Part shown: one piece after another, positions 1 to 64,000 of the stretch
Position numbering within the stretch: position 1 is the stretch's first letter
Layout of the letters: every line of letters starts with the position of its first letter
Assembly: GCF_000813965.1 (NCBI RefSeq)
Contig: NZ_JWLI01000011.1
Coordinates: 62,001-126,000 of the forward strand
Length of the DNA stretch: 64,000 bases
Direction of reading: 5' to 3'
Source of the DNA: Leisingera sp. ANG-M7
GTDB taxonomy: Bacteria; Pseudomonadota; Alphaproteobacteria; Rhodobacterales; Rhodobacteraceae
Program-made: the position numbers and the translations under genes
The notes under the pieces: model-generated
Told to the model about the DNA's origin: nothing
The model's input: the letters and a program-made list of their open reading frames with translations, nothing else
Database searches by the model: none

Positions 1-676
1 CCTGGTGGCTGTTCTCACCATAGCGCAGAGTCTGTTTCAGTTCACCGGCAAAGGCGCGGCGGCGCGGGGTCTTTTCTTCAATTGCAGAGGCCATCCAGTT
101 TGACACCGCAGCGTCATAGGCAGCAGTGCGGGCATAAGCGGTCTGCGACAGACGCTGACGGAAGGCGTAAGAGGTCTGACCGTCGTTGGCGTCCAGCTCT
201 GCCAGCAGCGCTTCATAATCCTGGACGTCGGTCACCACGTTAACAAACTGGTGGTTTTTGGAGGCCGCGCGGATCATCGCCGGGCCGCCGATGTCGATGT
301 TTTCGATCATCTCATCGTAATCCGCGCCACGCGCCAGCGCTGCCTCGAACGGATAGAGGTTCACTACCAGCAGGTCGATGGCGCCAATGCCATGTTCATT
401 CATCGCGGCGACGTGGGTGTCGTTGTCGCGCAGCGCCAGAAGGCCGCCATGCACCATCGGGTGCAGCGTCTTTACGCGGCCGTCCATCATTTCCGGAAAA
501 CCCGTCACGTCGGAGACGTCTTTGACCGTCAGGCCTGCATCACGAAGCGCTTTGGCAGAACCGCCGGTCGAGAGCAGCTCGACACCGCGCGCGGCCAGCG
601 CCTGGCCCAGCTCAATCAGGCCGGTCTTGTCGGATACGGAAAGCAGCGCACGGCGTACGGGGTGAAGGTCGGTCAT
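1..676 (-). CDS. purH: Bifunctional AICAR transformylase / IMP cyclohydrolase PurH (N-terminal part, cut by window edge)
   Basis: PurH carries out the last two steps of purine (IMP) synthesis in the cytoplasm. About 225 of roughly 530 residues are visible, covering the N-terminal MGS-like cyclohydrolase domain. It opens [19 protein letters not shown], with STGGSAK near residue 37 and DGRVKTLHP near 65-73, both family signatures. LRYGENSHQ at the left edge marks the start of the transformylase domain. The gene lies 24 bp downstream of the heparinase-like gene on the same strand, so it is probably last in an rsmB-heparinase-purH transcript. The identification is firm. The 3' end lies outside the window. 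Confidence 0.95.
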
Positions 677-700
677 GGCAGGGCAGGTCCTTTTAAAGGC

Positions 701-2443
701 TCAGTCAAACGTCTCGGGTTCGTCCCGGTTCAGGTCTCGCACGGCAATGGCAGTCTCCTGCGCTTTGCTGAGCGTCCACCGGACGCGGGTGGCATATCCC
801 ATCGCCCGCCCGGATAAAACGATCTGCTTTGCCGCACGCGGCTTCAAGCGGGTCTTTTCCAGGAAAACGCTTGGCTCCAGCCGCAGATGGCAGGCGCCGT
901 CATGACGGAACACCCAGATTTCCCCGCTCTTGAGCGCCATGGATACTGCTGCGCCGCCCAAGTCAAGGGTTGCATCGACTTCAGGGTGCAGATGCAGGCG
1001 GATATCAAAGCTGACACCGCCATCCGGGTTGCTGCTGCTGGCCTTGTCAAAGCGGGCCTTGGCCGGGTCTTCCAGCGCTAGAAGCATGTCCTCTCCCGCC
1101 AGGGCGCGGCCATCAAAGGACAGATCAAGAGTACGGGCATGGGTCAGGCCGAAATGCACGGCATAACCATTGTGGCCGCCCTGAAACCGGAAACCGTCAG
1201 GCAGGTCAGCGAGATCCAGCGGGACATCGTCCGGCGCTTCGACCAGCTCTTCATGGCCGGTGGTTTTCTGCGGCGCCGATAGCCGGGCACTGGAATGACC
1301 TTCGATGCACAACGTGCTGTGCGACGGCGTCGCCCGCCCGGCGCGGCGCCACTCCACCCCAAAGGTTTCGCCCGAACCGCAGTTCACGACCAGCGGGCGC
1401 CGCCCCGAAGTCAGCTCAAACGCCAGGGTCGAGGCATGGCCATTGTAGGAGGCTTTGCCCTTGGGCGGCGCCGAGGCATCCACGATTACAGAGGTCCGCC
1501 GCGCCGACAGCCGGGCAAAGCCCATCGCCAGCCCGTCTGCATGACGCTCGGCCACATGGCTGGCGGCCAGCGCATGGTCCAGCCGCCCCTCCAGCCCGCG
1601 GCCGCCGCCATGGAAACGCGCCAGCCCGCCGTCACTGTGGCGCAACGTGCGCAGGGTCGGCGCAATCCGTTCGATCGCAGCGATGTGGGCAGGCGGCACC
1701 ATCCGGCCGGCCTCATGCAGCGCTGCCGCCGCCCAGGTCAGGAGGGTAAACACCTCCAGCAGTTCTTCAGGGTTGCGGGTCGGCAGGCCTCCCTGCTCAT
1801 CAATCTGAGAGGCGCACTCCAATGCCAGCGCCCTGACCGCCGGGTCCGCCAGTTCCTCCCGCCCCTGCAGGGCCAGGCCGGCATAGATCAGCCCGCACAG
1901 CGCCTCAAACCGCGGCAGGCCAGGGGCAGCCCCCTGCCAGCGTTGCGCCAGATACCAGGTCTGCCGCGCCAGTGAGCCATAGAAGACTTCGGTCTCATCC
2001 TTGTCCTTGCCGCTCAGCAGGAACAGCGCGTGGTTGATCCAACGGATCACCCGGCGCCCGGTCAGGTCCGGCAGCCAGGCCAGCCCGCTGCCGCGGCCAT
2101 GCTGTTCAATCCAACCCCAGACCCATTTCTGCGCCTTCAGCCGCGCCTTGTAATCGCCCACTGCTGCCAAGTCGTCCAGCCAGGCAAACCCATGCCGTTC
2201 CGCGTCGAAGGCCGTGTCGGGCGCGGTAACTTCCCACAGGCCGGTGTCAGGCGATTCGACCAGGTAGCCGGCAAACAGCAGATTGCCCGCCACCAGCTGC
2301 CGCCCGCGGGCAAAACTGCCGATGGTGCGTGGTTCGGGCTGCGAGACAAAGCCAGTTGCCGCAGGCTGACTGCGCGCCCGCCAGGCGTAAAACCGGTTCA
2401 GCAGCCGGGTGCCGCGGCCTGCCATTCTGTCATAAGTGGACAT
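701..2443 (-). CDS. Heparinase II/III family protein
   Basis: The protein is about 580 residues and belongs to the heparinase II/III superfamily, whose members are polysaccharide lyases with an alpha/alpha toroid followed by a beta-sandwich. The N-terminal half is helical and Trp-rich. The C-terminal half has the beta-sandwich motif VNCGSGE and an SHSTL segment typical of the family. Roseobacters often carry this gene between rsmB and purH, and the substrate there is unknown. I see no convincing signal peptide, so it may be cytoplasmic. I chose the ATG preceded by GAGGCAACAGAGC. An in-frame GTG five codons upstream is possible. The family is certain, the function is not. Confidence 0.85.
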   Translation of the reverse strand: MSTYDRMAGRGTRLLNRFYAWRARSQPAATGFVSQPEPRTIGSFARGRQLVAGNLLFAGYLVESPDTGLWEVTAPDTAFDAERHGFAWLDDLAAVGDYKARLKAQKWVWGWIEQHGRGSGLAWLPDLTGRRVIRWINHALFLLSGKDKDETEVFYGSLARQTWYLAQRWQGAAPGLPRFEALCGLIYAGLALQGREELADPAVRALALECASQIDEQGGLPTRNPEELLEVFTLLTWAAAALHEAGRMVPPAHIAAIERIAPTLRTLRHSDGGLARFHGGGRGLEGRLDHALAASHVAERHADGLAMGFARLSARRTSVIVDASAPPKGKASYNGHASTLAFELTSGRRPLVVNCGSGETFGVEWRRAGRATPSHSTLCIEGHSSARLSAPQKTTGHEELVEAPDDVPLDLADLPDGFRFQGGHNGYAVHFGLTHARTLDLSFDGRALAGEDMLLALEDPAKARFDKASSSNPDGGVSFDIRLHLHPEVDATLDLGGAAVSMALKSGEIWVFRHDGACHLRLEPSVFLEKTRLKPRAAKQIVLSGRAMGYATRVRWTLSKAQETAIAVRDLNRDEPETFD

Positions 2444-2542
2444 GCTCTGTTGCCTCACGCCGGATTTTGCCAGGGCGTTTTGGCAGGAGCATAGCGCGGG
2501 GTTCAGGCCAAGTCACCGGCGAATGCCGGAGACGCCACACCG

Positions 2543-3805
2543 TCACGCGGATTTGCGCAGAAGAGCCATGTAGAAACCATCCATGCCGCCGCGCTCCGGC
2601 CAGTAGTCCGGGCGCAGCCGCAGGCCGCCTTCCTCGGTGATCCAGTCCGCATCGACGCCTGGCACATCCAGCGCATCACGGTCTGCGGCCATCTCCGGGA
2701 AAATATCCAGCGCCTCCTCGACCTGGCATTCGCCCTCATCCGGCAGCAGCGAGCAGGTGCAGAACATCAGCCGCCCGCCGGGTTTCACCAATGTCCAGGC
2801 ATGGGCCAGCATCTGCGCCTGAAGCTCGATGAGCTGACCAAACTCACTGCCGTCCTTCGCATGCGGCAGGTCGGGATGGCGGCGGATGGTGCCAGTGGCG
2901 GAACAGGGCGCGTCCAGCAGCACCGCATCATACTGGCCGGTCTGCTCCAGCGCATCGCCCACGATCAGTTCCGCCTGCGGCCCAGTGCGCTCCAGGTTTT
3001 CCCTGAGCCGGGCAACCCGGCCTTCTGAAACATCTACAGCTGTCACCCTGGCTCCGGCAGCTGCCATCTGCATGGTCTTGCCGCCTGGTGCCGCGCACAG
3101 TTCCAGCACCTGTTCACCGGGCTGGACGTTCAGAATGCGGGCGGGCAGCGCGGCGGCGGCGTCCTGAACCCACCAATCGCCAGCCTCATAGCCCGGCAGA
3201 GCGGACACCTGGCCCGCATTGGCCAGTCTGACAGAGCCGGTTGGCAGCACCTCTCCGCCAAGCGCAGCCAGATCCGCTCCGGGCTTGCCCGTGATATCCA
3301 GCGGCGCACCGGCAAAGTGCGCAGCCTCCATGCCAAGCATCGCCTCAGCGCCCCAAGCCTGCACCAAGGGTTTCCGGATCCAATTCGGCAAGCGCGGGGT
3401 GCGCAGTTTGGCCCATTCTGCCGGTCCTTCGTCTGCGACTTTGCGCAGAACAGCATTGACCAGTCCCTTAAGCTGCCCGTGACGCCGGTGTTTGGAGACT
3501 ATTGCCACCATCGCATTCACGACCCCATGCGCCGCGCCACCCGAGCACAGCTCCACCGTGCCCAGCCGCAGGGCGTTCATGACGGTCAGAGGTGGTGATT
3601 TCTTCAGGTGCTTCTTCAGAACCCGGTCGGCACGTTCCAGGCTGCGCAGGGTTTCTGCGGCCAGCCGCTGCGCACGGGCGCGGTCCTCCGGCGCCAGCTT
3701 TTCCAATGCCCCGGCTGCATAGCATTCCGCCAAGAGCCGCCCCTCTCCCAGCACCTGATCCAGCAGGTAGACCGCAGTGCGGCGGGCGTGGTTGGCATCG
3801 GACAT
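2543..3805 (-). CDS. rsmB: RsmB/NOP-family 16S rRNA (cytosine-C5) methyltransferase
   Basis: This is a 420-residue SAM-dependent RNA m5C methyltransferase. The N-terminal NusB-like domain begins MSDANHARRTAVYLLDQVL. The C-terminal Rossmann methyltransferase has motif I (ELCAAPGGKTMQMA), DAPCSATGTIRRHPD with one catalytic cysteine, and FCTCSLLPDEGE with the TCS cysteine nucleophile. The reading frame is open about 100 codons further upstream, but the chosen ATG has a strong AAGGAG eight bases before it and matches the family start. It is divergent from the DUF1674 gene and upstream of the heparinase-like gene. RsmB specificity (C967) is assumed from the NusB fusion. Confidence 0.92.
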   Translation of the reverse strand: MSDANHARRTAVYLLDQVLGEGRLLAECYAAGALEKLAPEDRARAQRLAAETLRSLERADRVLKKHLKKSPPLTVMNALRLGTVELCSGGAAHGVVNAMVAIVSKHRRHGQLKGLVNAVLRKVADEGPAEWAKLRTPRLPNWIRKPLVQAWGAEAMLGMEAAHFAGAPLDITGKPGADLAALGGEVLPTGSVRLANAGQVSALPGYEAGDWWVQDAAAALPARILNVQPGEQVLELCAAPGGKTMQMAAAGARVTAVDVSEGRVARLRENLERTGPQAELIVGDALEQTGQYDAVLLDAPCSATGTIRRHPDLPHAKDGSEFGQLIELQAQMLAHAWTLVKPGGRLMFCTCSLLPDEGECQVEEALDIFPEMAADRDALDVPGVDADWITEEGGLRLRPDYWPERGGMDGFYMALLRKSA

Positions 3806-3882
3806 GGGGCAACTCCTTAGGGCGCGCCTTGTGCGCACGGGACAGGGGCGTATATCATGGGCGAAGGATAAAGGAACCCGCG

Positions 3883-4074
3883 ATGAGCGACGAAACTGCG
3901 CCCGTGAAAAAAGACCTGCCGCCTGCTGCATTGCGCGCCCTTGCAGAGGCAGAGGAGCGCCGCAAGGCAGCAGAGGCGCAGGAACCGCGCCCCAAAGAGC
4001 TTGGCGGCCGCGACGGCCCTGACCCCGCGCGCTATGGCGATTGGGAGAAAAAGGGCATCGCAGTCGATTTCTAA
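3883..4074 (+). CDS. DUF1674 / SdhAF4-like small protein
   Basis: The protein has 63 residues. The N-terminal half is charged and helical, and the conserved C-terminus reads GGRDGPDPARYGDWEKKGIAVDF. The D-P-x-R-Y-G-D-W-E-x-x-G-x-x-x-D-F signature defines DUF1674, the bacterial relative of the mitochondrial succinate dehydrogenase assembly factor SdhAF4. In that family the protein helps flavinylated SdhA mature. That role is inferred here, because no sdh genes lie nearby. AAGGAA stands ahead of the ATG. The gene is divergent from rsmB and convergent with dapB. Confidence 0.85.
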   Translation: MSDETAPVKKDLPPAALRALAEAEERRKAAEAQEPRPKELGGRDGPDPARYGDWEKKGIAVDF

Positions 4075-4129
4075 CGGCTCGCGGTGGCCAGCCCCCGAAC
4101 CCCCGGAGCATTGCCTCAAAGAAGAAGAG

Positions 4130-4173
4130 CCACTGCTTCTACTTTGCCAAAATATTCCCGCCGGAAGCAGCGG
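4130..4173. repeat. Imperfect inverted repeat in the DUF1674-dapB convergent gap
   Basis: CCACTGCTTC on the left faces GAAGCAGCGG on the right, with one G-T mismatch over ten pairs. The spacer contains TTGCCAAAATATTCCCG. There is no run of T on either strand, so it is not a canonical intrinsic terminator, though it sits where both convergent genes must stop. The inner sequence resembles the tail of the element downstream of tdh and may be a degenerate copy of a dispersed intergenic repeat. Confidence 0.45.
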
Positions 4174-4197
4174 CCCCTAGGGACCGCTAACTGCGGT

Positions 4198-5007
4198 TCA
4201 TAGCCCCAGCACATCCACCATGTCGTACTGGCCCGGGCCTTTGTCCTGCCCCCAAAGCGCGGCTTTCAGCGCCCCGCGGGCAAAGATCGCGCGGTCTGTC
4301 GCCAGGTGGCGCAGCACAATGCGCTCGCCTGCTGCAGCAAACAGAACGTCATGCTCGCCCACAATGTCACCGCCGCGGATGGCGGTGAAGCCGATATCAC
4401 CGCGCTTACGGGCGCCGGTGATGCCATCACGGCCGGAATCACGCACATCCGCCAGCTTGACACCACGGCCTTCGGCAGCGGCCTCTCCCAGCATCAGCGC
4501 AGTGCCCGACGGCGCATCCACCTTGTGGTGGTGATGCGCCTCGATCACCTCAATGTCGAAATCCTCATCCAGCACGGCGGCGACCTTTTTGGTCAGCTGC
4601 ATCAGCAGGTTCACACCCAAACTCATGTTACCTGCACGCACAATAACCGCGTGGCGCGAGGCCGGTTCCAGTTGGGCAATTTGCTCATCGGTCATGCCGG
4701 TGGTGCCGATCACATGCACCGCGCGGGCCTGCGCCGCGAGCTTAGAAAATGCCAGCGTCGCCTCCGGCGCTGTGAAGTCGATCACGGCCTGCGCCTTGGA
4801 AAACGCTTCCAGCACGTCAGATGTCACGGTGACGCCAACCGGCGCCCCGCCCATGGCTTCGCCCACATCACGGCCAACCCAATCGTGACCCTCACGCTCC
4901 ACGGCTCCGGCCAGCGTAGCCTTGTCGCTTTCCAGCACCGTCTTGATCAGCATCTGCCCCATGCGGCCCGAAGCGCCGGTAATCACGATCCCTGGTTTGT
5001 GAGTCAT
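4198..5007 (-). CDS. dapB: 4-hydroxy-tetrahydrodipicolinate reductase
   Basis: DapB reduces 4-hydroxy-tetrahydrodipicolinate to tetrahydrodipicolinate with NAD(P)H, in lysine and diaminopimelate synthesis. The 269-residue protein has the Rossmann motif GASGRMGQ near residues 11-18, VIGTTGMT, the catalytic segment [16 protein letters not shown] (His and Lys residues) and a C-terminal [13 protein letters not shown] block. AAGGAAATGGGCCA stands ahead of the ATG. It is divergent from rbfA by 86 bp. dapD and dapE for later steps lie elsewhere in the window. Confidence 0.97.
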
Positions 5008-5093
5008 TGGCCCATTTCCTTGTTCAAGCTGGTTTTGTCCTACATCGCCGGGCAGCGCTTGGCAAAGCCTGCGATCCGGCATAGATCGGAACT

Positions 5094-5489
5094 ATGGCAA
5101 AGAACAAATTCCACGATGGCCCCGGCCCCTCCCAGCGCCAGCTTCGCGTTGGCGAACTGATCCGCCGCTCGCTCTCCGAAGTGCTGGCGCGCGGCGATGT
5201 GCATGACCCGGACCTGAACCGCATGTCGATCACCGTGGGTGAGGTGCGCACCTCCCCCGATCTGAAAATCGCAACCGCCTTTGTGCTGCCCTTGGGCGGC
5301 AAGGGGCAAGAGGATGTGCTGAAGCTGCTGGCCCGCAACAAGAGTGAGCTGCGCAGGATGGTCGGCAAGAAGCTGGGCCTGAAGTTCACCCCGGATCTTC
5401 GGTTCCGGCTGGATGAGACCTTCGACCAGATGGACGAAACCCGCCGGATGCTGAGCCAGGACGCGGTGCGCCGCGACGTGGAAGAGTGA
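5094..5489 (+). CDS. rbfA: 30S ribosome-binding factor A
   Basis: RbfA binds the 30S subunit and helps mature the 5' end of 16S rRNA. It is a single KH-like domain. The 131-residue protein shows the family start pattern ([19 protein letters not shown]), [19 protein letters not shown] and a C-terminal [14 protein letters not shown]. The stop codon overlaps the GTG of the next gene in GTGA, so the two are translationally coupled. dapB-rbfA neighbourhoods are common in Rhodobacterales. Confidence 0.96.
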
Positions 5490-6235
5490 TCCGCAAGGCC
5501 GCATTTCTGCTGGCAGCGCTATGGACCGCACCCGCGGCCGGCGCCGTCGAGTGCAGCGATGTGGCCTATGAGGGCAACCGGTACTCAATCTGCGAAGTCG
5601 ACACCGCACAGGAACAGCTTCAGCTGTTCCTGAAGGATGGCGAAAACCAGGTCTACGGACACTTCTCCTCGCTGGAGGATGCGCTAGTAAAGGACGGCAA
5701 GACGCTGGCCTTTGCGACCAACGCCGGCATGTATCACACGGACCGCTCCCCCGTCGGCCTGTATGTAGATGAAAACGGTGAGGCGATGCGGCTGGTGACC
5801 AATGCCGGTCCAGGCAACTTCGGCCTGCTGCCGAACGGCGTGCTGTGCATCCGGGACGGCCGGGCCGATGTTTTTGAAACCTTGGCCTTCGAACAAACAG
5901 CGCCTGACTGCACCTATGCCACACAGTCCGGGCCAATGCTGGTGATCGATGGCGAGTTGCATCCGCGGTTCCTGGCCGATTCCGACAGCTATTACATCCG
6001 CAACGGTGTTGGCACCTCGGTGGACGGCAGACGCGCGGTCTTTGCTATCTCGCGCAATGCGGTGACCTTTCATCAGTTCGGCAGCCTGTTCCGGGATTAC
6101 CTGAACCTGCCCAGCGCACTGTATTTTGACGGAAACATCTCGCGGCTGCACGCGCCGCAGCTGGGCCGCAGCGATGCCGGATTCATGATGGGGCCGATCG
6201 TAGGTGTGGTTGAAGGCGCCCAGCCAGACGGCTGA
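5486..6235 (+). CDS. Secreted phosphodiester glycosidase family protein (NAGPA/DUF2233 domain)
   Basis: The protein has 249 residues, including a signal peptide that ends near APAAGA. The rest fits the NAGPA-type phosphodiester glycosidase domain (DUF2233), with [42 protein letters not shown] and a C-terminal [12 protein letters not shown]. Family members remove sugar caps from phosphodiesters, but the bacterial substrates are mostly unknown. It starts with GTG overlapping the rbfA stop. An ATG start in the same frame would lose the signal peptide, so the GTG is favoured. The cellular site is probably the periplasm. Confidence 0.8.
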
Positions 6236-6242
6236 ATCTCCT

Positions 6243-7145
6243 TCAGCCGGGACGCTTGCGCATCTGCCGGATCATCGGCACCGAATAAATTACCAATGCG
6301 GCCCAAATCATCGGAAAAGCGATCATCCGGGCGCGGCCGAATTCCTCACCGAACAGCAGCACGGCGGCCAGCATGATCATCGTCGGGGCAATGTATTGCA
6401 GGATCCCCATGGTGGAGAGCCGCACCAGTTTGGCGCCGTTGGCATAGACGATCAGCGGCACCGCAGTTACCACGCCGCAGCCCAGGAGCAGCCAAGTGTC
6501 CGTCAGCGAGACACCAAAACTGCTGCTGCCCGTGCCTGTCAGATAAGCGAAGTACCCCAGCGCCGGCGCCAGAAGGATCAACACTTCGAGCAGAAATCCC
6601 TGATTGGGTCCGATCGGCAAGGACTTCTTGAAGAAGGCATAGAACCCCCAGGACAAGGTAAGTCCCACTGCCACCCAAGGCACCCTGCCCGCCTCCAGCG
6701 TCAGCACCAGCACTGCAGCGGCAGCGAGCGCAACAGCCGCCATCTGCGCCTTTCCCAGCGGTTCGCGCAGCAGGATGGCACCAAGCGCAATGCTGAATAG
6801 CGGGTTTATGTAATAGCCAAGCGCAGCATCCAGCGCCCGTCCGGCCGCGATAGACCAGACGTAGATGCCCCAGTTGACCGAAATCAGCGCCGCGGTGATG
6901 CAAGCCATGCCGAGCATGCGGGGATTCTTCAGTGCCGCCTGTAGATCTTTGGTACGGCGCAACACGATCAGCAGCGCGCCTGCCACCGGCACCGACCAGA
7001 TCACCCTATGCGCAACAACCTCAGCCGCAGGAATGTGCGAAAGCGCCTTCATATAAAGCGGCAGGAATCCCCACATGAGATAAGCAGCGACGGCAAAGGC
7101 CAGCCCGCGGGGCGTGTCCATGTTCTTAGACGTCTGATCTGTCAT
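6243..7145 (-). CDS. rarD: EamA-family permease RarD
   Basis: The 300-residue inner-membrane protein of the DMT/EamA superfamily has about ten hydrophobic segments. The RarD subfamily is marked by RGLAFAVAAYLMWGFLPLYMKAL near the N-terminus, EVVAHRVIWSVP, NWGIYVWSIAAG, and ALGYYINPLFSIALGAILLRE. The transported substrate is unknown. GAGGAG precedes the chosen ATG. A longer in-frame start exists but adds a basic stretch not seen in the family. The gene is convergent with the glycosidase gene, with a 7-bp gap. Confidence 0.88.
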   Translation of the reverse strand: MTDQTSKNMDTPRGLAFAVAAYLMWGFLPLYMKALSHIPAAEVVAHRVIWSVPVAGALLIVLRRTKDLQAALKNPRMLGMACITAALISVNWGIYVWSIAAGRALDAALGYYINPLFSIALGAILLREPLGKAQMAAVALAAAAVLVLTLEAGRVPWVAVGLTLSWGFYAFFKKSLPIGPNQGFLLEVLILLAPALGYFAYLTGTGSSSFGVSLTDTWLLLGCGVVTAVPLIVYANGAKLVRLSTMGILQYIAPTMIMLAAVLLFGEEFGRARMIAFPMIWAALVIYSVPMIRQMRKRPG

Positions 7146-7263
7146 GCCGCGCTCCTCGTCCAGGGCGCCGTTATGACCGGTTTTGCGGGCCTTGAAACTT
7201 CGTTTTCTGTGATACCGGGCATTCACCACCGTTATGGGTTATCCCGGCGGCCATGAAGCCAGC

Positions 7264-7290
7264 AAAAAACGGCCCCGAAAACCGGGGCCG
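7264..7290 (-). terminator. Intrinsic terminator of dnaA
   Basis: CGGCCCC and GGGGCCG arms enclose a short loop. On the minus strand the hairpin is followed by six U, 40 bp after the dnaA stop. This is a standard Rho-independent terminator. Confidence 0.85.
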
Positions 7291-7329
7291 CAGTGCAATT
7301 TGGGGTTTGCAGCTTAAGCTTAAAGCGCG

Positions 7330-8733
7330 TCAGGCCTCCAGCGACCGGCGCAGCATTTCGACGTCCTCGGCGATCTGGCCATCAGTCAGCTTCAGCTCCT
7401 CAATGCGCTTCACACCATGCATCACGGTGGTGTGGTCGCGCCCGCCGAACCGGCGGCCGATCTCGGGCAGAGAGCGGCTGGTCAGCTGCTTGCACAGATA
7501 CATCGCCACCTGGCGCGGGCGCGCATAGGAGCGCAGGCGCTTGGGGCCGATAATATCGGACATGCGGATGTTGTAATACTCGGAAACCTTGCGCTGGATT
7601 TCCTCGACAGTGATCTTGCGCTCGGAGGCGCGCAGAACGTCCGCCAGGCAGTCCTGGGTCAGATCCATATCGATCTCGCGGCCAACCAGCGAGGCAAAGG
7701 CGAACAGCCGGGTCAGCGCGCCTTCGAGAACACGCACGTTGGTTGAGATCCGGTGCGCCAGGAACTCCAGCACGCCTTCAGCAATGCGAAGATCCGGATA
7801 GGTCTCGCGCTGCTGCTGCACCTTGGTCTGCAGGATGCCCAGACGCAGCTCGTAGTCAGTGGGGTGAAGATCCACCACCAGGCCGCACTGGAGGCGCGAC
7901 TTCACCCGCTCCTCCAGATCCTTGATCTCGCCTGGCGCGCGGTCGGCAGAGATGATGATCTGCTTGTTCTGGTCCACCAGCGCGTTGAAGGTGTGGAAGA
8001 ACTCTTCCTGGGTCGAATCCTTTCCAGCGATGAACTGAACGTCATCCACCATCAGCACGTCGACCGAGCGGAACAGGTGCTTGAAGTCCATCATCTTGCG
8101 CTCACGCAGGGCTTGAACAAAGCGGTACATGAACTGTTCCGCCGACAGGTACAGAACGTTCAGGGACGGATTCTTTTCCTTCAGCTCCCAGGCAATGGCA
8201 TGCATCAGGTGGGTTTTACCCAACCCCACGCCGCCATACAGAACCAGCGGATTGAAGGTGACCGGACCGCCTTCGCCGACGCGGCGCGCGGCAGCATGAG
8301 CCAGCTCGTTCGGCTTGCCGACAACAAAGCTGTCGAAGGTGAAGCGCGGGTCGAGCGGTGCGGCCTGAAGAGCCTCCAAGGTGTCCTTGCCCGAGGCAGA
8401 AGCCGCGGGCGCAGTCATCACGGCTACATCACCGTCAGCGCTGCCGTATGCCTCAGCTGCAGCGGCGGATTGTACCGGACGCGCCGGGTTGTTCGCCGCC
8501 ACCCGGAAGGCCAGACGCTGCACTTGCTCGCCTGACATCGTCAGTTCATGCAGAATCAGATCTGCAAAGTTCTGGCTGACGTAGTTGCCCATGAAATTGG
8601 TCGGCACTTTGAAGACGGCAACACCACCGTCCACGGCGTCAAATTCAAGCGGCTCAATCCAGGTCGTAAAATTGTTTTGGCCGACCGTCTTCAACAGCCG
8701 GTTTCTGAGCTGTCCCCATTTTTCTTCTGTCAT
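7330..8733 (-). CDS. dnaA: Chromosomal replication initiator protein DnaA
   Basis: DnaA binds oriC boxes as DnaA-ATP and melts the origin. The 467-residue protein has domain I (residues 1-80, MTEEKWGQLRNRLLKTVG), a low-complexity Ala-rich linker (about 85-125), AAA+ domain III with Walker A GGVGLGKT at 167-174 and Walker B LMVDDVQF, and domain IV ending in the box-binding signature GGRDHTTVMHGVKRIEE. The frame is open about 50 codons further upstream, but MTEEKW is the family start. No clear DnaA-box cluster lies beside it, so this is not obviously oriC. Confidence 0.97.
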   Translation of the reverse strand: MTEEKWGQLRNRLLKTVGQNNFTTWIEPLEFDAVDGGVAVFKVPTNFMGNYVSQNFADLILHELTMSGEQVQRLAFRVAANNPARPVQSAAAAEAYGSADGDVAVMTAPAASASGKDTLEALQAAPLDPRFTFDSFVVGKPNELAHAAARRVGEGGPVTFNPLVLYGGVGLGKTHLMHAIAWELKEKNPSLNVLYLSAEQFMYRFVQALRERKMMDFKHLFRSVDVLMVDDVQFIAGKDSTQEEFFHTFNALVDQNKQIIISADRAPGEIKDLEERVKSRLQCGLVVDLHPTDYELRLGILQTKVQQQRETYPDLRIAEGVLEFLAHRISTNVRVLEGALTRLFAFASLVGREIDMDLTQDCLADVLRASERKITVEEIQRKVSEYYNIRMSDIIGPKRLRSYARPRQVAMYLCKQLTSRSLPEIGRRFGGRDHTTVMHGVKRIEELKLTDGQIAEDVEMLRRSLEA

Positions 8734-9203
8734 GCTGCGCCTCACGCATCCCCAAAAAAGCAGCGGCCCCTTTGCCGGGCCAATTCTATTCTTACCCCCA
8801 ACCACCCGGGGGGCATTCACGCACAGGGTTACCGTGTACGGACCAGCAGTGGCCGCATTACCCGAAGGCATGACGTTCGCTTGGAACAGCAAAACAAACC
8901 GCTAAATGCGGCAGATTCGCCGTTACGAACAGTATCGCACACAATTGAGACAAGGCTGCTGACCATAACCGATACAGCAGTGGATCACGGCATGTTAGCG
9001 CATCAAGTACGCGTCATGCCGAGCAACCTGGCAATCTTGATGCCCGTCAAGATTGCCGCGAGCAGCCTGTCCCCCCAGCGAGTGAATCGCTGATACAGTG
9101 GTAGCAATTTGAGGGGGGCAGCGGCAACGAAACTATGATGTTGACTCTGTCTTTGGCGGCAAAGAATCTCCTGCGCCCAGCGAGTCCCGGCAAGGGTTTT
9201 CCC
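8734..9203. other. Long dnaA-rpsT intergenic region
   Basis: About 470 bp lack a credible gene. The region must hold the dnaA promoter and leader on the minus strand. I looked for TTATNCACA-type DnaA boxes and found none. It holds a perfect 11-bp inverted repeat (listed separately) and a smaller hairpin, CAGCGA with TCGCTG, at 9076-9092. The only open frames are short, rich in rare residues and antisense-like, so I did not call them. Confidence 0.6.
9030..9057. repeat. Perfect 11-bp inverted repeat upstream of dnaA
   Basis: GGCAATCTTGA and TCAAGATTGCC flank a six-base loop, TGCCCG. No T-run follows on either strand. It lies about 300 bp upstream of the dnaA start and 150 bp beyond the rpsT terminator. 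It could be a stable RNA hairpin or a protein-binding palindrome. Confidence 0.7.
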
Positions 9204-9233
9204 AAAAAACAAGGCGCTGCAATCTGCAGCGCC
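9204..9233 (-). terminator. Intrinsic terminator of rpsT
   Basis: GGCGCTGCA and TGCAGCGCC form nine perfect pairs with a three-base loop. On the minus strand this is followed by CTTGTTTTTT. It lies 46 bp after the rpsT stop. Confidence 0.85.
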
Positions 9234-9279
9234 CTGACAACTTTTCAAAGGCCCGTGAGCCTGCTCAGCGGAGCGAATC

Positions 9280-9543
9280 TCAGGCCAGTGCCTTCACGCG
9301 TGCGGACAGGCGCGAGATTTTCCGGGAAGCGGTGTTTTTGTGATACACACCCTTGGTGACGCCGCGCATCAGCTCGGGCTGAGCCGCGCGCAGAGCTGCG
9401 GTTGCAGCTTCTTTGTCGCCGGAAGCGATTGCTTCTTCAACTTTACGCAGGAAGGTGCGGATGCGCGAACGACGGGCTTTGTTGACGGCAAAGCGCTTTT
9501 CGTTCTGACGTGCGCGCTTCTTGGCCTGGGGCGAATTTGCCAT
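9280..9543 (-). CDS. rpsT: 30S ribosomal protein S20
   Basis: This 87-residue, Lys/Arg-rich, all-helical primary 16S rRNA-binding protein begins [17 protein letters not shown] and ends in [15 protein letters not shown], both standard S20 features. It is a single-gene unit with its own terminator, next to dnaA as in many Rhodobacterales. Confidence 0.97.
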
Positions 9544-9706
9544 GGTGTCTGACCTTATCTTCGGGTTCTGTTTCTATCGGACGCAATGCCAGCCAGCCCC
9601 GGATCAGTCACCAGTGTGATTCTAGCCTGAGCGGGCTGCACGCGCATGTATGAGGGCGGCGTTTATCCAACTCTGCACGGAAATGCAAGTGCACCGGCCC
9701 GGAATG

Positions 9707-9734
9707 CAAAACGGCGGGCTGTGCGGCCCGCCGT
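9707..9734 (-). terminator. Intrinsic terminator after the enoyl-CoA hydratase gene
   Basis: ACGGCGGGC pairs with GCCCGCCGT over nine bases with a six-base loop. On the minus strand the run is GCCGTTTT. It is 20 bp after the stop codon. Confidence 0.75.
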
Positions 9735-9754
9735 TCAAGTGGCTGCTGTGCCGC

Positions 9755-10531
9755 TTACTTGTCGCGGAACTGCGCTTCGCGCTTTTCCAGAAAGGCGGCC
9801 ATGCCCTCTTTCTGGTCTTCGGTCGCAAACATCGAGTGGAACACACGGCGTTCGAACAGAATGCCCTCGCTCAGCGGCAGCTCATAGGAGCGGTTCACCG
9901 CTTCCTTCACTGCCATTGCAGTCAGCTGCGATTTCTCGGCAATCTTCTGCGCTGCAGCAGTGGCTTCCTCGATCAGCTTCTTCGCTGGCACCACGCGCGA
10001 CACCAGGCCTGCACGCTCTGCCTCTTCAGCGTTCATGAAGCGGCCGGTCAGGTTCATGTCCATCGACTTGGACTTGCCCACAAACCGGGTCAGGCGCTGG
10101 GTGCCGCCGATGCCGGCCACAACCCCCAGGTTGATTTCCGGCTGGCCGAACTTGGCGGTCTCGGCAGCAATTATGAAATCGCACAGCATCGCCAGTTCGC
10201 AGCCTCCGCCCAGCGCATAGCCTGCCACTGCAGCGATAACCGGCTTGCGGATCGCCGAGATGCGGTCATTGGCGTCGGCGAACAGATTGGTGGAAAACAC
10301 CTCGGTGAAGCTCAGCTCCGACATCTCCTTGATATCGGCACCGGCAGCAAAGGCTTTTTCCGACCCGGTCAGCACGATACAGCGCACCTTGTCGCTGGCA
10401 TCAGCCTCTTCCAGAGCATCGCAAAGCTCGCCAATGAGCTCCTTGTTGAGAGCGTTCATCGCCTCCGGGCGGTTCAGCTTGATAAGGCAAACGTGGTCCT
10501 GCACATCGACGGTGATCGTCTCGTAGGCCAT
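9755..10531 (-). CDS. Enoyl-CoA hydratase
   Basis: The 258-residue crotonase-fold protein hydrates trans-2-enoyl-CoA to 3-hydroxyacyl-CoA in fatty-acid or aromatic acid beta-oxidation. Visible family motifs are [12 protein letters not shown] (acyl-CoA oxyanion-hole segment), [13 protein letters not shown] with the first catalytic Glu, and [20 protein letters not shown] with the second catalytic Glu. The C-terminal helix ends [12 protein letters not shown]. It closely resembles the short-chain ECH (FadB1/PaaF-like) found beside rpsT and mutM in roseobacters. A weak GAAAGAGA site precedes the chosen ATG. Confidence 0.92.
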
Positions 10532-10594
10532 GATTTCTCTTTCGGTTGTTCCGTTCAATCCTGAGTCCTTACCAAAAGGGTCCCTCTGATCAAG

Positions 10595-11446
10595 CTATCT
10601 TTGGCACTTTACACAGTAGAAGGTGGAACGCCCCGACTGGGTGATTCTGGCAATTGACCCGGCGCAGCCCTCGCGGCGGCAGGCCTTGCCCTCGCGCCCG
10701 TAGGCATCAAAACTGTGCTGAAAATATCCAAGTTCGCCAGAGGCTTGCCTGAAATCCTTGAGCGATGACCCGCCAGCACGGATGGCGTCCTGCAGCACAT
10801 CACGGATGATCGGCACCAGCGCCGCCACCCGATGCGCGGCAATCTGCCCGGCTTTGCGGCGTGGCGAAATTCCCGCACGGAACAGTGCTTCGCAGACGTA
10901 AATGTTACCGAGACCCGCGATGATTCCCTGATCCAGTAATGCGGATTTCACCGGCGTGTTGCGCCCCTGGAAGGCCGCCACCAGGTGATCCTCGTGGAAA
11001 TCATTGCCCAGCGGCTCCGGCCCCAGAACTGCCAGCAGCTTGTGGCTTTCGGCGGTTGCGGTCTCCAGCAGATCCATCGCCCCGAACCGGCGCGGGTCGT
11101 TGAAGGTGATACGGGCGCCATTGTCCATGTCCAGCACCACGTGGTCATGCTTCTCCGCTTTGGGATGCTCATGCAGGAATTGTCCCAGCGGATCGCCCGA
11201 CACCGTCATCCGCCCGGACATGCCGAGATGGATCAGCAATGTCTCATTGGTATCAAGATCCGCCAGAATATACTTTGACCGCCGCCGGAGCCCATTCACA
11301 CGCGCCCCGATCAGCCGCTCTGCCATCCGCTCCGGAAACGGCCAGCGCAGATCCGGGCGGTTCACAGCTGCCTTTGTGATCACCGCCCCCTCCATCGCAG
11401 GCGCCAAACCGCGTTTCACCGTCTCGACCTCGGGCAATTCTGGCAT
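10595..11446 (-). CDS. mutM: Formamidopyrimidine-DNA glycosylase
   Basis: MutM (Fpg) is a bifunctional glycosylase/AP lyase that excises 8-oxoguanine. The mature protein starts with the catalytic Pro-Glu ([14 protein letters not shown]) and has 283 residues. The middle holds the H2TH region, with [20 protein letters not shown]. The C-terminal zinc finger has two Cys pairs (CRREGC and YCVKCQ). AGGAGGGGTGTA stands before the ATG, which fixes the start. The gene is divergent from ubiE by 86 bp. Confidence 0.97.
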
Positions 11447-11532
11447 TACACCCCTCCTGAACCAACGGGCCGCATTGTGCCTGCCCCACAGCGCCTTATA
11501 ACAAGGGCGAAACTCAGCAAACGGCAAGCCTG

Positions 11533-12285
11533 ATGAGCAACACGAGCGACAACACCACCCATTTCGGGTTCGAAACCGTCCGCGAGGAGGAGAAGGCAGG
11601 CCGCGTGCAGGGGGTCTTCAACTCGGTCGCCTCGAAATACGACATCATGAACGATGTGATGAGCGTCGGCATCCACCGGGTCTGGAAGGACGCGATGATG
11701 GACTGGCTGGCGCCACGGCCCGGTCAGCGGCTCTTGGACGTGGCGGGCGGTACCGGCGACATCTCCTTCCGCTTCCTGAAACGCGCAGGCCACGGCCATT
11801 CCACCGTGCTCGACCTCACCCGCCCCATGCTGGAGGAGGGCCGTAAACGCGCCGAGGCGGAGCAGATGGCAGACAGCCTCGACTGGGTCACTGGCGACGC
11901 GATGAAACTGCCGTTTAAGGACAACACCTTCGACGTCTACACGATCTCCTTCGGCATTCGGAACGTGACCCGGCCCCAGGAGGCCCTGAACGAAGCCTAC
12001 CGGGTGCTGCGCCCCGGCGGGCGGCTTATGGTGCTGGAGTTCTCGCAGCTGCCCAATGACGGGCTGCAGAAGCTGTACGACCTCTATTCCTTCAACGTGA
12101 TCCCGCGGATGGGGCAGATGATTGCGGGGGATTACGACAGTTATCAGTATCTGGTGGAATCAATCCGCAACTTCCCGGATCAGGAAACCTTCCTGGGAAT
12201 GGTGAAACAGGCGGGCTTTGAAAACGCGAAGTACCGCAACCTGTCGATGGGCATCGCCTGCCTGCACTCCGGCTGGAAGATCTGA
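11533..12285 (+). CDS. ubiE: Ubiquinone/menaquinone C-methyltransferase UbiE
   Basis: UbiE is the SAM-dependent C-methyltransferase of ubiquinone synthesis. The 250-residue protein has THFGFETV near the N-terminus, [29 protein letters not shown] motif I ([13 protein letters not shown]), and the UbiE signature [36 protein letters not shown]. It sits three bases ahead of ubiB, so the two are one operon. Confidence 0.97.
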
Positions 12286-12288
12286 TCC

Positions 12289-13818
12289 ATGCGCGGGCCA
12301 CACAACATACTGCGCCTGATCCGTACAGGCGCCACTTTCGAGCGCACCGGCGCCATGCATTCGGTGCTGGAGGCGTTTGAAGCGCCGAAACCCCTGCGCA
12401 TTCTGGCCCGCACCCTGGGCTGGCCGTTCAAATGGCTGGGCTACAAGGGTGACCCCGCGATGCCGCCCGAAACCCGCGCGCTGAACGCGTTGGGGCCTGC
12501 TTACATCAAGTTCGGCCAAGTGCTCTCGACCCGACCGGATGTGGTGGGCAAGGATCTGGCCAACCAGTTGCGCGTGCTGCAGGACAAGCTGCCCCCATTC
12601 TCCCGCGCCGAGGCACTGGCCGAAGTGGAACGGGAACTGGGCCGCCCGGTCTCCGAGATTTTCTCAGACTTCAGCGACCCGATCGCCGCTGCCTCCATCG
12701 CCCAGGTGCACCGCGCAACCTTGGCCGAGACCGGCGAGGAAGTCGCTGTCAAGGTGCTGCGCCCCGGCATTGAACGCGCGTTCAATAAGGACGTGGACGC
12801 CTTCTATTTCGCGGCCCGCATCGTCGACCTGTTTGCGCCCGGCGCCCGGCGCCTGAAGCCAATGGATGTGATTGAGCATTTCGACGGTGTGGTGCAGGGT
12901 GAACTGGACCTGCGTCTTGAAAGCGCAGCCGCCTCGGAATTTGCGGCCAATACGGCAAAGGACGAAGGCTTCCAGCTGCCGGAAATCCGCTGGGCCTATT
13001 CCGCCCGCCGGGTGATGACCATGGGTTGGGCCGATGGTATTGCGCTCGGCGACAATGACGCCCTGGATGCGGCCGGCCACGACCGCAAGATCCTAGCTGA
13101 CCGGGTGCTGTCGCTGTTCCTGCGCCATGCGCTGCGCGATGGTTTCTTCCATGCCGACATGCACCAGGGAAACCTTAAGGTCGCGGCCAATGGCGATATC
13201 ATCGCCTATGACTTCGGCATCATGGGCCACATCGACGAATACACCCGCCGGGTTTATGCCGAGATTCTCTATGGCTTTATCAAGCGCGACTACAAACGCG
13301 TGGCCGAGGTTCATTTCGAAGCCGGCTATGTGCCCGCCAACCGCGATGTCGATGAATTCGCCCGTGCCCTGCGCGCCGTGGGCGAGCCGATCTTCGGCAT
13401 GGACGCCTCACAGATCTCGATGGGCCGCCTTCTGAACTACCTGTTTGAAGTCACCGAACGCTTTGGCATGGAAACCCGCACCGAGCTGATCTTGCTGCAG
13501 CGCACCATGGTGGTGGTCGAGGGCGTCGCACGGTCGCTGGATCCGCATATCAACATCTGGGAAGCTGCCCGGCCGGTGGTTGAGGATTACATCAAGAAAT
13601 CCATCGGCCCCCGCGCTGTTGTCACCGACCTGCTGGACACCGCCAAGGTGATGGCCCGCTTTGGCCCCCGCCTGCCTGCGCTGGTGGAACAGGCGCTGAT
13701 CGCACAAGCCGCGCAGAATGGCGCACGGCCACGCAGCCCGCGAAGCTGGGTCGCACCAGCGGTGCTGGGTGCAGCCGGCGCCACCGGCGTCTGCGCCGTG
13801 ATTGCCTTGCTGGTCTGA
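12289..13818 (+). CDS. ubiB: ABC1-type atypical kinase/ATPase UbiB
   Basis: UbiB is a membrane-associated atypical kinase required for ubiquinone synthesis. The 509-residue protein has the UbiB-specific extension motif YIKFGQVLSTRPD (the K-x-G-Q element), AAASIAQVHRA, the invariant lysine in VAVKVLRPG, FFHADMHQGNL (catalytic loop) and DFGIMG (metal loop). A C-terminal hydrophobic segment (VLGAAGATGVCAVIALLV) is the membrane anchor. In most Rhodobacterales I would expect coaBC next; here a signalling block follows instead. Confidence 0.96.
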   Translation: MRGPHNILRLIRTGATFERTGAMHSVLEAFEAPKPLRILARTLGWPFKWLGYKGDPAMPPETRALNALGPAYIKFGQVLSTRPDVVGKDLANQLRVLQDKLPPFSRAEALAEVERELGRPVSEIFSDFSDPIAAASIAQVHRATLAETGEEVAVKVLRPGIERAFNKDVDAFYFAARIVDLFAPGARRLKPMDVIEHFDGVVQGELDLRLESAAASEFAANTAKDEGFQLPEIRWAYSARRVMTMGWADGIALGDNDALDAAGHDRKILADRVLSLFLRHALRDGFFHADMHQGNLKVAANGDIIAYDFGIMGHIDEYTRRVYAEILYGFIKRDYKRVAEVHFEAGYVPANRDVDEFARALRAVGEPIFGMDASQISMGRLLNYLFEVTERFGMETRTELILLQRTMVVVEGVARSLDPHINIWEAARPVVEDYIKKSIGPRAVVTDLLDTAKVMARFGPRLPALVEQALIAQAAQNGARPRSPRSWVAPAVLGAAGATGVCAVIALLV

Positions 13819-13844
13819 ACAAGAGAAGTCTAACCATCATCACT

Positions 13845-13898
13845 TGCAGCATCCCAAGCCGGTCCGGAAATCCAGCGGGCGGCCTAACGGATGCTGCA
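13845..13898. repeat. 10-bp inverted repeat downstream of ubiB
   Basis: TGCAGCATCC and GGATGCTGCA are exact reverse complements separated by 34 bases. The spacer has its own CCGG-rich self-complementarity. No T-run follows. It could be a folded 3' UTR element or a mobility scar. Confidence 0.55.
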
Positions 13899-13965
13899 CC
13901 AGTCCGATCAGCTAATGCCCACTGGGTACTCGCCTATTGGACGAAATTCAAGCGCTCCAGACACG

Positions 13966-13994
13966 TTGACCCGCAGGTTAAACATCACCATTAT
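13966..13994 (+). promoter_or_regulatory. Possible sigma-70 promoter for the signalling genes
   Basis: TTGACC and CATTAT are separated by 17 bp, about 145 bp upstream of the first receiver gene. The match to consensus is moderate, and nothing else supports it. Confidence 0.3.
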
Positions 13995-14139
13995 AACAGC
14001 AGGAGCCGTGACCGGGTTTCCCGCATAAGTACTTGATGCAGCAGGAGCACTATTTAGCCTGCCAATTCATTCTTGCAGTAAGGCCGTGATGGAATGCATT
14101 GTTCCTGACTTCAAGCTGCAGCAACAACGGAACCAATTG

Positions 14140-14529
14140 ATGAACAACCCGCGTAAAGTTCTGCTCGTCGAAAATGACGAATTTACACGATACATGATGC
14201 GCGAGATCATCACTGCCCTTGGGGTCGAAGTCGGTATCGCGGAGAATGGTCAGACCTGCATCGACATGGTCAGCAGCTCCCCAAGCGAATACGGCCTGAT
14301 CCTGATGGATCTTCACATGCCGTTGCTTTCGGGGATCGACGCGACCAAGAAGATTCGGGAAGCCCCGATGAATCCCCCCAACAATGTACCGATCATCGCG
14401 GTGACCGCAGATGCCGCCTATCACGACGAGGCGATTATCAAGAAGCTGGGCATGGACGGTTTTACACCTAAACCAGTTTCTCCGGGCCGGATTCTCAAAA
14501 TCATCGACACATTCTGCGCAGCGGCATAG
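14140..14529 (+). CDS. Single-domain response regulator (receiver only)
   Basis: A 129-residue CheY-like receiver with no output domain. The acidic pocket is E11-N12-D13, the phospho-acceptor is Asp57 in LILMDLHMP, the switch Thr is in AVTAD (about 89), and Lys111 is in TPKPVSP. It resembles receivers that follow hybrid kinases in phosphorelays. An upstream in-frame ATG (14089, preceded by AAGG) would add 17 residues. I chose the later ATG because the receiver fold begins right after it, though its ribosome-binding site is weak. It is co-directional with the CheB-CheR gene 78 bp downstream. Confidence 0.85.
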   Translation: MNNPRKVLLVENDEFTRYMMREIITALGVEVGIAENGQTCIDMVSSSPSEYGLILMDLHMPLLSGIDATKKIREAPMNPPNNVPIIAVTADAAYHDEAIIKKLGMDGFTPKPVSPGRILKIIDTFCAAA

Positions 14530-14607
14530 ATCCCGCGCTTCACATCCCGGACAGCTTCGGGAATGGATACATTCCTTTTGACATTTATTTGAAACGGCCA
14601 TCGACAA

Positions 14608-17600
14608 ATGGAAGATATGGATCAGAAGATGAGTGCTGGTACCACCTCTGCTTCACCGGAGGGAGAAGAGGAGAATGGCCTCCATGTGGTCGGCATCGCC
14701 GCTTCTGCCGGCGGGCTGGAGGCGCTGTCTTCGCTGGTGCAGAACCTTCCTCCGGCGGCCAACGCCATCTATGTTATTGCGCAGCACATGTCGCCCACTC
14801 ACAAAAGCGTGCTGTCCTCTCTGATTGCACGCGAAACGAAACTGCCGGTCATGGAACTGGGGCGCGAGACACAGCCGGAAGCCGGCACAATTTACATTAC
14901 ACCGCCGGACACCGACGTGGTACTGGAACATGGCGTGCTGCGGCTGCGCAATCCTGCTGGCCACCCAGCTTCCCCCAAACCCTCAGCTGACCGCCTGTTC
15001 AAGAGCATTGCCGAAGAATGCGCGGAGCGCTGTGTTGGCATTGTGCTGTCCGGGACGGGCAGCGATGGCAGCTATGGTGTGCAGGCCATCCGTGAAAGCG
15101 GCGGCATCACCATTGCCCAGGACCCCAGTTCTGCAAAATACGACGGGATGCCTTCTTCCGCCATTGAAAGCGGCTGCATCGACCTGACGCTGACGCCGGA
15201 ACAGATCGGCCAGCATTTTGAAAAGATCCTGACTAGGCCGCGCAATCTGTCGATGTTGCAGCCCAGCGCAGGTGAACCCAGCAAGCTGAGCGATCTGTTT
15301 GCCATCCTGATGGCGCGGACCCAGGTGGATTTTGCCAACTATAAGGAAAACACCATAAACCGGCGGGTAGCCCGCCGGATGACCGCGCTCGGCATCGAAG
15401 ACTACGAGAGCTATGTCGACTATTGCAGATCAAACTTCGAGGAAGTCGACGCTCTGCACCGGGATCTGCTGATTTCAGTTACCCGTTTCTTCCGCGACCC
15501 GGAACAGTTCCGCAAACTGAACGACCAGCTGGAAAAGCAGCTGGCAAGCCGCGGTCCCGGCCCGATCCGGGTTTGGGTCGCAGGCTGCGCCACTGGAGAG
15601 GAAGCCTACTCCATTGCCATTCTGATCGCGGAGCTTCTTGGCGGCCTCCACGCGCTGACCAAGAGCAACGTGCAGATATTTGCCACCGATATCGATCAGA
15701 ATGCCATCGAGATCGCGCGCAGGGGCATTTACCCGGCTTCAGCGGCCCAGGATATTCCAGCGTCCTATCTGAAGGAGTATTTTAACCTCGGCGAAAGCGA
15801 CATCGCTGTCCGCCAGGAACTGCGCAATGTCACCCTGTTCTCACAGCACAATGTGTTCCAGGATCCGCCCTTCATAAATCTGGATCTGGTCACCATCCGG
15901 AACGTTCTGATCTACTTCAATCTGGCGCTTCAGGAACGTGTGCTGACCCGGCTGCACTATTCCCTCGCTTCAGGCGGGCTTCTGTTCCTGGGCACGTCTG
16001 AAACCGTTGGTGAAATGGGCATCTATTTCGAAGCCAGGCAAGGTGCCGATAAGATTTTCGGAAAACGCCGCGGCATTTCACGGGAGCTGACAGTTTCCCC
16101 CAGCACGCCAGGCAGCGCCTATCTGCGATCCCAAAGCATGCGGCGCTCGGCGGCGCAGGCGGCAGCGGAACAGGCGGACCAAGCCGACCTTTCCTTGGCG
16201 CGCGCCGTTGCGCCCAATGGTATGATTTGCACCCGTAACGGAGACATCATCGAGGTCCTGGGCGATATCAGCATCTACAGCGAGATCCGGGCTGGAATGT
16301 CGACATCGCTGAACGTGAAAATGCTGATTGAGCCATTGCGCAGCGAGGCTGCAAGCCTGATCGCGGTTTCCATCCGCAACGAGGAGCGCCGCGACGGGCG
16401 CTGGCACAGCGTATCCTTGCCAAACGGCAACCGCGTTCAATTGCAGGCCTTCCCTTTCTTCAGCCGAAAGGGCGGTGAAGTACACTGCCTGCTGGCAATC
16501 AATTCCAAGTTCGAAGAGCAGAAGGAAATCAATTTCGAAGATATTTCCGACCGCGAACAGCGCGACTATGTCGAGCGCATGGAACTTGAGATCCGGTCCA
16601 CCCAGGAAGCGCTTCAGCAGACAATCGAGGAACTTCAAACCGCCAATGAAGAGCTGCAGTCCTCCAACGAGGAATTGCAATCCACCAATGAGGAATTCCA
16701 GGCCACAAACGAGGAATTGGAAACCTCCAACGAGGAATTGCAATCTACAAACGAAGAACTGCTGACCGTTAACGAAGAGTTACAGATCAGCTCTGCGGAA
16801 CGCCAGGCGCTGGCCTCAGAGCTGGAAGCGATGCTGGCATCTTCGCCTTACGCAGTTGCGCTTGCTGATCAAGCACTGATTATCCGGCGGCTGTCTCGCG
16901 TAGCGCAGGATGTGTTTGGCATTCGCGAGCTTCCACCAACCGGGTTGCACTTGAGCCATTGCAACCTGCCCAGCGGCTTCCCAGCACTGGCGCCGATTGC
17001 AAACACTGTGCTGCGGCTGCAGGAAACCCGGCGCATTCCAGTACTTTCAGGCAACGAGTACTACACACTGATCCTGTCTCCGGTGCTGGATCTTCATCAA
17101 AAGCTGATCGGCATCTCGATCACCGTTTCCCGTTTCGACAACGAGCGCTTTAACGATGTTCTGAAGCTGGTAAGCAAGGTGACAAATGTTGGTTTCTGGA
17201 CTCAGAACCTGCAAACGAAGGAGACTTATCTCTCCCCGGAAACACACTCCATTTTGGGAATCGAAGACTGCGAGGCTGGCCTTGACCTCGATGAATTGCT
17301 GACCCGGGCCCATCCGGAAGACCAGCCCCGCCTGCAAGCGCGGCTGGACAAGCTGATGGAAGAGGGAGGGTCATTTGAGTATGAAGCCCGTTTCTTCGAT
17401 GATGCGGGTAACACGCTTGGCATAGCAGGGAGCCTGATGGTCTTTCAGGACTCCCACGGCGAGAAAGTCCAACTGATTGGCGTGTGCTGGGACAAAGCGA
17501 AATTCGAAGAACGCAACCTGATGCTGGGATCCAGCGCAGCGGTGCTGAACCACTTCTCAGTAGGCACCTTTTCATTTGACGTAAGGAACAATGTGCCGCT

Positions 17601-17886
17601 CTGGAATGCGCCGATGTATAACCTGCTGGGATGTGTTCAAGGCAAGGACGTGCCATCCGTGGAAACGCTGCTGGAGCGCCTCCACCCGGAGGATCGGGAC
17701 TATGTGAACGACGGGCTGCAGGACGCGCTGACTGCAGGACAGCCCTTCCTCTATCCGATCAGGCTAATGTCTTCGGATGGCAGCTACCAAAGAGGCGAGC
17801 TGTTTGCTCAAGCCCGTCAGGACGGGGCGGGCCGCACGACCCATGTCTTTGGCGGCATGAAGCTTTACCGGAGCGGACCAGAGTGA
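14608..17886 (+). CDS. CheB-CheR-PAS fusion signalling protein
   Basis: A 1092-residue cytoplasmic protein. Residues 25-205 are a CheB methylesterase with the Ser33 (AASAGG), His60 (QHMSP) and Asp153 (GTGSDG) triad intact. Residues 225-487 are a CheR methyltransferase with SVTRFFRD, the SAM motif VWVAGCATGEEAYSIA and RNVLIYF. A PAS-like stretch lies near 530-640. Residues 650-740 are a coiled coil built of seven NEELQ-type heptads. At least two more PAS-like domains follow to the end. There is no histidine kinase domain; a separate kinase gene follows. No receptor, CheA or CheW lies nearby, so it probably serves a non-chemotaxis sensory pathway. Its substrate is unknown. Confidence 0.9.
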   Translation: MEDMDQKMSAGTTSASPEGEEENGLHVVGIAASAGGLEALSSLVQNLPPAANAIYVIAQHMSPTHKSVLSSLIARETKLPVMELGRETQPEAGTIYITPPDTDVVLEHGVLRLRNPAGHPASPKPSADRLFKSIAEECAERCVGIVLSGTGSDGSYGVQAIRESGGITIAQDPSSAKYDGMPSSAIESGCIDLTLTPEQIGQHFEKILTRPRNLSMLQPSAGEPSKLSDLFAILMARTQVDFANYKENTINRRVARRMTALGIEDYESYVDYCRSNFEEVDALHRDLLISVTRFFRDPEQFRKLNDQLEKQLASRGPGPIRVWVAGCATGEEAYSIAILIAELLGGLHALTKSNVQIFATDIDQNAIEIARRGIYPASAAQDIPASYLKEYFNLGESDIAVRQELRNVTLFSQHNVFQDPPFINLDLVTIRNVLIYFNLALQERVLTRLHYSLASGGLLFLGTSETVGEMGIYFEARQGADKIFGKRRGISRELTVSPSTPGSAYLRSQSMRRSAAQAAAEQADQADLSLARAVAPNGMICTRNGDIIEVLGDISIYSEIRAGMSTSLNVKMLIEPLRSEAASLIAVSIRNEERRDGRWHSVSLPNGNRVQLQAFPFFSRKGGEVHCLLAINSKFEEQKEINFEDISDREQRDYVERMELEIRSTQEALQQTIEELQTANEELQSSNEELQSTNEEFQATNEELETSNEELQSTNEELLTVNEELQISSAERQALASELEAMLASSPYAVALADQALIIRRLSRVAQDVFGIRELPPTGLHLSHCNLPSGFPALAPIANTVLRLQETRRIPVLSGNEYYTLILSPVLDLHQKLIGISITVSRFDNERFNDVLKLVSKVTNVGFWTQNLQTKETYLSPETHSILGIEDCEAGLDLDELLTRAHPEDQPRLQARLDKLMEEGGSFEYEARFFDDAGNTLGIAGSLMVFQDSHGEKVQLIGVCWDKAKFEERNLMLGSSAAVLNHFSVGTFSFDVRNNVPLWNAPMYNLLGCVQGKDVPSVETLLERLHPEDRDYVNDGLQDALTAGQPFLYPIRLMSSDGSYQRGELFAQARQDGAGRTTHVFGGMKLYRSGPE
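16624..16788 (+). repeat. In-frame tandem 21-bp repeat encoding NEELQ heptads
   Basis: Seven consecutive degenerate 21-base units encode N-E-E-L/F-Q/E/L-x-x, predicted to form a continuous coiled coil between the CheR and C-terminal PAS parts. The codons differ between units (aac/aat, gag/gaa), so the repeat is kept at protein level rather than being recent DNA slippage. Confidence 0.85.
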
Positions 17887-17995
17887 ACCAGGCCCGCTTA
17901 AAAAATATTTGCCCGGAATGCACTTGCGACCGGTTTTGGCTTCGGCAGCCGTGCCTTCACGCAGAACGTCGCGAAACTTGCGACGACCGGCATTG

Positions 17996-19141
17996 ATGCA
18001 GTTACCGGCGGGAAATGACGCCCTGGAGGCTGAACTATTGGGGAGAGCCTATTTGGCCTCCCCTTACGCATCACTCATTCTCGACTGGAACGGCCGTATT
18101 CTTGTCTGCAACAGGCGGGCAGAGCGCAGCTTTGCCCCAGGCTCCCAGCCTGGCTGCGGTGCGCTGAATGGAACCTGTATCAGCAAGCTGACGACGCTGG
18201 AAACCAAGCGCGTCGTCGAGCGGCTCCGGGATGGTACGGCCAAGGGTGCCATGACCCTGCCCATGACCGCTGGCATCCGCACGGCGGCATCTCCGGAAAC
18301 GGAATTCCGCGTTTCTTTGCTGCGTTCCGATGCACAGGGCGAGCGGCTGATCCTGCTGACCCACGACCAGCTCAGGGTGACCGCGGACTCCCTCCGGCAG
18401 ATGAACGAGTTTCGCGGCAAACTGAACAGTGAACTGCACGGTGTTAAACACGCCAACCTGAAGCTGCAGGAAACTCTGCTGTCGATGGAGGCCTTCGCCC
18501 ACGCGGCATCCCATGACCTTCGCACACCCATCAGCACTCTCGCCGGTTCTTTGCATTATTTCTGGGAGCATTACGCCGACGACCTGCCCGAAACAGCGCG
18601 GGAATTCCTGCAGCACATGACCCGAGCCACCAGGCAGATGGATCGGCTGACAACCGAATTGCTGGACCATTCCGTGTCGACGTCAGCCAGAATAAACGTT
18701 CAGGAAATCGCCGCACGGGACGCGGTGTCTGAGGCATGCACAAGCCTGACGCAGGAACTGCAAGCCTGCAGCGGGAATATCCGCGTCAACGGTGACGGCT
18801 TCCGGCTGCATGCAGATCCGACGCTGCTGCATCTGGTGCTCATAAATCTATTGTCGAATGCGATCAAATACCGGCATCCTGACCGGCCTTTGCAAATTAC
18901 AATTGATCTCAGCGGCGCCAGGCAGGATCAGTGGAAAATATCGGTTGCCGACAACGGAACCGGCTTTGATCCGCAAGACCGGCACATGATCCTTCAGCCC
19001 TTCCACCGGGCGCACCGCGAGATAGAAGGCAGCGGCATCGGGCTGTCGACTTGCGCTGAGATCTGCCGCCGCCACAACTGGCTGCTCACTGCGGATGCAG
19101 AACCCGGCAAGGGCGCAGTCTTCACCATTTCTTTCGGTTAG
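17996..19141 (+). CDS. PAS-domain sensor histidine kinase
   Basis: A soluble kinase of about 381 residues. Residues 17-125 look like a PAS sensor (SPYASLILDWNGRILVCNRRAERSF). A linker coiled coil leads to HisKA with the phospho-accepting His173 in ASHDLRTP. HATPase_c has the N box (LLSNAIKYRHP), G1 (VADNGTGFD) and G2 (GSGIGLSTCAEIC). It has no transmembrane segment and no receiver. It follows the CheB-CheR gene, which lacks a kinase, so the two may act as one split sensor. The start is uncertain: a TTG at 17909 and an ATG at 17918 are in frame but add an Arg-rich tail outside any domain. Confidence 0.85.
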   Translation: MQLPAGNDALEAELLGRAYLASPYASLILDWNGRILVCNRRAERSFAPGSQPGCGALNGTCISKLTTLETKRVVERLRDGTAKGAMTLPMTAGIRTAASPETEFRVSLLRSDAQGERLILLTHDQLRVTADSLRQMNEFRGKLNSELHGVKHANLKLQETLLSMEAFAHAASHDLRTPISTLAGSLHYFWEHYADDLPETAREFLQHMTRATRQMDRLTTELLDHSVSTSARINVQEIAARDAVSEACTSLTQELQACSGNIRVNGDGFRLHADPTLLHLVLINLLSNAIKYRHPDRPLQITIDLSGARQDQWKISVADNGTGFDPQDRHMILQPFHRAHREIEGSGIGLSTCAEICRRHNWLLTADAEPGKGAVFTISFG

Positions 19142-19153
19142 GAAAAGCCCGGT

Positions 19154-19540
19154 TCAGCAGGCCTCAGCGGTGACCATCTGACCGGCGACATAGTCGATCA
19201 TGCTGACAAGATCAGACAGGTTGACCGGCTTGTGCAGCACCCACCGGATATTGCGGCTCAGTCCAAACAGTTCGCCGCCGGTGAACAGGCGGCTGCCGGT
19301 TATGTAGACAACCGGCATATCCGGGCGCATCAGAGCAGCATAGTCAGCCACATGCAGCGACATTTCTTCTCCGATCTTCAAGTCCAGGATCAGTATACCT
19401 GTTTCGATGTCGGAAAGGGCCGCAATTGCTTCGGCACAACTGGCAACAGGTTTTACATCATATCCCGCGTCTTGCAGTGCCATTGTGAAGGTGAAACGGA
19501 CACCTTGGTCATCTTCCAGAAGCAGCACCTTAGTTGTCAT
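19154..19540 (-). CDS. Single-domain response regulator (receiver only), antisense-oriented
   Basis: A 128-residue receiver with the acidic pair D10-D11, the acceptor Asp53 in ILILDLKIG, the switch Thr81 in YITGS and Lys104 in VLHKPVN. There is no output domain. It is convergent with the histidine kinase gene, 12 bp apart, so it is transcribed separately. It is likely a partner of that kinase or of a branch in the same relay. The first receiver in the block is only distantly similar to it. Confidence 0.85.
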   Translation of the reverse strand: MTTKVLLLEDDQGVRFTFTMALQDAGYDVKPVASCAEAIAALSDIETGILILDLKIGEEMSLHVADYAALMRPDMPVVYITGSRLFTGGELFGLSRNIRWVLHKPVNLSDLVSMIDYVAGQMVTAEAC

Positions 19541-19658
19541 TACATCCCCTTACCGACCGGCTCGCTGCGCGAACTGCGCTCTTGCTTCGCCTTTAGCTGG
19601 CATTTCACCCCCTACGGAGGCCAGTCCAGCGCACACATGACATGAAACGAGTAACTTA

Positions 19659-19686
19659 TTGCGATTCTTATCATAATTAAAATACT
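19659..19686 (+). promoter_or_regulatory. Possible promoter of the candidate small RNA
   Basis: TTGCGA and AATACT lie 16 bp apart in an unusually AT-rich stretch. Each box matches four of six consensus bases. It points toward a terminator about 80 bp further on, with no gene between. Confidence 0.3.
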
Positions 19687-19693
19687 ACTTTGG

Positions 19694-19805
19694 ATTGCAC
19701 TCGCTGTATACGAGAAAACCGTAACCTGTCCGCAAAACCCGAGACAACTGGCTGGTCAGGGCGGGCATGGGGTCCGCCTGCCGGCTCCCATGCCCTTCCT
19801 TTTTC
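19694..19805 (+). ncRNA. Candidate orphan small RNA (predicted)
   Basis: The interval between the second receiver gene and the thiolase gene has no coding frame. On the plus strand it runs from a plausible promoter to a strong hairpin with a U-tract, predicting an RNA of about 110 nt. Nothing on the plus strand needs this terminator otherwise. This is inferred only from promoter and terminator placement. Confidence 0.35.
19763..19805 (+). terminator. Plus-strand intrinsic terminator with no annotated gene upstream
   Basis: GGGCATGGG and CCCATGCCC pair perfectly, with 15 bases between, followed by TTCCTTTTT on the plus strand. The minus-strand side has no U-run, so it does not serve the thiolase gene that ends here. 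Confidence 0.7.
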
Positions 19806-20979
19806 AAAGACGCTCAATTGCAAGGGCAATTCCCTGACCACCGCCAATGCACATGGTGATCAGCCCCTTGGACCCTCCGGTGCGCTCCAATTCATACAGC
19901 GTTTTCAAGGTGATAATAGCACCAGTTGCGCCCACCGGGTGGCCCAGCGCGATGGCGCCGCCGTTTGGGTTCACCTTGGCCGGATTCAGCCCCAGTTCCT
20001 TGTTCACCGCCAGCGCCTGCGAAGCAAAGGCTTCATTTGATTCAATGACGTCGAAATCGCCGGCAGACAGACCGGTTTTAGTCAGCAGGTTGCGCACCGC
20101 GGGAACCGGTCCGATACCCATCACCTCGGGCCGCACCCCGGCATGGGCATAGCCCAGAATCCGAGCCTTCGGTTTCAGCCCGGCCCGCTCAGCCGCCGCC
20201 GCAGTGGCCAGCACCATGGCCGCGGCGCCATCGTTGATTCCGCTGGCATTTCCGGCAGTTACCCGGCCGTCCTTCTGAAATACCGCCCGCAGGCCCGCGA
20301 GTGCTTCAGGTGTGGTGGGCTTGGGGTGCTCGTCCACTTCGAACGGCACCATGTCGCGCTTCACCTTGACCTCCACGGGCGTGATCTGGGACCCGAAGTA
20401 CCCGGCCTCAATCGCCGCGGCGGCGCGGGTCTGGCTGGTGAGGGCAAATGCGTCCATCTGTTCGCGGGTAACGCCGTGCTCATCTGCGACATTCTCTGCC
20501 GTCACGCCCATATGGCCGGTGCCGAAGGGGCAGTTGAGCGCGCCCAGCATCATGTCGAGCGATTTTACATCGCCCATCTTGGCGCCCCAACGGCTTTGCT
20601 GGATGATGTAGGGGCTGCGCGACATATTCTCAGCGCCGCCAGCCAGGGCGAACTCCGCATCCCCCAAGGCAAGCGATTGATAAGCAGACACAATTGCCTG
20701 CACGCCAGAGCCGCAGAGGCGGTTCACATTCATTGCCGGCACCACGTCCGGGACGCCTGCCTGCATGGCTGCGACACGGCTCAGGTACATGTCGCGGGGC
20801 TCAGTGTTGATAATGTGGCCGAACACCACATGGCCGATCTGGCCGCCCTCCACTCCGGAACGCTCCAGCGCCGCCTTGGACACGGTGGCGGCCAGGTCGA
20901 TTGGCGCGGTGTTTGCCAGCGCGCCGCCGAAGGTGCCGATGGCGGTACGGGCGCCGTCCAGGATCACGATGTCTGTCAT
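19804..20979 (-). CDS. Acetyl-CoA acetyltransferase / beta-ketothiolase
   Basis: A 391-residue biosynthetic-type thiolase that condenses two acetyl-CoA or cleaves 3-ketoacyl-CoA. It has the acyl-accepting Cys in NRLCGSGVQA (about residue 88), the His in GGAIALGHPVGATGA and the C-terminal Cys in CIGGGQGIAL. MTDIVILDGARTAIGTFGG is a typical start. It is phaA/bktB-like, but no phaB lies here, so I give no symbol. It is divergent from the XRE-cupin regulator, with a 198-bp gap. Confidence 0.92.
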   Translation of the reverse strand: MTDIVILDGARTAIGTFGGALANTAPIDLAATVSKAALERSGVEGGQIGHVVFGHIINTEPRDMYLSRVAAMQAGVPDVVPAMNVNRLCGSGVQAIVSAYQSLALGDAEFALAGGAENMSRSPYIIQQSRWGAKMGDVKSLDMMLGALNCPFGTGHMGVTAENVADEHGVTREQMDAFALTSQTRAAAAIEAGYFGSQITPVEVKVKRDMVPFEVDEHPKPTTPEALAGLRAVFQKDGRVTAGNASGINDGAAAMVLATAAAAERAGLKPKARILGYAHAGVRPEVMGIGPVPAVRNLLTKTGLSAGDFDVIESNEAFASQALAVNKELGLNPAKVNPNGGAIALGHPVGATGAIITLKTLYELERTGGSKGLITMCIGGGQGIALAIERL

Positions 20980-21177
20980 TGGTCTTTCTCCTCAACTCCT
21001 GCGTTGGCGTTAGTATGCGCCTGCAGCATGGGCCTGTCTGCCGGGACGTGCCGTCATCGAAACGCCGCGTCACCCCCAGTGCACCCCTTGTACACCCCCT
21101 GTGCACCGCCGCGGCGCTGCATCTGCAGTTTGCCGGATCAATTGACAAATGCCGCCCATCGGCGCAGAGAATCCGTC

Positions 21178-21744
21178 ATGACGGAAAACACAGACGATAT
21201 CCTGACCCTGCTGCCCGCCCGACTGAAAGAGGCGCGCCGTGCCCAAGGCCTGAGCCTGGAAGCGGTGGCGAACCTGTCGGGCGTCAGCCGCTCGATGGTG
21301 AGCCAGATCGAGCGCGGCGAAAGCTCCCCCACCATTGCGACGCTGTGGAACCTCACGCGTGCCTTGCAGGTGGATTTTGCAGGGCTGCTGGAAGCGGGCG
21401 ACATGCAGGACCGGATCGAGGTGCTGCGTGCGGCGGACGTGCCCAAAATCGAGAACATGGGCCAGGGCTGCCGCATCCGAATCCTGTCGCCGCCGGAAGA
21501 GGCCGGGGGACATGAGGTCTATGACATCCGCTTCGACCAGGGCGGCGCGCTGATCAGCCAGCCCCACACCCGCGGCGCAGTGGAACAGCTGACGGTGCTG
21601 GAGGGGGAAATCGCGGTCAGTTCCGGCAATGCCAGGGACCAGCTTCAGGCCGGCGACACCGCGCGCTATGCGGCTGATGTCGCGCATTCGATCACTGCGC
21701 CCGGGGGAGCGGCGCGGGTGTTTCTGATTGTAAAGAATGCGTAG
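21178..21744 (+). CDS. XRE-family transcriptional regulator with C-terminal cupin
   Basis: A 188-residue regulator. Residues 10-70 are an XRE helix-turn-helix (LKEARRAQGLSLEAVANLSGVSRSMVSQIERGESSPTIATLW). A cupin-2 barrel fills the second half (QPHTRGAVEQLTVLEGEIAVSSG). Regulators of this kind respond to small ligands through the cupin. It is divergent from the acetyl-CoA acetyltransferase, which it might control, though that is inference from position. TTGACA occurs at 21142, but the matching -10 is poor. The frame is open far upstream, but this ATG begins the DNA-binding domain. Confidence 0.9.
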   Translation: MTENTDDILTLLPARLKEARRAQGLSLEAVANLSGVSRSMVSQIERGESSPTIATLWNLTRALQVDFAGLLEAGDMQDRIEVLRAADVPKIENMGQGCRIRILSPPEEAGGHEVYDIRFDQGGALISQPHTRGAVEQLTVLEGEIAVSSGNARDQLQAGDTARYAADVAHSITAPGGAARVFLIVKNA

Positions 21745-21925
21745 CAAGAAATTTGGCACAATAGGCATACTGTATGTGGTGCTTGGCACGACGGCTTTTC
21801 TGCCGCTTGTGGTCATAGACTTGCTCGGAATCTTCTCGCCCATTTGCCTTAGTGAGCCTCTCTTTCATCTCGGCTTCTCATCCACTGCTGTTCTGATCTT
21901 CGTTGCAGCAGCATATTTGCGGTAA
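21737..21925 (+). CDS. Small hypothetical membrane protein
   Basis: A 62-residue frame whose ATG overlaps the last bases of the XRE-cupin gene by 8 bp, suggesting coupled translation. Two hydrophobic segments, residues 8-30 and about 42-60, predict two membrane passes. I recognise no family. Without a ribosome-binding site of its own, it may be non-coding. Confidence 0.35.
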   Translation: MRSKKFGTIGILYVVLGTTAFLPLVVIDLLGIFSPICLSEPLFHLGFSSTAVLIFVAAAYLR

Positions 21926-22272
21926 TTACGTTCCTGCCAGCCATTGCAGGAGCGGCGCTTCGAAGGCCGAGAATTTCCCAACGATAACAGCCGGTTTCAT
22001 CCCCTGCTTTTGGGGCCGCACCCCATGCTTGGAGGGCCAGGCCCTTTCACGAAATTCGGAAACGGCATCCATCGGCTTAAAATCCCCACCTTGTGCCTTT
22101 TATGCACATTCCCCTTGAACGACTCGGGGGTCCGGCCCATATGTGGTCCGCTAACGTTATTCTTGTCGATCCACTGTCTCCCGTTTTCGCGGCGTTATCA
22201 GTCTCTCGATCCAGACCGACTACGCCAGGCTGCCGCAGTTCCGCGGGCAGCATCAAACAGGAGACTACGGAT
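21926..22272 (+). promoter_or_regulatory. Leader and promoter region of the cold-shock gene
   Basis: About 350 bp with no gene. A plausible promoter is TTGAAC at 22115 with CATATG at 22138 (17-bp spacer). It would give a 5' UTR of about 125 nt before the cold-shock ATG, which fits csp genes whose long leaders refold with temperature. No ligand riboswitch signature is recognisable. Confidence 0.45.
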
Positions 22273-22479
22273 ATGGCCACCGGCACCGTAAAATGGTTCA
22301 ACACCACCAAAGGCTACGGCTTCATCGCGCCCGAGGGCGGCAGCAAAGATGTGTTCGTGCACATTTCCGCTGTTGAGCGTTCCGGCCTGACCGGCCTCGC
22401 CGACAACCAGAAAGTCACCTTCGACATCGAGCCCGGCCGTGACGGCCGCGAGTCGGCGGTGAACCTGGAACTGGCATAA
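22273..22479 (+). CDS. Cold-shock domain protein (CspA family)
   Basis: A 68-residue single OB-fold RNA/DNA-binding protein. It has both RNP motifs: GYGFIAPE (RNP1) and DVFVHISAV (RNP2). It acts as an RNA chaperone in cold or growth-phase adaptation. AGGAG precedes the ATG, and a strong terminator follows. Which paralogue it is cannot be told from sequence. Confidence 0.95.
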   Translation: MATGTVKWFNTTKGYGFIAPEGGSKDVFVHISAVERSGLTGLADNQKVTFDIEPGRDGRESAVNLELA

Positions 22480-22504
22480 GCCAAACAGCTTTGCTGATTG
22501 GAAG

Positions 22505-22535
22505 CGCGGCTCCCTTGGGGGCCGCGTTTTCTTTT
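22505..22535 (+). terminator. Intrinsic terminator of the cold-shock gene
   Basis: CGCGGC and GCCGCG plus three inner C-G pairs form a hairpin followed by TTTTCTTTT, 25 bp after the stop. It reaches almost to the convergent VOC gene. Confidence 0.85.
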
Positions 22536-22541
22536 GGGCCG

Positions 22542-22943
22542 TCAGCCCTTGTCCGTCTCATCCCAGAGCTTCGGCTCCCACAGCTCCACCTTGTTGCCTT
22601 CCGGGTCCATGATCCAGGCGAAGCGGCCGTTCTCGTGGGTGTCTGGCCCCTTGAGGATCGGAATACCTGCGGCCATGAGCTGCGCAATCATCCCATCCAT
22701 ATCGTCGATCCGGTAGTTGATCATGAAACCCGCGGTGCTGGGATCAAACCAGGTGCCCTCCGCTTCGGCAGTGGCCCAGACGGTCAGGCCGCCGTCCTCT
22801 GCCGTGTCGTCCTGCCAGTTCAGAACCGCACCGCCGAAGTCCTGCAGGTCCAGTCCCAGATGATCGCGGTACCACGCTGCCAGCGCCTTGGCGTCGCCGC
22901 GCGCCTTGATGAAAACCCCGCCTATTCCCGTGACTCTGGCCAT
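22542..22943 (-). CDS. VOC-family (glyoxalase/dioxygenase fold) protein
   Basis: A 133-residue vicinal-oxygen-chelate fold protein. The start (MARVTGIGGVFIKARGDAKALAAWYRDHLGL) and the end (FAWIMDPEGNKVELWEP) match the VOC superfamily. Only part of the usual His/Glu metal ligand set is obvious (Glu in KVELWE), so enzymatic activity is uncertain. AAGGAGGG precedes the ATG. It is convergent with the cold-shock gene and divergent from kbl. Confidence 0.85.
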   Translation of the reverse strand: MARVTGIGGVFIKARGDAKALAAWYRDHLGLDLQDFGGAVLNWQDDTAEDGGLTVWATAEAEGTWFDPSTAGFMINYRIDDMDGMIAQLMAAGIPILKGPDTHENGRFAWIMDPEGNKVELWEPKLWDETDKG

Positions 22944-23104
22944 GCCGTGCCCTCCTTGTTGCCGGGGCAAATAGTCCGGTTCGACGGATTTTCACCCACG
23001 CATTCCAGTTTCACGGATTTTTTTCCGCAATGGTGAAATCCTGTATTCCGGAAACGCATCCGCTATGATAGACACGCGACTCGAGACACCAAGGGAGTTT
23101 GCGC

Positions 23105-24292
23105 ATGTCCACTGCTTTTCTGACCGACATCTCCAACACGCTGGCCCAGATCGAGGCTGAGGGTCTGTACAAGCGCGAGCGAATGATCACCTCCCCGCAG
23201 GGGGGCGAGATCACGGTTGGCGGGCGCGAAGTGATCAACCTGTGCGCCAACAACTATCTGGGTCTGGCCGACCACCCCGCCCTGATCAAAGCTGCCAAGG
23301 ACGCGATGGAGCCGAAAGGGTTCGGCATGGCGTCGGTGCGGTTCATCTGCGGCACCCAGGACATTCACCGGGAACTGGAGCAAAGGCTGGCAAAGTTCCT
23401 CGGCAAGGATGACGCGATCCTGTTTGCGGCCTGTTTCGACGCCAATGGCGGTTTGTTCGAGCCGCTGTTGGGGCCGGAGGATGCGATCATCTCCGACAGC
23501 TTGAACCATGCGTCGATCATCGATGGCATCCGGCTGTGCAAGGCCAAGCGCTACCGCTACCTGAACAGCGACATGAACGATCTGGAGGCCTGGCTGAAGC
23601 AGGCCCGGGAGGACGGGGCGCGGCATATCATGATCGCCACCGACGGCGTGTTCTCGATGGACGGATATCTGGCGAAGCTGCCGGAGATCCGGGCGCTGGC
23701 GGACAAATACGATGCGGTAGTGATGGTGGATGACTGCCACGCCACCGGATTTATGGGGACGACGGGGGCCGGCACGCCGGAGCATTTCGGGGTGGACGTG
23801 GATATCGTCACCGGAACATTGGGCAAAGCACTTGGGGGGGCCATCGGCGGTTACATCGCCGGGCCGCAGCCAGTGATCGACCTGCTGCGGCAGCGGGCGC
23901 GGCCCTATCTGTTCTCCAATTCGCTGCCGCCATCAATTGTTGCTGCCGGGCTGGAAGCCATCCGGCTGGTGGAGGAAGGCGACGGCCTGCGGGCGCAGCT
24001 GTTCGAGAATGCGAAATACTGGCGGGCGGGGCTGGAAAAACTTGGCTTTGACCTCTTGCCGGGTGAGCATCCGATCATTCCGGTGATGCTGGGCGAGGCG
24101 CAGCTGGCGCAGGACATGGCGGCAAGGCTGTTCGACGAGGGCGTCTATGTCTCCGGCTTCTTCTTCCCGGTGGTGCCGCGCGGCCAGGCGCGGATCCGGA
24201 CGCAGATGAATGCCGCACTGACGCGGGAGGAACTGGACCGGGCATTGGCCGCCTTTGGCAAGGTGGGCAAGGAACTGGGGATTGTGTCATGA
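23105..24292 (+). CDS. kbl: Glycine C-acetyltransferase (2-amino-3-ketobutyrate CoA ligase)
   Basis: Kbl splits 2-amino-3-oxobutyrate with CoA to glycine and acetyl-CoA using PLP. The 395-residue alpha-oxoamine synthase has [35 protein letters not shown], and the PLP-lysine in [14 protein letters not shown]. Its stop overlaps the tdh start in ATGA. Kbl and Tdh act in sequence on threonine and often form a complex. AAGGGAG precedes the ATG, and a TATGAT element lies 36 bp upstream. Confidence 0.97.
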
Positions 24293-25335
24293 GCCGACCG
24301 AACACGATGAAGGCGCTGGCGAAAAGCCATCCGCGGGAGGGCCTGTGGATGGTGCAGGCGCCGGTGCCGGAGATCGGCCCCGACGAGGTGCTGATCAAGG
24401 TGAAGAAGACCGGCATCTGCGGCACCGATATTCACATCTGGAACTGGGACGAATGGGCGGCGCACACCGTGCCGGTGCCGATGATCACCGGCCATGAGTT
24501 CGCGGGCGAGATCGTCGAGATCGGCCGCAATGTCACCGATCTGGAGGTGGGGCAGCGCTGCTCCGGTGAGGGGCATCTGATCAAGACAGACTCGCGCCAG
24601 AGCCGGGCCGGCAAGTTCCACCTGGACCCCGGCACCCGCGGCATCGGGGTGAACGAGCAGGGGGCTTTTGCCCAGTATCTGAAATTGCCTGCCTTCAACG
24701 TGGTGCCGCTGCCGGATGACATTCCGGATGAGATCGGCGCCATCCTCGACCCGCTGGGCAATGCCGTGCATACGGCGCTGAGCTTTGACCTCTTGGGGGA
24801 GGACGTGCTGATCACCGGCGCGGGCCCCATCGGCATCATGGCAGCGGCGGTGGCGAAACATGCCGGCGCGCGGCATGTGGTGATCACCGATATCAACCCG
24901 GACCGGCTGACACTGGCGGAACATGTGGTGCCGGCGGTGCGTGCTGTGAACGTGGCACAGGAAGACCTGCAGGACGTGGTGCGCGAATTGGGTCTGAAAC
25001 AGGGGTTTGACGTTGGACTGGAAATGTCCGGTTCGCAGGCCGCGCTGGACCAGATGGTGGAGGCGCTGGTGATGGGCGGCAAGATTGCCCTGTTGGGCAT
25101 TCCGCCGGGCAAGTCGCCGGTCGACTGGTCGCGCATCGTGTTCAAGGCGATCACCATCAAGGGCGTCTACGGGCGCGAGATGTTCGAGACCTGGTACAAG
25201 ATGATCGCAATGCTGCAGAACGGGCTGGATGTGAGCCGGGTGATCACCCATCGCTTCGGGGTTGATGACTTTGCCGACGGCTTTGCGGCAATGAAATCCG
25301 GCTCCAGCGGCAAGGTTGTGCTGGACTGGACGTAG
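24289..25335 (+). CDS. tdh: L-threonine 3-dehydrogenase
   Basis: Tdh oxidises threonine to 2-amino-3-oxobutyrate with NAD+. The 348-residue medium-chain dehydrogenase has the catalytic zinc Cys in [29 protein letters not shown] and the NAD-binding [12 protein letters not shown]. The structural-zinc lobe is altered: where typical Tdh has four cysteines, this reads [19 protein letters not shown] with none. Length and flanking motifs are normal, so it is not a frameshift. The product still looks like an active Tdh because the catalytic site and kbl pairing are conserved. Confidence 0.94.
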
Positions 25336-25344
25336 AGCTGCGTT

Positions 25345-25460
25345 GAGGGGGCTTTGCCCCCTCGCGCCCTTTGGCTGGGCTTCGCCCGTTCGGGAATGAA
25401 ATGATCCCCCGGATCATTTCCTGGACGACCCTCACCCCCAGAGTATTTCCAGAAAGATGA
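25345..25460. repeat. Composite palindromic intergenic element downstream of tdh
   Basis: Three hairpins follow each other: GAGGGGGC/GCCCCCTC, GGGC/GCCC, and a perfect 10-bp pair GAAATGATCC/GGATCATTTC. A CCCCCAGAGTATTTCCAGAAAGATGAA tail comes after. Its modular palindromes resemble a dispersed extragenic repeat family seen in Rhodobacterales, though I recall this rather than have checked it. The first hairpin may also protect the kbl-tdh mRNA end. No U-tract follows. Confidence 0.5.
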
Positions 25461-25469
25461 ACAAGCAGA

Positions 25470-26198
25470 TCAGGGTTCCAGCGGCACCCTGCCTGCTTCT
25501 GTCAGCAGCCAGCAATCCCGGCCCTCAAACACCGCGGCAGTAAGCGGGCGGCCGTAACCGGCACCGCTGTCGAGGTTGATGCGGTTTACCCGGTTCTCTG
25601 CCTGTTTCGCCGGGGTATGGCCATGCACCACCAGCCAGGGGTGGGCGCGTTCGTCGTTCAAGAACTCCTGCCGGATCCAGATCAGATCGTCCTCGCTTTG
25701 GCTTTCCAGCGGAAGGCCGGGGCGGATGCCTGCGTGAGCAAACAGCAGCTCCCCCTCCTGGTGATAGGGTTTGAGGCCTGCGAGGAAATCCAGATGCGCC
25801 TGCGGCACCGCAGCACGGGCGCGGGCGTGGGTCTGGTAGATGCGGTCGCCCTCCGCCACCTCCACGCCGTAAGATTGCAGGGTCTCAATGCCCCCGATGC
25901 GTTCGTGCAGCCAGTGGTAGCCGACCAGCAGCCGGGCGTCGTTGCGCGGGTAGCCCTCAAGAAACATCGAGAACATGCGGTCGTGGTTGCCCTTTAGACA
26001 GATCCAGTTGCGGCCCGCGGCTTGTCCCTGCGTCAGCCGTTCGATCACGCCGCGGCTGTCCGGGCCGCGATCTGTGTAGTCGCCGAGGAACACGATGCGG
26101 GCCTGCGGGCCGCCGTCCGCCTCGATCAAGGCCAGCGCCTGTTCCAGCATCGCCAGCTGGCCGTGAATATCGCCAATGGCGTAGATCGGGGAAGTCAT
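25470..26198 (-). CDS. Metallophosphoesterase (serine/threonine protein phosphatase family)
   Basis: A 242-residue calcineurin-like phosphoesterase. Metal-binding motifs are in order: GDIHG (residues about 9-13), GDYTDRGPDS, GNHDR and HGHTP. The fold matches bacterial PP1-like phosphatases such as PrpA/PrpE and diadenosine tetraphosphatases, so the substrate is not defined. AAGGACAGGTG precedes the ATG. The stop lies just beyond the repeat element downstream of tdh. Confidence 0.88.
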   Translation of the reverse strand: MTSPIYAIGDIHGQLAMLEQALALIEADGGPQARIVFLGDYTDRGPDSRGVIERLTQGQAAGRNWICLKGNHDRMFSMFLEGYPRNDARLLVGYHWLHERIGGIETLQSYGVEVAEGDRIYQTHARARAAVPQAHLDFLAGLKPYHQEGELLFAHAGIRPGLPLESQSEDDLIWIRQEFLNDERAHPWLVVHGHTPAKQAENRVNRINLDSGAGYGRPLTAAVFEGRDCWLLTEAGRVPLEP

Positions 26199-26377
26199 CA
26201 CCTGTCCTTTGCTGCTGCAGTTTTGATGCCGGATCAGGCCTTGCACCTCAACCCCGCAGAAATACCCTTGCAGCCGAATTTCCCAAAAAATCAGAGAAGT
26301 ATGTTAGGCTGACACTTCGAAATCCGCGGAGTTCCGGTGATGGGTGAAACGGAACCGCGTCATGGGAGAGACAAACG

Positions 26378-26770
26378 ATGAATGGAATCGCACGGCCGTT
26401 CATGCTGATTGCAGTGGTATGCGCCCTGGGCGGTATGGTTTGGGGGATCCAGATGTCTGCAAGCCAAGATCACCTGCTGTCGCCAGCGCACGGGCATCTG
26501 AACCTGCTGGGATGGGTCAGCTGCTCAATCTATGCCTTTTACTATTTCCTGGTGCCTGGTGCCGGTGAAGGCACGCTGCCGCGGTTGCATCTGGCTGCAA
26601 CAGTGCTGTCACTGGCACTGCTGGTTCCAGGTATTCCGCTGGCAATTCTGGAGCAAACAGACATGCTGGCAAAAGCCGGATCGTTGGCGGCGCTGGTGTC
26701 GATGCTCCTGTTCGGCTTTGTTGTCCTGCGCAGTCGGCCGGAAAAGGCGGCATTCGTGCACCAGAGGTAA
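26378..26770 (+). CDS. Small four-helix membrane protein, haem-copper-oxidase-subunit-I-like
   Basis: A 130-residue protein with four hydrophobic segments (about residues 8-25, 42-62, 70-90 and 100-120). SPAHGHLNLLGWVS at residues 36-49 resembles the His-bearing helix of cbb3-type oxidase or nitric-oxide-reductase subunit I. It is far too short to be an oxidase. Proteins like this are annotated as hypothetical or oxidase-like. GGGAGAG precedes the ATG. A hairpin shared with serA follows. Confidence 0.7.
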   Translation: MNGIARPFMLIAVVCALGGMVWGIQMSASQDHLLSPAHGHLNLLGWVSCSIYAFYYFLVPGAGEGTLPRLHLAATVLSLALLVPGIPLAILEQTDMLAKAGSLAALVSMLLFGFVVLRSRPEKAAFVHQR

Positions 26771-26774
26771 TATG

Positions 26775-26802
26775 AAAAGCCCCCGCAGCAATGGCGGGGG
26801 CT
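26775..26802 (-). terminator. Terminator between serA and the small membrane protein gene
   Basis: AGCCCCCGC and GCGGGGGCT pair over nine bases with a seven-base loop. The minus-strand side ends in CTTTTC, fitting the end of serA. The plus-strand side has only a weak T-run. Confidence 0.7.
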
Positions 26803-26826
26803 TCTGCAAGAGATTGTCTGAACAGG

Positions 26827-28422
26827 TCAGGCGACGTCGAACTGCAGCGGCTTGATCTGGTTGAACAGACCGGTTTCCGCCAGCTTCGCACGCACCTCTG
26901 CCGGAACCTCGTCATCCACGTAGAGAAGCGCAATGGCTTCGCCGCCGGCCTCGGACCGGCCCAGGGTGAAGTTGGCGATGTTGACGCCGTGATCGCCCAT
27001 GGTGTGGCCCAGGGTGCCGATGATGCCGGGCACGTCCTCGTTGGTGGTGTAGAGCATATGCGCGCCCACATCCGCCTCGATGTTGATGCCCTTGATCTGG
27101 ATGAACCGCGGCTTGCCGTCGGAGAACACGGTGCCAGCCACCGAGCGTTCGCGCTTGGAGGTCACCGCTGTCACCTTGATGTAGCCGTCAAATGAGCCGG
27201 ACTTGTCCTGATTGGTGGTGGAAATCTGAACCCCGCGCTCCTTGGCAACGACCGGCGCGGAGACCAGGTTCACCTCAGGGTTGGATCGTTTCATGATGCC
27301 GGCGATCACCGCACAGTTCAGCGCGTCCAGGTTCATGCCCGCCGCAACACCATCGTAGAGGATGTTGATCGCCTTCAGCGGCTCGTCGGTCATCTGGCCG
27401 ACAAAGCTGCCCAGGTGATCGGCAAGCTTGATCCAGGGGCCCATGACCTTGGCTTCCTCAGCCGTCACGCTGGGCATGTTGAGCGCATTTTCGACGGCGC
27501 CCGTCAGCAGGTAGTTGGACATCTGCTCTGCCACCTGCAGGGCGACGTTTTCCTGCGCCTCGGTTGTAGCGGCACCCAAGTGCGGGGTGCAGACCACGTT
27601 CGGCAAGCCGAACAGGGCGTTTTCCTTGGCCGGCTCAACCGAGAACACATCGAAAGCGGCGCCTGCCACATGGCCGGAGGTCAGCAATTCCGCCAGCGCG
27701 CCCTCGTCCACCAGGCCGCCGCGGGCGCAGTTGATGATGCGCACGCCCTTCTTGGTCTTTGCCAGGTTTTCTTTGGACAGGATGTTGCGGGTCTGATCGG
27801 TCAGCGGCACGTGCAGAGTGATGAAGTCGGCGCGTGCCAGAAGCTCATCCAGCTCAACCTTTTCGACGCCCATCTTGTCGGCCTTTTCTTGGCTCAAGTA
27901 GGGGTCAAAGGCCACAACCTTCATCTTGAGGCCGCGGGCGCGGTCGCAGACGATGCCGCCGATGTTGCCCGCGCCGATTACGCCCAGGGTCTTGGCGGTC
28001 AGCTCAACCCCCATGAACTTGGACTTTTCCCATTTGCCGGCATGAGTGGAGGCGGAGGCCTCCGGCAGCTGGCGGGCAACCGCGAACATCATTGCAATCG
28101 CGTGTTCGGCGGTGGTGATCATGTTGCCGAAGGGGGTGTTCATCACAATGACGCCGCGCTTGGAGGCGGCTTCCTTGTCGATGTTGTCGGTGCCGATGCC
28201 GGCACGGCCGATCACCTTGAGGTTATCGGCGTTCTCGAGGATCTTCTCGGTCACCTTGGTGGCGGAGCGGATGGCGAGGCCGTCATACTGGCCGATGATT
28301 TCGGCCAGTTTTTCCTTGTCCTTACCCACGTCGGGCAGGAAGTCGACGTCGATGCCGCGGTCGCGGAAGATCTGGACGGCGGCCTCGGACAGTTTGTCGG
28401 AGATGAGTACTTTGGGAGCCAT
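26827..28422 (-). CDS. serA: D-3-phosphoglycerate dehydrogenase
   Basis: SerA oxidises 3-phosphoglycerate to 3-phosphohydroxypyruvate, the first committed step of serine synthesis. The 531-residue long form has the NAD fold with GVIGAGNIGG, the catalytic Arg, Glu and His (INCARGGLVDE and CTPHLGAATTEAQ), the intervening ASB domain and a C-terminal ACT domain (YTTNEDVPGIIGTLG) for feedback control. It lies 63 bp after serC on the same strand. Confidence 0.97.
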   Translation of the reverse strand: MAPKVLISDKLSEAAVQIFRDRGIDVDFLPDVGKDKEKLAEIIGQYDGLAIRSATKVTEKILENADNLKVIGRAGIGTDNIDKEAASKRGVIVMNTPFGNMITTAEHAIAMMFAVARQLPEASASTHAGKWEKSKFMGVELTAKTLGVIGAGNIGGIVCDRARGLKMKVVAFDPYLSQEKADKMGVEKVELDELLARADFITLHVPLTDQTRNILSKENLAKTKKGVRIINCARGGLVDEGALAELLTSGHVAGAAFDVFSVEPAKENALFGLPNVVCTPHLGAATTEAQENVALQVAEQMSNYLLTGAVENALNMPSVTAEEAKVMGPWIKLADHLGSFVGQMTDEPLKAINILYDGVAAGMNLDALNCAVIAGIMKRSNPEVNLVSAPVVAKERGVQISTTNQDKSGSFDGYIKVTAVTSKRERSVAGTVFSDGKPRFIQIKGINIEADVGAHMLYTTNEDVPGIIGTLGHTMGDHGVNIANFTLGRSEAGGEAIALLYVDDEVPAEVRAKLAETGLFNQIKPLQFDVA

Positions 28423-28485
28423 GACTGTGGTCCTTAGAATGTCTGTGCTGGGACGGCGGGCGCTGCCGCCCGCCTTTAAGGTTGC

Positions 28486-29640
28486 TCAGGCCGCTTCGGT
28501 CTGCGCGGCGATCTCGGCCTCGAAGGCCCATTTGATCCAGGGCATCAAGGCTGCCACGTCGGCAGCCTCCACCGTGCCGCCGCACCAGATACGCAGGCCC
28601 GGAGGCGCGTCGCGGTAGGCGCCAATGTCGTAAGCGGCGCCTTCAGCTTCCAGACGTTTGGCCACGGCCTTGGCAAAGGCGGCGCCGTCCTGGATGCGCT
28701 CGTCGGAGAACTTGAGGCAGACTGATGTGTTGGAGCGGTATTCCGGCTGCTCGGCCAGGAAGGCGATCCAGGGGTTGTCCTGGACGAAGCTTTGCACCGC
28801 GGCCAGGTTGGCATAGGCGCGCTCGCGCAGGCCTTCCATACCGCCCACCGAACGCGCCCAGTCGAGCGCCAGCAGGTAGTCCTCCACCGCCAGCATCGAA
28901 GGGGTGTTGATGGTTGCGCCCTGGAAGATGCCGTCGATCAGCTTGCCGCCCTTGGTCAGGCGGAAGATCTTGGGCAGCGGCCAGGCGGGAGTGTAGCTCT
29001 CCAGACGCTCGACAGCGCGGGGGCTGAGAATGATCATGCCGTGCGCCGCTTCGCCGCCCAGCACCTTCTGCCAGGAGAAAGTGGTCACATCCAGCTTGTC
29101 CCAGGGCAGGTACTGCGCAAAGGCGGCGGAGGTGGCGTCGCAGATGGTCAGGCCTTCGCGGTCCGCCGGGATCCAGTCGCCATTGGGGACGCGCACGCCG
29201 GAGGTGGTGCCGTTCCAGGTGAAGACGACGTCATTGGCGAAATCGACGGTGGAGAGGTCCACGATCTGGCCGTAGTCAGCGGTCTTGACGGTGGCGTCGA
29301 GCTTCAGCTGCTTCACAACGTCGGTAACCCAGCCGGAGCCGAAGCTTTCCCAGGCCAGCATCTCGACGCCGCGGGCGCCGAGGAGGTTCCACATCGCCAT
29401 TTCCACCGCGCCGGTGTCGGAGGCGGGCACAATGCCAATCTTGTAATCGGCCGGAATGTTCAGGATTTCGCGGGTGCCTTCGATCGCAGCCTTCAGCTTC
29501 TCCTTGCCAACCGCGGCGCGGTGCGAGCGGCCCAGCGGGGCGCCTGCAAGTTTGCTCAGATCAAAGACAGGGGGTTTGGCGCAGGGGCCAGACGAAAAAC
29601 GCGGATTGGCCGGCCGCGCGGCAGGTTGTTCAATAGCCAT
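28486..29640 (-). CDS. serC: Phosphoserine aminotransferase
   Basis: SerC transfers an amino group from glutamate to 3-phosphohydroxypyruvate (PLP class V). The 384-residue protein opens with [13 protein letters not shown], a family hallmark. It has [10 protein letters not shown], the PLP-lysine in [12 protein letters not shown], and [25 protein letters not shown] precedes the ATG. Two hairpins in the leader may regulate it. It is first in the serC-serA operon and divergent from the small secreted protein gene. Confidence 0.96.
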
Positions 29641-29722
29641 AAATGCTACCCTTCCAGATAAGCGCCCCTCGTTGGGGAGGGGTGTCCCGCCATCAGAGCT
29701 AGTGTGCTGCAGCGCGGCACGC
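29641..29722 (-). promoter_or_regulatory. Possible serC leader RNA with two hairpins
   Basis: On the minus strand the serC leader can fold into GTGCCGC/GCAGCAC-type pairs (29702-29722, with G-U pairs) and a CCCCTC/GAGGGG hairpin (29663-29684) about 23 nt before the start codon. A structured serC-leader motif has been described in Alphaproteobacteria. I cannot confirm this sequence matches its consensus. Confidence 0.4.
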
Positions 29723-29860
29723 AACTGGTATTTTGAGAAAATGCGGCTGTTCATCCATTTTTTGCGACACGCATTTCCACCATCGGAAACTTCATGCTAA
29801 CACGTTTAAATTGCGCCACTCAGAAAATAATCGCCGTGACATAGTTTGGAGGATATTGGA

Positions 29861-30322
29861 ATGATCCGTGCACTTGTTTTGCTGCTGGCCGTAGCCGGCA
29901 TGTTTCTGTCCAGCCGGGGGGCCCACGCGCAGAATTACCCTCCCTGTTTCAATGCCCAGAACTTACCCGTGACGTATCTGCCCGATATGTCGGTGCCGGA
30001 CATCGCCATTGCCCGAACAGCACCGAACGGTATGCCCATTGTTCTTTGGAATCCGCAGATAGCCGGGTCCATGCACCCGTTCACGGTCGAATTTTTCTAC
30101 TATCACGAATGCGCCCACCATGCCCTTGCCCACCCGCTGGGCACCTACGGACCCGGCAGTGAGAAGGCCGCAGACTGCTGGGCCAAGCAAACGATGATCC
30201 AGACCGGAGCATTGACACCGCAGAAGTACCACATGATCCGCCAGCAGCTTATCCAAGGCTCCAAACCCGGGATGGATTGGCCGAACGGAGCGGTGCGGGT
30301 CAGTTTCCTCGATAGCTGCTGA
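29861..30322 (+). CDS. Small secreted zincin-like hypothetical protein
   Basis: A 153-residue protein with a signal peptide ending near AHA (residues 21-23). It has HECAHH at residues 82-87, matching the HExxH zinc-protease motif, and EKAAD at 101-105, placed like the E-x-x-x-D third-ligand segment of gluzincins such as M48. There are four cysteines (about 29, 84, 106, 153), so disulphides are possible in the periplasm. I recognise no named family. GGAGG precedes the ATG. It sits between serC and serB with no obvious link to serine. Confidence 0.75.
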   Translation: MIRALVLLLAVAGMFLSSRGAHAQNYPPCFNAQNLPVTYLPDMSVPDIAIARTAPNGMPIVLWNPQIAGSMHPFTVEFFYYHECAHHALAHPLGTYGPGSEKAADCWAKQTMIQTGALTPQKYHMIRQQLIQGSKPGMDWPNGAVRVSFLDSC

Positions 30323-30389
30323 TTGCCGCAGCCGGCTGGTTATCGGATTCCGGTCCTGCTAGGAGCAGCGTCAACCAAGGAGACGCCCC

Positions 30390-31265
30390 ATGTATACTGC
30401 AACGCTGCTTTGCAATCCCGCCAGCCCGGTGCTGGAGCCCGCGCTGATCGAATCGCTGCGCAATGCCTGGGGCGGTGATGAGGCGGTCTGGCTGGCGCTG
30501 GGAGTGGCAGCCGAGTTTCCGCTGAAACAGATGCCGGATAACCGATGGGACGTCTGGAAAGATCTGCAGGGCATGGGCGTGGATCTGGTCATTCAACCCA
30601 GTGCCGGACGCCGGAAGAAGATGCTTCTGGCGGACATGGATTCGACCATGATCCAGCAGGAGTGCATTGATGAGCTGGCCGAGGAGGCAGGCGTCGGCGC
30701 GCGGGTGAAGGACATCACCGCGCGGGCTATGAACGGCGAGCTGGATTTCGAGGGCGCGCTGACTGAGCGGGTCGGGCTGCTGAAGGGACTGCCGGAAACG
30801 GTGATCGCCAAGGTTCTGGAAGAGCGCATCACGCTGATGCCCGGCGGCAAGCAGCTGCTGGCAACGATGAAGGCGGATGGCGCCTACGCGGCCTTGGTTT
30901 CTGGCGGCTTCACGGCGTTCACGGCGCGGGTCTCAGAAGTACTGGGATTTGACGAAAACCGCGCAAACACGCTGCTGGCCGAGGACGGCAAGCTGACCGG
31001 CGAGGCGGGCCGGCCGATCCTGGGGCGGGAGGCCAAGGTCGAGGCGCTGGAGCAGATCAGCGCGCGGCTGGGCATCGCTGAGGCGGATGTGATTGCAGTA
31101 GGTGACGGCGCCAATGACCTGGGGATGCTGAAGCGCGCGGGCGCGGGCGTGGCGCTGCATGCCAAGCCCTCTGTCGCGGCGGAATGCGATATCCGCATCA
31201 ACCACGGCGACCTGACGGCACTCTTGTACATCCAGGGCTATGCCCACGACGAATTCAAGGACTGA
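30390..31265 (+). CDS. serB: Phosphoserine phosphatase
   Basis: SerB removes phosphate from phosphoserine in the last step of serine synthesis. The 291-residue HAD-family protein has a short N-terminal ACT-like region, then the catalytic LLADMDSTMIQQECIDE (nucleophile and acid Asp), VSGGFTAF and the metal-binding VGDGANDLGML. AAGGAG precedes the ATG. serA, serB and serC all lie within 4.5 kb, in opposed orientation. Confidence 0.96.
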   Translation: MYTATLLCNPASPVLEPALIESLRNAWGGDEAVWLALGVAAEFPLKQMPDNRWDVWKDLQGMGVDLVIQPSAGRRKKMLLADMDSTMIQQECIDELAEEAGVGARVKDITARAMNGELDFEGALTERVGLLKGLPETVIAKVLEERITLMPGGKQLLATMKADGAYAALVSGGFTAFTARVSEVLGFDENRANTLLAEDGKLTGEAGRPILGREAKVEALEQISARLGIAEADVIAVGDGANDLGMLKRAGAGVALHAKPSVAAECDIRINHGDLTALLYIQGYAHDEFKD

Positions 31266-31272
31266 TAATCGC

Positions 31273-32031
31273 ATGCTGGAAGTGGGTATTGAGACCCTGC
31301 TGCTCTTGTTGGCGGCGGGGTTTGCCGCCGGGTTCATCGACGCGATTGCAGGCGGCGGCGGGCTGATAACAGTGCCGGTTCTGCTGCTGGCCGGGGCCAA
31401 TCCGGTGACGGCGCTGTCGACCAACAAGATCCAGGGATTGTTTGGTGCCGCGACGGCGGCGGCCACCTATGCGCGCGCCGGGCATGTCGACCTGAAGACG
31501 CAGATCGGCCCAGCGCTGATCGCCTTTGCCGCGGCAGTTGCGGGTGCGTTTCTGGTGGCATACCTGCCCACCGAATGGATCCGGGTTATCCTGCCGGTGC
31601 TGCTGATCGGGATCGCCATTTTCTTTGCGCTGAAGAAGGGGCTGGATGATCTCGACCGGCACCGCCGCCTGTCCCCTGCCCTGTTCACCGCGCTCATCGT
31701 TCCGCTGTGCGGGGCCTATGACGGGCTGCTGGGACCTGGGGCGGGCAGCTTCTACATGCTCGCCTTTGTGTCGCTGGCGGGCTACGGCATCCTGCGTGCA
31801 ACCGCCCATACCAAGCTGCTGAATTTCGCCTCTAACGCAGGCGGTCTGCTGGCGTTTTCCTTCTTTGCGACACCGTGGTGGATCACCGGCCTGCTGATGG
31901 GCTGCGCCCAGATTGCCGGTGCGCGGGCGGGTGCGGGGCTGGCCAAGAAGCAGGGGGCAAAGGTGATCAAGCCGCTGCTGGTTGTAACCTCTGTCTCGCT
32001 CGCCGCCAAACTGCTGTGGGATATGATGTAA
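31273..32031 (+). CDS. TSUP-family (TauE/SafE) transporter
   Basis: The 252-residue inner-membrane protein has about seven to eight hydrophobic segments and the TSUP signature AAGFAAGFIDAIAGGGGLITVPVLL near the N-terminus, repeated later as LCGAYDGLLGPGAGSFYML. The family moves sulfonates or sulfur oxyanions, but the substrate here is unknown. It begins 7 bp after serB and may be co-transcribed. I used the ATG that puts the first helix right at the N-terminus. Confidence 0.88.
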   Translation: MLEVGIETLLLLLAAGFAAGFIDAIAGGGGLITVPVLLLAGANPVTALSTNKIQGLFGAATAAATYARAGHVDLKTQIGPALIAFAAAVAGAFLVAYLPTEWIRVILPVLLIGIAIFFALKKGLDDLDRHRRLSPALFTALIVPLCGAYDGLLGPGAGSFYMLAFVSLAGYGILRATAHTKLLNFASNAGGLLAFSFFATPWWITGLLMGCAQIAGARAGAGLAKKQGAKVIKPLLVVTSVSLAAKLLWDMM

Positions 32032-32080
32032 GGCCGGCTCTGGCTTTACATCATATTTAACATTTCCATTAATTAACAAA

Positions 32081-32099
32081 CATGCTAATAAATAGCATG
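32081..32099. promoter_or_regulatory. Candidate ArsR-type operator overlapping the regulator's start codon
   Basis: CATGCTA and TAGCATG are a perfect 7-bp inverted repeat with a 5-bp spacer. The right arm contains the ATG used for the regulator. It lies in an AT-rich promoter-like stretch. A dimeric winged-helix repressor binding here could control its own operon. Confidence 0.55.
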
Positions 32100-32417
32100 A
32101 CACCGATTCTGAAGTCCTTTGCCGCGCTGTCGGACGAAACCCGCCTGATGATCGTGGATCAGCTGATTACTGAGGGCGAACTGCCCGCCGGTGATCTGGC
32201 ACCCGGCGCAGGCATTTCTGCGCCCGCAGTCTCGCGTCATCTGAAGGTCTTGCGCGAGGCCGGGCTTGTGACCCAGCGAGCCGTGGGCACCAAGCGGCTG
32301 TACTCCGCCCGCCCGGAAGGGCTGCGGATGATCGCTGAATGGACCCAATCACGCCGTGCCTTCTGGGAAGGAAGCCTGAACAGGCTGGAAGCGGCACTGA
32401 TGGAGGACGAGGCATGA
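32097..32417 (+). CDS. ArsR-family (HTH) transcriptional regulator
   Basis: A 106-residue winged-helix regulator: ILKSFAALSDETRLMIVDQLI, then AGISAPAVSRHLKVLREAGLV (recognition helix) and a beta wing (RLYSARPEGLRMI). It has no metal-binding CxC. Regulators of this subtype are co-transcribed with SRPBCC proteins, as here, overlapping the next start in ATGA. An in-frame ATG 15 bp upstream is possible. Neither start has a good ribosome-binding site, so a leaderless transcript is possible. Confidence 0.9.
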   Translation: MTPILKSFAALSDETRLMIVDQLITEGELPAGDLAPGAGISAPAVSRHLKVLREAGLVTQRAVGTKRLYSARPEGLRMIAEWTQSRRAFWEGSLNRLEAALMEDEA

Positions 32418-32851
32418 GCGACCTGCAGCTGAAGCGCACATTTCCGGTCAGCCCGGAGAAACTGTTTGCCTGGGTGACTACGCCGGACAAGCTGCTGCAA
32501 TGGTGGGGGCCGGAAGGGGTTACCATTCCGGAACATGACCTGAACCTGAGCCGCACCGGCCCCTGGTACTCGGTCATGCAGAACAGTGACGGCCAGCGGT
32601 TCCATGTCTCCGGCCAGGTGACCCATGTTGATGCGCCGAAATCCGTTGGCTTCACCTGGGCCTGGCACGGCGACGACGGCAGCCGCGGCGATGAGAGCCA
32701 TGTGACCCTGACCGTCGCAGCCACCGGGGATGGTGCCATGCTGGTGGTCGACCACCGGGATCTGGGCGATGACGAGTTTGCCGCGCGCCACGAAGACGGC
32801 TGGACCTCAACCCTGCGCAAACTAGAGGCGCTGCTAGCCGCAAAGACCTGA
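32414..32851 (+). CDS. SRPBCC (AHSA1-like) domain protein
   Basis: The 145-residue START-like ligand-binding fold begins LKRTFPVSPEKLFAWVTTPDKLLQWWGPEG. It continues with GFTWAWHGDDG and ends in DGWTSTLRKLEALLA, the usual AHSA1 end. Ligand and function are unknown. The gene is coupled to the ArsR-family gene by overlapping ATGA and is 29 bp ahead of the YCII gene, forming a common three-gene operon. Confidence 0.9.
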   Translation: MSDLQLKRTFPVSPEKLFAWVTTPDKLLQWWGPEGVTIPEHDLNLSRTGPWYSVMQNSDGQRFHVSGQVTHVDAPKSVGFTWAWHGDDGSRGDESHVTLTVAATGDGAMLVVDHRDLGDDEFAARHEDGWTSTLRKLEALLAAKT

Positions 32852-32880
32852 TCCATCAACAACACCAAGGGAGTAGACCA

Positions 32881-33201
32881 ATGCCACAGTTCGTTTTTGC
32901 CTATCACGGCGGCAAGACCCCGGAGAGCGAGGAAGAAGGCGCCAGGGTCATGCAGGCCTGGAAGGACTGGATGGGAGGTATGGGCGATGCCCTGAAGGTG
33001 CCGGGTGCACCGGTTGGGATGTCCAAGACGGTCAGCGCCGGCGGGGTGGTGGACAATGGCGGCGCCAATCCGCTGTCAGGCTATTCGGTGGTGGAAGCCG
33101 CTGATCAGGACGCGGCCTGCGAGATGGCCAAGGGCTGCCCGATGGTGGCAGACGGCAGCGGCTCGGTTGAAGTCGCTGAAATCATCGACATGGAAATGTA
33201 A
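32881..33201 (+). CDS. YCII-related domain protein
   Basis: The 106-residue dimeric alpha/beta-barrel-like protein has QFVFAYHGGKTPES at the start, GYSVVEAADQDAACEMAKGCPMV in the middle and VEVAEIIDMEM at the end. AAGGGAG precedes the ATG. It is the third gene of the ArsR operon. Function is unknown, but genes of this kind co-occur with small SRPBCC proteins. Confidence 0.9.
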   Translation: MPQFVFAYHGGKTPESEEEGARVMQAWKDWMGGMGDALKVPGAPVGMSKTVSAGGVVDNGGANPLSGYSVVEAADQDAACEMAKGCPMVADGSGSVEVAEIIDMEM

Positions 33202-33203
33202 GA

Positions 33204-33236
33204 AAATGCCCCGGTCCTGAACCGGGGCATTTGTTT
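33204..33236. terminator. Bidirectional terminator between the YCII gene and asparaginase gene
   Basis: AAATGCCCCGGT pairs perfectly with ACCGGGGCATTT over 12 bases with a five-base loop. TTTGTTTTC follows on the plus strand and a CATTTTC end on the minus strand, so it serves both convergent genes. Confidence 0.85.
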
Positions 33237-34235
33237 TCAGAACAGCAGTTCGGCGGCGGGGCGGATGGAACCGCATTCCAGCCCGCGGCGGCTGTAGAGC
33301 ATCTTGTTCATGTATTTGGCCGTCTCCGGGTGATCTGCATCCAGCACGCCGAGGCTGACCATCAGCGCCGCAATCGCGCATTCGCTGGCGCGGGTGCTGC
33401 CATCGGAGATCTTCAGCGCCACGCCCAATTTTTGTTCCGGCAGGATGGCGATGAACACCGCCTCGGCCCCGGTTTTGATCGCCACCTTGCCGCCCATCGC
33501 CCGCATTAGGTTGGTGCAGCAGCGGGTCTCGCCAGCCACCAGATCGGGATGCGCTGTCATTGCAGCAACCAGCTGCTGCGCCGCCTCAGACGCGCGGTCG
33601 GAGCGGTCCGCGGCGCTGGCAAACCAGGCCATTGAGCGCGCCAACCCAGTAACGGTGGTGGCAAAGTTCGGCGCTGAGCAGCCGTCGATGCCATAGCCAG
33701 GGCTGTCCTGACCGGTGGTTTCCTCAAACGCCGCAAGGCAGGCCTGCTGCACCGGATGGTCCACCTCGATGTATTCGGCATTGCCGCCCAGGTACTGGTT
33801 CAGGGTCAAAAAGCCTGCGTGCTTGCCGGAGCAGTTGTTGTGCACCTGGCAGGGGCTGTTGTCGGTCTTGATCAGCTCATTGCGGGCGGGGATATCGTCC
33901 GGCAGCTGCGGGCCGCAGCGGAAGTCGTCATCAGTCATACCCAGCTGGCCCAGCCAGGCGTTGACCCGGTCGGTATGGATATGCGCGCCGTTGTGCGACG
34001 CGCAGGCCAGCGCCAGCTGTTCCGGGTTCAGACCATAACGCGCGGCGGCGCCGGAGGTGATCAGCGGCAGCGCCTGGATCATCTTGGCGGAGCTGCGCGG
34101 ATAGATGACTGCGTCCGGATCGCCCCAGCTGCGCACCACCTGGCCGCTGTCGTCACAGATGACGGCATGGCCCAGATGCAAGCTTTCCAGCAGCGGACCG
34201 CGCCAGACTTCGGCCATGGGCACTGGATTCGGCAT
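33237..34235 (-). CDS. Asparaginase (type II-like, PF06089 family)
   Basis: A 332-residue member of the bacterial asparaginase family related to Rhizobium AnsA. Visible elements are MAEVWRGPLLESLHLGHAVICDDSG, YPRSSAKMIQALPL, CASHNG, NCSGKHAGFL, PGYGIDGCSAPNFA and AGETRCCTNLMRAMGGKVAIKTGAE. It probably hydrolyses asparagine to aspartate. GGGGAGAC precedes the ATG. It is convergent with the YCII gene. Confidence 0.88.
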   Translation of the reverse strand: MPNPVPMAEVWRGPLLESLHLGHAVICDDSGQVVRSWGDPDAVIYPRSSAKMIQALPLITSGAAARYGLNPEQLALACASHNGAHIHTDRVNAWLGQLGMTDDDFRCGPQLPDDIPARNELIKTDNSPCQVHNNCSGKHAGFLTLNQYLGGNAEYIEVDHPVQQACLAAFEETTGQDSPGYGIDGCSAPNFATTVTGLARSMAWFASAADRSDRASEAAQQLVAAMTAHPDLVAGETRCCTNLMRAMGGKVAIKTGAEAVFIAILPEQKLGVALKISDGSTRASECAIAALMVSLGVLDADHPETAKYMNKMLYSRRGLECGSIRPAAELLF

Positions 34236-34416
34236 GATGTCTCCCCTCATATTTTCTGGGCGAAATCCTGCCAAAACGCACTTTCGCCCGTGGTGCTAGT
34301 TACGTTAGTGTGCTTGTGTAGCGCAAGCGAAGGGATCGGGACCAGACAGCGGAAGAACGCTGCGGGCCCTTTGCTTGGTTTTGAGGTATGAAAGAACAGT
34401 CTTGGAGTCGGGACAA

Positions 34417-34947
34417 ATGGCATTGAAACTCGCCCGCGTGGCTGCGGGCCTGTGTCTGGCAGCATTGGCAACCACCGCAACTGCACAGGAAACGTCGAAC
34501 AACCGGGTTGCGGCCAAGGTCGATTGGAGCGTTTTCGAGGGCAATGACCCCAACGAATGCTGGGGGGTTTCCGCACCGAAGGAGACCGTGAACACCCGCG
34601 ACGGCCGGGTCGTGGCGGTGCGCCGCAGCGAGATCCAGCTGTTTGTCACCTTCCGCAGCAGCGATGCGCCAAAGGGCGAGGTGAGCTTTACCGGCGGCTA
34701 TCCGTTTGCACCGGGATCCACCGTAAACATGGCAATCGGCGATTCCGAGTTTGAGCTGTTCACCGAAGGCGAATGGGCCTGGCCGGCAACCCCTGCGGAT
34801 GATGCCAAGATCGTTACCGCCATGAAGCGCGGTGCTGATGCGGTGCTGACCGCGCGGTCGGCGCGGGGCACCCAAACCAAGGATACCTTCTCTCTGCTGG
34901 GGTTCACCGCGGCGGTGGAAGACGCGGAAAAGCGCTGCAGCAAGTAA
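34417..34947 (+). CDS. Invasion-associated locus B (IalB)-family secreted protein
   Basis: A 176-residue protein with a signal peptide (cleavage near ATATAQ). The mature part is a small beta-rich domain with the conserved ECWGVSAPKE and QLFVTFRS of the IalB family, ending in an AEKRCSK tail. The role in free-living roseobacters is unknown, and the name comes from Bartonella. GGAGTCGGGAC precedes the ATG, and a terminator follows. Confidence 0.8.
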   Translation: MALKLARVAAGLCLAALATTATAQETSNNRVAAKVDWSVFEGNDPNECWGVSAPKETVNTRDGRVVAVRRSEIQLFVTFRSSDAPKGEVSFTGGYPFAPGSTVNMAIGDSEFELFTEGEWAWPATPADDAKIVTAMKRGADAVLTARSARGTQTKDTFSLLGFTAAVEDAEKRCSK

Positions 34948-34972
34948 GCCGCGCTAGATGTGCAGACAGGGC

Positions 34973-35001
34973 AAACCCCGGCCAGCGCCGGGGTTTTCTT
35001 G
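34973..35001 (+). terminator. Intrinsic terminator after the IalB-like gene
   Basis: AAACCCCGGC pairs with GCCGGGGTTT over ten bases with a four-base loop, followed by TTTTCTTG, 26 bp after the stop. Confidence 0.85.
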
Positions 35002-35046
35002 TTTAAGACCGGAGCGGCGCATAAAATGAGGCAGGAGGTACCAGCC

Positions 35047-35430
35047 ATGCTGCGCTACGTTATTTCTTTTCTTTTGCTGGCGGCGACACCCGGATTTGCC
35101 GATCCCGCGATGGAGTGCGGCGATGCCGGCTCTCAGGTGGAAATCGGCGAATGTGTTGCCGACGACGAGGAGCGCGTGGAAGCCGCATTGGCCACGGCTT
35201 TGCGTTTTGCGCTGGATGCCGCTGCAGAACTGGACAACGTCACTGAACGGGTTGTTGCGGTTCCGGCGCTTGAGGCAGGGCAAAAGGCCTGGGAAGCCTA
35301 CCGTGAGGAACATTGCGCCTTTGTCGGAGCAACATACGGCGGCGGATCAGGAACAGGCATTGCAATCCGCTCCTGCTGGACATCACTTGGCCGTGCCAGG
35401 GTTGATGAGCTGATGCGCTACGCCCGGTAG
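35047..35430 (+). CDS. Lysozyme-inhibitor LprI-like (DUF1311) secreted protein
   Basis: A 127-residue protein with a signal peptide ending near GFADP. The mature region has paired cysteines and the DUF1311 pattern QKAWEAYREEHCAFVG, with a Cys-containing end SCWTSLGRARVDEL. Some relatives inhibit lysozyme in the periplasm. That activity is not shown here. AGGAGGT precedes the ATG. Confidence 0.82.
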   Translation: MLRYVISFLLLAATPGFADPAMECGDAGSQVEIGECVADDEERVEAALATALRFALDAAAELDNVTERVVAVPALEAGQKAWEAYREEHCAFVGATYGGGSGTGIAIRSCWTSLGRARVDELMRYAR

Positions 35431-35525
35431 CAGGCTCTGCCGGCATTTTCACAGGATTCCTTTTGATCTCCGTTCGAAATCCTATATAGAGCCGCATCCG
35501 CTCTCCATGACCCGAGGCTTTTGCC

Positions 35526-36713
35526 ATGACCGCCAGCGCGCCGATCACCCAGGACGTTATGACCCTGCCCCGCAAGGAGCCCGAGGGCGGCAAGATCAAT
35601 CTTGTCGGCCTGACCCGCGAGCGGATGCGCGAAGTGCTGATCGAGCATGGAACGCCGGAAAAGCAGGCCAAAATGCGGGTCGGCCAGATCTGGCAGTGGA
35701 TCTATCAATGGGGCAAGCGCGACTTTGGCGATATGACCAACCTGGCCAAGGCCTATCGCGCGCAGCTGGCGGAGACGTTTGAGATCCGCATCCCAGAAGT
35801 GGTGAGCAAGCAGGTGTCGACCGACGGCACCCGCAAGTATCTGGTGCGGATCAACGGCGGTCACGAGGTCGAGGTGGTCTACATCCCCGAGGATGACCGC
35901 GGCACCCTGTGCATTTCCTCCCAGGTGGGCTGCACCCTGACCTGCTCCTTCTGCCACACCGGCACCCAGAAGCTGGTGCGCAACCTGACCCCGGCTGAAA
36001 TCGTCGGCCAGGTGATGATGGCGCGTGACGATCTGGAGGAATGGCCGGTGCCGGGCGCACCGAAGGATGAGACGCGGCTGCTGTCGAACATCGTGCTGAT
36101 GGGCATGGGTGAACCGCTTTATAACTTCGACAACGTGCGCGACGCGATGAAGATCGCGATGGATCCGGAAGGCATTTCTCTCAGCCGCCGCCGGATCACC
36201 CTGTCGACCTCCGGCGTGGTGCCGGAAATCGCCCGGACAGCCGACGAAATCGGCTGCCTGCTGGCGATTTCATTCCATGCCACCACCAACGAAACCCGCG
36301 ACGTGCTGGTGCCGATCAACAAGCGCTGGAACATCGACGAGCTGCTGCAGGCGCTGGCGGATTATCCGAAAGCATCCAACTCTGAGCGGATCACTTTTGA
36401 ATACGTGATGCTGGACGGGGTGAACGACTCGGACGAGGACGCGCACCGGCTGCTCGACCACATCAAGCGCTACAACATCCCGGCCAAGATCAACCTGATC
36501 CCCTTCAACGAATGGCCGGGCGCGCCCTACAAACGGTCCTCCAACAACCGCATCCGGGCCTTTGCCAATATCATCTATCAGGCGGGCTATGCCTCGCCGA
36601 TCCGCAAGACCCGCGGCGATGACATCATGGCCGCCTGCGGGCAGCTGAAATCGGCAACCGAACGCGCCCGCAAGAGCCGCAAGCAGATTGAGGCTGAAGC
36701 CGGTATGAAATGA
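35526..36713 (+). CDS. rlmN: 23S rRNA (adenine2503-C2)-methyltransferase RlmN
   Basis: This radical-SAM enzyme methylates A2503 of 23S rRNA and some tRNAs. The 395-residue protein has the HhH-like N-terminal region, the radical-SAM cluster CTLTCSFC (CxxxCxxC), [10 protein letters not shown], and conserved cysteines near the start and end ([19 protein letters not shown]). The length is typical. A strong terminator follows. The upstream gene is the LprI-like one, with 95 bp between. Confidence 0.97.
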
Positions 36714-36756
36714 CCTGGCTCAGCTATCCGCCGGCTTGCCGGTAAATCTTCAGATC

Positions 36757-36781
36757 AGGCCGCCGCGGGCGGCCTTTTTTG
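36757..36781 (+). terminator. Intrinsic terminator of rlmN
   Basis: AGGCCGCC pairs with GGCGGCCT over eight bases with a GCG loop, followed by seven T, 44 bp after the stop. Confidence 0.9.
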
Positions 36782-36914
36782 TTTGCGCAGCGCGGGACCA
36801 ATCCCATCCCGCTGGTTCCGTCGCCCCAATTTTTCCCAATTCCAGCTCAATTTCCGCCGATTCCTGCAGACAGTTTCCAAATTGCGGACAGTCAATTTCA
36901 AAAGGAATCAGAGG

Positions 36915-37124
36915 ATGTCCCCGATGGAACAGAATACAGCCATGATCGAAGCTGGCGTGCTGGAACTGGTGCGCAGCGAACGCGAAAAAGCGCTGAGCCC
37001 GCGGGAATGGAAATTCCGCCTGCGCGGGTACGGTTATGCGGTGAAAACCGTAGGCGGCGCCCAGATTCTGACCCGGCTGACCACAGGTGCGGCCCTGGGG
37101 AAACTGCCGCCGGAATTCAGCTGA
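36915..37124 (+). CDS. Small conserved hypothetical protein
   Basis: A 69-residue, mostly helical protein with MEQNTAMIEAGVLELVRSEREKALSPREWKFRLRGYGYAVK near its start. It has no signal peptide or membrane helix. AAGGAATCAGAGG precedes the ATG, and a second ATG lies three codons in. The composition looks coding. I recognise no family. The upstream 130 bp after the rlmN terminator shows no other gene. Confidence 0.6.
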   Translation: MSPMEQNTAMIEAGVLELVRSEREKALSPREWKFRLRGYGYAVKTVGGAQILTRLTTGAALGKLPPEFS

Positions 37125-37154
37125 ACCCGGCAGCAGCAGACGGATTGCCCTGTC

Positions 37155-38003
37155 TTAGCATTCGCGGCCCGGCAGGCTGTCGCGCGGCGGTGCGGGCTCC
37201 CAGTTTTCAATGATCTCCACCGCTTCCTGGGCGGTGTCGACCACACGAAACAGGTCCAGATCCTGATCGGAAATGGTGCCGGCATCGGCCAGCGCCTCCC
37301 AATTGACGATCTTGTTCCAGAAATCCTTGCCGAACAGCAGGAACGGCACCCGCTCCATGCGGCCGGTCTGGATCAAGGTCAGGCTCTCGAACAGCTCATC
37401 CAGGGTGCCAAAGCCGCCCGGGAAAACGGTAATCGCCCGCGCCCGCATCAGGAAATGCATCTTGCGGATCGCAAAATAGTGGAAGTTGAAGCTGAGATCC
37501 GGCGTCACATAGCCGTTGGGCGCCTGCTCATGCGGCAGCACTATTGACAGGCCGACAGAATGGCCGCCGGCATCCTGTGCGCCACGGTTGCCCGCCTCCA
37601 TCACACCCGGTCCGCCACCCGTGACCACGACGTTATGGCGGCCGCCGCTCTCCTTGGACTTTTCGGTCATCAACCGGGCAAACTCACGCGCTTCATCGTA
37701 GAAATGCGACAGATCGGCCAGCGTCTGGGTGCGTGCCTTGTCCTTATGCGCAGGATCCGGAATGCGGGCGCCGCCGAACATCACGATGGTGCTTTCGATG
37801 CCATGCTCGTTCAGCATCAGCTCCGGCTTCAACAGCTCCAGCTGCAGGCGCACCGGGCGCAATTCATCCCGGCACAAAAACTCGTCATCCGCAAAGGCCA
37901 GCCGGTAGGCAGGCGCCTGGGTCTGCGGCGTGGCAGGCACATGTTCGGCCCGGTCCCGGTCGGAATGTGCGTCGCGGAAACGGCTGTGGCGATCTTCGGT
38001 CAT
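37155..38003 (-). CDS. LOG-family (TIGR00730-type) Rossmann-fold protein
   Basis: A 282-residue protein with the LOG hallmarks: IVMFGGARI near residue 75, VVTGGGPGVMEAGNRGA, and the catalytic PGGFGTLDELFE. Plant LOG enzymes release cytokinin by cleaving the ribose-5-phosphate from nucleotides. Bacterial members are nucleotide 5'-phosphate nucleosidases of broad specificity, so substrate is inferred. It has an N-terminal extension of about 70 residues rich in charged residues. It is divergent from the threonine dehydratase-like gene. Confidence 0.88.
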   Translation of the reverse strand: MTEDRHSRFRDAHSDRDRAEHVPATPQTQAPAYRLAFADDEFLCRDELRPVRLQLELLKPELMLNEHGIESTIVMFGGARIPDPAHKDKARTQTLADLSHFYDEAREFARLMTEKSKESGGRHNVVVTGGGPGVMEAGNRGAQDAGGHSVGLSIVLPHEQAPNGYVTPDLSFNFHYFAIRKMHFLMRARAITVFPGGFGTLDELFESLTLIQTGRMERVPFLLFGKDFWNKIVNWEALADAGTISDQDLDLFRVVDTAQEAVEIIENWEPAPPRDSLPGREC

Positions 38004-38151
38004 TGGCAATCCAGGTAAGAAATAACAGGACTTCCTTTGTAACCCTCCTTGGCCGTTAGCGCCAATCAAGAAAGCAGGAAACGCGCCGTTCCGCTTGCAC
38101 CCCGTCCCGGCGCGGCTAAGGTTCCGGCCAGGCAGGCAGGGAGGAATGCGC

Positions 38152-39072
38152 ATGGACTGGCAGGGTGAAATCGAAGCGGCGGCAAAGCGCATCCGCCCTC
38201 ACGTGCAGCAAACCCCGGTGATGCAGACCTGCGGGTTCGGGCTGGACTACCCGGTTGAACTGAAGCTGGAGCACATGCAGCACACCGGCAGCTTCAAGGC
38301 CCGCGGTGCCTTTAACACACTGCTGAGCCAGGAGGTGCCCGCCGCCGGTCTGGTTGCAGCATCCGGCGGAAATCACGGGGCAGCCGTTGCACATGCCGCG
38401 CATCAGCTGGGCCATAAAGCGCGCATCTATGTGCCCGAGATGGCAGGCCCCGCCAAGATTTCCCTGATCGAACGCACCGGCGCCGATCTGCAAGTGGTAT
38501 CCGGCGCCTATGCCAATGCGCTGGAAATGGCGCAGGCATACGAGCAAGAGACTGGCGCCATGCAGGTCCATGCCTATGACGCGCCTGCCACCGTGGCGGG
38601 CCAAGGGACCTGTTTTGCCGAGTGGCAGGCACAGGGGCTGAAAGCCAATACCCTGCTGATTGCAGTAGGCGGCGGCGGGTTGATCAGCGGTGCGTTGGCC
38701 TGGCTCCAAGGCGCGCGCAAAATCGTCGCGGTAGAGCCAGAGACTTCCTGTGCACTGAACGCAGCGCTTGCGGCCGGGCAGCCGATGGATGTCGAGGTCT
38801 CAGGTGTGGCAGCCAACGCGCTAGGGGCAAAACGCATCGGCAGCATCTGCTTTGAACTGGCCGCGGTGCAGGGTGTCACATCCCTCACCGTGCCAGACAA
38901 CGCTATCACCCAGGCCCAGACAGCGCTCTGGCGCGAACGGCGGATCCTGGTGGAGCCCGCAGGCGCCACCGCGCTGGCGGCGCTTATGGGCGGCGCTTAC
39001 CGTCCTGCCGCTGGAGAGCGTGTGGCAGTGCTGATCTGCGGCGGCAACATTGCACCGGATCCGCTGGGATAA
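38152..39072 (+). CDS. Threonine/serine dehydratase-like PLP enzyme
   Basis: A 306-residue fold-type II PLP enzyme. The PLP-lysine is in TGSFKARGAFN, with ASGGNHGAAVAHAA and the glycine-rich phosphate-binding loop AVGGGGLISGA. It lacks the C-terminal ACT domain of IlvA, so it is probably a catabolic threonine/serine dehydratase or racemase. Relatives also act on hydroxyaspartate. GGGAGG precedes the chosen ATG; another ATG six bases earlier is too close to the ribosome-binding site. The GntR-family gene 38 bp downstream may be linked. Confidence 0.87.
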   Translation: MDWQGEIEAAAKRIRPHVQQTPVMQTCGFGLDYPVELKLEHMQHTGSFKARGAFNTLLSQEVPAAGLVAASGGNHGAAVAHAAHQLGHKARIYVPEMAGPAKISLIERTGADLQVVSGAYANALEMAQAYEQETGAMQVHAYDAPATVAGQGTCFAEWQAQGLKANTLLIAVGGGGLISGALAWLQGARKIVAVEPETSCALNAALAAGQPMDVEVSGVAANALGAKRIGSICFELAAVQGVTSLTVPDNAITQAQTALWRERRILVEPAGATALAALMGGAYRPAAGERVAVLICGGNIAPDPLG

Positions 39073-39110
39073 CCCTTGCAGCAATCCGCAGGCAGCCCTA
39101 TCGCAATAAC

Positions 39111-39710
39111 ATGTCCGCAACCATCGCCGATACAATCTATCTGAGCCTGAGCGAGCGCATCATCACCGGTGCTCTTCCGGCAGGCGAAAAGCTGCGCCAG
39201 GATCATATCGCGCGCGAGTTCGAAGCCAGCCATGTGCCGGTGCGCGAGGCGCTGTTGCGGCTGGAGGCACACGGGCTGGCGGTGTCAGAACCGCGGCGCG
39301 GCACACGGGTCAGCGCATTGAACCCCGCCGAGATCCGCGAAGTGATAGAGATGCGGGTGGCGCTGGAGGTTCTGGCCCTGACCCATGCCTTTCCCCGGCT
39401 AACCGCCGAGGACATCGAAGCCGCCAACGCTGCCCGCCTGGCCTGCGATGCCGCCGAGGACATGGCCAGCTGGGAACGGCTGAACCGCGCCTTTCACCGG
39501 GTGATACTGACACCCTGCGCAATGCCGCGGCTGCTGGCCTCGATCGACGATCTGCATATTGCCGCTGCCCGGCATCTGTTCGCCAATTGGCAGCATCAAT
39601 GGAGCCGCAGGGTGGACGCCGATCACACCGCCATTGTCCAGGCGATGGCGCGGCGCGATGCTGCCGGAGCCTGCGAGATCCTGCGCCGCCACCTGCGACG
39701 GGTGCGCTGA
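39111..39710 (+). CDS. GntR-family regulator (FCD subfamily)
   Basis: A 199-residue regulator. The N-terminal winged helix ([44 protein letters not shown]) is followed by an all-helical FCD effector domain ([38 protein letters not shown]). It lies 38 bp after the dehydratase gene, which is the likeliest target. The ligand is unknown. The helix-turn-helix order and length are typical. Confidence 0.9.
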
Positions 39711-39828
39711 CCGGCTGGAACCCGGCGAAACGCCGTCAGGGGCGGCAATTTGGACGCAATCCGGACATGACCTGCGGGCAGTTTGCCGGTATGAAGCTCC
39801 GAATCTAACCGATGCCGGAGGAACATCC

Positions 39829-40656
39829 ATGTCCAACGCCCAGCTGGAAGCAGCAATCGAAGCCGCCTGGGAGGCGCGCGACACCATCACCCCCGCCACC
39901 ACCGGCGAACAGCGTGAAGCGATCGAAGACACCCTGAACGCGCTTGACTCAGGCAAGCTGCGGGTGGCCGAGAAACTGGAGAACGGCGACTGGCATGTGA
40001 ACCAGTGGGCCAAGAAGGCCGTGCTGCTGGGCTTCCGCATCAAGGACATGGAAATCCACGAAGGCGGCCCGCAGGCCGGCGGCTGGTGGGACAAGGTCGA
40101 CAGCAAGTTCAACGGCTGGGGCGAAGCTGACTGGAAATCCGCAGGCTTCCGCGCGGTGCCGAACTGCGTGGTCCGCAAATCCGCCTACATCGCGCCCGGC
40201 GCGGTGCTGATGCCCTCTTTCGTGAACCTCGGCGCCTATGTCGACGAAGGCACCATGGTGGACACCTGGGCCACCGTCGGCTCCTGCGCCCAGATTGGCA
40301 AGAACGTGCACCTGTCGGGCGGCGTCGGCATCGGCGGCGTGCTGGAGCCGATGCAGGCCGGCCCGACCATCATCGAGGACAACTGCTTCATCGGTGCCCG
40401 TTCCGAGGTAGTCGAAGGCTGCATCGTGCGCGAAGGCTCGGTTCTGGGTATGGGCGTGTTCATCGGCAAGTCGACCAAGATCGTCGACCGCGAGACCGGC
40501 GAAGTGATGTACGGCGAAGTGCCACCCTACTCTGTTGTTGTTGCAGGTTCGATGCCGTCTAAGAACAACGTCAGCCTCTACTGCGCGGTGATCGTGAAGC
40601 GCGTTGATGAGAAGACCCGCTCCAAGACCGGCATCAACGAGCTGCTGCGCGACTGA
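39829..40656 (+). CDS. dapD: Tetrahydrodipicolinate N-succinyltransferase
   Basis: DapD succinylates tetrahydrodipicolinate in the succinylase branch of lysine/diaminopimelate synthesis. The 275-residue protein has the helical N-terminal domain and a left-handed beta helix of hexapeptide repeats ([38 protein letters not shown]), with [10 protein letters not shown] and [21 protein letters not shown] precedes the ATG. A terminator follows. Confidence 0.97.
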
Positions 40657-40681
40657 CCCGCAACGCAAGTCTGAAGCAAAG

Positions 40682-40712
40682 AACGCGCCTCTTGCGGGGC
40701 GCGTTTTCTTTT
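40682..40712 (+). terminator. Intrinsic terminator of dapD
   Basis: AACGCGCC and GGCGCGTT pair over eight bases with an eight-base loop, followed by TTTTCTTTT, 25 bp after the stop. Confidence 0.85.
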
Positions 40713-40809
40713 GTCTCCAGCGGCCGGCCGCTTGCCCCCTAAGTGCAAACCCCTTGCCGCGCAATAAACATGGCGCTAATGATATTACATCTACACATAA
40801 GAGAGTCAG

Positions 40810-42177
40810 ATGCAGACCATTTTCGCCCAGCGCGCCCGCCTGCCCAAAGGATGGGCCGAAAACCTCCGGCTGACGGTAGACAACGGCCGGATTGCCTCAG
40901 TGGAAACCGGTGCCCAACCGCAAGCTGGGGACGCGCAGGCAGACGTGCTTCTGCCGTCGCTGGGTAATCTGCACTCCCACAGTTTCCAGCGTGCCATGGC
41001 CGGAATGACCGAGTACCGAGCCGCCGGTAAGGACAGCTTCTGGACTTGGCGCGAGCTGATGTACCGCTTTATGGACCGCATCACGCCTGAGCAGTACGAG
41101 GCCATTGCCGCGCTGGTGTTCATGGAGATGCTGGAGGCCGGTTACGCATCTGTCGGCGAGTTTCACTACGTCCACCACCAACCCGGCGGTGCGCATTTTG
41201 CGTCGGTTACAGAGCTGAGCGAGCGGGTATTTGCTGCCGCCAGCCAGACAGGTATCGGCCTTACTCATCTGCCGGTGCTTTACACCTTCGGCGGTGCCGA
41301 AAAACAGGCTCTGAACGGGGGGCAGCAGCGGTTTGGCAACTCGGTTGGCGCGTTTTCCGAACTGGTTGGACGCGCCCGGGACATTGCCGCGCGGGACCTG
41401 CCCCAGGATGCATGTGTCGGTATCGCACCGCATTCGCTGCGCGCCACATGCCCGGAGGATCTGGCCGAGGTGCTGCAGATCCAGAACGGGCTGCCGGTGC
41501 ACATCCACATCTCCGAGCAGCCCAAGGAAGTGGCCGACATCAGCGCCTGGCTGGGCGCGCGGCCTGTTGAATGGCTGCTGGAAAACACAGCCGTTGATGG
41601 CAAATGGTGTCTGATCCACGCCACTCATATGACCAGCGCCGAGACAATCGGAATGGCGCGATCCGGTGCTGTTGCGGGTCTCTGCCCGATCACCGAGGCC
41701 AACCTGGGCGACGGACCGTTCAACGGGGTCGAATACCTGGCGCATGATGGCGCATTTGGGATCGGATCAGACTCCAATGTGCGGATATCGCTGCCGGAGG
41801 AGTTGCGCACGCTGGAGTATTCCCAGCGCCTGCGGGACCTGGCGCGCAATGTACTGGTGCCAGGTGAGGGCTCGGTGGGAGAGACCTTGTACTTGGGCGC
41901 GGCGAAAGGCGGCGCTCAGGCACTCGGGCGCCATGCCGGGCGGATTGAGGAAGGCGCGCTGGCTGATCTGGTGGCAATAGACGGTGGCGTGCCGGCTCTT
42001 TGCGCACTGAAACCAGAACAACTGCTGGACGGTCTCTGCTTTGCGGCAGGCGATGACATCGTCACGGATGTCTGGAGCGCTGGCCGCCATGTGGTTCAGC
42101 AAGGCCGCCATATCGCACGGGACAGCGTGGTTGCAGGCTACAAGACAGCAATCAAGGAACTGCTGAACAGTCTCTAA
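40810..42177 (+). CDS. hutF: Formimidoylglutamate deiminase
   Basis: HutF deiminates N-formimidoyl-glutamate to N-formylglutamate in the five-step histidine degradation pathway. The 455-residue amidohydrolase has zinc-binding LGNLHSHSFQRAM, APHSLRATC, HIHISEQPKE, LIHATHM and FGIGSDSNVRIS. It is an isolated hut gene in this window, facing hutD tail to tail. The other hut enzymes (HutH, HutU, HutI, HutG) are not present here and may lie elsewhere. Confidence 0.93.
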   Translation: MQTIFAQRARLPKGWAENLRLTVDNGRIASVETGAQPQAGDAQADVLLPSLGNLHSHSFQRAMAGMTEYRAAGKDSFWTWRELMYRFMDRITPEQYEAIAALVFMEMLEAGYASVGEFHYVHHQPGGAHFASVTELSERVFAAASQTGIGLTHLPVLYTFGGAEKQALNGGQQRFGNSVGAFSELVGRARDIAARDLPQDACVGIAPHSLRATCPEDLAEVLQIQNGLPVHIHISEQPKEVADISAWLGARPVEWLLENTAVDGKWCLIHATHMTSAETIGMARSGAVAGLCPITEANLGDGPFNGVEYLAHDGAFGIGSDSNVRISLPEELRTLEYSQRLRDLARNVLVPGEGSVGETLYLGAAKGGAQALGRHAGRIEEGALADLVAIDGGVPALCALKPEQLLDGLCFAAGDDIVTDVWSAGRHVVQQGRHIARDSVVAGYKTAIKELLNSL

Positions 42178-42707
42178 GCACACAATATCCGCACTTGGAC
42201 AACGGTGCCGCCGCCGGTGACCACCGCGGCGCCGGCGCCTTGTGTAACAACCCCTTCGCCCGGACCAAGCCGGCCTGTGCCTGCCGCCTCCAGGCCGCCT
42301 GAGACCACAAACAGAACGCGCAGCCCTTCGGTCTCCGGCACCGGGCCGTCAGCGAGAATACTGGGCTCTGCCGTCACCAGTACCGGATCATATATCACAT
42401 TGAAGGCCTTGCAGGGCCCATCGCGCAACTGGCAGCCCAGCGCTGCTTCGCCATCAAAACACAGCGGATCGAGCGGCCGGGCTTCCACCCGTGCGGTTTC
42501 ATTCGACAGGGTGTGTCCGGCCCCTTCGACGACGCAATGGATACGGGCGAGGCCCGGGAATGAGGAAAACGGGCCGTCCCGGGTGATGTCCGCCAAGCTC
42601 AGGCGCCAAACCAGCTCTCCACCTTCAGCATGAGACGCCAGTTCGCGGGTCACGCCGCCGCCGTTCTTCCACGGAACAGGCTGGGCAGTCAGGGCAGAGA
42701 AGCGCAT
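42174..42707 (-). CDS. hutD: HutD/Ves-family protein
   Basis: A 177-residue cupin-fold protein of the HutD family. FSALTAQPVPWKNGGGVTRELASH is the conserved start and GPFSSFPGLARIHCVVEG a core strand. HutD accompanies hut genes and may set an upper limit on histidine breakdown; its ligand is debated. It overlaps the 3' end of hutF by 4 bp on the other strand. CAAGGATTCTGCA precedes the ATG. Confidence 0.88.
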   Translation of the reverse strand: MRFSALTAQPVPWKNGGGVTRELASHAEGGELVWRLSLADITRDGPFSSFPGLARIHCVVEGAGHTLSNETARVEARPLDPLCFDGEAALGCQLRDGPCKAFNVIYDPVLVTAEPSILADGPVPETEGLRVLFVVSGGLEAAGTGRLGPGEGVVTQGAGAAVVTGGGTVVQVRILCA

Positions 42708-42852
42708 TGCAGAATCCTTGCAGAGGGTATTTCAGCACAGGCATAAAACCCGGATGCCTGGAACTGCAAGGTTTCCATTTCCCGCTCACCCGGCCCGTGC
42801 CGCCCGCGCAATTTGATTGACCATCCCCCTGCCCCGGCGCTATGGCGGCGCC

Positions 42853-43200
42853 ATGGAAAAGAAGAAACCCTCCCGCCAGCAAGTCTATACCCTGCTTGTC
42901 CAGATCGGACGCAAGGAAGGAGACGGCCTGCCCGATGGCGCCACCGGTGCTGCGCTGATGATCTATGCGTCTGGCATTGATGAAGCTGAGGCGGTGCGGG
43001 AAACCGTGGCGATCCTTAAACAGGCCGACACCGCACCGCTGGATGTGACCGGATATGGCACCCTGGAAGAGCGCGAGGCCGAAGGCCATGAAATCGGGGA
43101 CGAAGAACGTGATCTGATGCAGCGGGCGCTGGAGGAAAACGCAGTGATTGTCGCTCAGATGACCCCATTCTTCGACGGCGAAGAGCCGGTTTTCCACTAG
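42853..43200 (+). CDS. Conserved hypothetical protein
   Basis: A 115-residue, acidic, soluble protein. MEKKKPSRQQVYTLLVQIGRKEGDGLPDGATGAALMIYASG is followed by an acidic helical half. It shows no signal peptide or membrane segment. I recognise no family. The start is uncertain: an in-frame TTG 36 bp upstream would add 12 residues and neither has a clear ribosome-binding site. It is convergent with the ion-channel-like gene. Confidence 0.7.
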   Translation: MEKKKPSRQQVYTLLVQIGRKEGDGLPDGATGAALMIYASGIDEAEAVRETVAILKQADTAPLDVTGYGTLEEREAEGHEIGDEERDLMQRALEENAVIVAQMTPFFDGEEPVFH

Positions 43201-43209
43201 CAGAAGACG

Positions 43210-44265
43210 TCAGTTCTGACTGCCGAACCATTTGCGGTATAGGGCGTCATAGCTGCCGTCCTCCTGCATCGTCAGAAGCACCTGATTCACATCCTCTACC
43301 AGCGGTGATCCGGCCGGGAAGACCAGCCCGTAGTTTTCGCGCAAAAACGGCTGACCGATGGTCTGCCCGTACTTATGCCCGCCCTGCTGCTCGTAGAATT
43401 TCAGCACCGGCGCATCAAAGACCACCGCCTTGATCTCAGACGCCTCAAACGCGGCGAGCATACCTTCCAGGCCTTCAAAGGCGGCATAATCGATCTCACG
43501 CCGGTCGAGGAAACCCGCAGCGGTGGAGCCGCCAATGGTGCCGACAGATCTGCCGTAGAGGTCATTAACAGAGTTCACGGAGCCGCTGATGGCTTCCACC
43601 GTCATCACTGCCGTGATCTTGGCAACAAAAATGGAGACGATGAAGAGCGAGGAGATCACCAGCAGAACGCCGAACATGCGGCCAATGGGCGTGCGCGGCA
43701 CCCGTTCCTCAAATCCGCCGTTCACCACCAGGTTCAATGCCCACCAGAAAGACGGAAACCAAGCCTCCTTCAGCGGGCGGTCGAAGTAGGGTTGGGCGCG
43801 GCGTTCAAACGCCCACATCATCATGCCGCCCCCGAACAGCAGCAGAAAGGCGATGCCGATGGCGGCGGCCAGGTCCCAGGACAGCAGCGCCCGCAACAGA
43901 GACGGCTCGCGGATATCATCGGCCTGCACCATGATCTGAAGGCCGCTTTCGAAGATCGGATGGCTGAAATCCATCTGGATCTCACGGGAGGCCGTGATCG
44001 AGATATTGGCCGCTGCCAGATCCGCCTCGCCGTTGCGGACACCGTCCAGCATCTCTGCAAAACTGCCGGTGCGGTTGATGCGGTACTCCAAATCCAGCCG
44101 CTCAGCCAGGATCTTGAACAGTTCCAGCGAAAATCCGGTGTCGCCACCCTCTTCGACCATGGAGAACGGCGGGCGGGTCACGGTGTTGACCGTCAGAACC
44201 TGCGCAGAGAGCATTTGCCCCCAAAGCATGAAAAGGGCAGCGGTGATCAGGCGGGAGTACAGCAC
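43210..44265 (-). CDS. GluR0-like ionotropic receptor / substrate-binding ion channel
   Basis: A 351-residue protein with a split binding domain around a channel. Residues 1-22 are a signal peptide (GTG start). S1 (22-120) has [15 protein letters not shown], with the Thr and Arg that bind amino-acid ligands in this fold. A transmembrane helix is at about 130-150, a pore-like re-entrant segment at 168-190 ([12 protein letters not shown]), and a second helix at about 195-222. S2 (228-350) contains AVVFDAPVL with an Asp in the usual ligand position. This order matches prokaryotic glutamate receptor GluR0. The filter is not the K+-type TVGYG. A TTG start 26 codons upstream is open, but lacks a ribosome-binding site. 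Confidence 0.82.
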
Positions 44266-44532
44266 GGAAACGCTCGGTTTGGCCTCTGACAGAGTTTCAA
44301 CGTCCTTAGGCGGATCACGTTTTTCAAGCAAGCGCTTTGGCAACAGAGGCAGAATTGCCGCCGGAACTGTGTCCGGCAGGCAGCCGAAGCGGCAGTTTTG
44401 AGCTGTTTGGCCGCCGCTGCAGGTGAGGTGCTGTCCGTCGAGATCTTGCCAGTTTCATTGCCTGTGCTGTGAATTGCGCTGCGCCGCGATCCGGGCTAGG
44501 CCTGTGCCAACAGGAACCTGAGGAGCCAGACG

Positions 44533-45678
44533 ATGCCGCCAACCGATCCCGCCCGCCTGACCGCCGACCTGATCCGCTGCCCGTCGGTCACGCCTGAGGA
44601 GGGCGGCGCATTGGTTCTGCTGGAAAAACTGCTGAGCCAGGCTGGTTTCACCTGTACGCGCGCCGACCGCGGCGAAGTCAGCAACCTGTTTGCCCGCTGG
44701 GGCGCCAAAGGCCACGCCAAAACCTTTGGCTTCAACGGCCACACCGATGTGGTGCCGCTGGGGGATGAAGCTGCCTGGACAATGCCTCCCTTTGGAGCCG
44801 AGGAGAAGGACGGCTTCATGTACGGCCGCGGCGCCACCGACATGAAGTCCGGGGTTGCCGCCTTTGCCGCGGCCGCTGTGGACCTCGTGCAGGACACCCC
44901 GCCGGATGGCGCCATCATCCTGACCATCACCGGCGACGAGGAAGGCGATGCCGTCGACGGAACCACCGCGCTTCTGGACTACATGGCAGATGCGGGCGAA
45001 CAGATGTCTGTCTGCCTTGTGGGCGAGCCTACTTGCCCCAACGAGATGGGCGAGATGATCAAGATCGGCCGCCGGGGGTCGATGACCGCCTGGTTTACGG
45101 TCACCGGTGTGCAGGGGCATTCGGCCTATCCGCACCGGGCCAACAATCCGCTGAATGCAATGGCGCGGCTGATGGACCGGCTGGCAAGCCATGAGCTGGA
45201 CAAGGGCACCGAGCATTTCGATGCCTCCACCCTGGCAGTGGTCACCATCGACACCGGCAATGCCGCAACCAATGTAATACCGGCGCAGGCGACTTCTGCG
45301 GTGAACATCCGCTTCAACGACGCCCATACAGGTGCCGGCCTCTCAGACTGGCTGCAAAGCGAGGCGGACAAAGTGGCTGCTGAATTCGGCGTTGATATCG
45401 GGATGAAGGTGAAGATCTCAGGAGAGAGCTTCATTACCCCGCCCGGGGCGCTCTCTGATCTGGTTTCAAAAGCGGTCGAAGCAGAAACCGGCCGCAAGCC
45501 TGAGCTGTCGACCACCGGCGGCACATCGGATGCACGCTTTGTGAAAAACCACTGCCCCGTGGTGGAATTCGGCCTGGTTGGCAAGACCATGCATCAGGTG
45601 GATGAGCGGGTCGAGGTCGCCCAGATCCATCAGCTCAAAGCCATCTATACCCGCATCCTGCAGGACTATTTCGCATGA
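44533..45678 (+). CDS. dapE: Succinyl-diaminopimelate desuccinylase
   Basis: DapE is a di-zinc M20-family peptidase-fold enzyme that removes succinate from N-succinyl-diaminopimelate. The 381-residue protein has metal ligands in [30 protein letters not shown] and a C-terminal His in GKTMHQVDE. The dimerisation lid is visible ([29 protein letters not shown]). It overlaps the GNAT gene in ATGA. Confidence 0.96.
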
Positions 45679-46100
45679 GCCTGAGCATCTCGGTCACCGA
45701 GGATCTCAAAACATGCTTTGCCTTGCGCCACCGTGTGTTTGTCGAGGAGCAAGGTGTGCCGGTGGAGGAGGAGCAGGACGACCTGGACGCCTCCGCCACT
45801 CATCTTCTGGCGCTGCAGGACAGTGTCCCGGTTGGGACGGCGCGGATTGTGTTCAATGGGAACACTGCCAAGATCGGCCGGGTTTGCGTGCTGTCCTCTA
45901 CCCGCGGCACCGGGCTTGGCGCCAAGCTGATTGAGGCTGCAGTGGATACCGCACGGGCACATCCCGGCGTAACCAAGGCCAAGCTTGGCGCGCAGATCCA
46001 TGCGCTCGGGTTCTATGAAAAGCTTGGCTTCATCGCCTTTGGCCCGGTCTATGACGATGCCGGCATCGACCATCGGGACATGGTGCGTGATTTCACGTGA
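45675..46100 (+). CDS. GNAT-family N-acetyltransferase
   Basis: A 141-residue [21 protein letters not shown] begins the fold, and the acetyl-CoA-binding [11 protein letters not shown] lies near residues 76-86. [14 protein letters not shown] is typical of ElaA-like members. The substrate is unknown. Its start overlaps the dapE stop and its stop overlaps the next gene's GTG, so the three genes are translationally coupled. Confidence 0.92.
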
Positions 46101-46669
46101 AACGCACCCTGATCATCATGATCAAGGAACCGCGCCCCGGACGGGTCAAGACACGTCTGGGCCGCGATATCGGCGTGATCCCGGCCACCTGGTGGTTCCG
46201 CCATCAGTCCGCCCGGCTGATCCTGTCCCTGCGGGATCCGCGCTGGCAGATTGTGCTGGCGGTGGCGCCGGACCTGGCAGTGCGCTCCAAGGTCTGGCCT
46301 GCTGATTTGCCGCGCTGGCCGCAAGGGCAAGGCGATCTGGGCGCACGCATGAAGCGGATGCTTCAATCCGCGACAGGCCATGTCTGCCTGATCGGTGCCG
46401 ACATTCCCGGCATTACCCGCAGCCATATCTCTCGTGCGTTCTCGGCCCTCGGCAATCACGACGCAGTCTTCGGCCCGGCAGCGGATGGGGGTTACTGGTT
46501 AGCGGGCGCTAAATATCCGTCCCGCCTGCCGCAAGACATGTTCGAGGATGTCCGCTGGTCCAGTGTACATGCACTGGCCGACACGCTGCAGACTCTGCCT
46601 GGCTGGCGCATCGCGCTGACCGATACCCTGCAGGATGTCGACACCGCCGCGGATCTGCCGCGGCGCTGA
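46097..46669 (+). CDS. Small TIGR04282-type glycosyltransferase (DUF2064)
   Basis: A 190-residue protein with KEPRPGRVKTRLG at the start (nucleotide-binding loop) and CLIGADIPGITRSHI in the middle, then GPAADGGYWLAG with the conserved ADGGYW. The family is named for arsenosugar synthesis clusters, but most members are uncharacterised, and no ars gene is nearby. It starts with GTG in a GTGA overlap with the GNAT gene. Confidence 0.85.
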   Translation: MKRTLIIMIKEPRPGRVKTRLGRDIGVIPATWWFRHQSARLILSLRDPRWQIVLAVAPDLAVRSKVWPADLPRWPQGQGDLGARMKRMLQSATGHVCLIGADIPGITRSHISRAFSALGNHDAVFGPAADGGYWLAGAKYPSRLPQDMFEDVRWSSVHALADTLQTLPGWRIALTDTLQDVDTAADLPRR

Positions 46670-46720
46670 CGCTTCGCTTTTCACCATGACGCCGCCCCCG
46701 CGCCATGTTACGCGGGAAGT

Positions 46721-48994
46721 ATGAGCCGCATTCCCTCCAAGGCCGAAATCCTCGACTGGATCTCCGCCAACCCGACCCACACCTCCAAGCGCGACATTGC
46801 CAAGGCCTTTGGCATCAAAGGCGCCGACCGCATCGACCTCAAGCGCATCCTGAAGGAGCTGGAGGCCGAAGGGCATTTGCAGAAGCGTAAGAAGACCTAC
46901 CGTGACCCGGACCAGCTGCCGCCGGTAACGGTCCTGCAGGTGAAGGCGCCGAATGAGGATGGCGACCTGTACGGACGTCCATTGGAATGGCACGGCGAGG
47001 GTGTGGAACCCATTATTCTGATCCTGACCAAACCCTCGGACCCGGCACTGGGAGAGGGCGACAAGATCCTGGCCAAGCTGCAGATGGTTCCGGATCAGGA
47101 CCACAATTACGAGGCCCGCCTGATCCGCCGCATCGGAACCAACCCCAAGCGGGTCCTGGGTATCTTCCGCAAAGGATCCGAGGGCGGGCGGATCGTGCCG
47201 ATCGACAAGGCGGCGTCGAATGAGTGGATGGTGGCGCAAGACGCCGTCAATGGTGCCCGGGACGGCGAACTGGTCGAAGCCGAGCAGGCCGGTCCCAAGG
47301 GCCGCATGGGCCTGCCGCGCGCGCGCGTCGTGGAACGGCTGGGCGACCCGACGGCGCCCAAGGCCGTGTCGCTCATTGCCATACACCAGCACGGCATTCC
47401 AGACCATTTCCCCGATCCGGTGATGGCAGAGGCTGATGCCGCCAAACCCGTGGGCCTGAAGGGCCGCGAGGACCTGCGCGAACTTCCGCTGGTCACCATT
47501 GACCCTGCAGATGCGCGCGACCATGACGACGCCTGCTATGCCCATGCCGATGATGACCCGAAGAACCCCGGCGGTCATGTGATCTGGGTGGCGATTGCAG
47601 ATGTCGCTGCCTACGTGCGCCCAGGTTCAGCACTGGACCGCGAGGCGAAGAAGCGCGGCAACTCCAGCTATTTCCCCGACCGGGTGGTGCCAATGCTGCC
47701 GGACCGGCTGTCTGGCGATCTGTGCTCCTTGCACGAAGGCGTGCCGCGGGCCTGTATCGCCGTTCGGATGCAGGTGGACGCCGAGGGCAACAAGATTGCC
47801 CACACATTCGTGCGCGGGCTGATGCAGTCTGTCGCTTCGCTCAACTACGCCGAGGTGCAAGAGGCGCAGGACGGCAATGCAAACGACAGAACCGCACCGC
47901 TGCTGGACGATGTCATCAAACCCTTGTTTGCTGCATACAAGGCTCTAACAAAGGCCCGGGCCGCACGTGAGCCGCTGGACCTGGACCTGCCGGAACGCAA
48001 GATCGTGCTGGATGACGAAGGTAATGTCACCTCGGTCGCCTTCCGCGACCGGCTGGATGCGCACAAGCTGATCGAGGAGTTCATGATCCTCGCCAATGTG
48101 GCCGCAGCCGAAACGCTGATCAAAAAACGTTCGCCGCTGTTGTTCCGGGTGCACGAGGAACCGGCACAGGAGAAACTGGAAAGCCTGCGTGAAACTGCGC
48201 AGGCAGCGGGCCTCAGCCTGGCCAAGGGTCAGGTTCTGCAGACCCGGCACCTGAATGCGCTGCTGAACCAGGCCGCGGGAACGGATGACGCGGAGCTGAT
48301 CAACATCTCCACACTCCGCTCGATGCAGCAGGCCTACTACAACCCGGAAAACTTCGGGCATTTCGGCCTGGCGCTCAGAAACTACGCGCATTTCACCTCG
48401 CCGATCCGCCGTTACGCTGACCTGATCGTGCACCGCTCGCTGATCTCCTCGCACGGCTGGGGGGATGACGGGCTCGATGAGGCTCAGATCGAGCGGCTGG
48501 AAGACACTGCCACCCATATTTCCGACACCGAGCGGCGCTCGATGATTGCGGAGCGGGACACCACCGACCGCTATTTGGCCTCCTACCTCAGTGAGCGTGT
48601 GGGCAATGAATTCGAAGGCCGGATCAGCGGCATTGCCCGCTTTGGCGCCTTTGTGAAGCTGGACGAGACCGGCGCCGACGGCTTGGTGCCGGTACGCTCC
48701 ATCGGGCGGGAGTTCTTCCATTTTGACGCTCAGTCCGGAACGCTGACCGGAGCTGACACTGGTATGACCCTGGCCATAGGTCAGCGGGTAACCGTGCGGC
48801 TGACCCAGGCGGCGCCTGTCACCGGCGGGCTGGAGCTGGAACTGCTGGCGCTGGAAGAGGTCCCGATGCCCGCTGGCGGAGGCCAGCGCGGCCGCCGCAG
48901 CCCGGCAGGACGCACAGTGAAGCGGAAGGCGGCCAAGTCCAAGCACAAGGCTGCCAAGGTGAAGCGTAAAGTGGAGCGCAAGCGGCGCAAATAG
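46721..48994 (+). CDS. rnr: Ribonuclease R
   Basis: This is a 757-residue 3'-5' exoribonuclease that degrades structured RNA and helps quality control of rRNA. In order it has an N-terminal winged helix (SKAEILDWISANP), cold-shock OB domains, the RNB catalytic domain with DPADARDHDDACYA, and an S1 domain near residues 625-710. The last 50 residues are a Lys/Arg-rich tail (GQRGRRSPAGRTVKRKAAKSK...), longer than the core and likely RNA- or ribosome-binding. Confidence 0.96.
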   Translation: MSRIPSKAEILDWISANPTHTSKRDIAKAFGIKGADRIDLKRILKELEAEGHLQKRKKTYRDPDQLPPVTVLQVKAPNEDGDLYGRPLEWHGEGVEPIILILTKPSDPALGEGDKILAKLQMVPDQDHNYEARLIRRIGTNPKRVLGIFRKGSEGGRIVPIDKAASNEWMVAQDAVNGARDGELVEAEQAGPKGRMGLPRARVVERLGDPTAPKAVSLIAIHQHGIPDHFPDPVMAEADAAKPVGLKGREDLRELPLVTIDPADARDHDDACYAHADDDPKNPGGHVIWVAIADVAAYVRPGSALDREAKKRGNSSYFPDRVVPMLPDRLSGDLCSLHEGVPRACIAVRMQVDAEGNKIAHTFVRGLMQSVASLNYAEVQEAQDGNANDRTAPLLDDVIKPLFAAYKALTKARAAREPLDLDLPERKIVLDDEGNVTSVAFRDRLDAHKLIEEFMILANVAAAETLIKKRSPLLFRVHEEPAQEKLESLRETAQAAGLSLAKGQVLQTRHLNALLNQAAGTDDAELINISTLRSMQQAYYNPENFGHFGLALRNYAHFTSPIRRYADLIVHRSLISSHGWGDDGLDEAQIERLEDTATHISDTERRSMIAERDTTDRYLASYLSERVGNEFEGRISGIARFGAFVKLDETGADGLVPVRSIGREFFHFDAQSGTLTGADTGMTLAIGQRVTVRLTQAAPVTGGLELELLALEEVPMPAGGGQRGRRSPAGRTVKRKAAKSKHKAAKVKRKVERKRRK

Positions 48995-48995
48995 A

Positions 48996-49016
48996 GTCTG
49001 CCCTGATGGGGCAGAC
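48996..49016. other. Hairpin between rnr and the DUF1801 gene
   Basis: GTCTGCCC and GGGCAGAC form eight perfect pairs with a five-base loop directly after the rnr stop. No U-tract follows, so it may protect the 3' end of both convergent transcripts rather than terminate. Confidence 0.5.
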
Positions 49017-49026
49017 CTGACCGGGT

Positions 49027-49449
49027 CTACGCCGGGATATCCAGCGGTGCGCGGATCTTGCAGGTCAGCGCCCGCTTGATCAGCCAGCCGTGACGCAGCG
49101 GCTCAACGTCCTGCGGGTCGTCAAACAGCACGGCGCGGGTCCCCTCAAACCGGTCCCAGGCAGGGAATGCCGATGCAAACTCCGGAATCAAGCGGCTTTG
49201 GCAATGCACAAAGAGCGCAAAGCGCGCGCCCTTCGGCACCCCCAGCCGGACGGTGGAACCCGTCTTGGTCTCAGGCGTAACGTAAGACGGCTGTCCCCAG
49301 CGGAGCACTTCCTCCACCCGCCCGGCCTCTGGCGTTGCGGCAGCGATCTCAAACACCAGCTGGCGGAGCCGCAGCAGCCCTTCCCGCGCCAGCGGATCAG
49401 AGATCGCAAAGGCGGCCTCGATCTCTGGAGAAGCAAAGGCAGTCGTCAT
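49027..49449 (-). CDS. DUF1801-domain protein
   Basis: The 140-residue protein begins MTTAFASPEIEAAFAISDPLAREGLLRLRQLVFE. It has RWGQPSYVTPETKTGSTVRLGVPKGARFALFVHC, matching the YdhG/DUF1801 iron-chaperone-like fold. Function is unknown. Its ATG overlaps the stop of the GST gene by 4 bp, so the two form an operon. Confidence 0.85.
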   Translation of the reverse strand: MTTAFASPEIEAAFAISDPLAREGLLRLRQLVFEIAAATPEAGRVEEVLRWGQPSYVTPETKTGSTVRLGVPKGARFALFVHCQSRLIPEFASAFPAWDRFEGTRAVLFDDPQDVEPLRHGWLIKRALTCKIRAPLDIPA

Positions 49450-50144
49450 GGCAGAGGCACCGTTTCGAACACACGGCTCAGATAAGCACACAGAACCTTG
49501 TCATCCCGCAAGCGTTTGCTGACGACTGAGGCCTCAGAAGTGTGCAGCATGGAGGCCAGGAACGGCGCGACGCTCAGGTCCGCTGAGGTAATCTGCTCGC
49601 CCATCAGGAACGGGCTGCCCGCGGCGAGTGCGGCAATCGGTTCCAAATCCTGTTCAAGCCGGTGCATACGCTCCGCTTCACTAAAACGGGCGAGGCCCTG
49701 CCACTGCAGCCCGTTCTGGATTTCCTTCCTGACTGGAGCGCTGATCTCTTCGCGCATGGGTTCGGGAACGGGCTGGAAGATCTGATCCCGAACCTCGGGC
49801 CATACCGTATCGTCATTCCAGCGCATTTGCAGAAGGTGCAGACCCATGTGGTATTCCGCCAGCCGGACCCAGGCGCGGGCGTGGGCGCGCTCTGTGGTGT
49901 TCAGACCTGCGTCGAAATCGGCCCCCTGCTCTTCAAGCCAGTCGCGGATGCCGTCACTGTCGGCGATCTGTCCGTCAGGCGTCGCAAGAACCGGCAGCTT
50001 CCGGTGCGGCATTTCGGTTGGGTCCAGCATGTCGCTGCGCTGCCAGGGCTGGCCGGACAGCTCCAGCATCAAGGCGGATTTGATGCAGAAGGGGCTCATG
50101 CTGAACAAACCGAATCCGCTGGGGAATGTGAGGAGGGAAAGCAT
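49446..50144 (-). CDS. Glutathione S-transferase family protein
   Basis: A 232-residue protein with an N-terminal thioredoxin-like domain (SPFCIKSALMLELSG, with a Cys near residue 19) and MPHRKLPVLATPDGQIADSDGIRDWLE, the cis-Pro and glutathione gamma-glutamyl-binding motif. The second half is an all-helical GST-C domain ending QITSADLSVAPFL. The substrate is unknown. It is divergent from the WYL regulator across a palindrome and is followed by the DUF1801 gene. Confidence 0.88.
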   Translation of the reverse strand: MLSLLTFPSGFGLFSMSPFCIKSALMLELSGQPWQRSDMLDPTEMPHRKLPVLATPDGQIADSDGIRDWLEEQGADFDAGLNTTERAHARAWVRLAEYHMGLHLLQMRWNDDTVWPEVRDQIFQPVPEPMREEISAPVRKEIQNGLQWQGLARFSEAERMHRLEQDLEPIAALAAGSPFLMGEQITSADLSVAPFLASMLHTSEASVVSKRLRDDKVLCAYLSRVFETVPLP

Positions 50145-50191
50145 TGCTAAAATCCTGTTTGTTGTGTTTGCTCTCCTTTCTCTACGCCCGC

Positions 50192-50214
50192 CTAATGACA
50201 ATTAATGTCATTAG
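50192..50214. promoter_or_regulatory. Perfect 9-bp palindrome between the GST gene and the WYL-regulator gene
   Basis: CTAATGACA and TGTCATTAG are exact inverted repeats separated by ATTAA. It is 48 bp upstream of the GST start and 19 bp upstream of the regulator ATG, an expected place for an auto-regulatory operator. Confidence 0.6.
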
Positions 50215-50232
50215 CGCATAGGATGATCAGGC

Positions 50233-50937
50233 ATGTCCCGAACTCACCGCCTCTTCCAGCTGATGCAGGCCCTGCGCCTAGGGCCAGGCCCGCATACCGC
50301 GGCGCGGCTGGGGGAGGAACTGGGCGTGTCGGCCCGCAGCATTCATCGCGATATCGCCACCCTCCGCGAGATGGGCGCTGTGATCGATGGCGAGGCGGGA
50401 TACGGATTTACCCTGATTGAAGACAATGCACTGCCGCCGATGGGTTTTCGCGACACCGAACTGGAAGCGCTGGTTCTAGGTCTGCGCGAGGTAGAGCTGA
50501 TCGGCGACCCTGAATTGGCCACTGCGGCCTCTGAAGCGTTGCGCAAGCTGCAGGCGCGGCTTCCGCCAAGGCAGGCACACCGGCTGCGCCACGCGGTGCT
50601 AGCACCTTACCGGTTTGAGCGCCCGATTCCGCCAGCAATATCGGCGCAGGATCTGCGCCAGGCTGCCTGGGACGAGGTTGAGGTGCGTTTCGGTTATACA
50701 GACGGGTATGGCGCGGTCACCGAACGGCAGGTGAAACCGCTGAGTGTGGTTTATTTCGACCGCTCGACAGTGCTGATCGCCTGGTGCTGCCTGCGCCAGG
50801 CGGTGCGGGTGTTCCGGCTGGACCGGATGCGCGGCCTGGAAGTGACAGATCAAAGCTTCCGTCCGCACCGGGTGCCGATGCTGCGGGACGCCCTGGAACA
50901 GCTGCGCCAGGAACACGGGCAGGAACAGCGGCAATAG
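50233..50937 (+). CDS. HTH/WYL-domain transcriptional regulator (YafY family)
   Basis: A 234-residue regulator. The N-terminal DeoR/YafY-type helix-turn-helix is TAARLGEELGVSARSIHRDIATLREMGAVIDGEAGYGF. A WYL domain lies in the second half (LSVVYFDRSTVLIAWCCLRQAVRVFRLDRM). WYL regulators sense nucleic acids or small ligands. It is divergent from the GST-DUF1801 pair, its likely target. Confidence 0.9.
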   Translation: MSRTHRLFQLMQALRLGPGPHTAARLGEELGVSARSIHRDIATLREMGAVIDGEAGYGFTLIEDNALPPMGFRDTELEALVLGLREVELIGDPELATAASEALRKLQARLPPRQAHRLRHAVLAPYRFERPIPPAISAQDLRQAAWDEVEVRFGYTDGYGAVTERQVKPLSVVYFDRSTVLIAWCCLRQAVRVFRLDRMRGLEVTDQSFRPHRVPMLRDALEQLRQEHGQEQRQ

Positions 50938-51035
50938 GGATAGCAGGCGGCGCCCCGCACACGCCGTGACTGGCCTCTTTACCCGGACCGCGCTGCCGCT
51001 AGACTGGGGCTGAGCAGTGAATAACGAGGTGCATC

Positions 51036-52364
51036 ATGCGCAAATGGGTTGCCGTGTCACTGGTGGCAGGCGGAGCAATGGCGGCAGAAGCCGCACCAAA
51101 CAAGTCCCTGAGTGCCGGCGAGCAGCCAGGGGCCGTAACGCAGGAGGGGCAGGATGAAGGCTATCGGCTGGCGTCTGCCACATCCTTGAGACCTGCAGCC
51201 AGGCCAGCCGCGCTCCAGCAAGCCGCGGTTGAACAGGCTGCAGCTGAAGTCAGCTTCAAAAACTGGATCACGGAATTCAAAGACCGCGCAGGGACACAAG
51301 GGATCAGCGCGCCGGTGCTGGACAGTGCCTTTGACGGTGTGAGCTATGACCCCGAAGTGATCCGCCGCGACCGCAACCAGTCGGAGTTCACCAAGACGAT
51401 CTGGGACTACCTGGACAGCGCGGCTTCGGACTTGCGTGTGAAAAACGGCAAGGCGGCGCTGCGCGATCAGCTGGCACGGCTGGATCAGATCGAGGCCAAA
51501 TACGGCGTCGAAAAAGAGATTGTGGTTGCAATCTGGGGGCTTGAAAGCAGCTTTGGAACATTCCGCGGCAAGATGGATGTGATCCGGTCCCTTGCAACCC
51601 TGGCCTTTGACGGGCGGCGCGGCGCGTTCTTTGAAGGGCAGCTGGTTGCCGCGCTGAAGATCCTGCAGGCAGGCGATGTTGCCGCCCGCAAGATGACCGG
51701 CAGCTGGGCCGGGGCGATGGGGCATACCCAGTTCATCCCTACGTCCTATCTGGACTATGCGGTGGATTTCACCGGTGACGGCAAGCGGGATATCTGGTCG
51801 GACAACCCGGCAGATGCGCTGGCGTCTACTGCCGCGTATCTGAAGCAATTCGGCTGGGTGAAGGGCCAGCCTTGGGGGGTGGAAGTGACCCTGCCCAAAG
51901 GGTTTGACTACACCTTGGCTGATCGCGACATTGAGAAAACGCCCTCAGACTGGGCGGCGCTGGGCATCAAAGGGCTCGATGGGCGTTCGGTGAAGGATCA
52001 CGGGCCTGCCTCAATCCTGCTGCCTGCAGGCAGCGAGGGCGCGGCCTTTATGATCTTCCAAAACTTCGCTGTGCTGGAGCGCTACAACACAGCGGATGCC
52101 TATGTGATCGGGGTCGGGCATTTGGCGGACCGGATCAAGGGCGGTGCGCCGATCAAGGCGAATTGGCCGCGCGGTGACCGGGCGCTGACACTGTCTGAAC
52201 GGGAAGAGATGCAGGAGCGGCTGACAAGCGCCGGTTTCGACACAGACGGTATCGACGGCAAGATCGGTCCGAAAACCACTGGAGCAGTGCGCGCCTATCA
52301 AGTGGCAAACGGACTGACGCCGGATGGCTATGCCTCGCTGCATCTGTTGCAGCGGCTGCGGTAA
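51036..52364 (+). CDS. Lytic murein transglycosylase (MltB family)
   Basis: The 442-residue periplasmic enzyme cleaves peptidoglycan strands. It has a signal peptide (MRKWVAVSLVAGGAMAAEAA) without a lipobox, a soluble MltB/SltB catalytic domain with GLESSFG (catalytic Glu in ESSFG), GSWAGAMGHTQFIPTSYL and a C-terminal peptidoglycan-binding domain (ERLTSAGFDTDGIDGKIGPKTTGAVRAYQ). The upstream Ala-rich tract (residues 50-75) is a flexible linker. Confidence 0.94.
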   Translation: MRKWVAVSLVAGGAMAAEAAPNKSLSAGEQPGAVTQEGQDEGYRLASATSLRPAARPAALQQAAVEQAAAEVSFKNWITEFKDRAGTQGISAPVLDSAFDGVSYDPEVIRRDRNQSEFTKTIWDYLDSAASDLRVKNGKAALRDQLARLDQIEAKYGVEKEIVVAIWGLESSFGTFRGKMDVIRSLATLAFDGRRGAFFEGQLVAALKILQAGDVAARKMTGSWAGAMGHTQFIPTSYLDYAVDFTGDGKRDIWSDNPADALASTAAYLKQFGWVKGQPWGVEVTLPKGFDYTLADRDIEKTPSDWAALGIKGLDGRSVKDHGPASILLPAGSEGAAFMIFQNFAVLERYNTADAYVIGVGHLADRIKGGAPIKANWPRGDRALTLSEREEMQERLTSAGFDTDGIDGKIGPKTTGAVRAYQVANGLTPDGYASLHLLQRLR

Positions 52365-52425
52365 CAGCGGCGGAGCCGCCTTCCCCCGTCTTCAGACAGG
52401 GACCATTTGCACGCGAATTGGCATC

Positions 52426-52458
52426 AAAAAAGAAGGCCCCACACAGCGGGGCCTTCTT
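52426..52458 (-). terminator. Terminator of the potA-D-B-C-like operon
   Basis: AAGAAGGCCCC pairs with GGGGCCTTCTT over 11 bases with a seven-base loop. The minus-strand side ends in CTTTTTT. The plus-strand side is weakly U-rich and may also help the transglycosylase gene. Confidence 0.8.
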
Positions 52459-52480
52459 CTTGGAATGGTCTTTGCGGTGA

Positions 52481-53335
52481 TCAGCTAGGAGACATCCCGC
52501 GCAGGCGCTCGGAGCGGCGGCGCAGCATTTCCACCGTCGCCAGAAGCATGATGGAGATAGCCACCAGGATCGTCGCAACTGCCAGGATCGTCGGCGAAAT
52601 CTGCTCGCGCAGGCCGATGAACATCTGCCAGGGCAGAGTCTTTTGCCCGGCCGAGCCGACAAACAGCACCACAACCACTTCGTCGAAAGAAGTGATGAAG
52701 GCAAACAGACCGCCCGAAATCACCCCCGGCAAGATCAGCGGCATCTGCACCCGGAAGAAGGTGGTCACCGGATCGGCCCCCATGTTGGCCGCAGCACGGG
52801 TCAGCGAGCGGTCAAAGCCCACCAGCGTCGCCGTCACCGTGATGATCACGAAGGGGATGCCCAGTGCGGCATGCGCCAGAACCACGCCGATGTAGGTCCC
52901 CTGCAGGCCGATGCGGCTGTAGAAGAAGTACATGCCGGCCGCGGAGATGATCAGCGGAACAATCATCGGCGAGATCAGGATCGCCATGATCGCCCGGCGG
53001 AACGGCACATGCGGCTGGCTGAGGCCGATGGCGGCCAGCGTGCCGAAGGTGACCGAAACGATGGTGGCCATCGGCGCGATCTTCAGCGAGTTCCACATCG
53101 CAGACTGCCAGGAGTCATTGTTGAAGAAATCGCGGTAGTGCTTCAGCGAGTAGCCTTCCGGGTCCAGCCGCAGCATTTCCGGCGTGAAGGTGAAGAAGTC
53201 CTGCGCGTTGAAGCTGAGCGGGATAATCACCACGATCGGTGCGATCAGGAAGAAGAAGACCAGACCGCAGATCACCCGGAAAGTGTAGTGCCAGGTGCGC
53301 TGGCCGGCGGTCGCATAAGGAGGAAGTGCGCTCAT
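52481..53335 (-). CDS. Polyamine-type ABC transporter permease (PotC-like)
   Basis: A 284-residue permease with six hydrophobic segments. The EAA-loop signature SLTRAAANMGADPVTTFFRVQMPLILPG is present (EAA replaced by RAA). It resembles PotC of spermidine/putrescine systems. It lies last in a four-gene operon (ATPase, binding protein, PotB-like, PotC-like), with a 5-bp gap to the upstream permease gene. The substrate is inferred from subunit similarity. Confidence 0.9.
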   Translation of the reverse strand: MSALPPYATAGQRTWHYTFRVICGLVFFFLIAPIVVIIPLSFNAQDFFTFTPEMLRLDPEGYSLKHYRDFFNNDSWQSAMWNSLKIAPMATIVSVTFGTLAAIGLSQPHVPFRRAIMAILISPMIVPLIISAAGMYFFYSRIGLQGTYIGVVLAHAALGIPFVIITVTATLVGFDRSLTRAAANMGADPVTTFFRVQMPLILPGVISGGLFAFITSFDEVVVVLFVGSAGQKTLPWQMFIGLREQISPTILAVATILVAISIMLLATVEMLRRRSERLRGMSPS

Positions 53336-53340
53336 ATCGG

Positions 53341-54612
53341 TTATCCCAGCTTAACGTTGTCGATGCCGACGACCTTGTCGTAGACCCAGTACAGGAGCAG
53401 GACGACCGCCAGAAGAATGGCGCCCAGCGCCGCACCCAGGCCCCAGTTGCCGGACGTCGAGATGTGGTAGGCAATCAGGTTGGAGATAAAGGTGCCTTTA
53501 GTGCCGCCGACCAGAGCCGGGGTGATGTAGTAGCCCACAGCCAGGATGAAGACGAGGATCGAGCCGGCACCGATGCCCGGCACGGTCTGAGGGAAGTAGA
53601 CCCGCCAGAAGGCGGTCCAGTCGGTGGCGCCCAGCGATTTGGCGGCGCGCAGGTAGGACGGGTTGATGGTCTGCATCACCGAGTACATTGGCAGGATCAT
53701 GAACGGAAGCAGGATGTGCGTCATCGCGATGATGGTGCCGAGCTCGTTGTTGATCAGAACCAATCGGTTGGCATCATCCACCAGCCCGATCCATACCAGC
53801 GTGTCATTGATCACGCCCTGCTGCTGCAGCAGGATCTTCCAGGCGGAGGTCCGCACCAGGAGAGAGGTCCAGAAGGGCAGCAGAACCAGGATCAGCAACA
53901 GGTTTGCCTTGCGTGCAGGCAGGTTGGCCAGGATCCAAGCCACCGGATACCCAAGCACAATACAGCTGAAGGTGATGATCAGGGACATCCGCATCGTGCG
54001 GACCAGCATGGTGTTGTAGATCCGCTCATTCTCGGGGCGGATTTCCGGGCCTTCCGCGCCCAGCTGCATATCGACAGCATTCAGGAAGTAGCCAGAGGTG
54101 AAGGTGCCGGAATAGGTCTTGATGGTGCGCCACAGCTCAATGTCGCCCCAGCCGTCGTCAATGCCGATAAGCTTTTCCCGGAACGGGCCGTCAGTAGCGA
54201 GATCCCATTTCTTGACCTTGCGCCCGGACTTGCGGAACACAGAAGACAGCCCCGGGTTTTCATAGTTCAGGCGCTTTGCGACCTTGGTATGGGTTTTCTG
54301 TTCGGCGGCGACCTGGAGGTCAGCAGCCATTGCAGCAAACACGGCCTCATTAGGCAACTGGCCTGACGCCGGATCCCAATCTGCCAGCGCTTCTACCGTT
54401 TGGGGCAGCGTGTCCTGGACGATCCGGTTCTCCACCGAGCGGAACAGCATGTCGGCCACTGGCAGGATGAATGTCACAAGGATGAACAGCAGAAGCGGCG
54501 CAATCAGCATCAGCGCGCGCAGTTTCTGCATCCGCAGTGCCCGCGCCAGGCTCCGCTTCAGCGGTGTGCCGTCCGCGGCCAGTACCGGGCCGGAGTGGCT
54601 AATGTCAGTCAT
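53341..54612 (-). CDS. Polyamine-type ABC transporter permease with large insertion (PotB-like)
   Basis: A 423-residue permease, about 120-140 residues longer than E. coli PotB. The first helix (residues 33-55) is followed by a hydrophilic stretch to about residue 200 (for example NPGLSSVFRKSGRKVKKWD), predicted to be a periplasmic insertion. The other helices then follow with the loop YLRAAKSLGATDWTAFWRVYFPQTVPG. The insertion might contact the binding protein. It is co-transcribed with PotC-like and PotD-like genes. Confidence 0.9.
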   Translation of the reverse strand: MTDISHSGPVLAADGTPLKRSLARALRMQKLRALMLIAPLLLFILVTFILPVADMLFRSVENRIVQDTLPQTVEALADWDPASGQLPNEAVFAAMAADLQVAAEQKTHTKVAKRLNYENPGLSSVFRKSGRKVKKWDLATDGPFREKLIGIDDGWGDIELWRTIKTYSGTFTSGYFLNAVDMQLGAEGPEIRPENERIYNTMLVRTMRMSLIITFSCIVLGYPVAWILANLPARKANLLLILVLLPFWTSLLVRTSAWKILLQQQGVINDTLVWIGLVDDANRLVLINNELGTIIAMTHILLPFMILPMYSVMQTINPSYLRAAKSLGATDWTAFWRVYFPQTVPGIGAGSILVFILAVGYYITPALVGGTKGTFISNLIAYHISTSGNWGLGAALGAILLAVVLLLYWVYDKVVGIDNVKLG

Positions 54613-54646
54613 AGGGTTCCCCGTCGGGTCTTTATTTTTTTGGGCA

Positions 54647-54671
54647 GGGGGCCTGAATGCAGCAGGCCCCC
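54647..54671 (-). other. Hairpin after the binding-protein gene, no U-tract
   Basis: GGGGGCCTG and CAGGCCCCC form nine perfect pairs with a seven-base loop, between the binding-protein stop and the PotB-like start. The minus-strand continuation is A-rich, not U-rich. It probably stabilises the upstream mRNA end or attenuates read-through, giving more binding protein than permease. Confidence 0.6.
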
Positions 54672-54692
54672 CGCGGTCTTGGAAAGGTCAGA

Positions 54693-55793
54693 TTACTTGG
54701 CCAGCCATGCCTGGAACTTGGCGTTCAGGTCATCGCGGTTGTCCGCCCACCACTCGTAGTCATAGACGTGGACATTGGCGGAGTTTGCCGGGTCGGTCGG
54801 CATGTGCGGTGCCATGTCGATGCCCAGTTCGGCGTGCTTGCCAACCAGCGGTGCCGAGGAGGCACGGGCCGGGCCGTAGGAGATGTAGGCAGCCTGGTCA
54901 GCCAGACGCTGAGTGTCGGTGGCGAACTTCAGGAAGTCCATTACGCGGGCCTTGCGGTCCGCCGGCAGGCCTGCCGGAACAACCCAGCCGTCGAGGTCAA
55001 AGGACTGCATGTCCCAGAGCATGCCGATCGGCTGGCCCTGTTCGGCAATCGCCGAGAACAGGCGGCCGTTGAAGGTTGAGCCCATCACCACTTCGCCGTC
55101 AGCCAGCAGCTGCGGGGTTTCCGCGCCCGCGGTCCACCAGACCACTTGGTCTTTGATGGTGTCGAGTTTGGCCAGAGCCTGTTCAACACCTTCGTCGGTG
55201 CTCAGCACGTCGTAGATGTCATCCTTGGCCACGCCGTCGCAGTACAGTGCCCATTCCATGTTGTCGATCGGACGCTTTTGCAGCGAGCGCTTGCCCGGGT
55301 ATTTCTCGGTGTCGAAGATTGCGCAGACAGTGTCCGGCGTGTCGATCAAGTCGGTGCGGTAACCGAAGGTGGTTGAATAGACGATCTGCGGAACGAAGCA
55401 GTCGCTGACGATCAGGTCGCCGAAGTCTTCGGACGCCGGGGTGCCATCGGGTGCAGCAGCCAGATCCTCGTCATGGTTGATCTCTTCCGCCAGGCCTTCG
55501 TCGCACAGGCGCATGGAGTCAGAGGCCACGGCATCCACCAGATCCCAGGTCACGTTGCCGGCTTCGTTCATGGCGCGGATTTTGGCCACAGCTTCGGCGG
55601 AGCTTTCGTCCCAGATCACCTTAACGTCGGGATTTGCAGCCAGATAGGGTTCCACATAGGCTTTTTGCTGGCTAGCCTGGTAGGCACCGCCCCAGGACAC
55701 CAAAGTCAGCTCATTGGCCATTTCTTCGGCGAAGGCCGAAGGGGCGCAAAGGGCGGTGGTCATCGCCAGTGCAGACAGTTTGCTGAGTTTCAT
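54693..55793 (-). CDS. Polyamine-type ABC transporter substrate-binding protein (PotD-like)
   Basis: A 366-residue periplasmic protein. The signal peptide ends near SAFAEE. The mature part has ELTLVSWGGAYQASQQKAYVEPYL, VDAVASDSMRLCDEGLAEE, and GWVVPAGLPADRKARVMDFLKF. It fits the PF13416-type polyamine/iron-like binding proteins. GGAGAGACTCTCT precedes the ATG. The ligand is inferred from the associated PotA/B/C-type subunits, and opine or other amine substrates cannot be excluded. Confidence 0.88.
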   Translation of the reverse strand: MKLSKLSALAMTTALCAPSAFAEEMANELTLVSWGGAYQASQQKAYVEPYLAANPDVKVIWDESSAEAVAKIRAMNEAGNVTWDLVDAVASDSMRLCDEGLAEEINHDEDLAAAPDGTPASEDFGDLIVSDCFVPQIVYSTTFGYRTDLIDTPDTVCAIFDTEKYPGKRSLQKRPIDNMEWALYCDGVAKDDIYDVLSTDEGVEQALAKLDTIKDQVVWWTAGAETPQLLADGEVVMGSTFNGRLFSAIAEQGQPIGMLWDMQSFDLDGWVVPAGLPADRKARVMDFLKFATDTQRLADQAAYISYGPARASSAPLVGKHAELGIDMAPHMPTDPANSANVHVYDYEWWADNRDDLNAKFQAWLAK

Positions 55794-55833
55794 AGAGAGT
55801 CTCTCCTTGTTGAAATTCACTGATGTGAGGTTC

Positions 55834-55858
55834 CCCCCGGTCGTTATTCTGCCGGGGG
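55834..55858 (-). other. Hairpin between the ATPase and binding-protein genes
   Basis: CCCCCGG and CCGGGGG pair over seven bases with an eleven-base loop. It lies in the 80-bp gap between the first two genes of the minus-strand operon, upstream of the binding-protein ribosome-binding site. Confidence 0.45.
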
Positions 55859-55873
55859 TTCGGCGCGCGCGGA

Positions 55874-56974
55874 TCAGGCGTCCAGCGCGCGGCAGTCTTC
55901 CGGCAGCCAGCCGATTTCGATCTGCTGACCGGGCTGAAGACGGACTTGGTCAGGGGCGTTCCGGGTCTTGATGATAAACTCATCATTGCCGGCCACCCGC
56001 AGACGGGTGCGGAAGATGTCGCCCATGTAAATGAACTCCAGCACTTCCGCCTTGAGCGTATGAACGCCTGCCTGCAGACGGTCCTTATTGTATTCCACCC
56101 GTTCGGGGCGGATCGATACGCGGGTGCGCTCGCCAGGCTGCGAGACATTCACCGGCTTGCAATCAATCAGCTCGCCATCGTCCAGCTGCACCAGCGCGAT
56201 ACCGTTGTTAATTTCCTTAACGGTGCCTTCCAGCGTGTTGTTTTCACCGATGAACTGAGCCACGAAGCTGTTTTCCGGGCTTTCATAGAGCTGGTCCGGC
56301 GGCGCGATCTGCTGGATGCGGCCATCGTCGAACACGGCAACGCGGTCGGACATGGTCAGCGCCTCGGTCTGGTCGTGGGTCACATAGACCACGGTGATCC
56401 CCAGACGGTGGGCGAGATGGGTGATCTCGAACTGCATCTTCTCACGAAGCTGTTTGTCCAGCGCGCCCAGCGGTTCATCCATCAGAACCAGTTCAGGTTC
56501 GAAAACCAGAGCGCGTGCCAAGGCGATCCGCTGCTGCTGGCCGCCAGAAAGCTGTGCCGGGCGGCGGCCGCCGAAGGCGCCCATTTCCACCATGTCCAAT
56601 GCGCGCTTGACCTTTTCCTCGCGCTCGGACTTGCCCATCTTGCGGACTTCCAGCGGGAAAGAGAGGTTTTCCGCAATCGTCATATGCGGAAACAGCGCGT
56701 AGTTCTGGAACACCATGCCAATGCCGCGCTTGTGCGGCGGGATGTTGTTGATTGAGGTTCCGTCCAGGCGGATGTCGCCGTGGGTTGCGGTTTCAAAACC
56801 AGCCAGCATCATCAAGCAGGTGGTTTTCCCGGACCCGGACGGGCCAAGCATTGTCAGGAATTCACCTTTGGGCATGGTGAGGTTGAGATCTTTGACAACG
56901 AGATTTTCGCCATCATAGCTCTTTTGGACACGTTCGAATTCAACGAACGCATCAACGTTTGACGCATCAGCCAA
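55874..56974 (-). CDS. Polyamine-type ABC transporter ATP-binding protein (PotA-like)
   Basis: A 366-residue ATPase. Walker A is GPSGSGKT, the signature is LSGGQQQR, Walker B is LVLMDEPLGALD, and the switch His is in VTHDQTEA. A TOBE regulatory domain is C-terminal (VSIRPERVEYN). It is the first gene of the operon. Its role as a PotA-type subunit follows from that and from its PotB/PotC/PotD-like partners. The ribosome-binding GGGGAGC lies further than usual from the ATG. Confidence 0.92.
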   Translation of the reverse strand: MADASNVDAFVEFERVQKSYDGENLVVKDLNLTMPKGEFLTMLGPSGSGKTTCLMMLAGFETATHGDIRLDGTSINNIPPHKRGIGMVFQNYALFPHMTIAENLSFPLEVRKMGKSEREEKVKRALDMVEMGAFGGRRPAQLSGGQQQRIALARALVFEPELVLMDEPLGALDKQLREKMQFEITHLAHRLGITVVYVTHDQTEALTMSDRVAVFDDGRIQQIAPPDQLYESPENSFVAQFIGENNTLEGTVKEINNGIALVQLDDGELIDCKPVNVSQPGERTRVSIRPERVEYNKDRLQAGVHTLKAEVLEFIYMGDIFRTRLRVAGNDEFIIKTRNAPDQVRLQPGQQIEIGWLPEDCRALDA

Positions 56975-57260
56975 AGCAGGCTCCCCGTAGTTTTGTCATT
57001 CCGGCAGATTTGCTCTGCACTTATTCGAAGTTAATCACACCAACGCTACCAAGCGCTAGATATGAAAAAAATATTCTTTCACTGGTGAGAGTACGAAATT
57101 CATACCTCGGCCGCCTTCAAATGGAGAAGAATACCCTAACGGAAGCCTAGTCCCGTTCCACGGCTCCTGATCGAACTTATTGCGACGCCCTTATGATATT
57201 TTGCGCCACATTTGGCAAAACTCCGGCTGAAAACCGACCCATTTACACCTGAAACCGAAG
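56975..57260. other. Promoter region of the first polyamine operon
   Basis: About 290 bp without a credible gene between the PotA-like gene and the aminotransferase gene's terminator. It is comparatively AT-rich and must hold the operon promoter. One short plus-strand frame exists, but it has no ribosome-binding site and unlike codon use. No palindrome as clear as those in the neighbouring promoters was found. Confidence 0.5.
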
Positions 57261-57292
57261 AAAAAGGGCCCGGCAAAAATGTTGCCGGGCCT
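57261..57292 (-). terminator. Intrinsic terminator of the aminotransferase gene
   Basis: GGCCCGGCAA pairs with TTGCCGGGCC over ten bases with a five-base loop. The minus-strand side ends CCTTTTTC. It is 37 bp after the stop. Confidence 0.85.
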
Positions 57293-57328
57293 ATGTGAGT
57301 CGCAGTGTCCGCGAGGCTCAGAAGGGAA

Positions 57329-58723
57329 TCAGGCGCAGTGCAGCAGGTCCTGTTTCTTCAGTTCTGCGTAGCATTCATCCAGCGATTTCACGGCCCGCTC
57401 GATAAGCACATCGATCTGCTCCGGCGTGATCACCAGGGGCGGTGAGATGATCATCCGGTCGCCAACGTGGCGCATCACCAGATTATTGGCAAAGCAGCGC
57501 TCACGGCAGATGTAACCGACAGTGCCGGCGTCAGATGCAAACGCGGCGCGGGTTTCCTTGTTCGGGGTCAGCGCAATCGAGCCCATCATGCCGACGATCT
57601 TGGCCTCGCCCACCAGCGGGTGATCGGCTAGCGCTTCCCATTTCTGCTTCAGATAAGGGGCCGCCACGTCGCGCACATGGCCAAGGATGTTCTCCTCCTC
57701 CAGGATACGCAGGTTTTCCAGCGCAACAGCCGCTGCTACCGGGTGGCCGGAGTAGGTGTAACCGTGATTGAACTCATCTCCCGCGATCACTGACGCAATC
57801 TCATCGCTGACAATCGAGCCGCCGATCGGCGCATAGCCGGAGCTGAGACCTTTGGCGATGGTCATGATGTCAGGGCGGATGTTCAAGGTTTCGCAGCCAA
57901 ACCAGTTGCCTGTGCGCCCGAAGCCGCAGATCACCTCGTCCGCAATCAGCAGGATTTCGTACTTGTCACAGATCCGCTGGATTTCCGGCCAATAGCTGTC
58001 CGGCGCCACAATGACGCCGCCAGCACCCTGCACCGGCTCTGCTATGAAGGCTGCGACACGGTCTTCGCCGAGCTCCAGGATTGCCTCTTCCAGTTCGCGC
58101 GCACGCTGCAGGCCAAATTCTTCCGGCGGCATGTCGCCGCCTTCGGCCCACCAGTTCGGCTGATTGATATGGTGGATATCCGGGATCGGCATACCGCCTT
58201 GGGCGTGCATCCCGCTCATGCCGCCCAAAGAGCCACTGCCGACAGAGGATCCATGATAGGCATTCTTGCGGCTGATGATCACGGATTTCGAGGGCTTGCC
58301 CTTCAACGCCCAGTAATGGCGCACCATGCGGATGTTAGTATCGTTGGCCTCTGAGCCGGAGCCTGCAAAGAACACATTGTTCAGGTCACCCGGCGCCAGT
58401 TCAGCAATCTTGGCAGCCAGTGCGATGGCCGGCACATGGGTAGTCTGAAAGAAAGTGTTGTAATACGGCAGCTCGCGCATCTGGCGGGCCGCCACTTCTG
58501 CAAGCTCCTCGCGGCCATAGCCGATGTTGACGCACCAAAGGCCTGCCATCGCATCAAGGATCTGATGGCCTTCGCTGTCGGTCAGGTGCACGCCATCAGC
58601 GCGGGTGATGATACGCGCGCCCTTTTGCGACAGCTCACCATTGGCAGTGAACGGATGCATGTGGTGGGCGGCGTCCAGAGCCTGCAGCTCGGCTGTCGGC
58701 ATATGATTGGTGATAACGGTCAT
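57329..58723 (-). CDS. Class III aminotransferase (putrescine/omega-amino-acid type)
   Basis: A 464-residue PLP enzyme. The family elements are WCVNIGYGREELAE, FFAGSGSEANDTNIRMVRHYW, EPVQGAGGVIVAP, LIADEVICGFGRTG and the PLP-lysine in TIAKGLSSGYAPIGG. It resembles SpuC-type putrescine-pyruvate aminotransferases and other omega-transaminases, and neighbouring polyamine importers favour that substrate. It follows the GntR gene on the same strand and ends at a strong terminator. Confidence 0.9.
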   Translation of the reverse strand: MTVITNHMPTAELQALDAAHHMHPFTANGELSQKGARIITRADGVHLTDSEGHQILDAMAGLWCVNIGYGREELAEVAARQMRELPYYNTFFQTTHVPAIALAAKIAELAPGDLNNVFFAGSGSEANDTNIRMVRHYWALKGKPSKSVIISRKNAYHGSSVGSGSLGGMSGMHAQGGMPIPDIHHINQPNWWAEGGDMPPEEFGLQRARELEEAILELGEDRVAAFIAEPVQGAGGVIVAPDSYWPEIQRICDKYEILLIADEVICGFGRTGNWFGCETLNIRPDIMTIAKGLSSGYAPIGGSIVSDEIASVIAGDEFNHGYTYSGHPVAAAVALENLRILEEENILGHVRDVAAPYLKQKWEALADHPLVGEAKIVGMMGSIALTPNKETRAAFASDAGTVGYICRERCFANNLVMRHVGDRMIISPPLVITPEQIDVLIERAVKSLDECYAELKKQDLLHCA

Positions 58724-58757
58724 GAGACTCGCTCCTGAGAATGACTGATTGGCACCA

Positions 58758-58773
58758 GAATATGATCAAATTC
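58758..58773. promoter_or_regulatory. Candidate GntR operator upstream of the aminotransferase gene
   Basis: GAATATGATCAAATTC is a 16-bp palindrome broken only by one A-A pair. It is 35 bp upstream of the aminotransferase start. Its core TGATCAAAT recurs in the binding-protein promoter at 59563, on the other side of the GntR gene. Confidence 0.5.
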
Positions 58774-58789
58774 TCAGGTGTCAATCGAA

Positions 58790-59476
58790 TCAGTTCGCAG
58801 CCTGCAATCCCTGAACCACATGTTCCATACCCTCAAAAACATCCCGCTCCATCGCCAAAGCAGCCATCTCCGGGTCCTTCCGCCGCAGCGCATCAAGGAT
58901 GTCTTTGTGGCGGTCCGGGAAGCTTTGCGTGCCCAGGCGGCCGCTGACCACCCGCAGCGAGGGCCCGAAACGCAGCCAAAGCCGGTCGGCAATGTCGCTC
59001 AGTATGGGCGCGTTTGCGTGTGAATAGAGCGCGGTGTGGAAGCTGTAATTCTGCACCAGGTAGCCTGCGACATCGCCGGTCGCAATCGCCTTGTCCAGTG
59101 CGTTATCGATGGTCACCAGCTCTTCAATATCCTCCGTGGAAATTCGCAGTGTGGCCCTGCTAGCAAGCTCGCATTCAATTGTTTTTCTTGCAAAAATAAG
59201 CTCCTCCAGATCCTGAGGGCCCAGCAGAGGAACTGACACGCGACGATTGCCCTGAAACATCAGGGCCCCATCTGAAATCAGCCGCCGGATCGCCTCGCGC
59301 ACCGGCGTCATACCGGCCTCCAGCGTTTCGACCAAGCCCTGGATGGTTACCGCCTGCCCGGGCACCAGTTCGCCGAACAGAACCTGTGCTCTCAGCTTCT
59401 GGTAAACGATCTCATGCGCAGGCAGTTTTGCGGGGTTCTCCTGCGCCGCTGCGGGGGGCGAAGTGGTCTCTGTCAC
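58790..59476 (-). CDS. GntR-family regulator (FCD type), probable polyamine-locus regulator
   Basis: A 228-residue regulator: an N-terminal winged helix (YQKLRAQVLFGELVPGQAVTIQGLVETLEAGMTPVREAIRRL) followed by a helical FCD domain (FARKTIECELASRATL, SFHTALYSHANAPIL). A GTG start with GAGGAGG upstream is favoured; an ATG 39 bp earlier would add 13 residues but has a poor site. It lies between the aminotransferase and the PotF-like gene and likely controls one or both. A related motif occurs in both promoters. Confidence 0.88.
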   Translation of the reverse strand: MTETTSPPAAAQENPAKLPAHEIVYQKLRAQVLFGELVPGQAVTIQGLVETLEAGMTPVREAIRRLISDGALMFQGNRRVSVPLLGPQDLEELIFARKTIECELASRATLRISTEDIEELVTIDNALDKAIATGDVAGYLVQNYSFHTALYSHANAPILSDIADRLWLRFGPSLRVVSGRLGTQSFPDRHKDILDALRRKDPEMAALAMERDVFEGMEHVVQGLQAAN

Positions 59477-59562
59477 CTGGGGTTTTCCTCCTCGATTTTG
59501 GCCAGCTTGCACCATCCTGAGCCAAGTGAAAACATAAAGAGTATTGCCGAACGCCTCAAAAC

Positions 59563-59574
59563 TTGATCAAATCC
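59563..59574. promoter_or_regulatory. Candidate GntR operator upstream of the PotF-like gene
   Basis: TTGATCAAATCC contains the perfect 8-bp palindrome TTGATCAA. Ten of eleven bases (TGATCAAAT-C) match the site upstream of the aminotransferase gene. It lies 45 bp before the binding-protein ATG and 87 bp from the GntR start. Confidence 0.5.
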
Positions 59575-59618
59575 ATTTGCAGCCGGACCTGGAAGCCGGC
59601 ACCCACAGGGAGAAATTC

Positions 59619-60707
59619 ATGACACTTAAAACGATGACCATGACCGCTGTCGTCGCTCTTGGCACCGCTGCGGCCGCAACCGCGGAAGAAGTGCGCGTCT
59701 ATAACTGGTCGGACTATATCGACGAAGGCCTGCTGGAGAAATTTGAGAAAGAAACCGGCATCGACCTGATCTATGACGTCTTCGACAGCAACGAGGTTTT
59801 GGAAACCAAAATGCTGGCAGGCGGTTCCGGCTATGACGTGGTGGTGCCCACCGGCTCCTTCATGGCACGCCAGATCCAGGCCGGCGCTTTCCAGAAACTG
59901 GACCCGTCAAAATTGCCGAACAAGGGCAACATGTGGGGCGCTATCGAGGAGCGCACTTCAAAATATGACCCCGGCAATGAATATTCCATCAACTACATGT
60001 GGGGCACCACAGGCATCGGTGTGAACGCCGGCAAGGTAAAAGAAGTCCTGGGTGAGGACGCGCCGATCGACTCCCTGGAACTGGTGTTCAACCCGGCCAA
60101 CATGGAAAAGCTCGCAAGCTGCGGCGTGCATTTCCTGGACGCTCCGGATGAAATGATCCCGGCTGCCCTGAAATACATCGGCGAAGACCCCAACAGCATG
60201 GATGCAGACGTCGTCGCCAAGGCTGAACCGGTTCTGATGGCCGTGCGCCCCTACATCACCAAGTTTCACAGCTCCGAATACATCAACGCCCTTGCCAACG
60301 GTGACATCTGCGTGGCCTTTGGCTGGTCCGGCGACATTCTGCAGGCGCGTGACCGTGCTGCGGAAGCGGAGAACGGTGTAGAGATCGAATACAACGCGCC
60401 CAAGGAAGGCGCGCTGATGTGGTTTGACCAGATGACCATTCCGGTGGACGCCCCTAATCCTGAAGGCGCCCACAAGTTTCTGAACTTCATCATGGACGCG
60501 CAAAACATGGCCGCTGCGTCCAACTACGTCTATTACGCCAACGGCAACAAGGCCTCCCAGGAATTCCTCGAAGAGGATGTGATCGGCGATCCTGCTATCT
60601 ATCCGAACGAAGAAACTGTCCAGAACCTGTACATTAAGGAAGGCTACCCGCCGAAAGTACAGCGCAAGGCCACCCGCCTGTGGACCAAGGTTAAATCCGG
60701 CACCTGA
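59619..60707 (+). CDS. potF: Putrescine-type ABC transporter substrate-binding protein (PotF-like)
   Basis: A 362-residue periplasmic protein with a signal peptide ending near ATAEE. EEVRVYNWSDYIDEGLLEKFEKETGIDLIYDVFDSNE is the PotF/PotD hallmark. Conserved pocket residues include the Trp in VYNWSDYI and the Ser/Asp in FDSNE. ANGDICVAFGWSGDIL follows. GGGAGAAATTC precedes the ATG. It heads the potFGHI operon and is divergent from the GntR gene. Confidence 0.94.
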   Translation: MTLKTMTMTAVVALGTAAAATAEEVRVYNWSDYIDEGLLEKFEKETGIDLIYDVFDSNEVLETKMLAGGSGYDVVVPTGSFMARQIQAGAFQKLDPSKLPNKGNMWGAIEERTSKYDPGNEYSINYMWGTTGIGVNAGKVKEVLGEDAPIDSLELVFNPANMEKLASCGVHFLDAPDEMIPAALKYIGEDPNSMDADVVAKAEPVLMAVRPYITKFHSSEYINALANGDICVAFGWSGDILQARDRAAEAENGVEIEYNAPKEGALMWFDQMTIPVDAPNPEGAHKFLNFIMDAQNMAAASNYVYYANGNKASQEFLEEDVIGDPAIYPNEETVQNLYIKEGYPPKVQRKATRLWTKVKSGT

Positions 60708-60723
60708 TCAGCCGCATCTGACC

Positions 60724-60750
60724 TGCGGGGCGCACTTCAGCCGCCCCGCA
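60724..60750 (+). other. Hairpin after the PotF-like gene, no U-tract
   Basis: TGCGGGGCG and CGCCCCGCA form nine perfect pairs with a nine-base loop, 17 bp after the stop. No U-run follows. It mirrors the hairpin after the first operon's binding-protein gene and probably gives differential expression of binding protein over ATPase. Confidence 0.6.
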
Positions 60751-60825
60751 AATCGCAGCGCGCCTGGGGCTTCCAAGCGCGACCATCCCATACATCCGCG
60801 TGAAACTTCGCAGAAGAGGCCCGGC

Positions 60826-61953
60826 TTGACTGCTTCCGTATTCGAACCTTGGAACGATCCTGAGGCTAAGCCCTTGATCCACTTCCAGAACGTCACCAAA
60901 CGCTATGGTGAGTTCACCGCCATCGACAACCTGACCATCGACATCTACGAACGGGAGTTCTACGCGCTTCTAGGCCCCTCCGGCTGCGGCAAGACCACGC
61001 TGATGCGGATGCTTGCCGGGTTCGAAACCCCGACCGAGGGCAAGATTTTCCTGGCCGGGCAGGATATCGCGCCGGTACCGCCGAACAAACGCGCCGTGAA
61101 CATGATGTTCCAGTCCTACGCGCTGTTCCCGCATCTTTCGATCTGGGAAAACATCGCTTTTGGCCTGAAGCGCGAGAAGATGCCCAAGCATGACATCAAC
61201 GACCGCGTTGAAGAGATGCTGCGGCTGACCCGGCTGGAGAAGTTCGCGCGCCGCAAGCCGCATCAGATTTCCGGCGGCCAGCGCCAGCGCGTTGCCCTTG
61301 CCCGTTCGCTCGCGAAACACCCGAAGCTGCTGCTGCTCGACGAGCCGCTGGGCGCGCTGGACAAGAAACTGCGCCAGGATACCCAATTCGAACTGATGGA
61401 TATCCAGGAGAAGACCGGCACCACTTTTGTGATCGTAACCCACGACCAGGAAGAGGCGATGACCGTGGCTTCCCGCGTGGCAGTGATGGACCACGGCAAG
61501 ATCATTCAGGTGTCGACACCTGACCGGATTTACGAAAACCCGAACTCAGTCTACGTTGCTGACTTCATTGGCGACGTGAACTTGATTGAAGGCACCGCCA
61601 AGCTCAACGGCAGCGATTCCTATGCGATGTCCTGGCATGAAGGCCACGCGCCGCTGTCCATAAAGTCGCCGAATGCGTTTTCTGACGGCCAGAAGTGCCA
61701 TCTGGCGATCCGGCCTGAAAAAGTGGCGATCAGCGCCGACCAGCCGGCAGAGGCAGACAATGCCGTTCAGGGCCGCATCCTGGACATCGCATATCTCGGC
61801 AATATCTCCACCTATCACGTGGAACTGCCAACCGGCGCGGTGATCAAGGCGCAGACCGCCAACACCCGCCGTATCGCCCGCCGCGCCTTTACCTGGGAAG
61901 ACACTGTATGGCTGTCATGGACCGCCACCGCAGGCGTTCTGCTGGCCGACTGA
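60826..61953 (+). CDS. potG: Putrescine-type ABC transporter ATP-binding protein (PotG-like)
   Basis: A 375-residue ATPase: Walker A GPSGCGKT, signature ISGGQRQR, Walker B LLLLDEPLGALD, switch VTHDQEEA, and a C-terminal TOBE (LAIRPEKVAIS). It starts with TTG, since no ATG lies near and AGAAGAGG stands seven bases upstream. The stop overlaps the PotH-like start in TGATG. Confidence 0.93.
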   Translation: MTASVFEPWNDPEAKPLIHFQNVTKRYGEFTAIDNLTIDIYEREFYALLGPSGCGKTTLMRMLAGFETPTEGKIFLAGQDIAPVPPNKRAVNMMFQSYALFPHLSIWENIAFGLKREKMPKHDINDRVEEMLRLTRLEKFARRKPHQISGGQRQRVALARSLAKHPKLLLLDEPLGALDKKLRQDTQFELMDIQEKTGTTFVIVTHDQEEAMTVASRVAVMDHGKIIQVSTPDRIYENPNSVYVADFIGDVNLIEGTAKLNGSDSYAMSWHEGHAPLSIKSPNAFSDGQKCHLAIRPEKVAISADQPAEADNAVQGRILDIAYLGNISTYHVELPTGAVIKAQTANTRRIARRAFTWEDTVWLSWTATAGVLLAD

Positions 61954-62831
61954 TGCGCCGCTTTGTCCTGATTGCCATCCCCTATGTCTGGCTGCTGGCG
62001 CTGTTTCTAGTGCCGTTTGCCATTGTCTTGAAAATCGCTCTGTCGGATGCCGCGGTGGCCCGGCCGCCCTACTTCCCGCAGTTTGACTGGGCCGAAGGCA
62101 TCGCTGCCTTCATCGCTGAGCTGGACTTTGAGAACTTCGTCTGGCTGACCGAAGACGACCTTTATTGGAAGGCCTATCTCAGTTCCCTGAAAATCGCGGT
62201 TATCTCGACCTTCTTCACTCTGCTAGCAGGCTACCCCATCGCCTATGGCATGGCGCGCGCGCCCGAGGAGTGGCGCCCCACCCTGATGATGCTGGTGATT
62301 CTGCCCTTCTGGACGTCCTTCCTGATCCGCGTCTATGCGTGGATGGGCATCCTGTCGAACGAGGGGTTCCTGAACCAGTTCCTGATGTGGATCGGGGTGA
62401 TCTCTGAACCGCTGACCATCCTCAACACAAACTCCGCGGTCTATATCGGCATCGTCTATACCTACCTGCCGTTTATGATCCTGCCGGTCTATTCGGCGCT
62501 GGAGCGGCTGGACGGCTCTCTGATCGAGGCTGCCGAGGACCTTGGCTGCTCGCGCCTCACCGCCTTCTGGCTGGTGACCATTCCGCTGTCCAAGACAGGC
62601 ATTATCGCCGGCAGTTTTCTAGTCTTCATCCCGGTGCTGGGCGAGTTTGTGATCCCGTCCTTGCTGGGTGGATCCGATACCCTGATGATCGGCAAGGTTT
62701 TGTGGGAAGAGTTCTTCTCCAACCGCGACTGGCCGGTGGCATCTGCGGTTGCGGTGGTGCTGCTGCTGCTCCTGGTGATCCCGATCGTGCTGTTCCAGCG
62801 CAACCAGCAAAAACAGCAGGAGGCAGAGTAA
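61953..62831 (+). CDS. potH: Putrescine-type ABC transporter permease (PotH-like)
   Basis: A permease of about 292 residues with six hydrophobic segments starting FVLIAIPYVWLLALFLVPF. The EAA loop is LIEAAEDLGCSRLTAFWLVTIPLSKTG. An ATG 45 bp further upstream inside potG has a better ribosome-binding site (GGGAAG) and would add 15 basic residues, so the start is uncertain. It overlaps potG and potI by single bases, so translation is coupled. Confidence 0.92.
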   Translation: MRRFVLIAIPYVWLLALFLVPFAIVLKIALSDAAVARPPYFPQFDWAEGIAAFIAELDFENFVWLTEDDLYWKAYLSSLKIAVISTFFTLLAGYPIAYGMARAPEEWRPTLMMLVILPFWTSFLIRVYAWMGILSNEGFLNQFLMWIGVISEPLTILNTNSAVYIGIVYTYLPFMILPVYSALERLDGSLIEAAEDLGCSRLTAFWLVTIPLSKTGIIAGSFLVFIPVLGEFVIPSLLGGSDTLMIGKVLWEEFFSNRDWPVASAVAVVLLLLLVIPIVLFQRNQQKQQEAE

Positions 62832-63646
62832 TGAACCGTATGAGCTGGTTTAACGCCGTATCGCTGACCCTGGGCTTTGCCTTCCTCTACATCCCGATGG
62901 TGATCCTGGTGATCTTCAGCTTCAATGAAAGCAAGCTGGTCACCGTCTGGGCCGGATTCTCAACCAAATGGTACGGAGAACTTCTGGAGAACGAGGCGTT
63001 CCTGAACGCTGCTTGGGTGACCATCAAGGTGGCGGTGTTCTCTTCCACGATGGCGACTGTGCTGGGCACCATTGCTGCCTATGTTCTGGTGCGCGGCGGG
63101 CGATTCATGGGGCGGACGCTGTTTTCCGGCATGATCTATGCGCCGCTGGTGATGCCCGAAGTGATCACCGGCCTGTCGCTGCTCTTGCTGTTTATCGGCA
63201 TCGGTCTGGACCGCGGGGTGTTCACTATCGTGCTGGCGCATACGACATTCGCGATGTGCTATGTCTCGGTAGTGGTGTCCTCCCGCCTGGTGACCTTCGA
63301 CCGCTCGCTGGAGGAAGCAGCGCTGGACCTCGGCTGTTCGCCAGCGGAGGCATTCCGGCTGGTAACCCTGCCGATCATTGCGCCTGCGGTGATTTCCGGC
63401 TGGCTGCTGGCCTTCACCCTGTCGCTGGATGATCTGGTGATCGCCTCCTTCACCTCCGGCCCCTCAGCCACCACCCTGCCGATCAAGATCTTCTCAGCGG
63501 TGCGCCTGGGCGTCAGCCCTGAAATCAACGCGCTGTCGACGATCATGATCTCGATTGTCACTGTCGGCGTCATCACTGCCTCGCTGGTGACCAAACACCA
63601 GGTGGCCCGCCAAAAGCGCGAGGAACAGGCCGCGGAGCGGGCCTGA
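62831..63646 (+). CDS. potI: Putrescine-type ABC transporter permease (PotI-like)
   Basis: A 271-residue permease with six hydrophobic segments. It starts [23 protein letters not shown]. The EAA loop is [28 protein letters not shown]. Its ATG overlaps the PotH-like stop (TAATG), and its stop overlaps the amine-oxidase ATG (TGATG). This coupling ties uptake to the oxidase. Confidence 0.93.
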
Positions 63647-64000
63647 TGCGCCGGATCTTCTCCGGCTACGCCTATGGTCCCGGCCCGCGCAGCAACTGCT
63701 GGTGGGACGAGACCATCCCGGCGCCGGACTGGCCTGTGCTGGAAGGGGAAACTGCCGCCGATGTGGCTATCATCGGCGGCGGTTTCACCGGCATATCCGC
63801 AGCCCTGCATCTGACCGAAAGCGGTGCCTCAGTTGTTTTGCTGGAGGCAGAAACTCCCGGCTGGGGCGCCTCTGGTCGAAATGGCGGGTTCTGCTGCCTT
63901 GGCGGCTCGAAACTGTCCAGCGGCACGATGCGCAGGGTTTTCGGCAAACCCGCCGCTGACACCTATGACGCCAGCGAAGTGGCTGCTGTAAACCTTGTGA
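63646..64000 (+). CDS. FAD-dependent amine/gamma-glutamylputrescine oxidase-like protein (5' part, cut by window edge)
   Basis: 118 residues are visible. [21 protein letters not shown] (residues 40-60) is the FAD-binding Rossmann GxGxxG, with the ribose-binding Glu in [17 protein letters not shown] is typical of DadA/PuuB-like flavoenzymes. As the gene is coupled to potI, oxidation of imported putrescine or gamma-glutamylputrescine is likely. PuuB is the best-known relative, but a different amine substrate is possible. The 3' end lies beyond the window. Confidence 0.88.

What the first reader, a model, noticed from the sequence alone, without database searches (positions are those of the whole stretch)
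14140..19540. Split CheB-CheR/kinase/receiver block with no chemotaxis partners
Seen directly: a receiver-only gene, a 1092-residue CheB-CheR-PAS protein with intact CheB triad and CheR SAM motif but no kinase, a separate soluble PAS-HisKA kinase, and a second receiver-only gene on the opposite strand. No receptor, CheA, CheW or output domain is nearby. Known CheB-CheR-PAS proteins often carry the kinase in the same chain, so this looks like a divided version. What CheB and CheR modify when no chemoreceptor is present is open.
Basis: partly seen in the sequence, partly recalled or inferred. Interest (0 to 1): 0.62.

Follow-up and report, generated by a model that had tools for sequence, protein, structure and literature searches.

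The report
CheB-CheR sensor with built-in methylation coil
A Leisingera bacterium carries a sensor protein that joins the two enzymes which add and remove methyl tags on chemotaxis receptors, and the protein seems to carry its own receptor-like target for those enzymes, which would explain why such proteins also exist in bacteria where no chemotaxis receptor was found.

Summary
The four genes exist as described, with small start corrections. One premise fails: the same genome holds 13 MCPsignal matches, a CheA, a second CheB and two more CheRs, though none in the window. In 21 Leisingera genomes the CheB-CheR protein (CHEBR) and kinase (HK) occur together in 12; REC2 accompanies them in 12 of 12, REC1 in 10 of 12. 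REC1's original partner looks like a lost membrane kinase. One Tateyamaria record has the whole block. Related kinase-less CHEBRs mostly sit beside an undescribed ~220-aa protein instead. The new point: between catalytic and PAS parts lies a long helix of NEELQST-like heptads. It is the best conserved region of the fusions; its exposed Glu-Glu pairs average 97-100% conservation, above the helix core, are spaced by seven and resemble chemoreceptor methylation sites. A DNA pattern for it was found only in CheB/CheR fusions wherever I checked. Catalytic residues and coil persist in genomes with no CheA and no over-cut-off chemoreceptor match. Best explanation: CHEBR methylates and demethylates its own coil, a built-in adaptation device, and passes its state to a separate kinase. 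Self-methylation is inferred, not shown. Against it: fusions are enriched in genomes with CheA.

The parts
14140..14529 (+). REC1, receiver-only protein, 129 aa; probably once the partner of a lost upstream kinase (HK2)
14608..17886 (+). CHEBR, CheB-CheR-PAS fusion, 1092 aa, no kinase
14689..15216 (+). CheB methylesterase domain (aa 28-203), triad S33/H60/D153, no N-terminal receiver
15292..16041 (+). CheR N-terminal and SAM-binding domains (aa 229-478)
16150..16509 (+). Possible PAS-like region between CheR and coil (aa ~515-634), read by me from the secondary structure of the model, not called by Pfam
   Evidence: inference
16627..16779 (+). Heptad coil with eight Glu-Glu pairs (aa 674-724), proposed self-methylation region; lies in one predicted helix aa 649-745
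16822..17859 (+). Three PAS-type regions (aa 739-841 just below Pfam's cut-off, 873-959, 978-1084)
17996..19141 (+). HK, soluble HisKA/HATPase_c kinase, 381 aa
19154..19540 (-). REC2, receiver-only protein, 128 aa, convergent with HK; same direction as HK in Tateyamaria

Best explanation
CHEBR is a self-contained sensory adaptation protein. Its CheR domain methylates and its CheB domain demethylates glutamates in its own (or its dimer mate's) coiled coil, whose NEELQST-like heptads present Glu-Glu pairs every seven residues as chemoreceptor methylation helices do. PAS domains next to the coil sense the signal; the methylation state of the coil resets their response. The output passes to the separately encoded kinase HK and from it to REC2 (and perhaps REC1). 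Shown: domains, intact catalytic residues, coil conservation, association of the motif with CheB/CheR in one chain wherever checked, occurrence without CheA or over-cut-off MCP matches, gene association CHEBR-HK-REC2. Inferred: methylation of the coil, sensing, direction of signalling, phosphotransfer.
For: (1) In 80 fusions (window plus 79 of the 80 loci; the broken Leisingera copy L142 left out) the coil (aa 668-728) is the best conserved region: mean majority-residue fraction 0.78 against 0.61 CheB, 0.58 CheR, 0.55 CheR_N, 0.42 or less elsewhere. (2) The exposed b and c positions (Glu-Glu) average 0.996 and 0.998, above the core positions a 0.90 and d 0.84; in a second sample of 62 family fusions (partly the same records) 0.969/0.977 against 0.867/0.856 (register assigned by me). 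In plain coiled coils the core is usually the conserved part (recalled). (3) Coil hexamers EELQTA, EELQSS, EELQST, EEFQAT, EELETS, EELQST, in steps of 7, against EETAAA, EELTST, EQLSAT, EQMTAS in this genome's own chemoreceptors, where neighbouring sites are 7 apart in three loci. (4) DNA pattern for EEL[QE]xxNEE: 174 hits in 54 of 248 family genomes; 150 listed: 138 inside fusion matches and 12 within 1 kb downstream on the same strand, 24 unlisted all within fusion loci I hold; one hit is on a short contig with only the part after aa 453 (G021); reversed pattern 0. Phylum sample: 67 of 398 genomes hit, reversed pattern 1 hit; the 30 loci returned all carry CheR homology in the same frame, the other hits were not checked. 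(5) 13 of 57 fusion genomes have neither CheA nor an over-cut-off MCP; the 12 aligned fusions from 11 of these 13 keep CheB S/H/D and the CheR residues looked at, but for E331, which is Q in one of the 12 (and in 12 of all 62 rows).
Against: No methylation was measured. The strict 10-letter receptor consensus (recalled) is met nowhere in CHEBR: the position four before the pair is Gln. Fusions are enriched in genomes with CheA (43 of 57 against 70 of 191, Fisher p = 3e-7), which fits a link to chemotaxis. A conserved signalling helix or dimer interface could give the same conservation. The 80 sequences are the best 80 of at least 586, so biased to resemble the query. Some pairs vary: in the 62 rows the outer pairs 674/675 and 723/724 are often not Glu-Glu, and 695-703 is gapped in many. 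No fusion with dead catalytic sites was found, so the prediction that its coil would drift could not be tested. The AF2 model has pTM 0.35 and says nothing on domain placement.
Confidence: 0.42

Rival explanations
1. CHEBR is an extra adaptation enzyme for the genome's ordinary chemoreceptors; its PAS domains tune receptor methylation.
For: 13 MCPsignal matches, CheA, a further CheB and CheRs in the genome; fusions enriched in CheA genomes, 43 of 57 against 70 of 191.
Against: 13 of 57 fusion genomes have neither CheA nor an over-cut-off MCP and the 11 of them that could be aligned keep both active sites. The CheB part lacks a receiver domain, through which CheA controls CheB (recalled). No MCP, CheA or second CheB or CheR match lies in the window.
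Confidence: 0.2
2. The coil is a purely structural signalling helix or dimer interface; CheB and CheR act on a partner protein (HK, a receiver, or in relatives the ~220-aa neighbour), or only bind it.
For: One continuous helix aa 649-745 in the model. Tight neighbours: HK and REC2 in 12 of 12 Leisingera carriers; the ~220-aa protein in 16 of 248 family genomes, beside the fusion in 15.
Against: Conservation peaks on exposed Glu-Glu pairs, not the core; neighbours differ between lineages while the coil stays.
Confidence: 0.25
3. A decaying accessory two-component module without present function in many strains.
For: Absent from 9 of 21 genomes: site of 107-165 bp in five, 515 bp in one, remnants in one, REC1 only (with or without HK2) in two; CHEBR broken in one carrier.
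Against: CHEBR frames of at least 1093 aa in 11 of 12 carriers, though the search flagged one stop within the aligned stretch in two of them (G249, G255); dN/dS 0.04-0.34 in the 8 of 15 gene pairs that gave an estimate.
Confidence: 0.08

Closest known systems
CheB/CheR fusion proteins (KEGG K13924, label recalled)
   Same: CheB + CheR + coil + PAS; window CHEBR is a member by domains and by coil.
   Different: No fused kinase; kinase and receivers are separate genes. The listings (titles and abstract starts, open-access library) show no paper that assigns a substrate to such fusions or names the coil as one.
Chemoreceptor (MCP) with separate CheR and CheB
   Same: Glu pairs at seven-residue spacing, CheR and CheB domains; reversible MCP methylation by CheR and CheB gives adaptation (PMC2577667, passages).
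   Different: No MCPsignal domain in CHEBR; enzymes and proposed substrate are one chain.
Canonical CheB
   Same: Catalytic domain and triad.
   Different: No N-terminal receiver; REC1 lies as a separate gene 78 bp upstream.
Ordinary soluble sensor kinase with receiver-only partners
   Same: HK HisKA/HATPase_c, REC1, REC2.
   Different: Lies next to CHEBR; no output domain called in either receiver.

Membership tests
CheB/CheR fusion protein | CheB and CheR catalytic domains in one chain with intact key residues | tested here: met
CheB/CheR fusion protein | NEEL-type heptad coil after CheR (seen in 79 of 80 loci) | tested here: met
CheB/CheR fusion protein with kinase | Kinase domain in the same chain | tested here: not met
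Methyl-accepting chemoreceptor | MCPsignal domain | tested here: not met
   no PF00015 match up to E 0.1
Methyl-accepting chemoreceptor | Methylation-site consensus in heptads (consensus recalled) | tested here: inconclusive
   six-letter half met six times, ten-letter form not met
Methyl-accepting chemoreceptor | Accepts methyl groups on glutamate | not testable with these tools
   needs biochemistry
Canonical CheB | N-terminal receiver domain | tested here: not met
   CheB match starts at aa 28 and no Response_reg match
Histidine kinase (HK) | HisKA with phospho-acceptor His and HATPase_c | tested here: met
   His173 invariant in 8 rows
Cognate HK-REC1 pair | Strict co-occurrence | tested here: not met
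   REC1 missing in 2 of 12 carriers, present without HK in 2 of 9 non-carriers
Cognate HK-REC2 pair | Strict co-occurrence | tested here: met
   12 of 12 carriers; one genome keeps an open REC2 beside remnants of the rest

The most novel reading that the evidence does not exclude
CheB/CheR fusion proteins across many bacterial phyla and an archaeon (by record titles, several of them MAGs) are autonomous self-adapting sensors: enzyme pair, methyl-accepting coil and sensory PAS domains in one chain, so that chemotaxis-style methylation memory exists for ordinary two-component signalling without chemoreceptors or CheA. In Leisingera this device is wired to a detachable kinase-receiver pair; in related genera to an undescribed ~220-aa protein.
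Probability: 0.38. Interest if true: 0.87.

Novelty: new variant of a known kind. Interest (0 to 1): 0.64.

Why it matters
CheB/CheR fusions turned up in about a quarter of the family genomes searched and in many phyla, yet I found no assigned substrate in the searches I made. If the coil is the substrate, receptor methylation, the classic memory of chemotaxis, is also a portable device of general signalling, and one mass-spectrometry experiment can decide it.

Tried and rejected
A link in sequence between HK and the ~220-aa neighbour protein: none found (hhalign probability 0.1). Identity of that neighbour: no Pfam match better than E 0.012 in 14 members, no NCBIfam match in the 2 members scanned; model mean pLDDT 72.7 with a PAS-like N-terminal part and a helical hairpin; best Foldseek E 0.011, VIA Z at most 7.5, so not decisive. 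I first thought its hairpin might be a histidine-less HisKA hairpin; this stays a guess. RNA elements: no Rfam match in 13500-20000. Promoter-like matches at chance level (2 found, 2.2 expected) and terminator-like 10 against 5.9 expected; none used. IQ-TREE run failed, replaced by FastTree. A test whether coils drift in fusions with dead active sites: no such fusion among 62 rows. Pattern flags suggested missing motifs in a few fusions; the alignment showed the residues present. Of 74 family frames, 13 were left out because the match did not cover both CheB and coil, among them those of G058, G084 and G223. Three of 11 full chemoreceptor loci (L009, L012, L013) gave no printed site, and the two partial ones (L014, L015) were not examined.

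Full report
OBSERVATION. The four frames are real: REC1 14140-14529 (+), CHEBR 14608-17886 (+), HK 17996-19141 (+), REC2 19154-19540 (-). CHEBR has a CheB domain without a receiver, CheR_N and CheR, a stretch without Pfam call above cut-off, a coil, and PAS regions. A model (mean pLDDT 76.7, pTM 0.35) shows one continuous helix at aa 649-745; before it lies a stretch (about 515-634) whose strand and helix order looks PAS-like to me. Domain placement in the model is not reliable.

GENOME. The window is G000:C3:62001-126000. The genus is Leisingera by inference: one search returned Leisingera sp. SS27 on a contig of 130,406 bases, the length of G265's contig C4, and G265 is 'same genus'. The same genome has 13 MCPsignal matches (two of them partial), 1 CheA, CheR at C10 and C8, and CheB on C21 beside a frame that I read as CheD. 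None lies in the window. So the finding's 'would refute' clause, a chemotaxis cluster elsewhere, is met as to chemotaxis genes being present, not as to proven substrate.

THE BLOCK IN THE GENUS. Gene names ubiB, ubiE and thiolase are my reading of the frames. Of 21 Leisingera genomes, 12 have HK orthologs of at least 59% (7 others have only distant kinases, 2 no match) and the same 12 have CHEBR of at least 75%, in G265 in pieces. All 12 blocks lie between ubiB and the thiolase gene (window; 11 relatives). REC2 is there in 12 of 12, REC1 in 10 of 12 (absent in G248 and G252). CHEBR has a frame of at least 1093 aa in 11 of 12 (in two of these flags one stop within the aligned stretch); in G265 it is broken. 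In the nine others: five have a gap of 107-165 bp, one 515 bp; G251 has remnants of REC1, CHEBR and HK with REC2 as an open frame; G257 has REC1 with another kinase, HK2; G259 has REC1 alone. A FastTree of ubiB, thiolase and regulator genes (midpoint root, some weak nodes) puts carriers and non-carriers in several clades, which fits an old block with repeated loss.

REC1's PARTNER. In G238 and G257 the kinase HK2 (512 and 496 aa; membrane type by my reading, CHASE5 below its cut-off) ends 8 bases inside REC1 (7790 against 7783 in L079; 9083 against 9090 in L122), as coupled pairs do. Tails of HK2 survive in G266, G248 and G252; one search found none in the window. REC1 therefore probably began as HK2's receiver. 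It still lies directly before CHEBR in ten Leisingera and in one Tateyamaria omphalii record, where REC1 (56%), CHEBR (64% in its best segment), HK (43%) and REC2 (46%) follow one another on one strand; I see no kinase frame upstream there. So the block is shared by at least two genera, and REC2 codirectional with HK supports a unit.

RELATIVES. In 248 family genomes 71 match CHEBR at E <= 1e-30, some of them only at plain CheRs. By my reading of that table 57 hold a CheB-CheR fusion (list typed; G021's fragment not counted; G055 and G084 matched over a short frame, G244 in two pieces). Of 20 fusion loci examined with flanks, 14 have a ~220-aa protein of one family next to the fusion. A profile of it, built from those 14, finds it in 16 of 248 genomes; in 15 it lies beside a fusion, the exception being a fragmented genome, G156; the window's genome and G238 lack it. 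It was also found in 8 of the 80 loci, beside the fusion. No Pfam match was better than E 0.012. So the window's kinase arrangement is one of several wirings of the same fusion.

FUSIONS WITHOUT CHEMORECEPTORS. CheA (PF02895) is found in 113 of 248 genomes. Fusion and CheA: 43 both, 14 fusion only, 70 CheA only, 121 neither; odds ratio 5.3, p = 3e-7. That is a real association with chemotaxis and speaks against full independence. But of the 14 without CheA, MCPsignal is over the cut-off in one (G223); one more (G149) has a sub-threshold match; 12 have none. The 13 without an over-cut-off match are listed as 94-100% complete. Eleven of the 13 are in the alignment (12 rows; G058 and G084 were not alignable over the coil): all 12 have CheB S/H/D and CheR R252, R296, G330, E332, D361, N432, Y436. 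Two close kinase-less relatives, in G145 and G149, are among them.

THE COIL. CHEBR aa 674-724 reads as eight heptads with Glu-Glu pairs. One search shows chains of 3 to 7 such heptads in 79 of 80 loci, whose record titles include Rhodospirillales, beta- and gammaproteobacteria, Desulfobulbaceae, Nitrospirae, Bacteroidetes, Planctomycetota, Verrucomicrobia, Acidobacteria and Methanolobus, an archaeon (many are MAGs; titles not checked). In the 80-row alignment the coil is the best conserved region (0.78). By heptad position, b and c (the Glu pair) reach 0.996 and 0.998, the core a and d 0.90 and 0.84; in the 62-row family sample 0.969, 0.977, 0.867, 0.856. In the family rows gaps fall at the heptads around 695-703 and the outer pairs are often not Glu-Glu. 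Eight of 11 full chemoreceptor loci of this genome printed ten-letter consensus sites, with neighbours seven residues apart in three (consensus recalled). The coil meets the Glu-Glu-x-x-small-small half six times and the ten-letter form not at all; own receptor EELTST against coil EELQST is the closest pair.

EXCLUSIVITY. The DNA pattern for EEL[QE]xxNEE gave 174 hits (my sum of the table) in 54 of 248 family genomes and 0 for the reversed pattern. Of 150 listed hits 138 lie inside CHEBR matches and 12 within 1 kb downstream on the same strand (the three loci concerned show the coil in the fusion frame). One of the 138 is on a 3-kb contig of G021 that holds only the part after aa 453. The 24 unlisted hits are all in fusion loci that I hold. 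In 398 genomes of the phylum 67 hit and the reversed pattern hit once; the 30 loci returned all carry CheR homology in the same frame (the other hits were not checked).

INTERPRETATION. A motif that looks like receptor methylation sites, whose exposed residues are conserved above its core, that was found only in the chain of the methylating and demethylating enzymes, and that persists with intact active sites where no receptor was found, is most simply read as their substrate in cis or within a dimer. PAS domains after (and perhaps before) the helix fit a sensory helix whose state is tuned by methylation. HK as next element and REC2 as its receiver rest on gene association. Nothing here measures methylation or phosphotransfer.

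LITERATURE. The listings (titles and abstract starts; two searches returned nothing) show no paper on a substrate of CheB/CheR fusions; one search gave eight papers that hold the phrase 'CheR fusion protein', not opened. PMC2577667 was seen in passages, for receptor methylation and adaptation. The library is open-access only, so work elsewhere may exist.

Noticed in passing
alignments A1 (14 rows, e.g. L086 6665-7348, L091 10349-11026) and A4 (8 rows, e.g. L150 5085-5780): Undescribed ~220-aa protein next to CheB-CheR fusions in 15 of 16 family genomes that hold it; PAS-like part plus helical hairpin in a model of modest confidence, no good Pfam match.
   Followed up: partly
L079 6252-7790 and L122 9083-10573: Kinase HK2 whose end overlaps the start of REC1; remnants in L106, L107, L108.
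   Followed up: partly
L121 2375-3661: Leisingera G251: remnants of REC1, CHEBR and HK, with REC2 still an open frame, so REC2 may have another partner.
   Followed up: no
L102 10193-13404 / L142: CHEBR broken in Leisingera sp. SS27 while REC1, HK and REC2 still match over their full length.
   Followed up: no
L210: Record titled Bifidobacterium breve MAG holds a CheB-CheR fusion; title or binning is doubtful.
   Followed up: no
L096 5891-9919, L095 7358-12610: Family fusions whose long frame also matches the kinase HK, for comparison with the kinase-less type.
   Followed up: no
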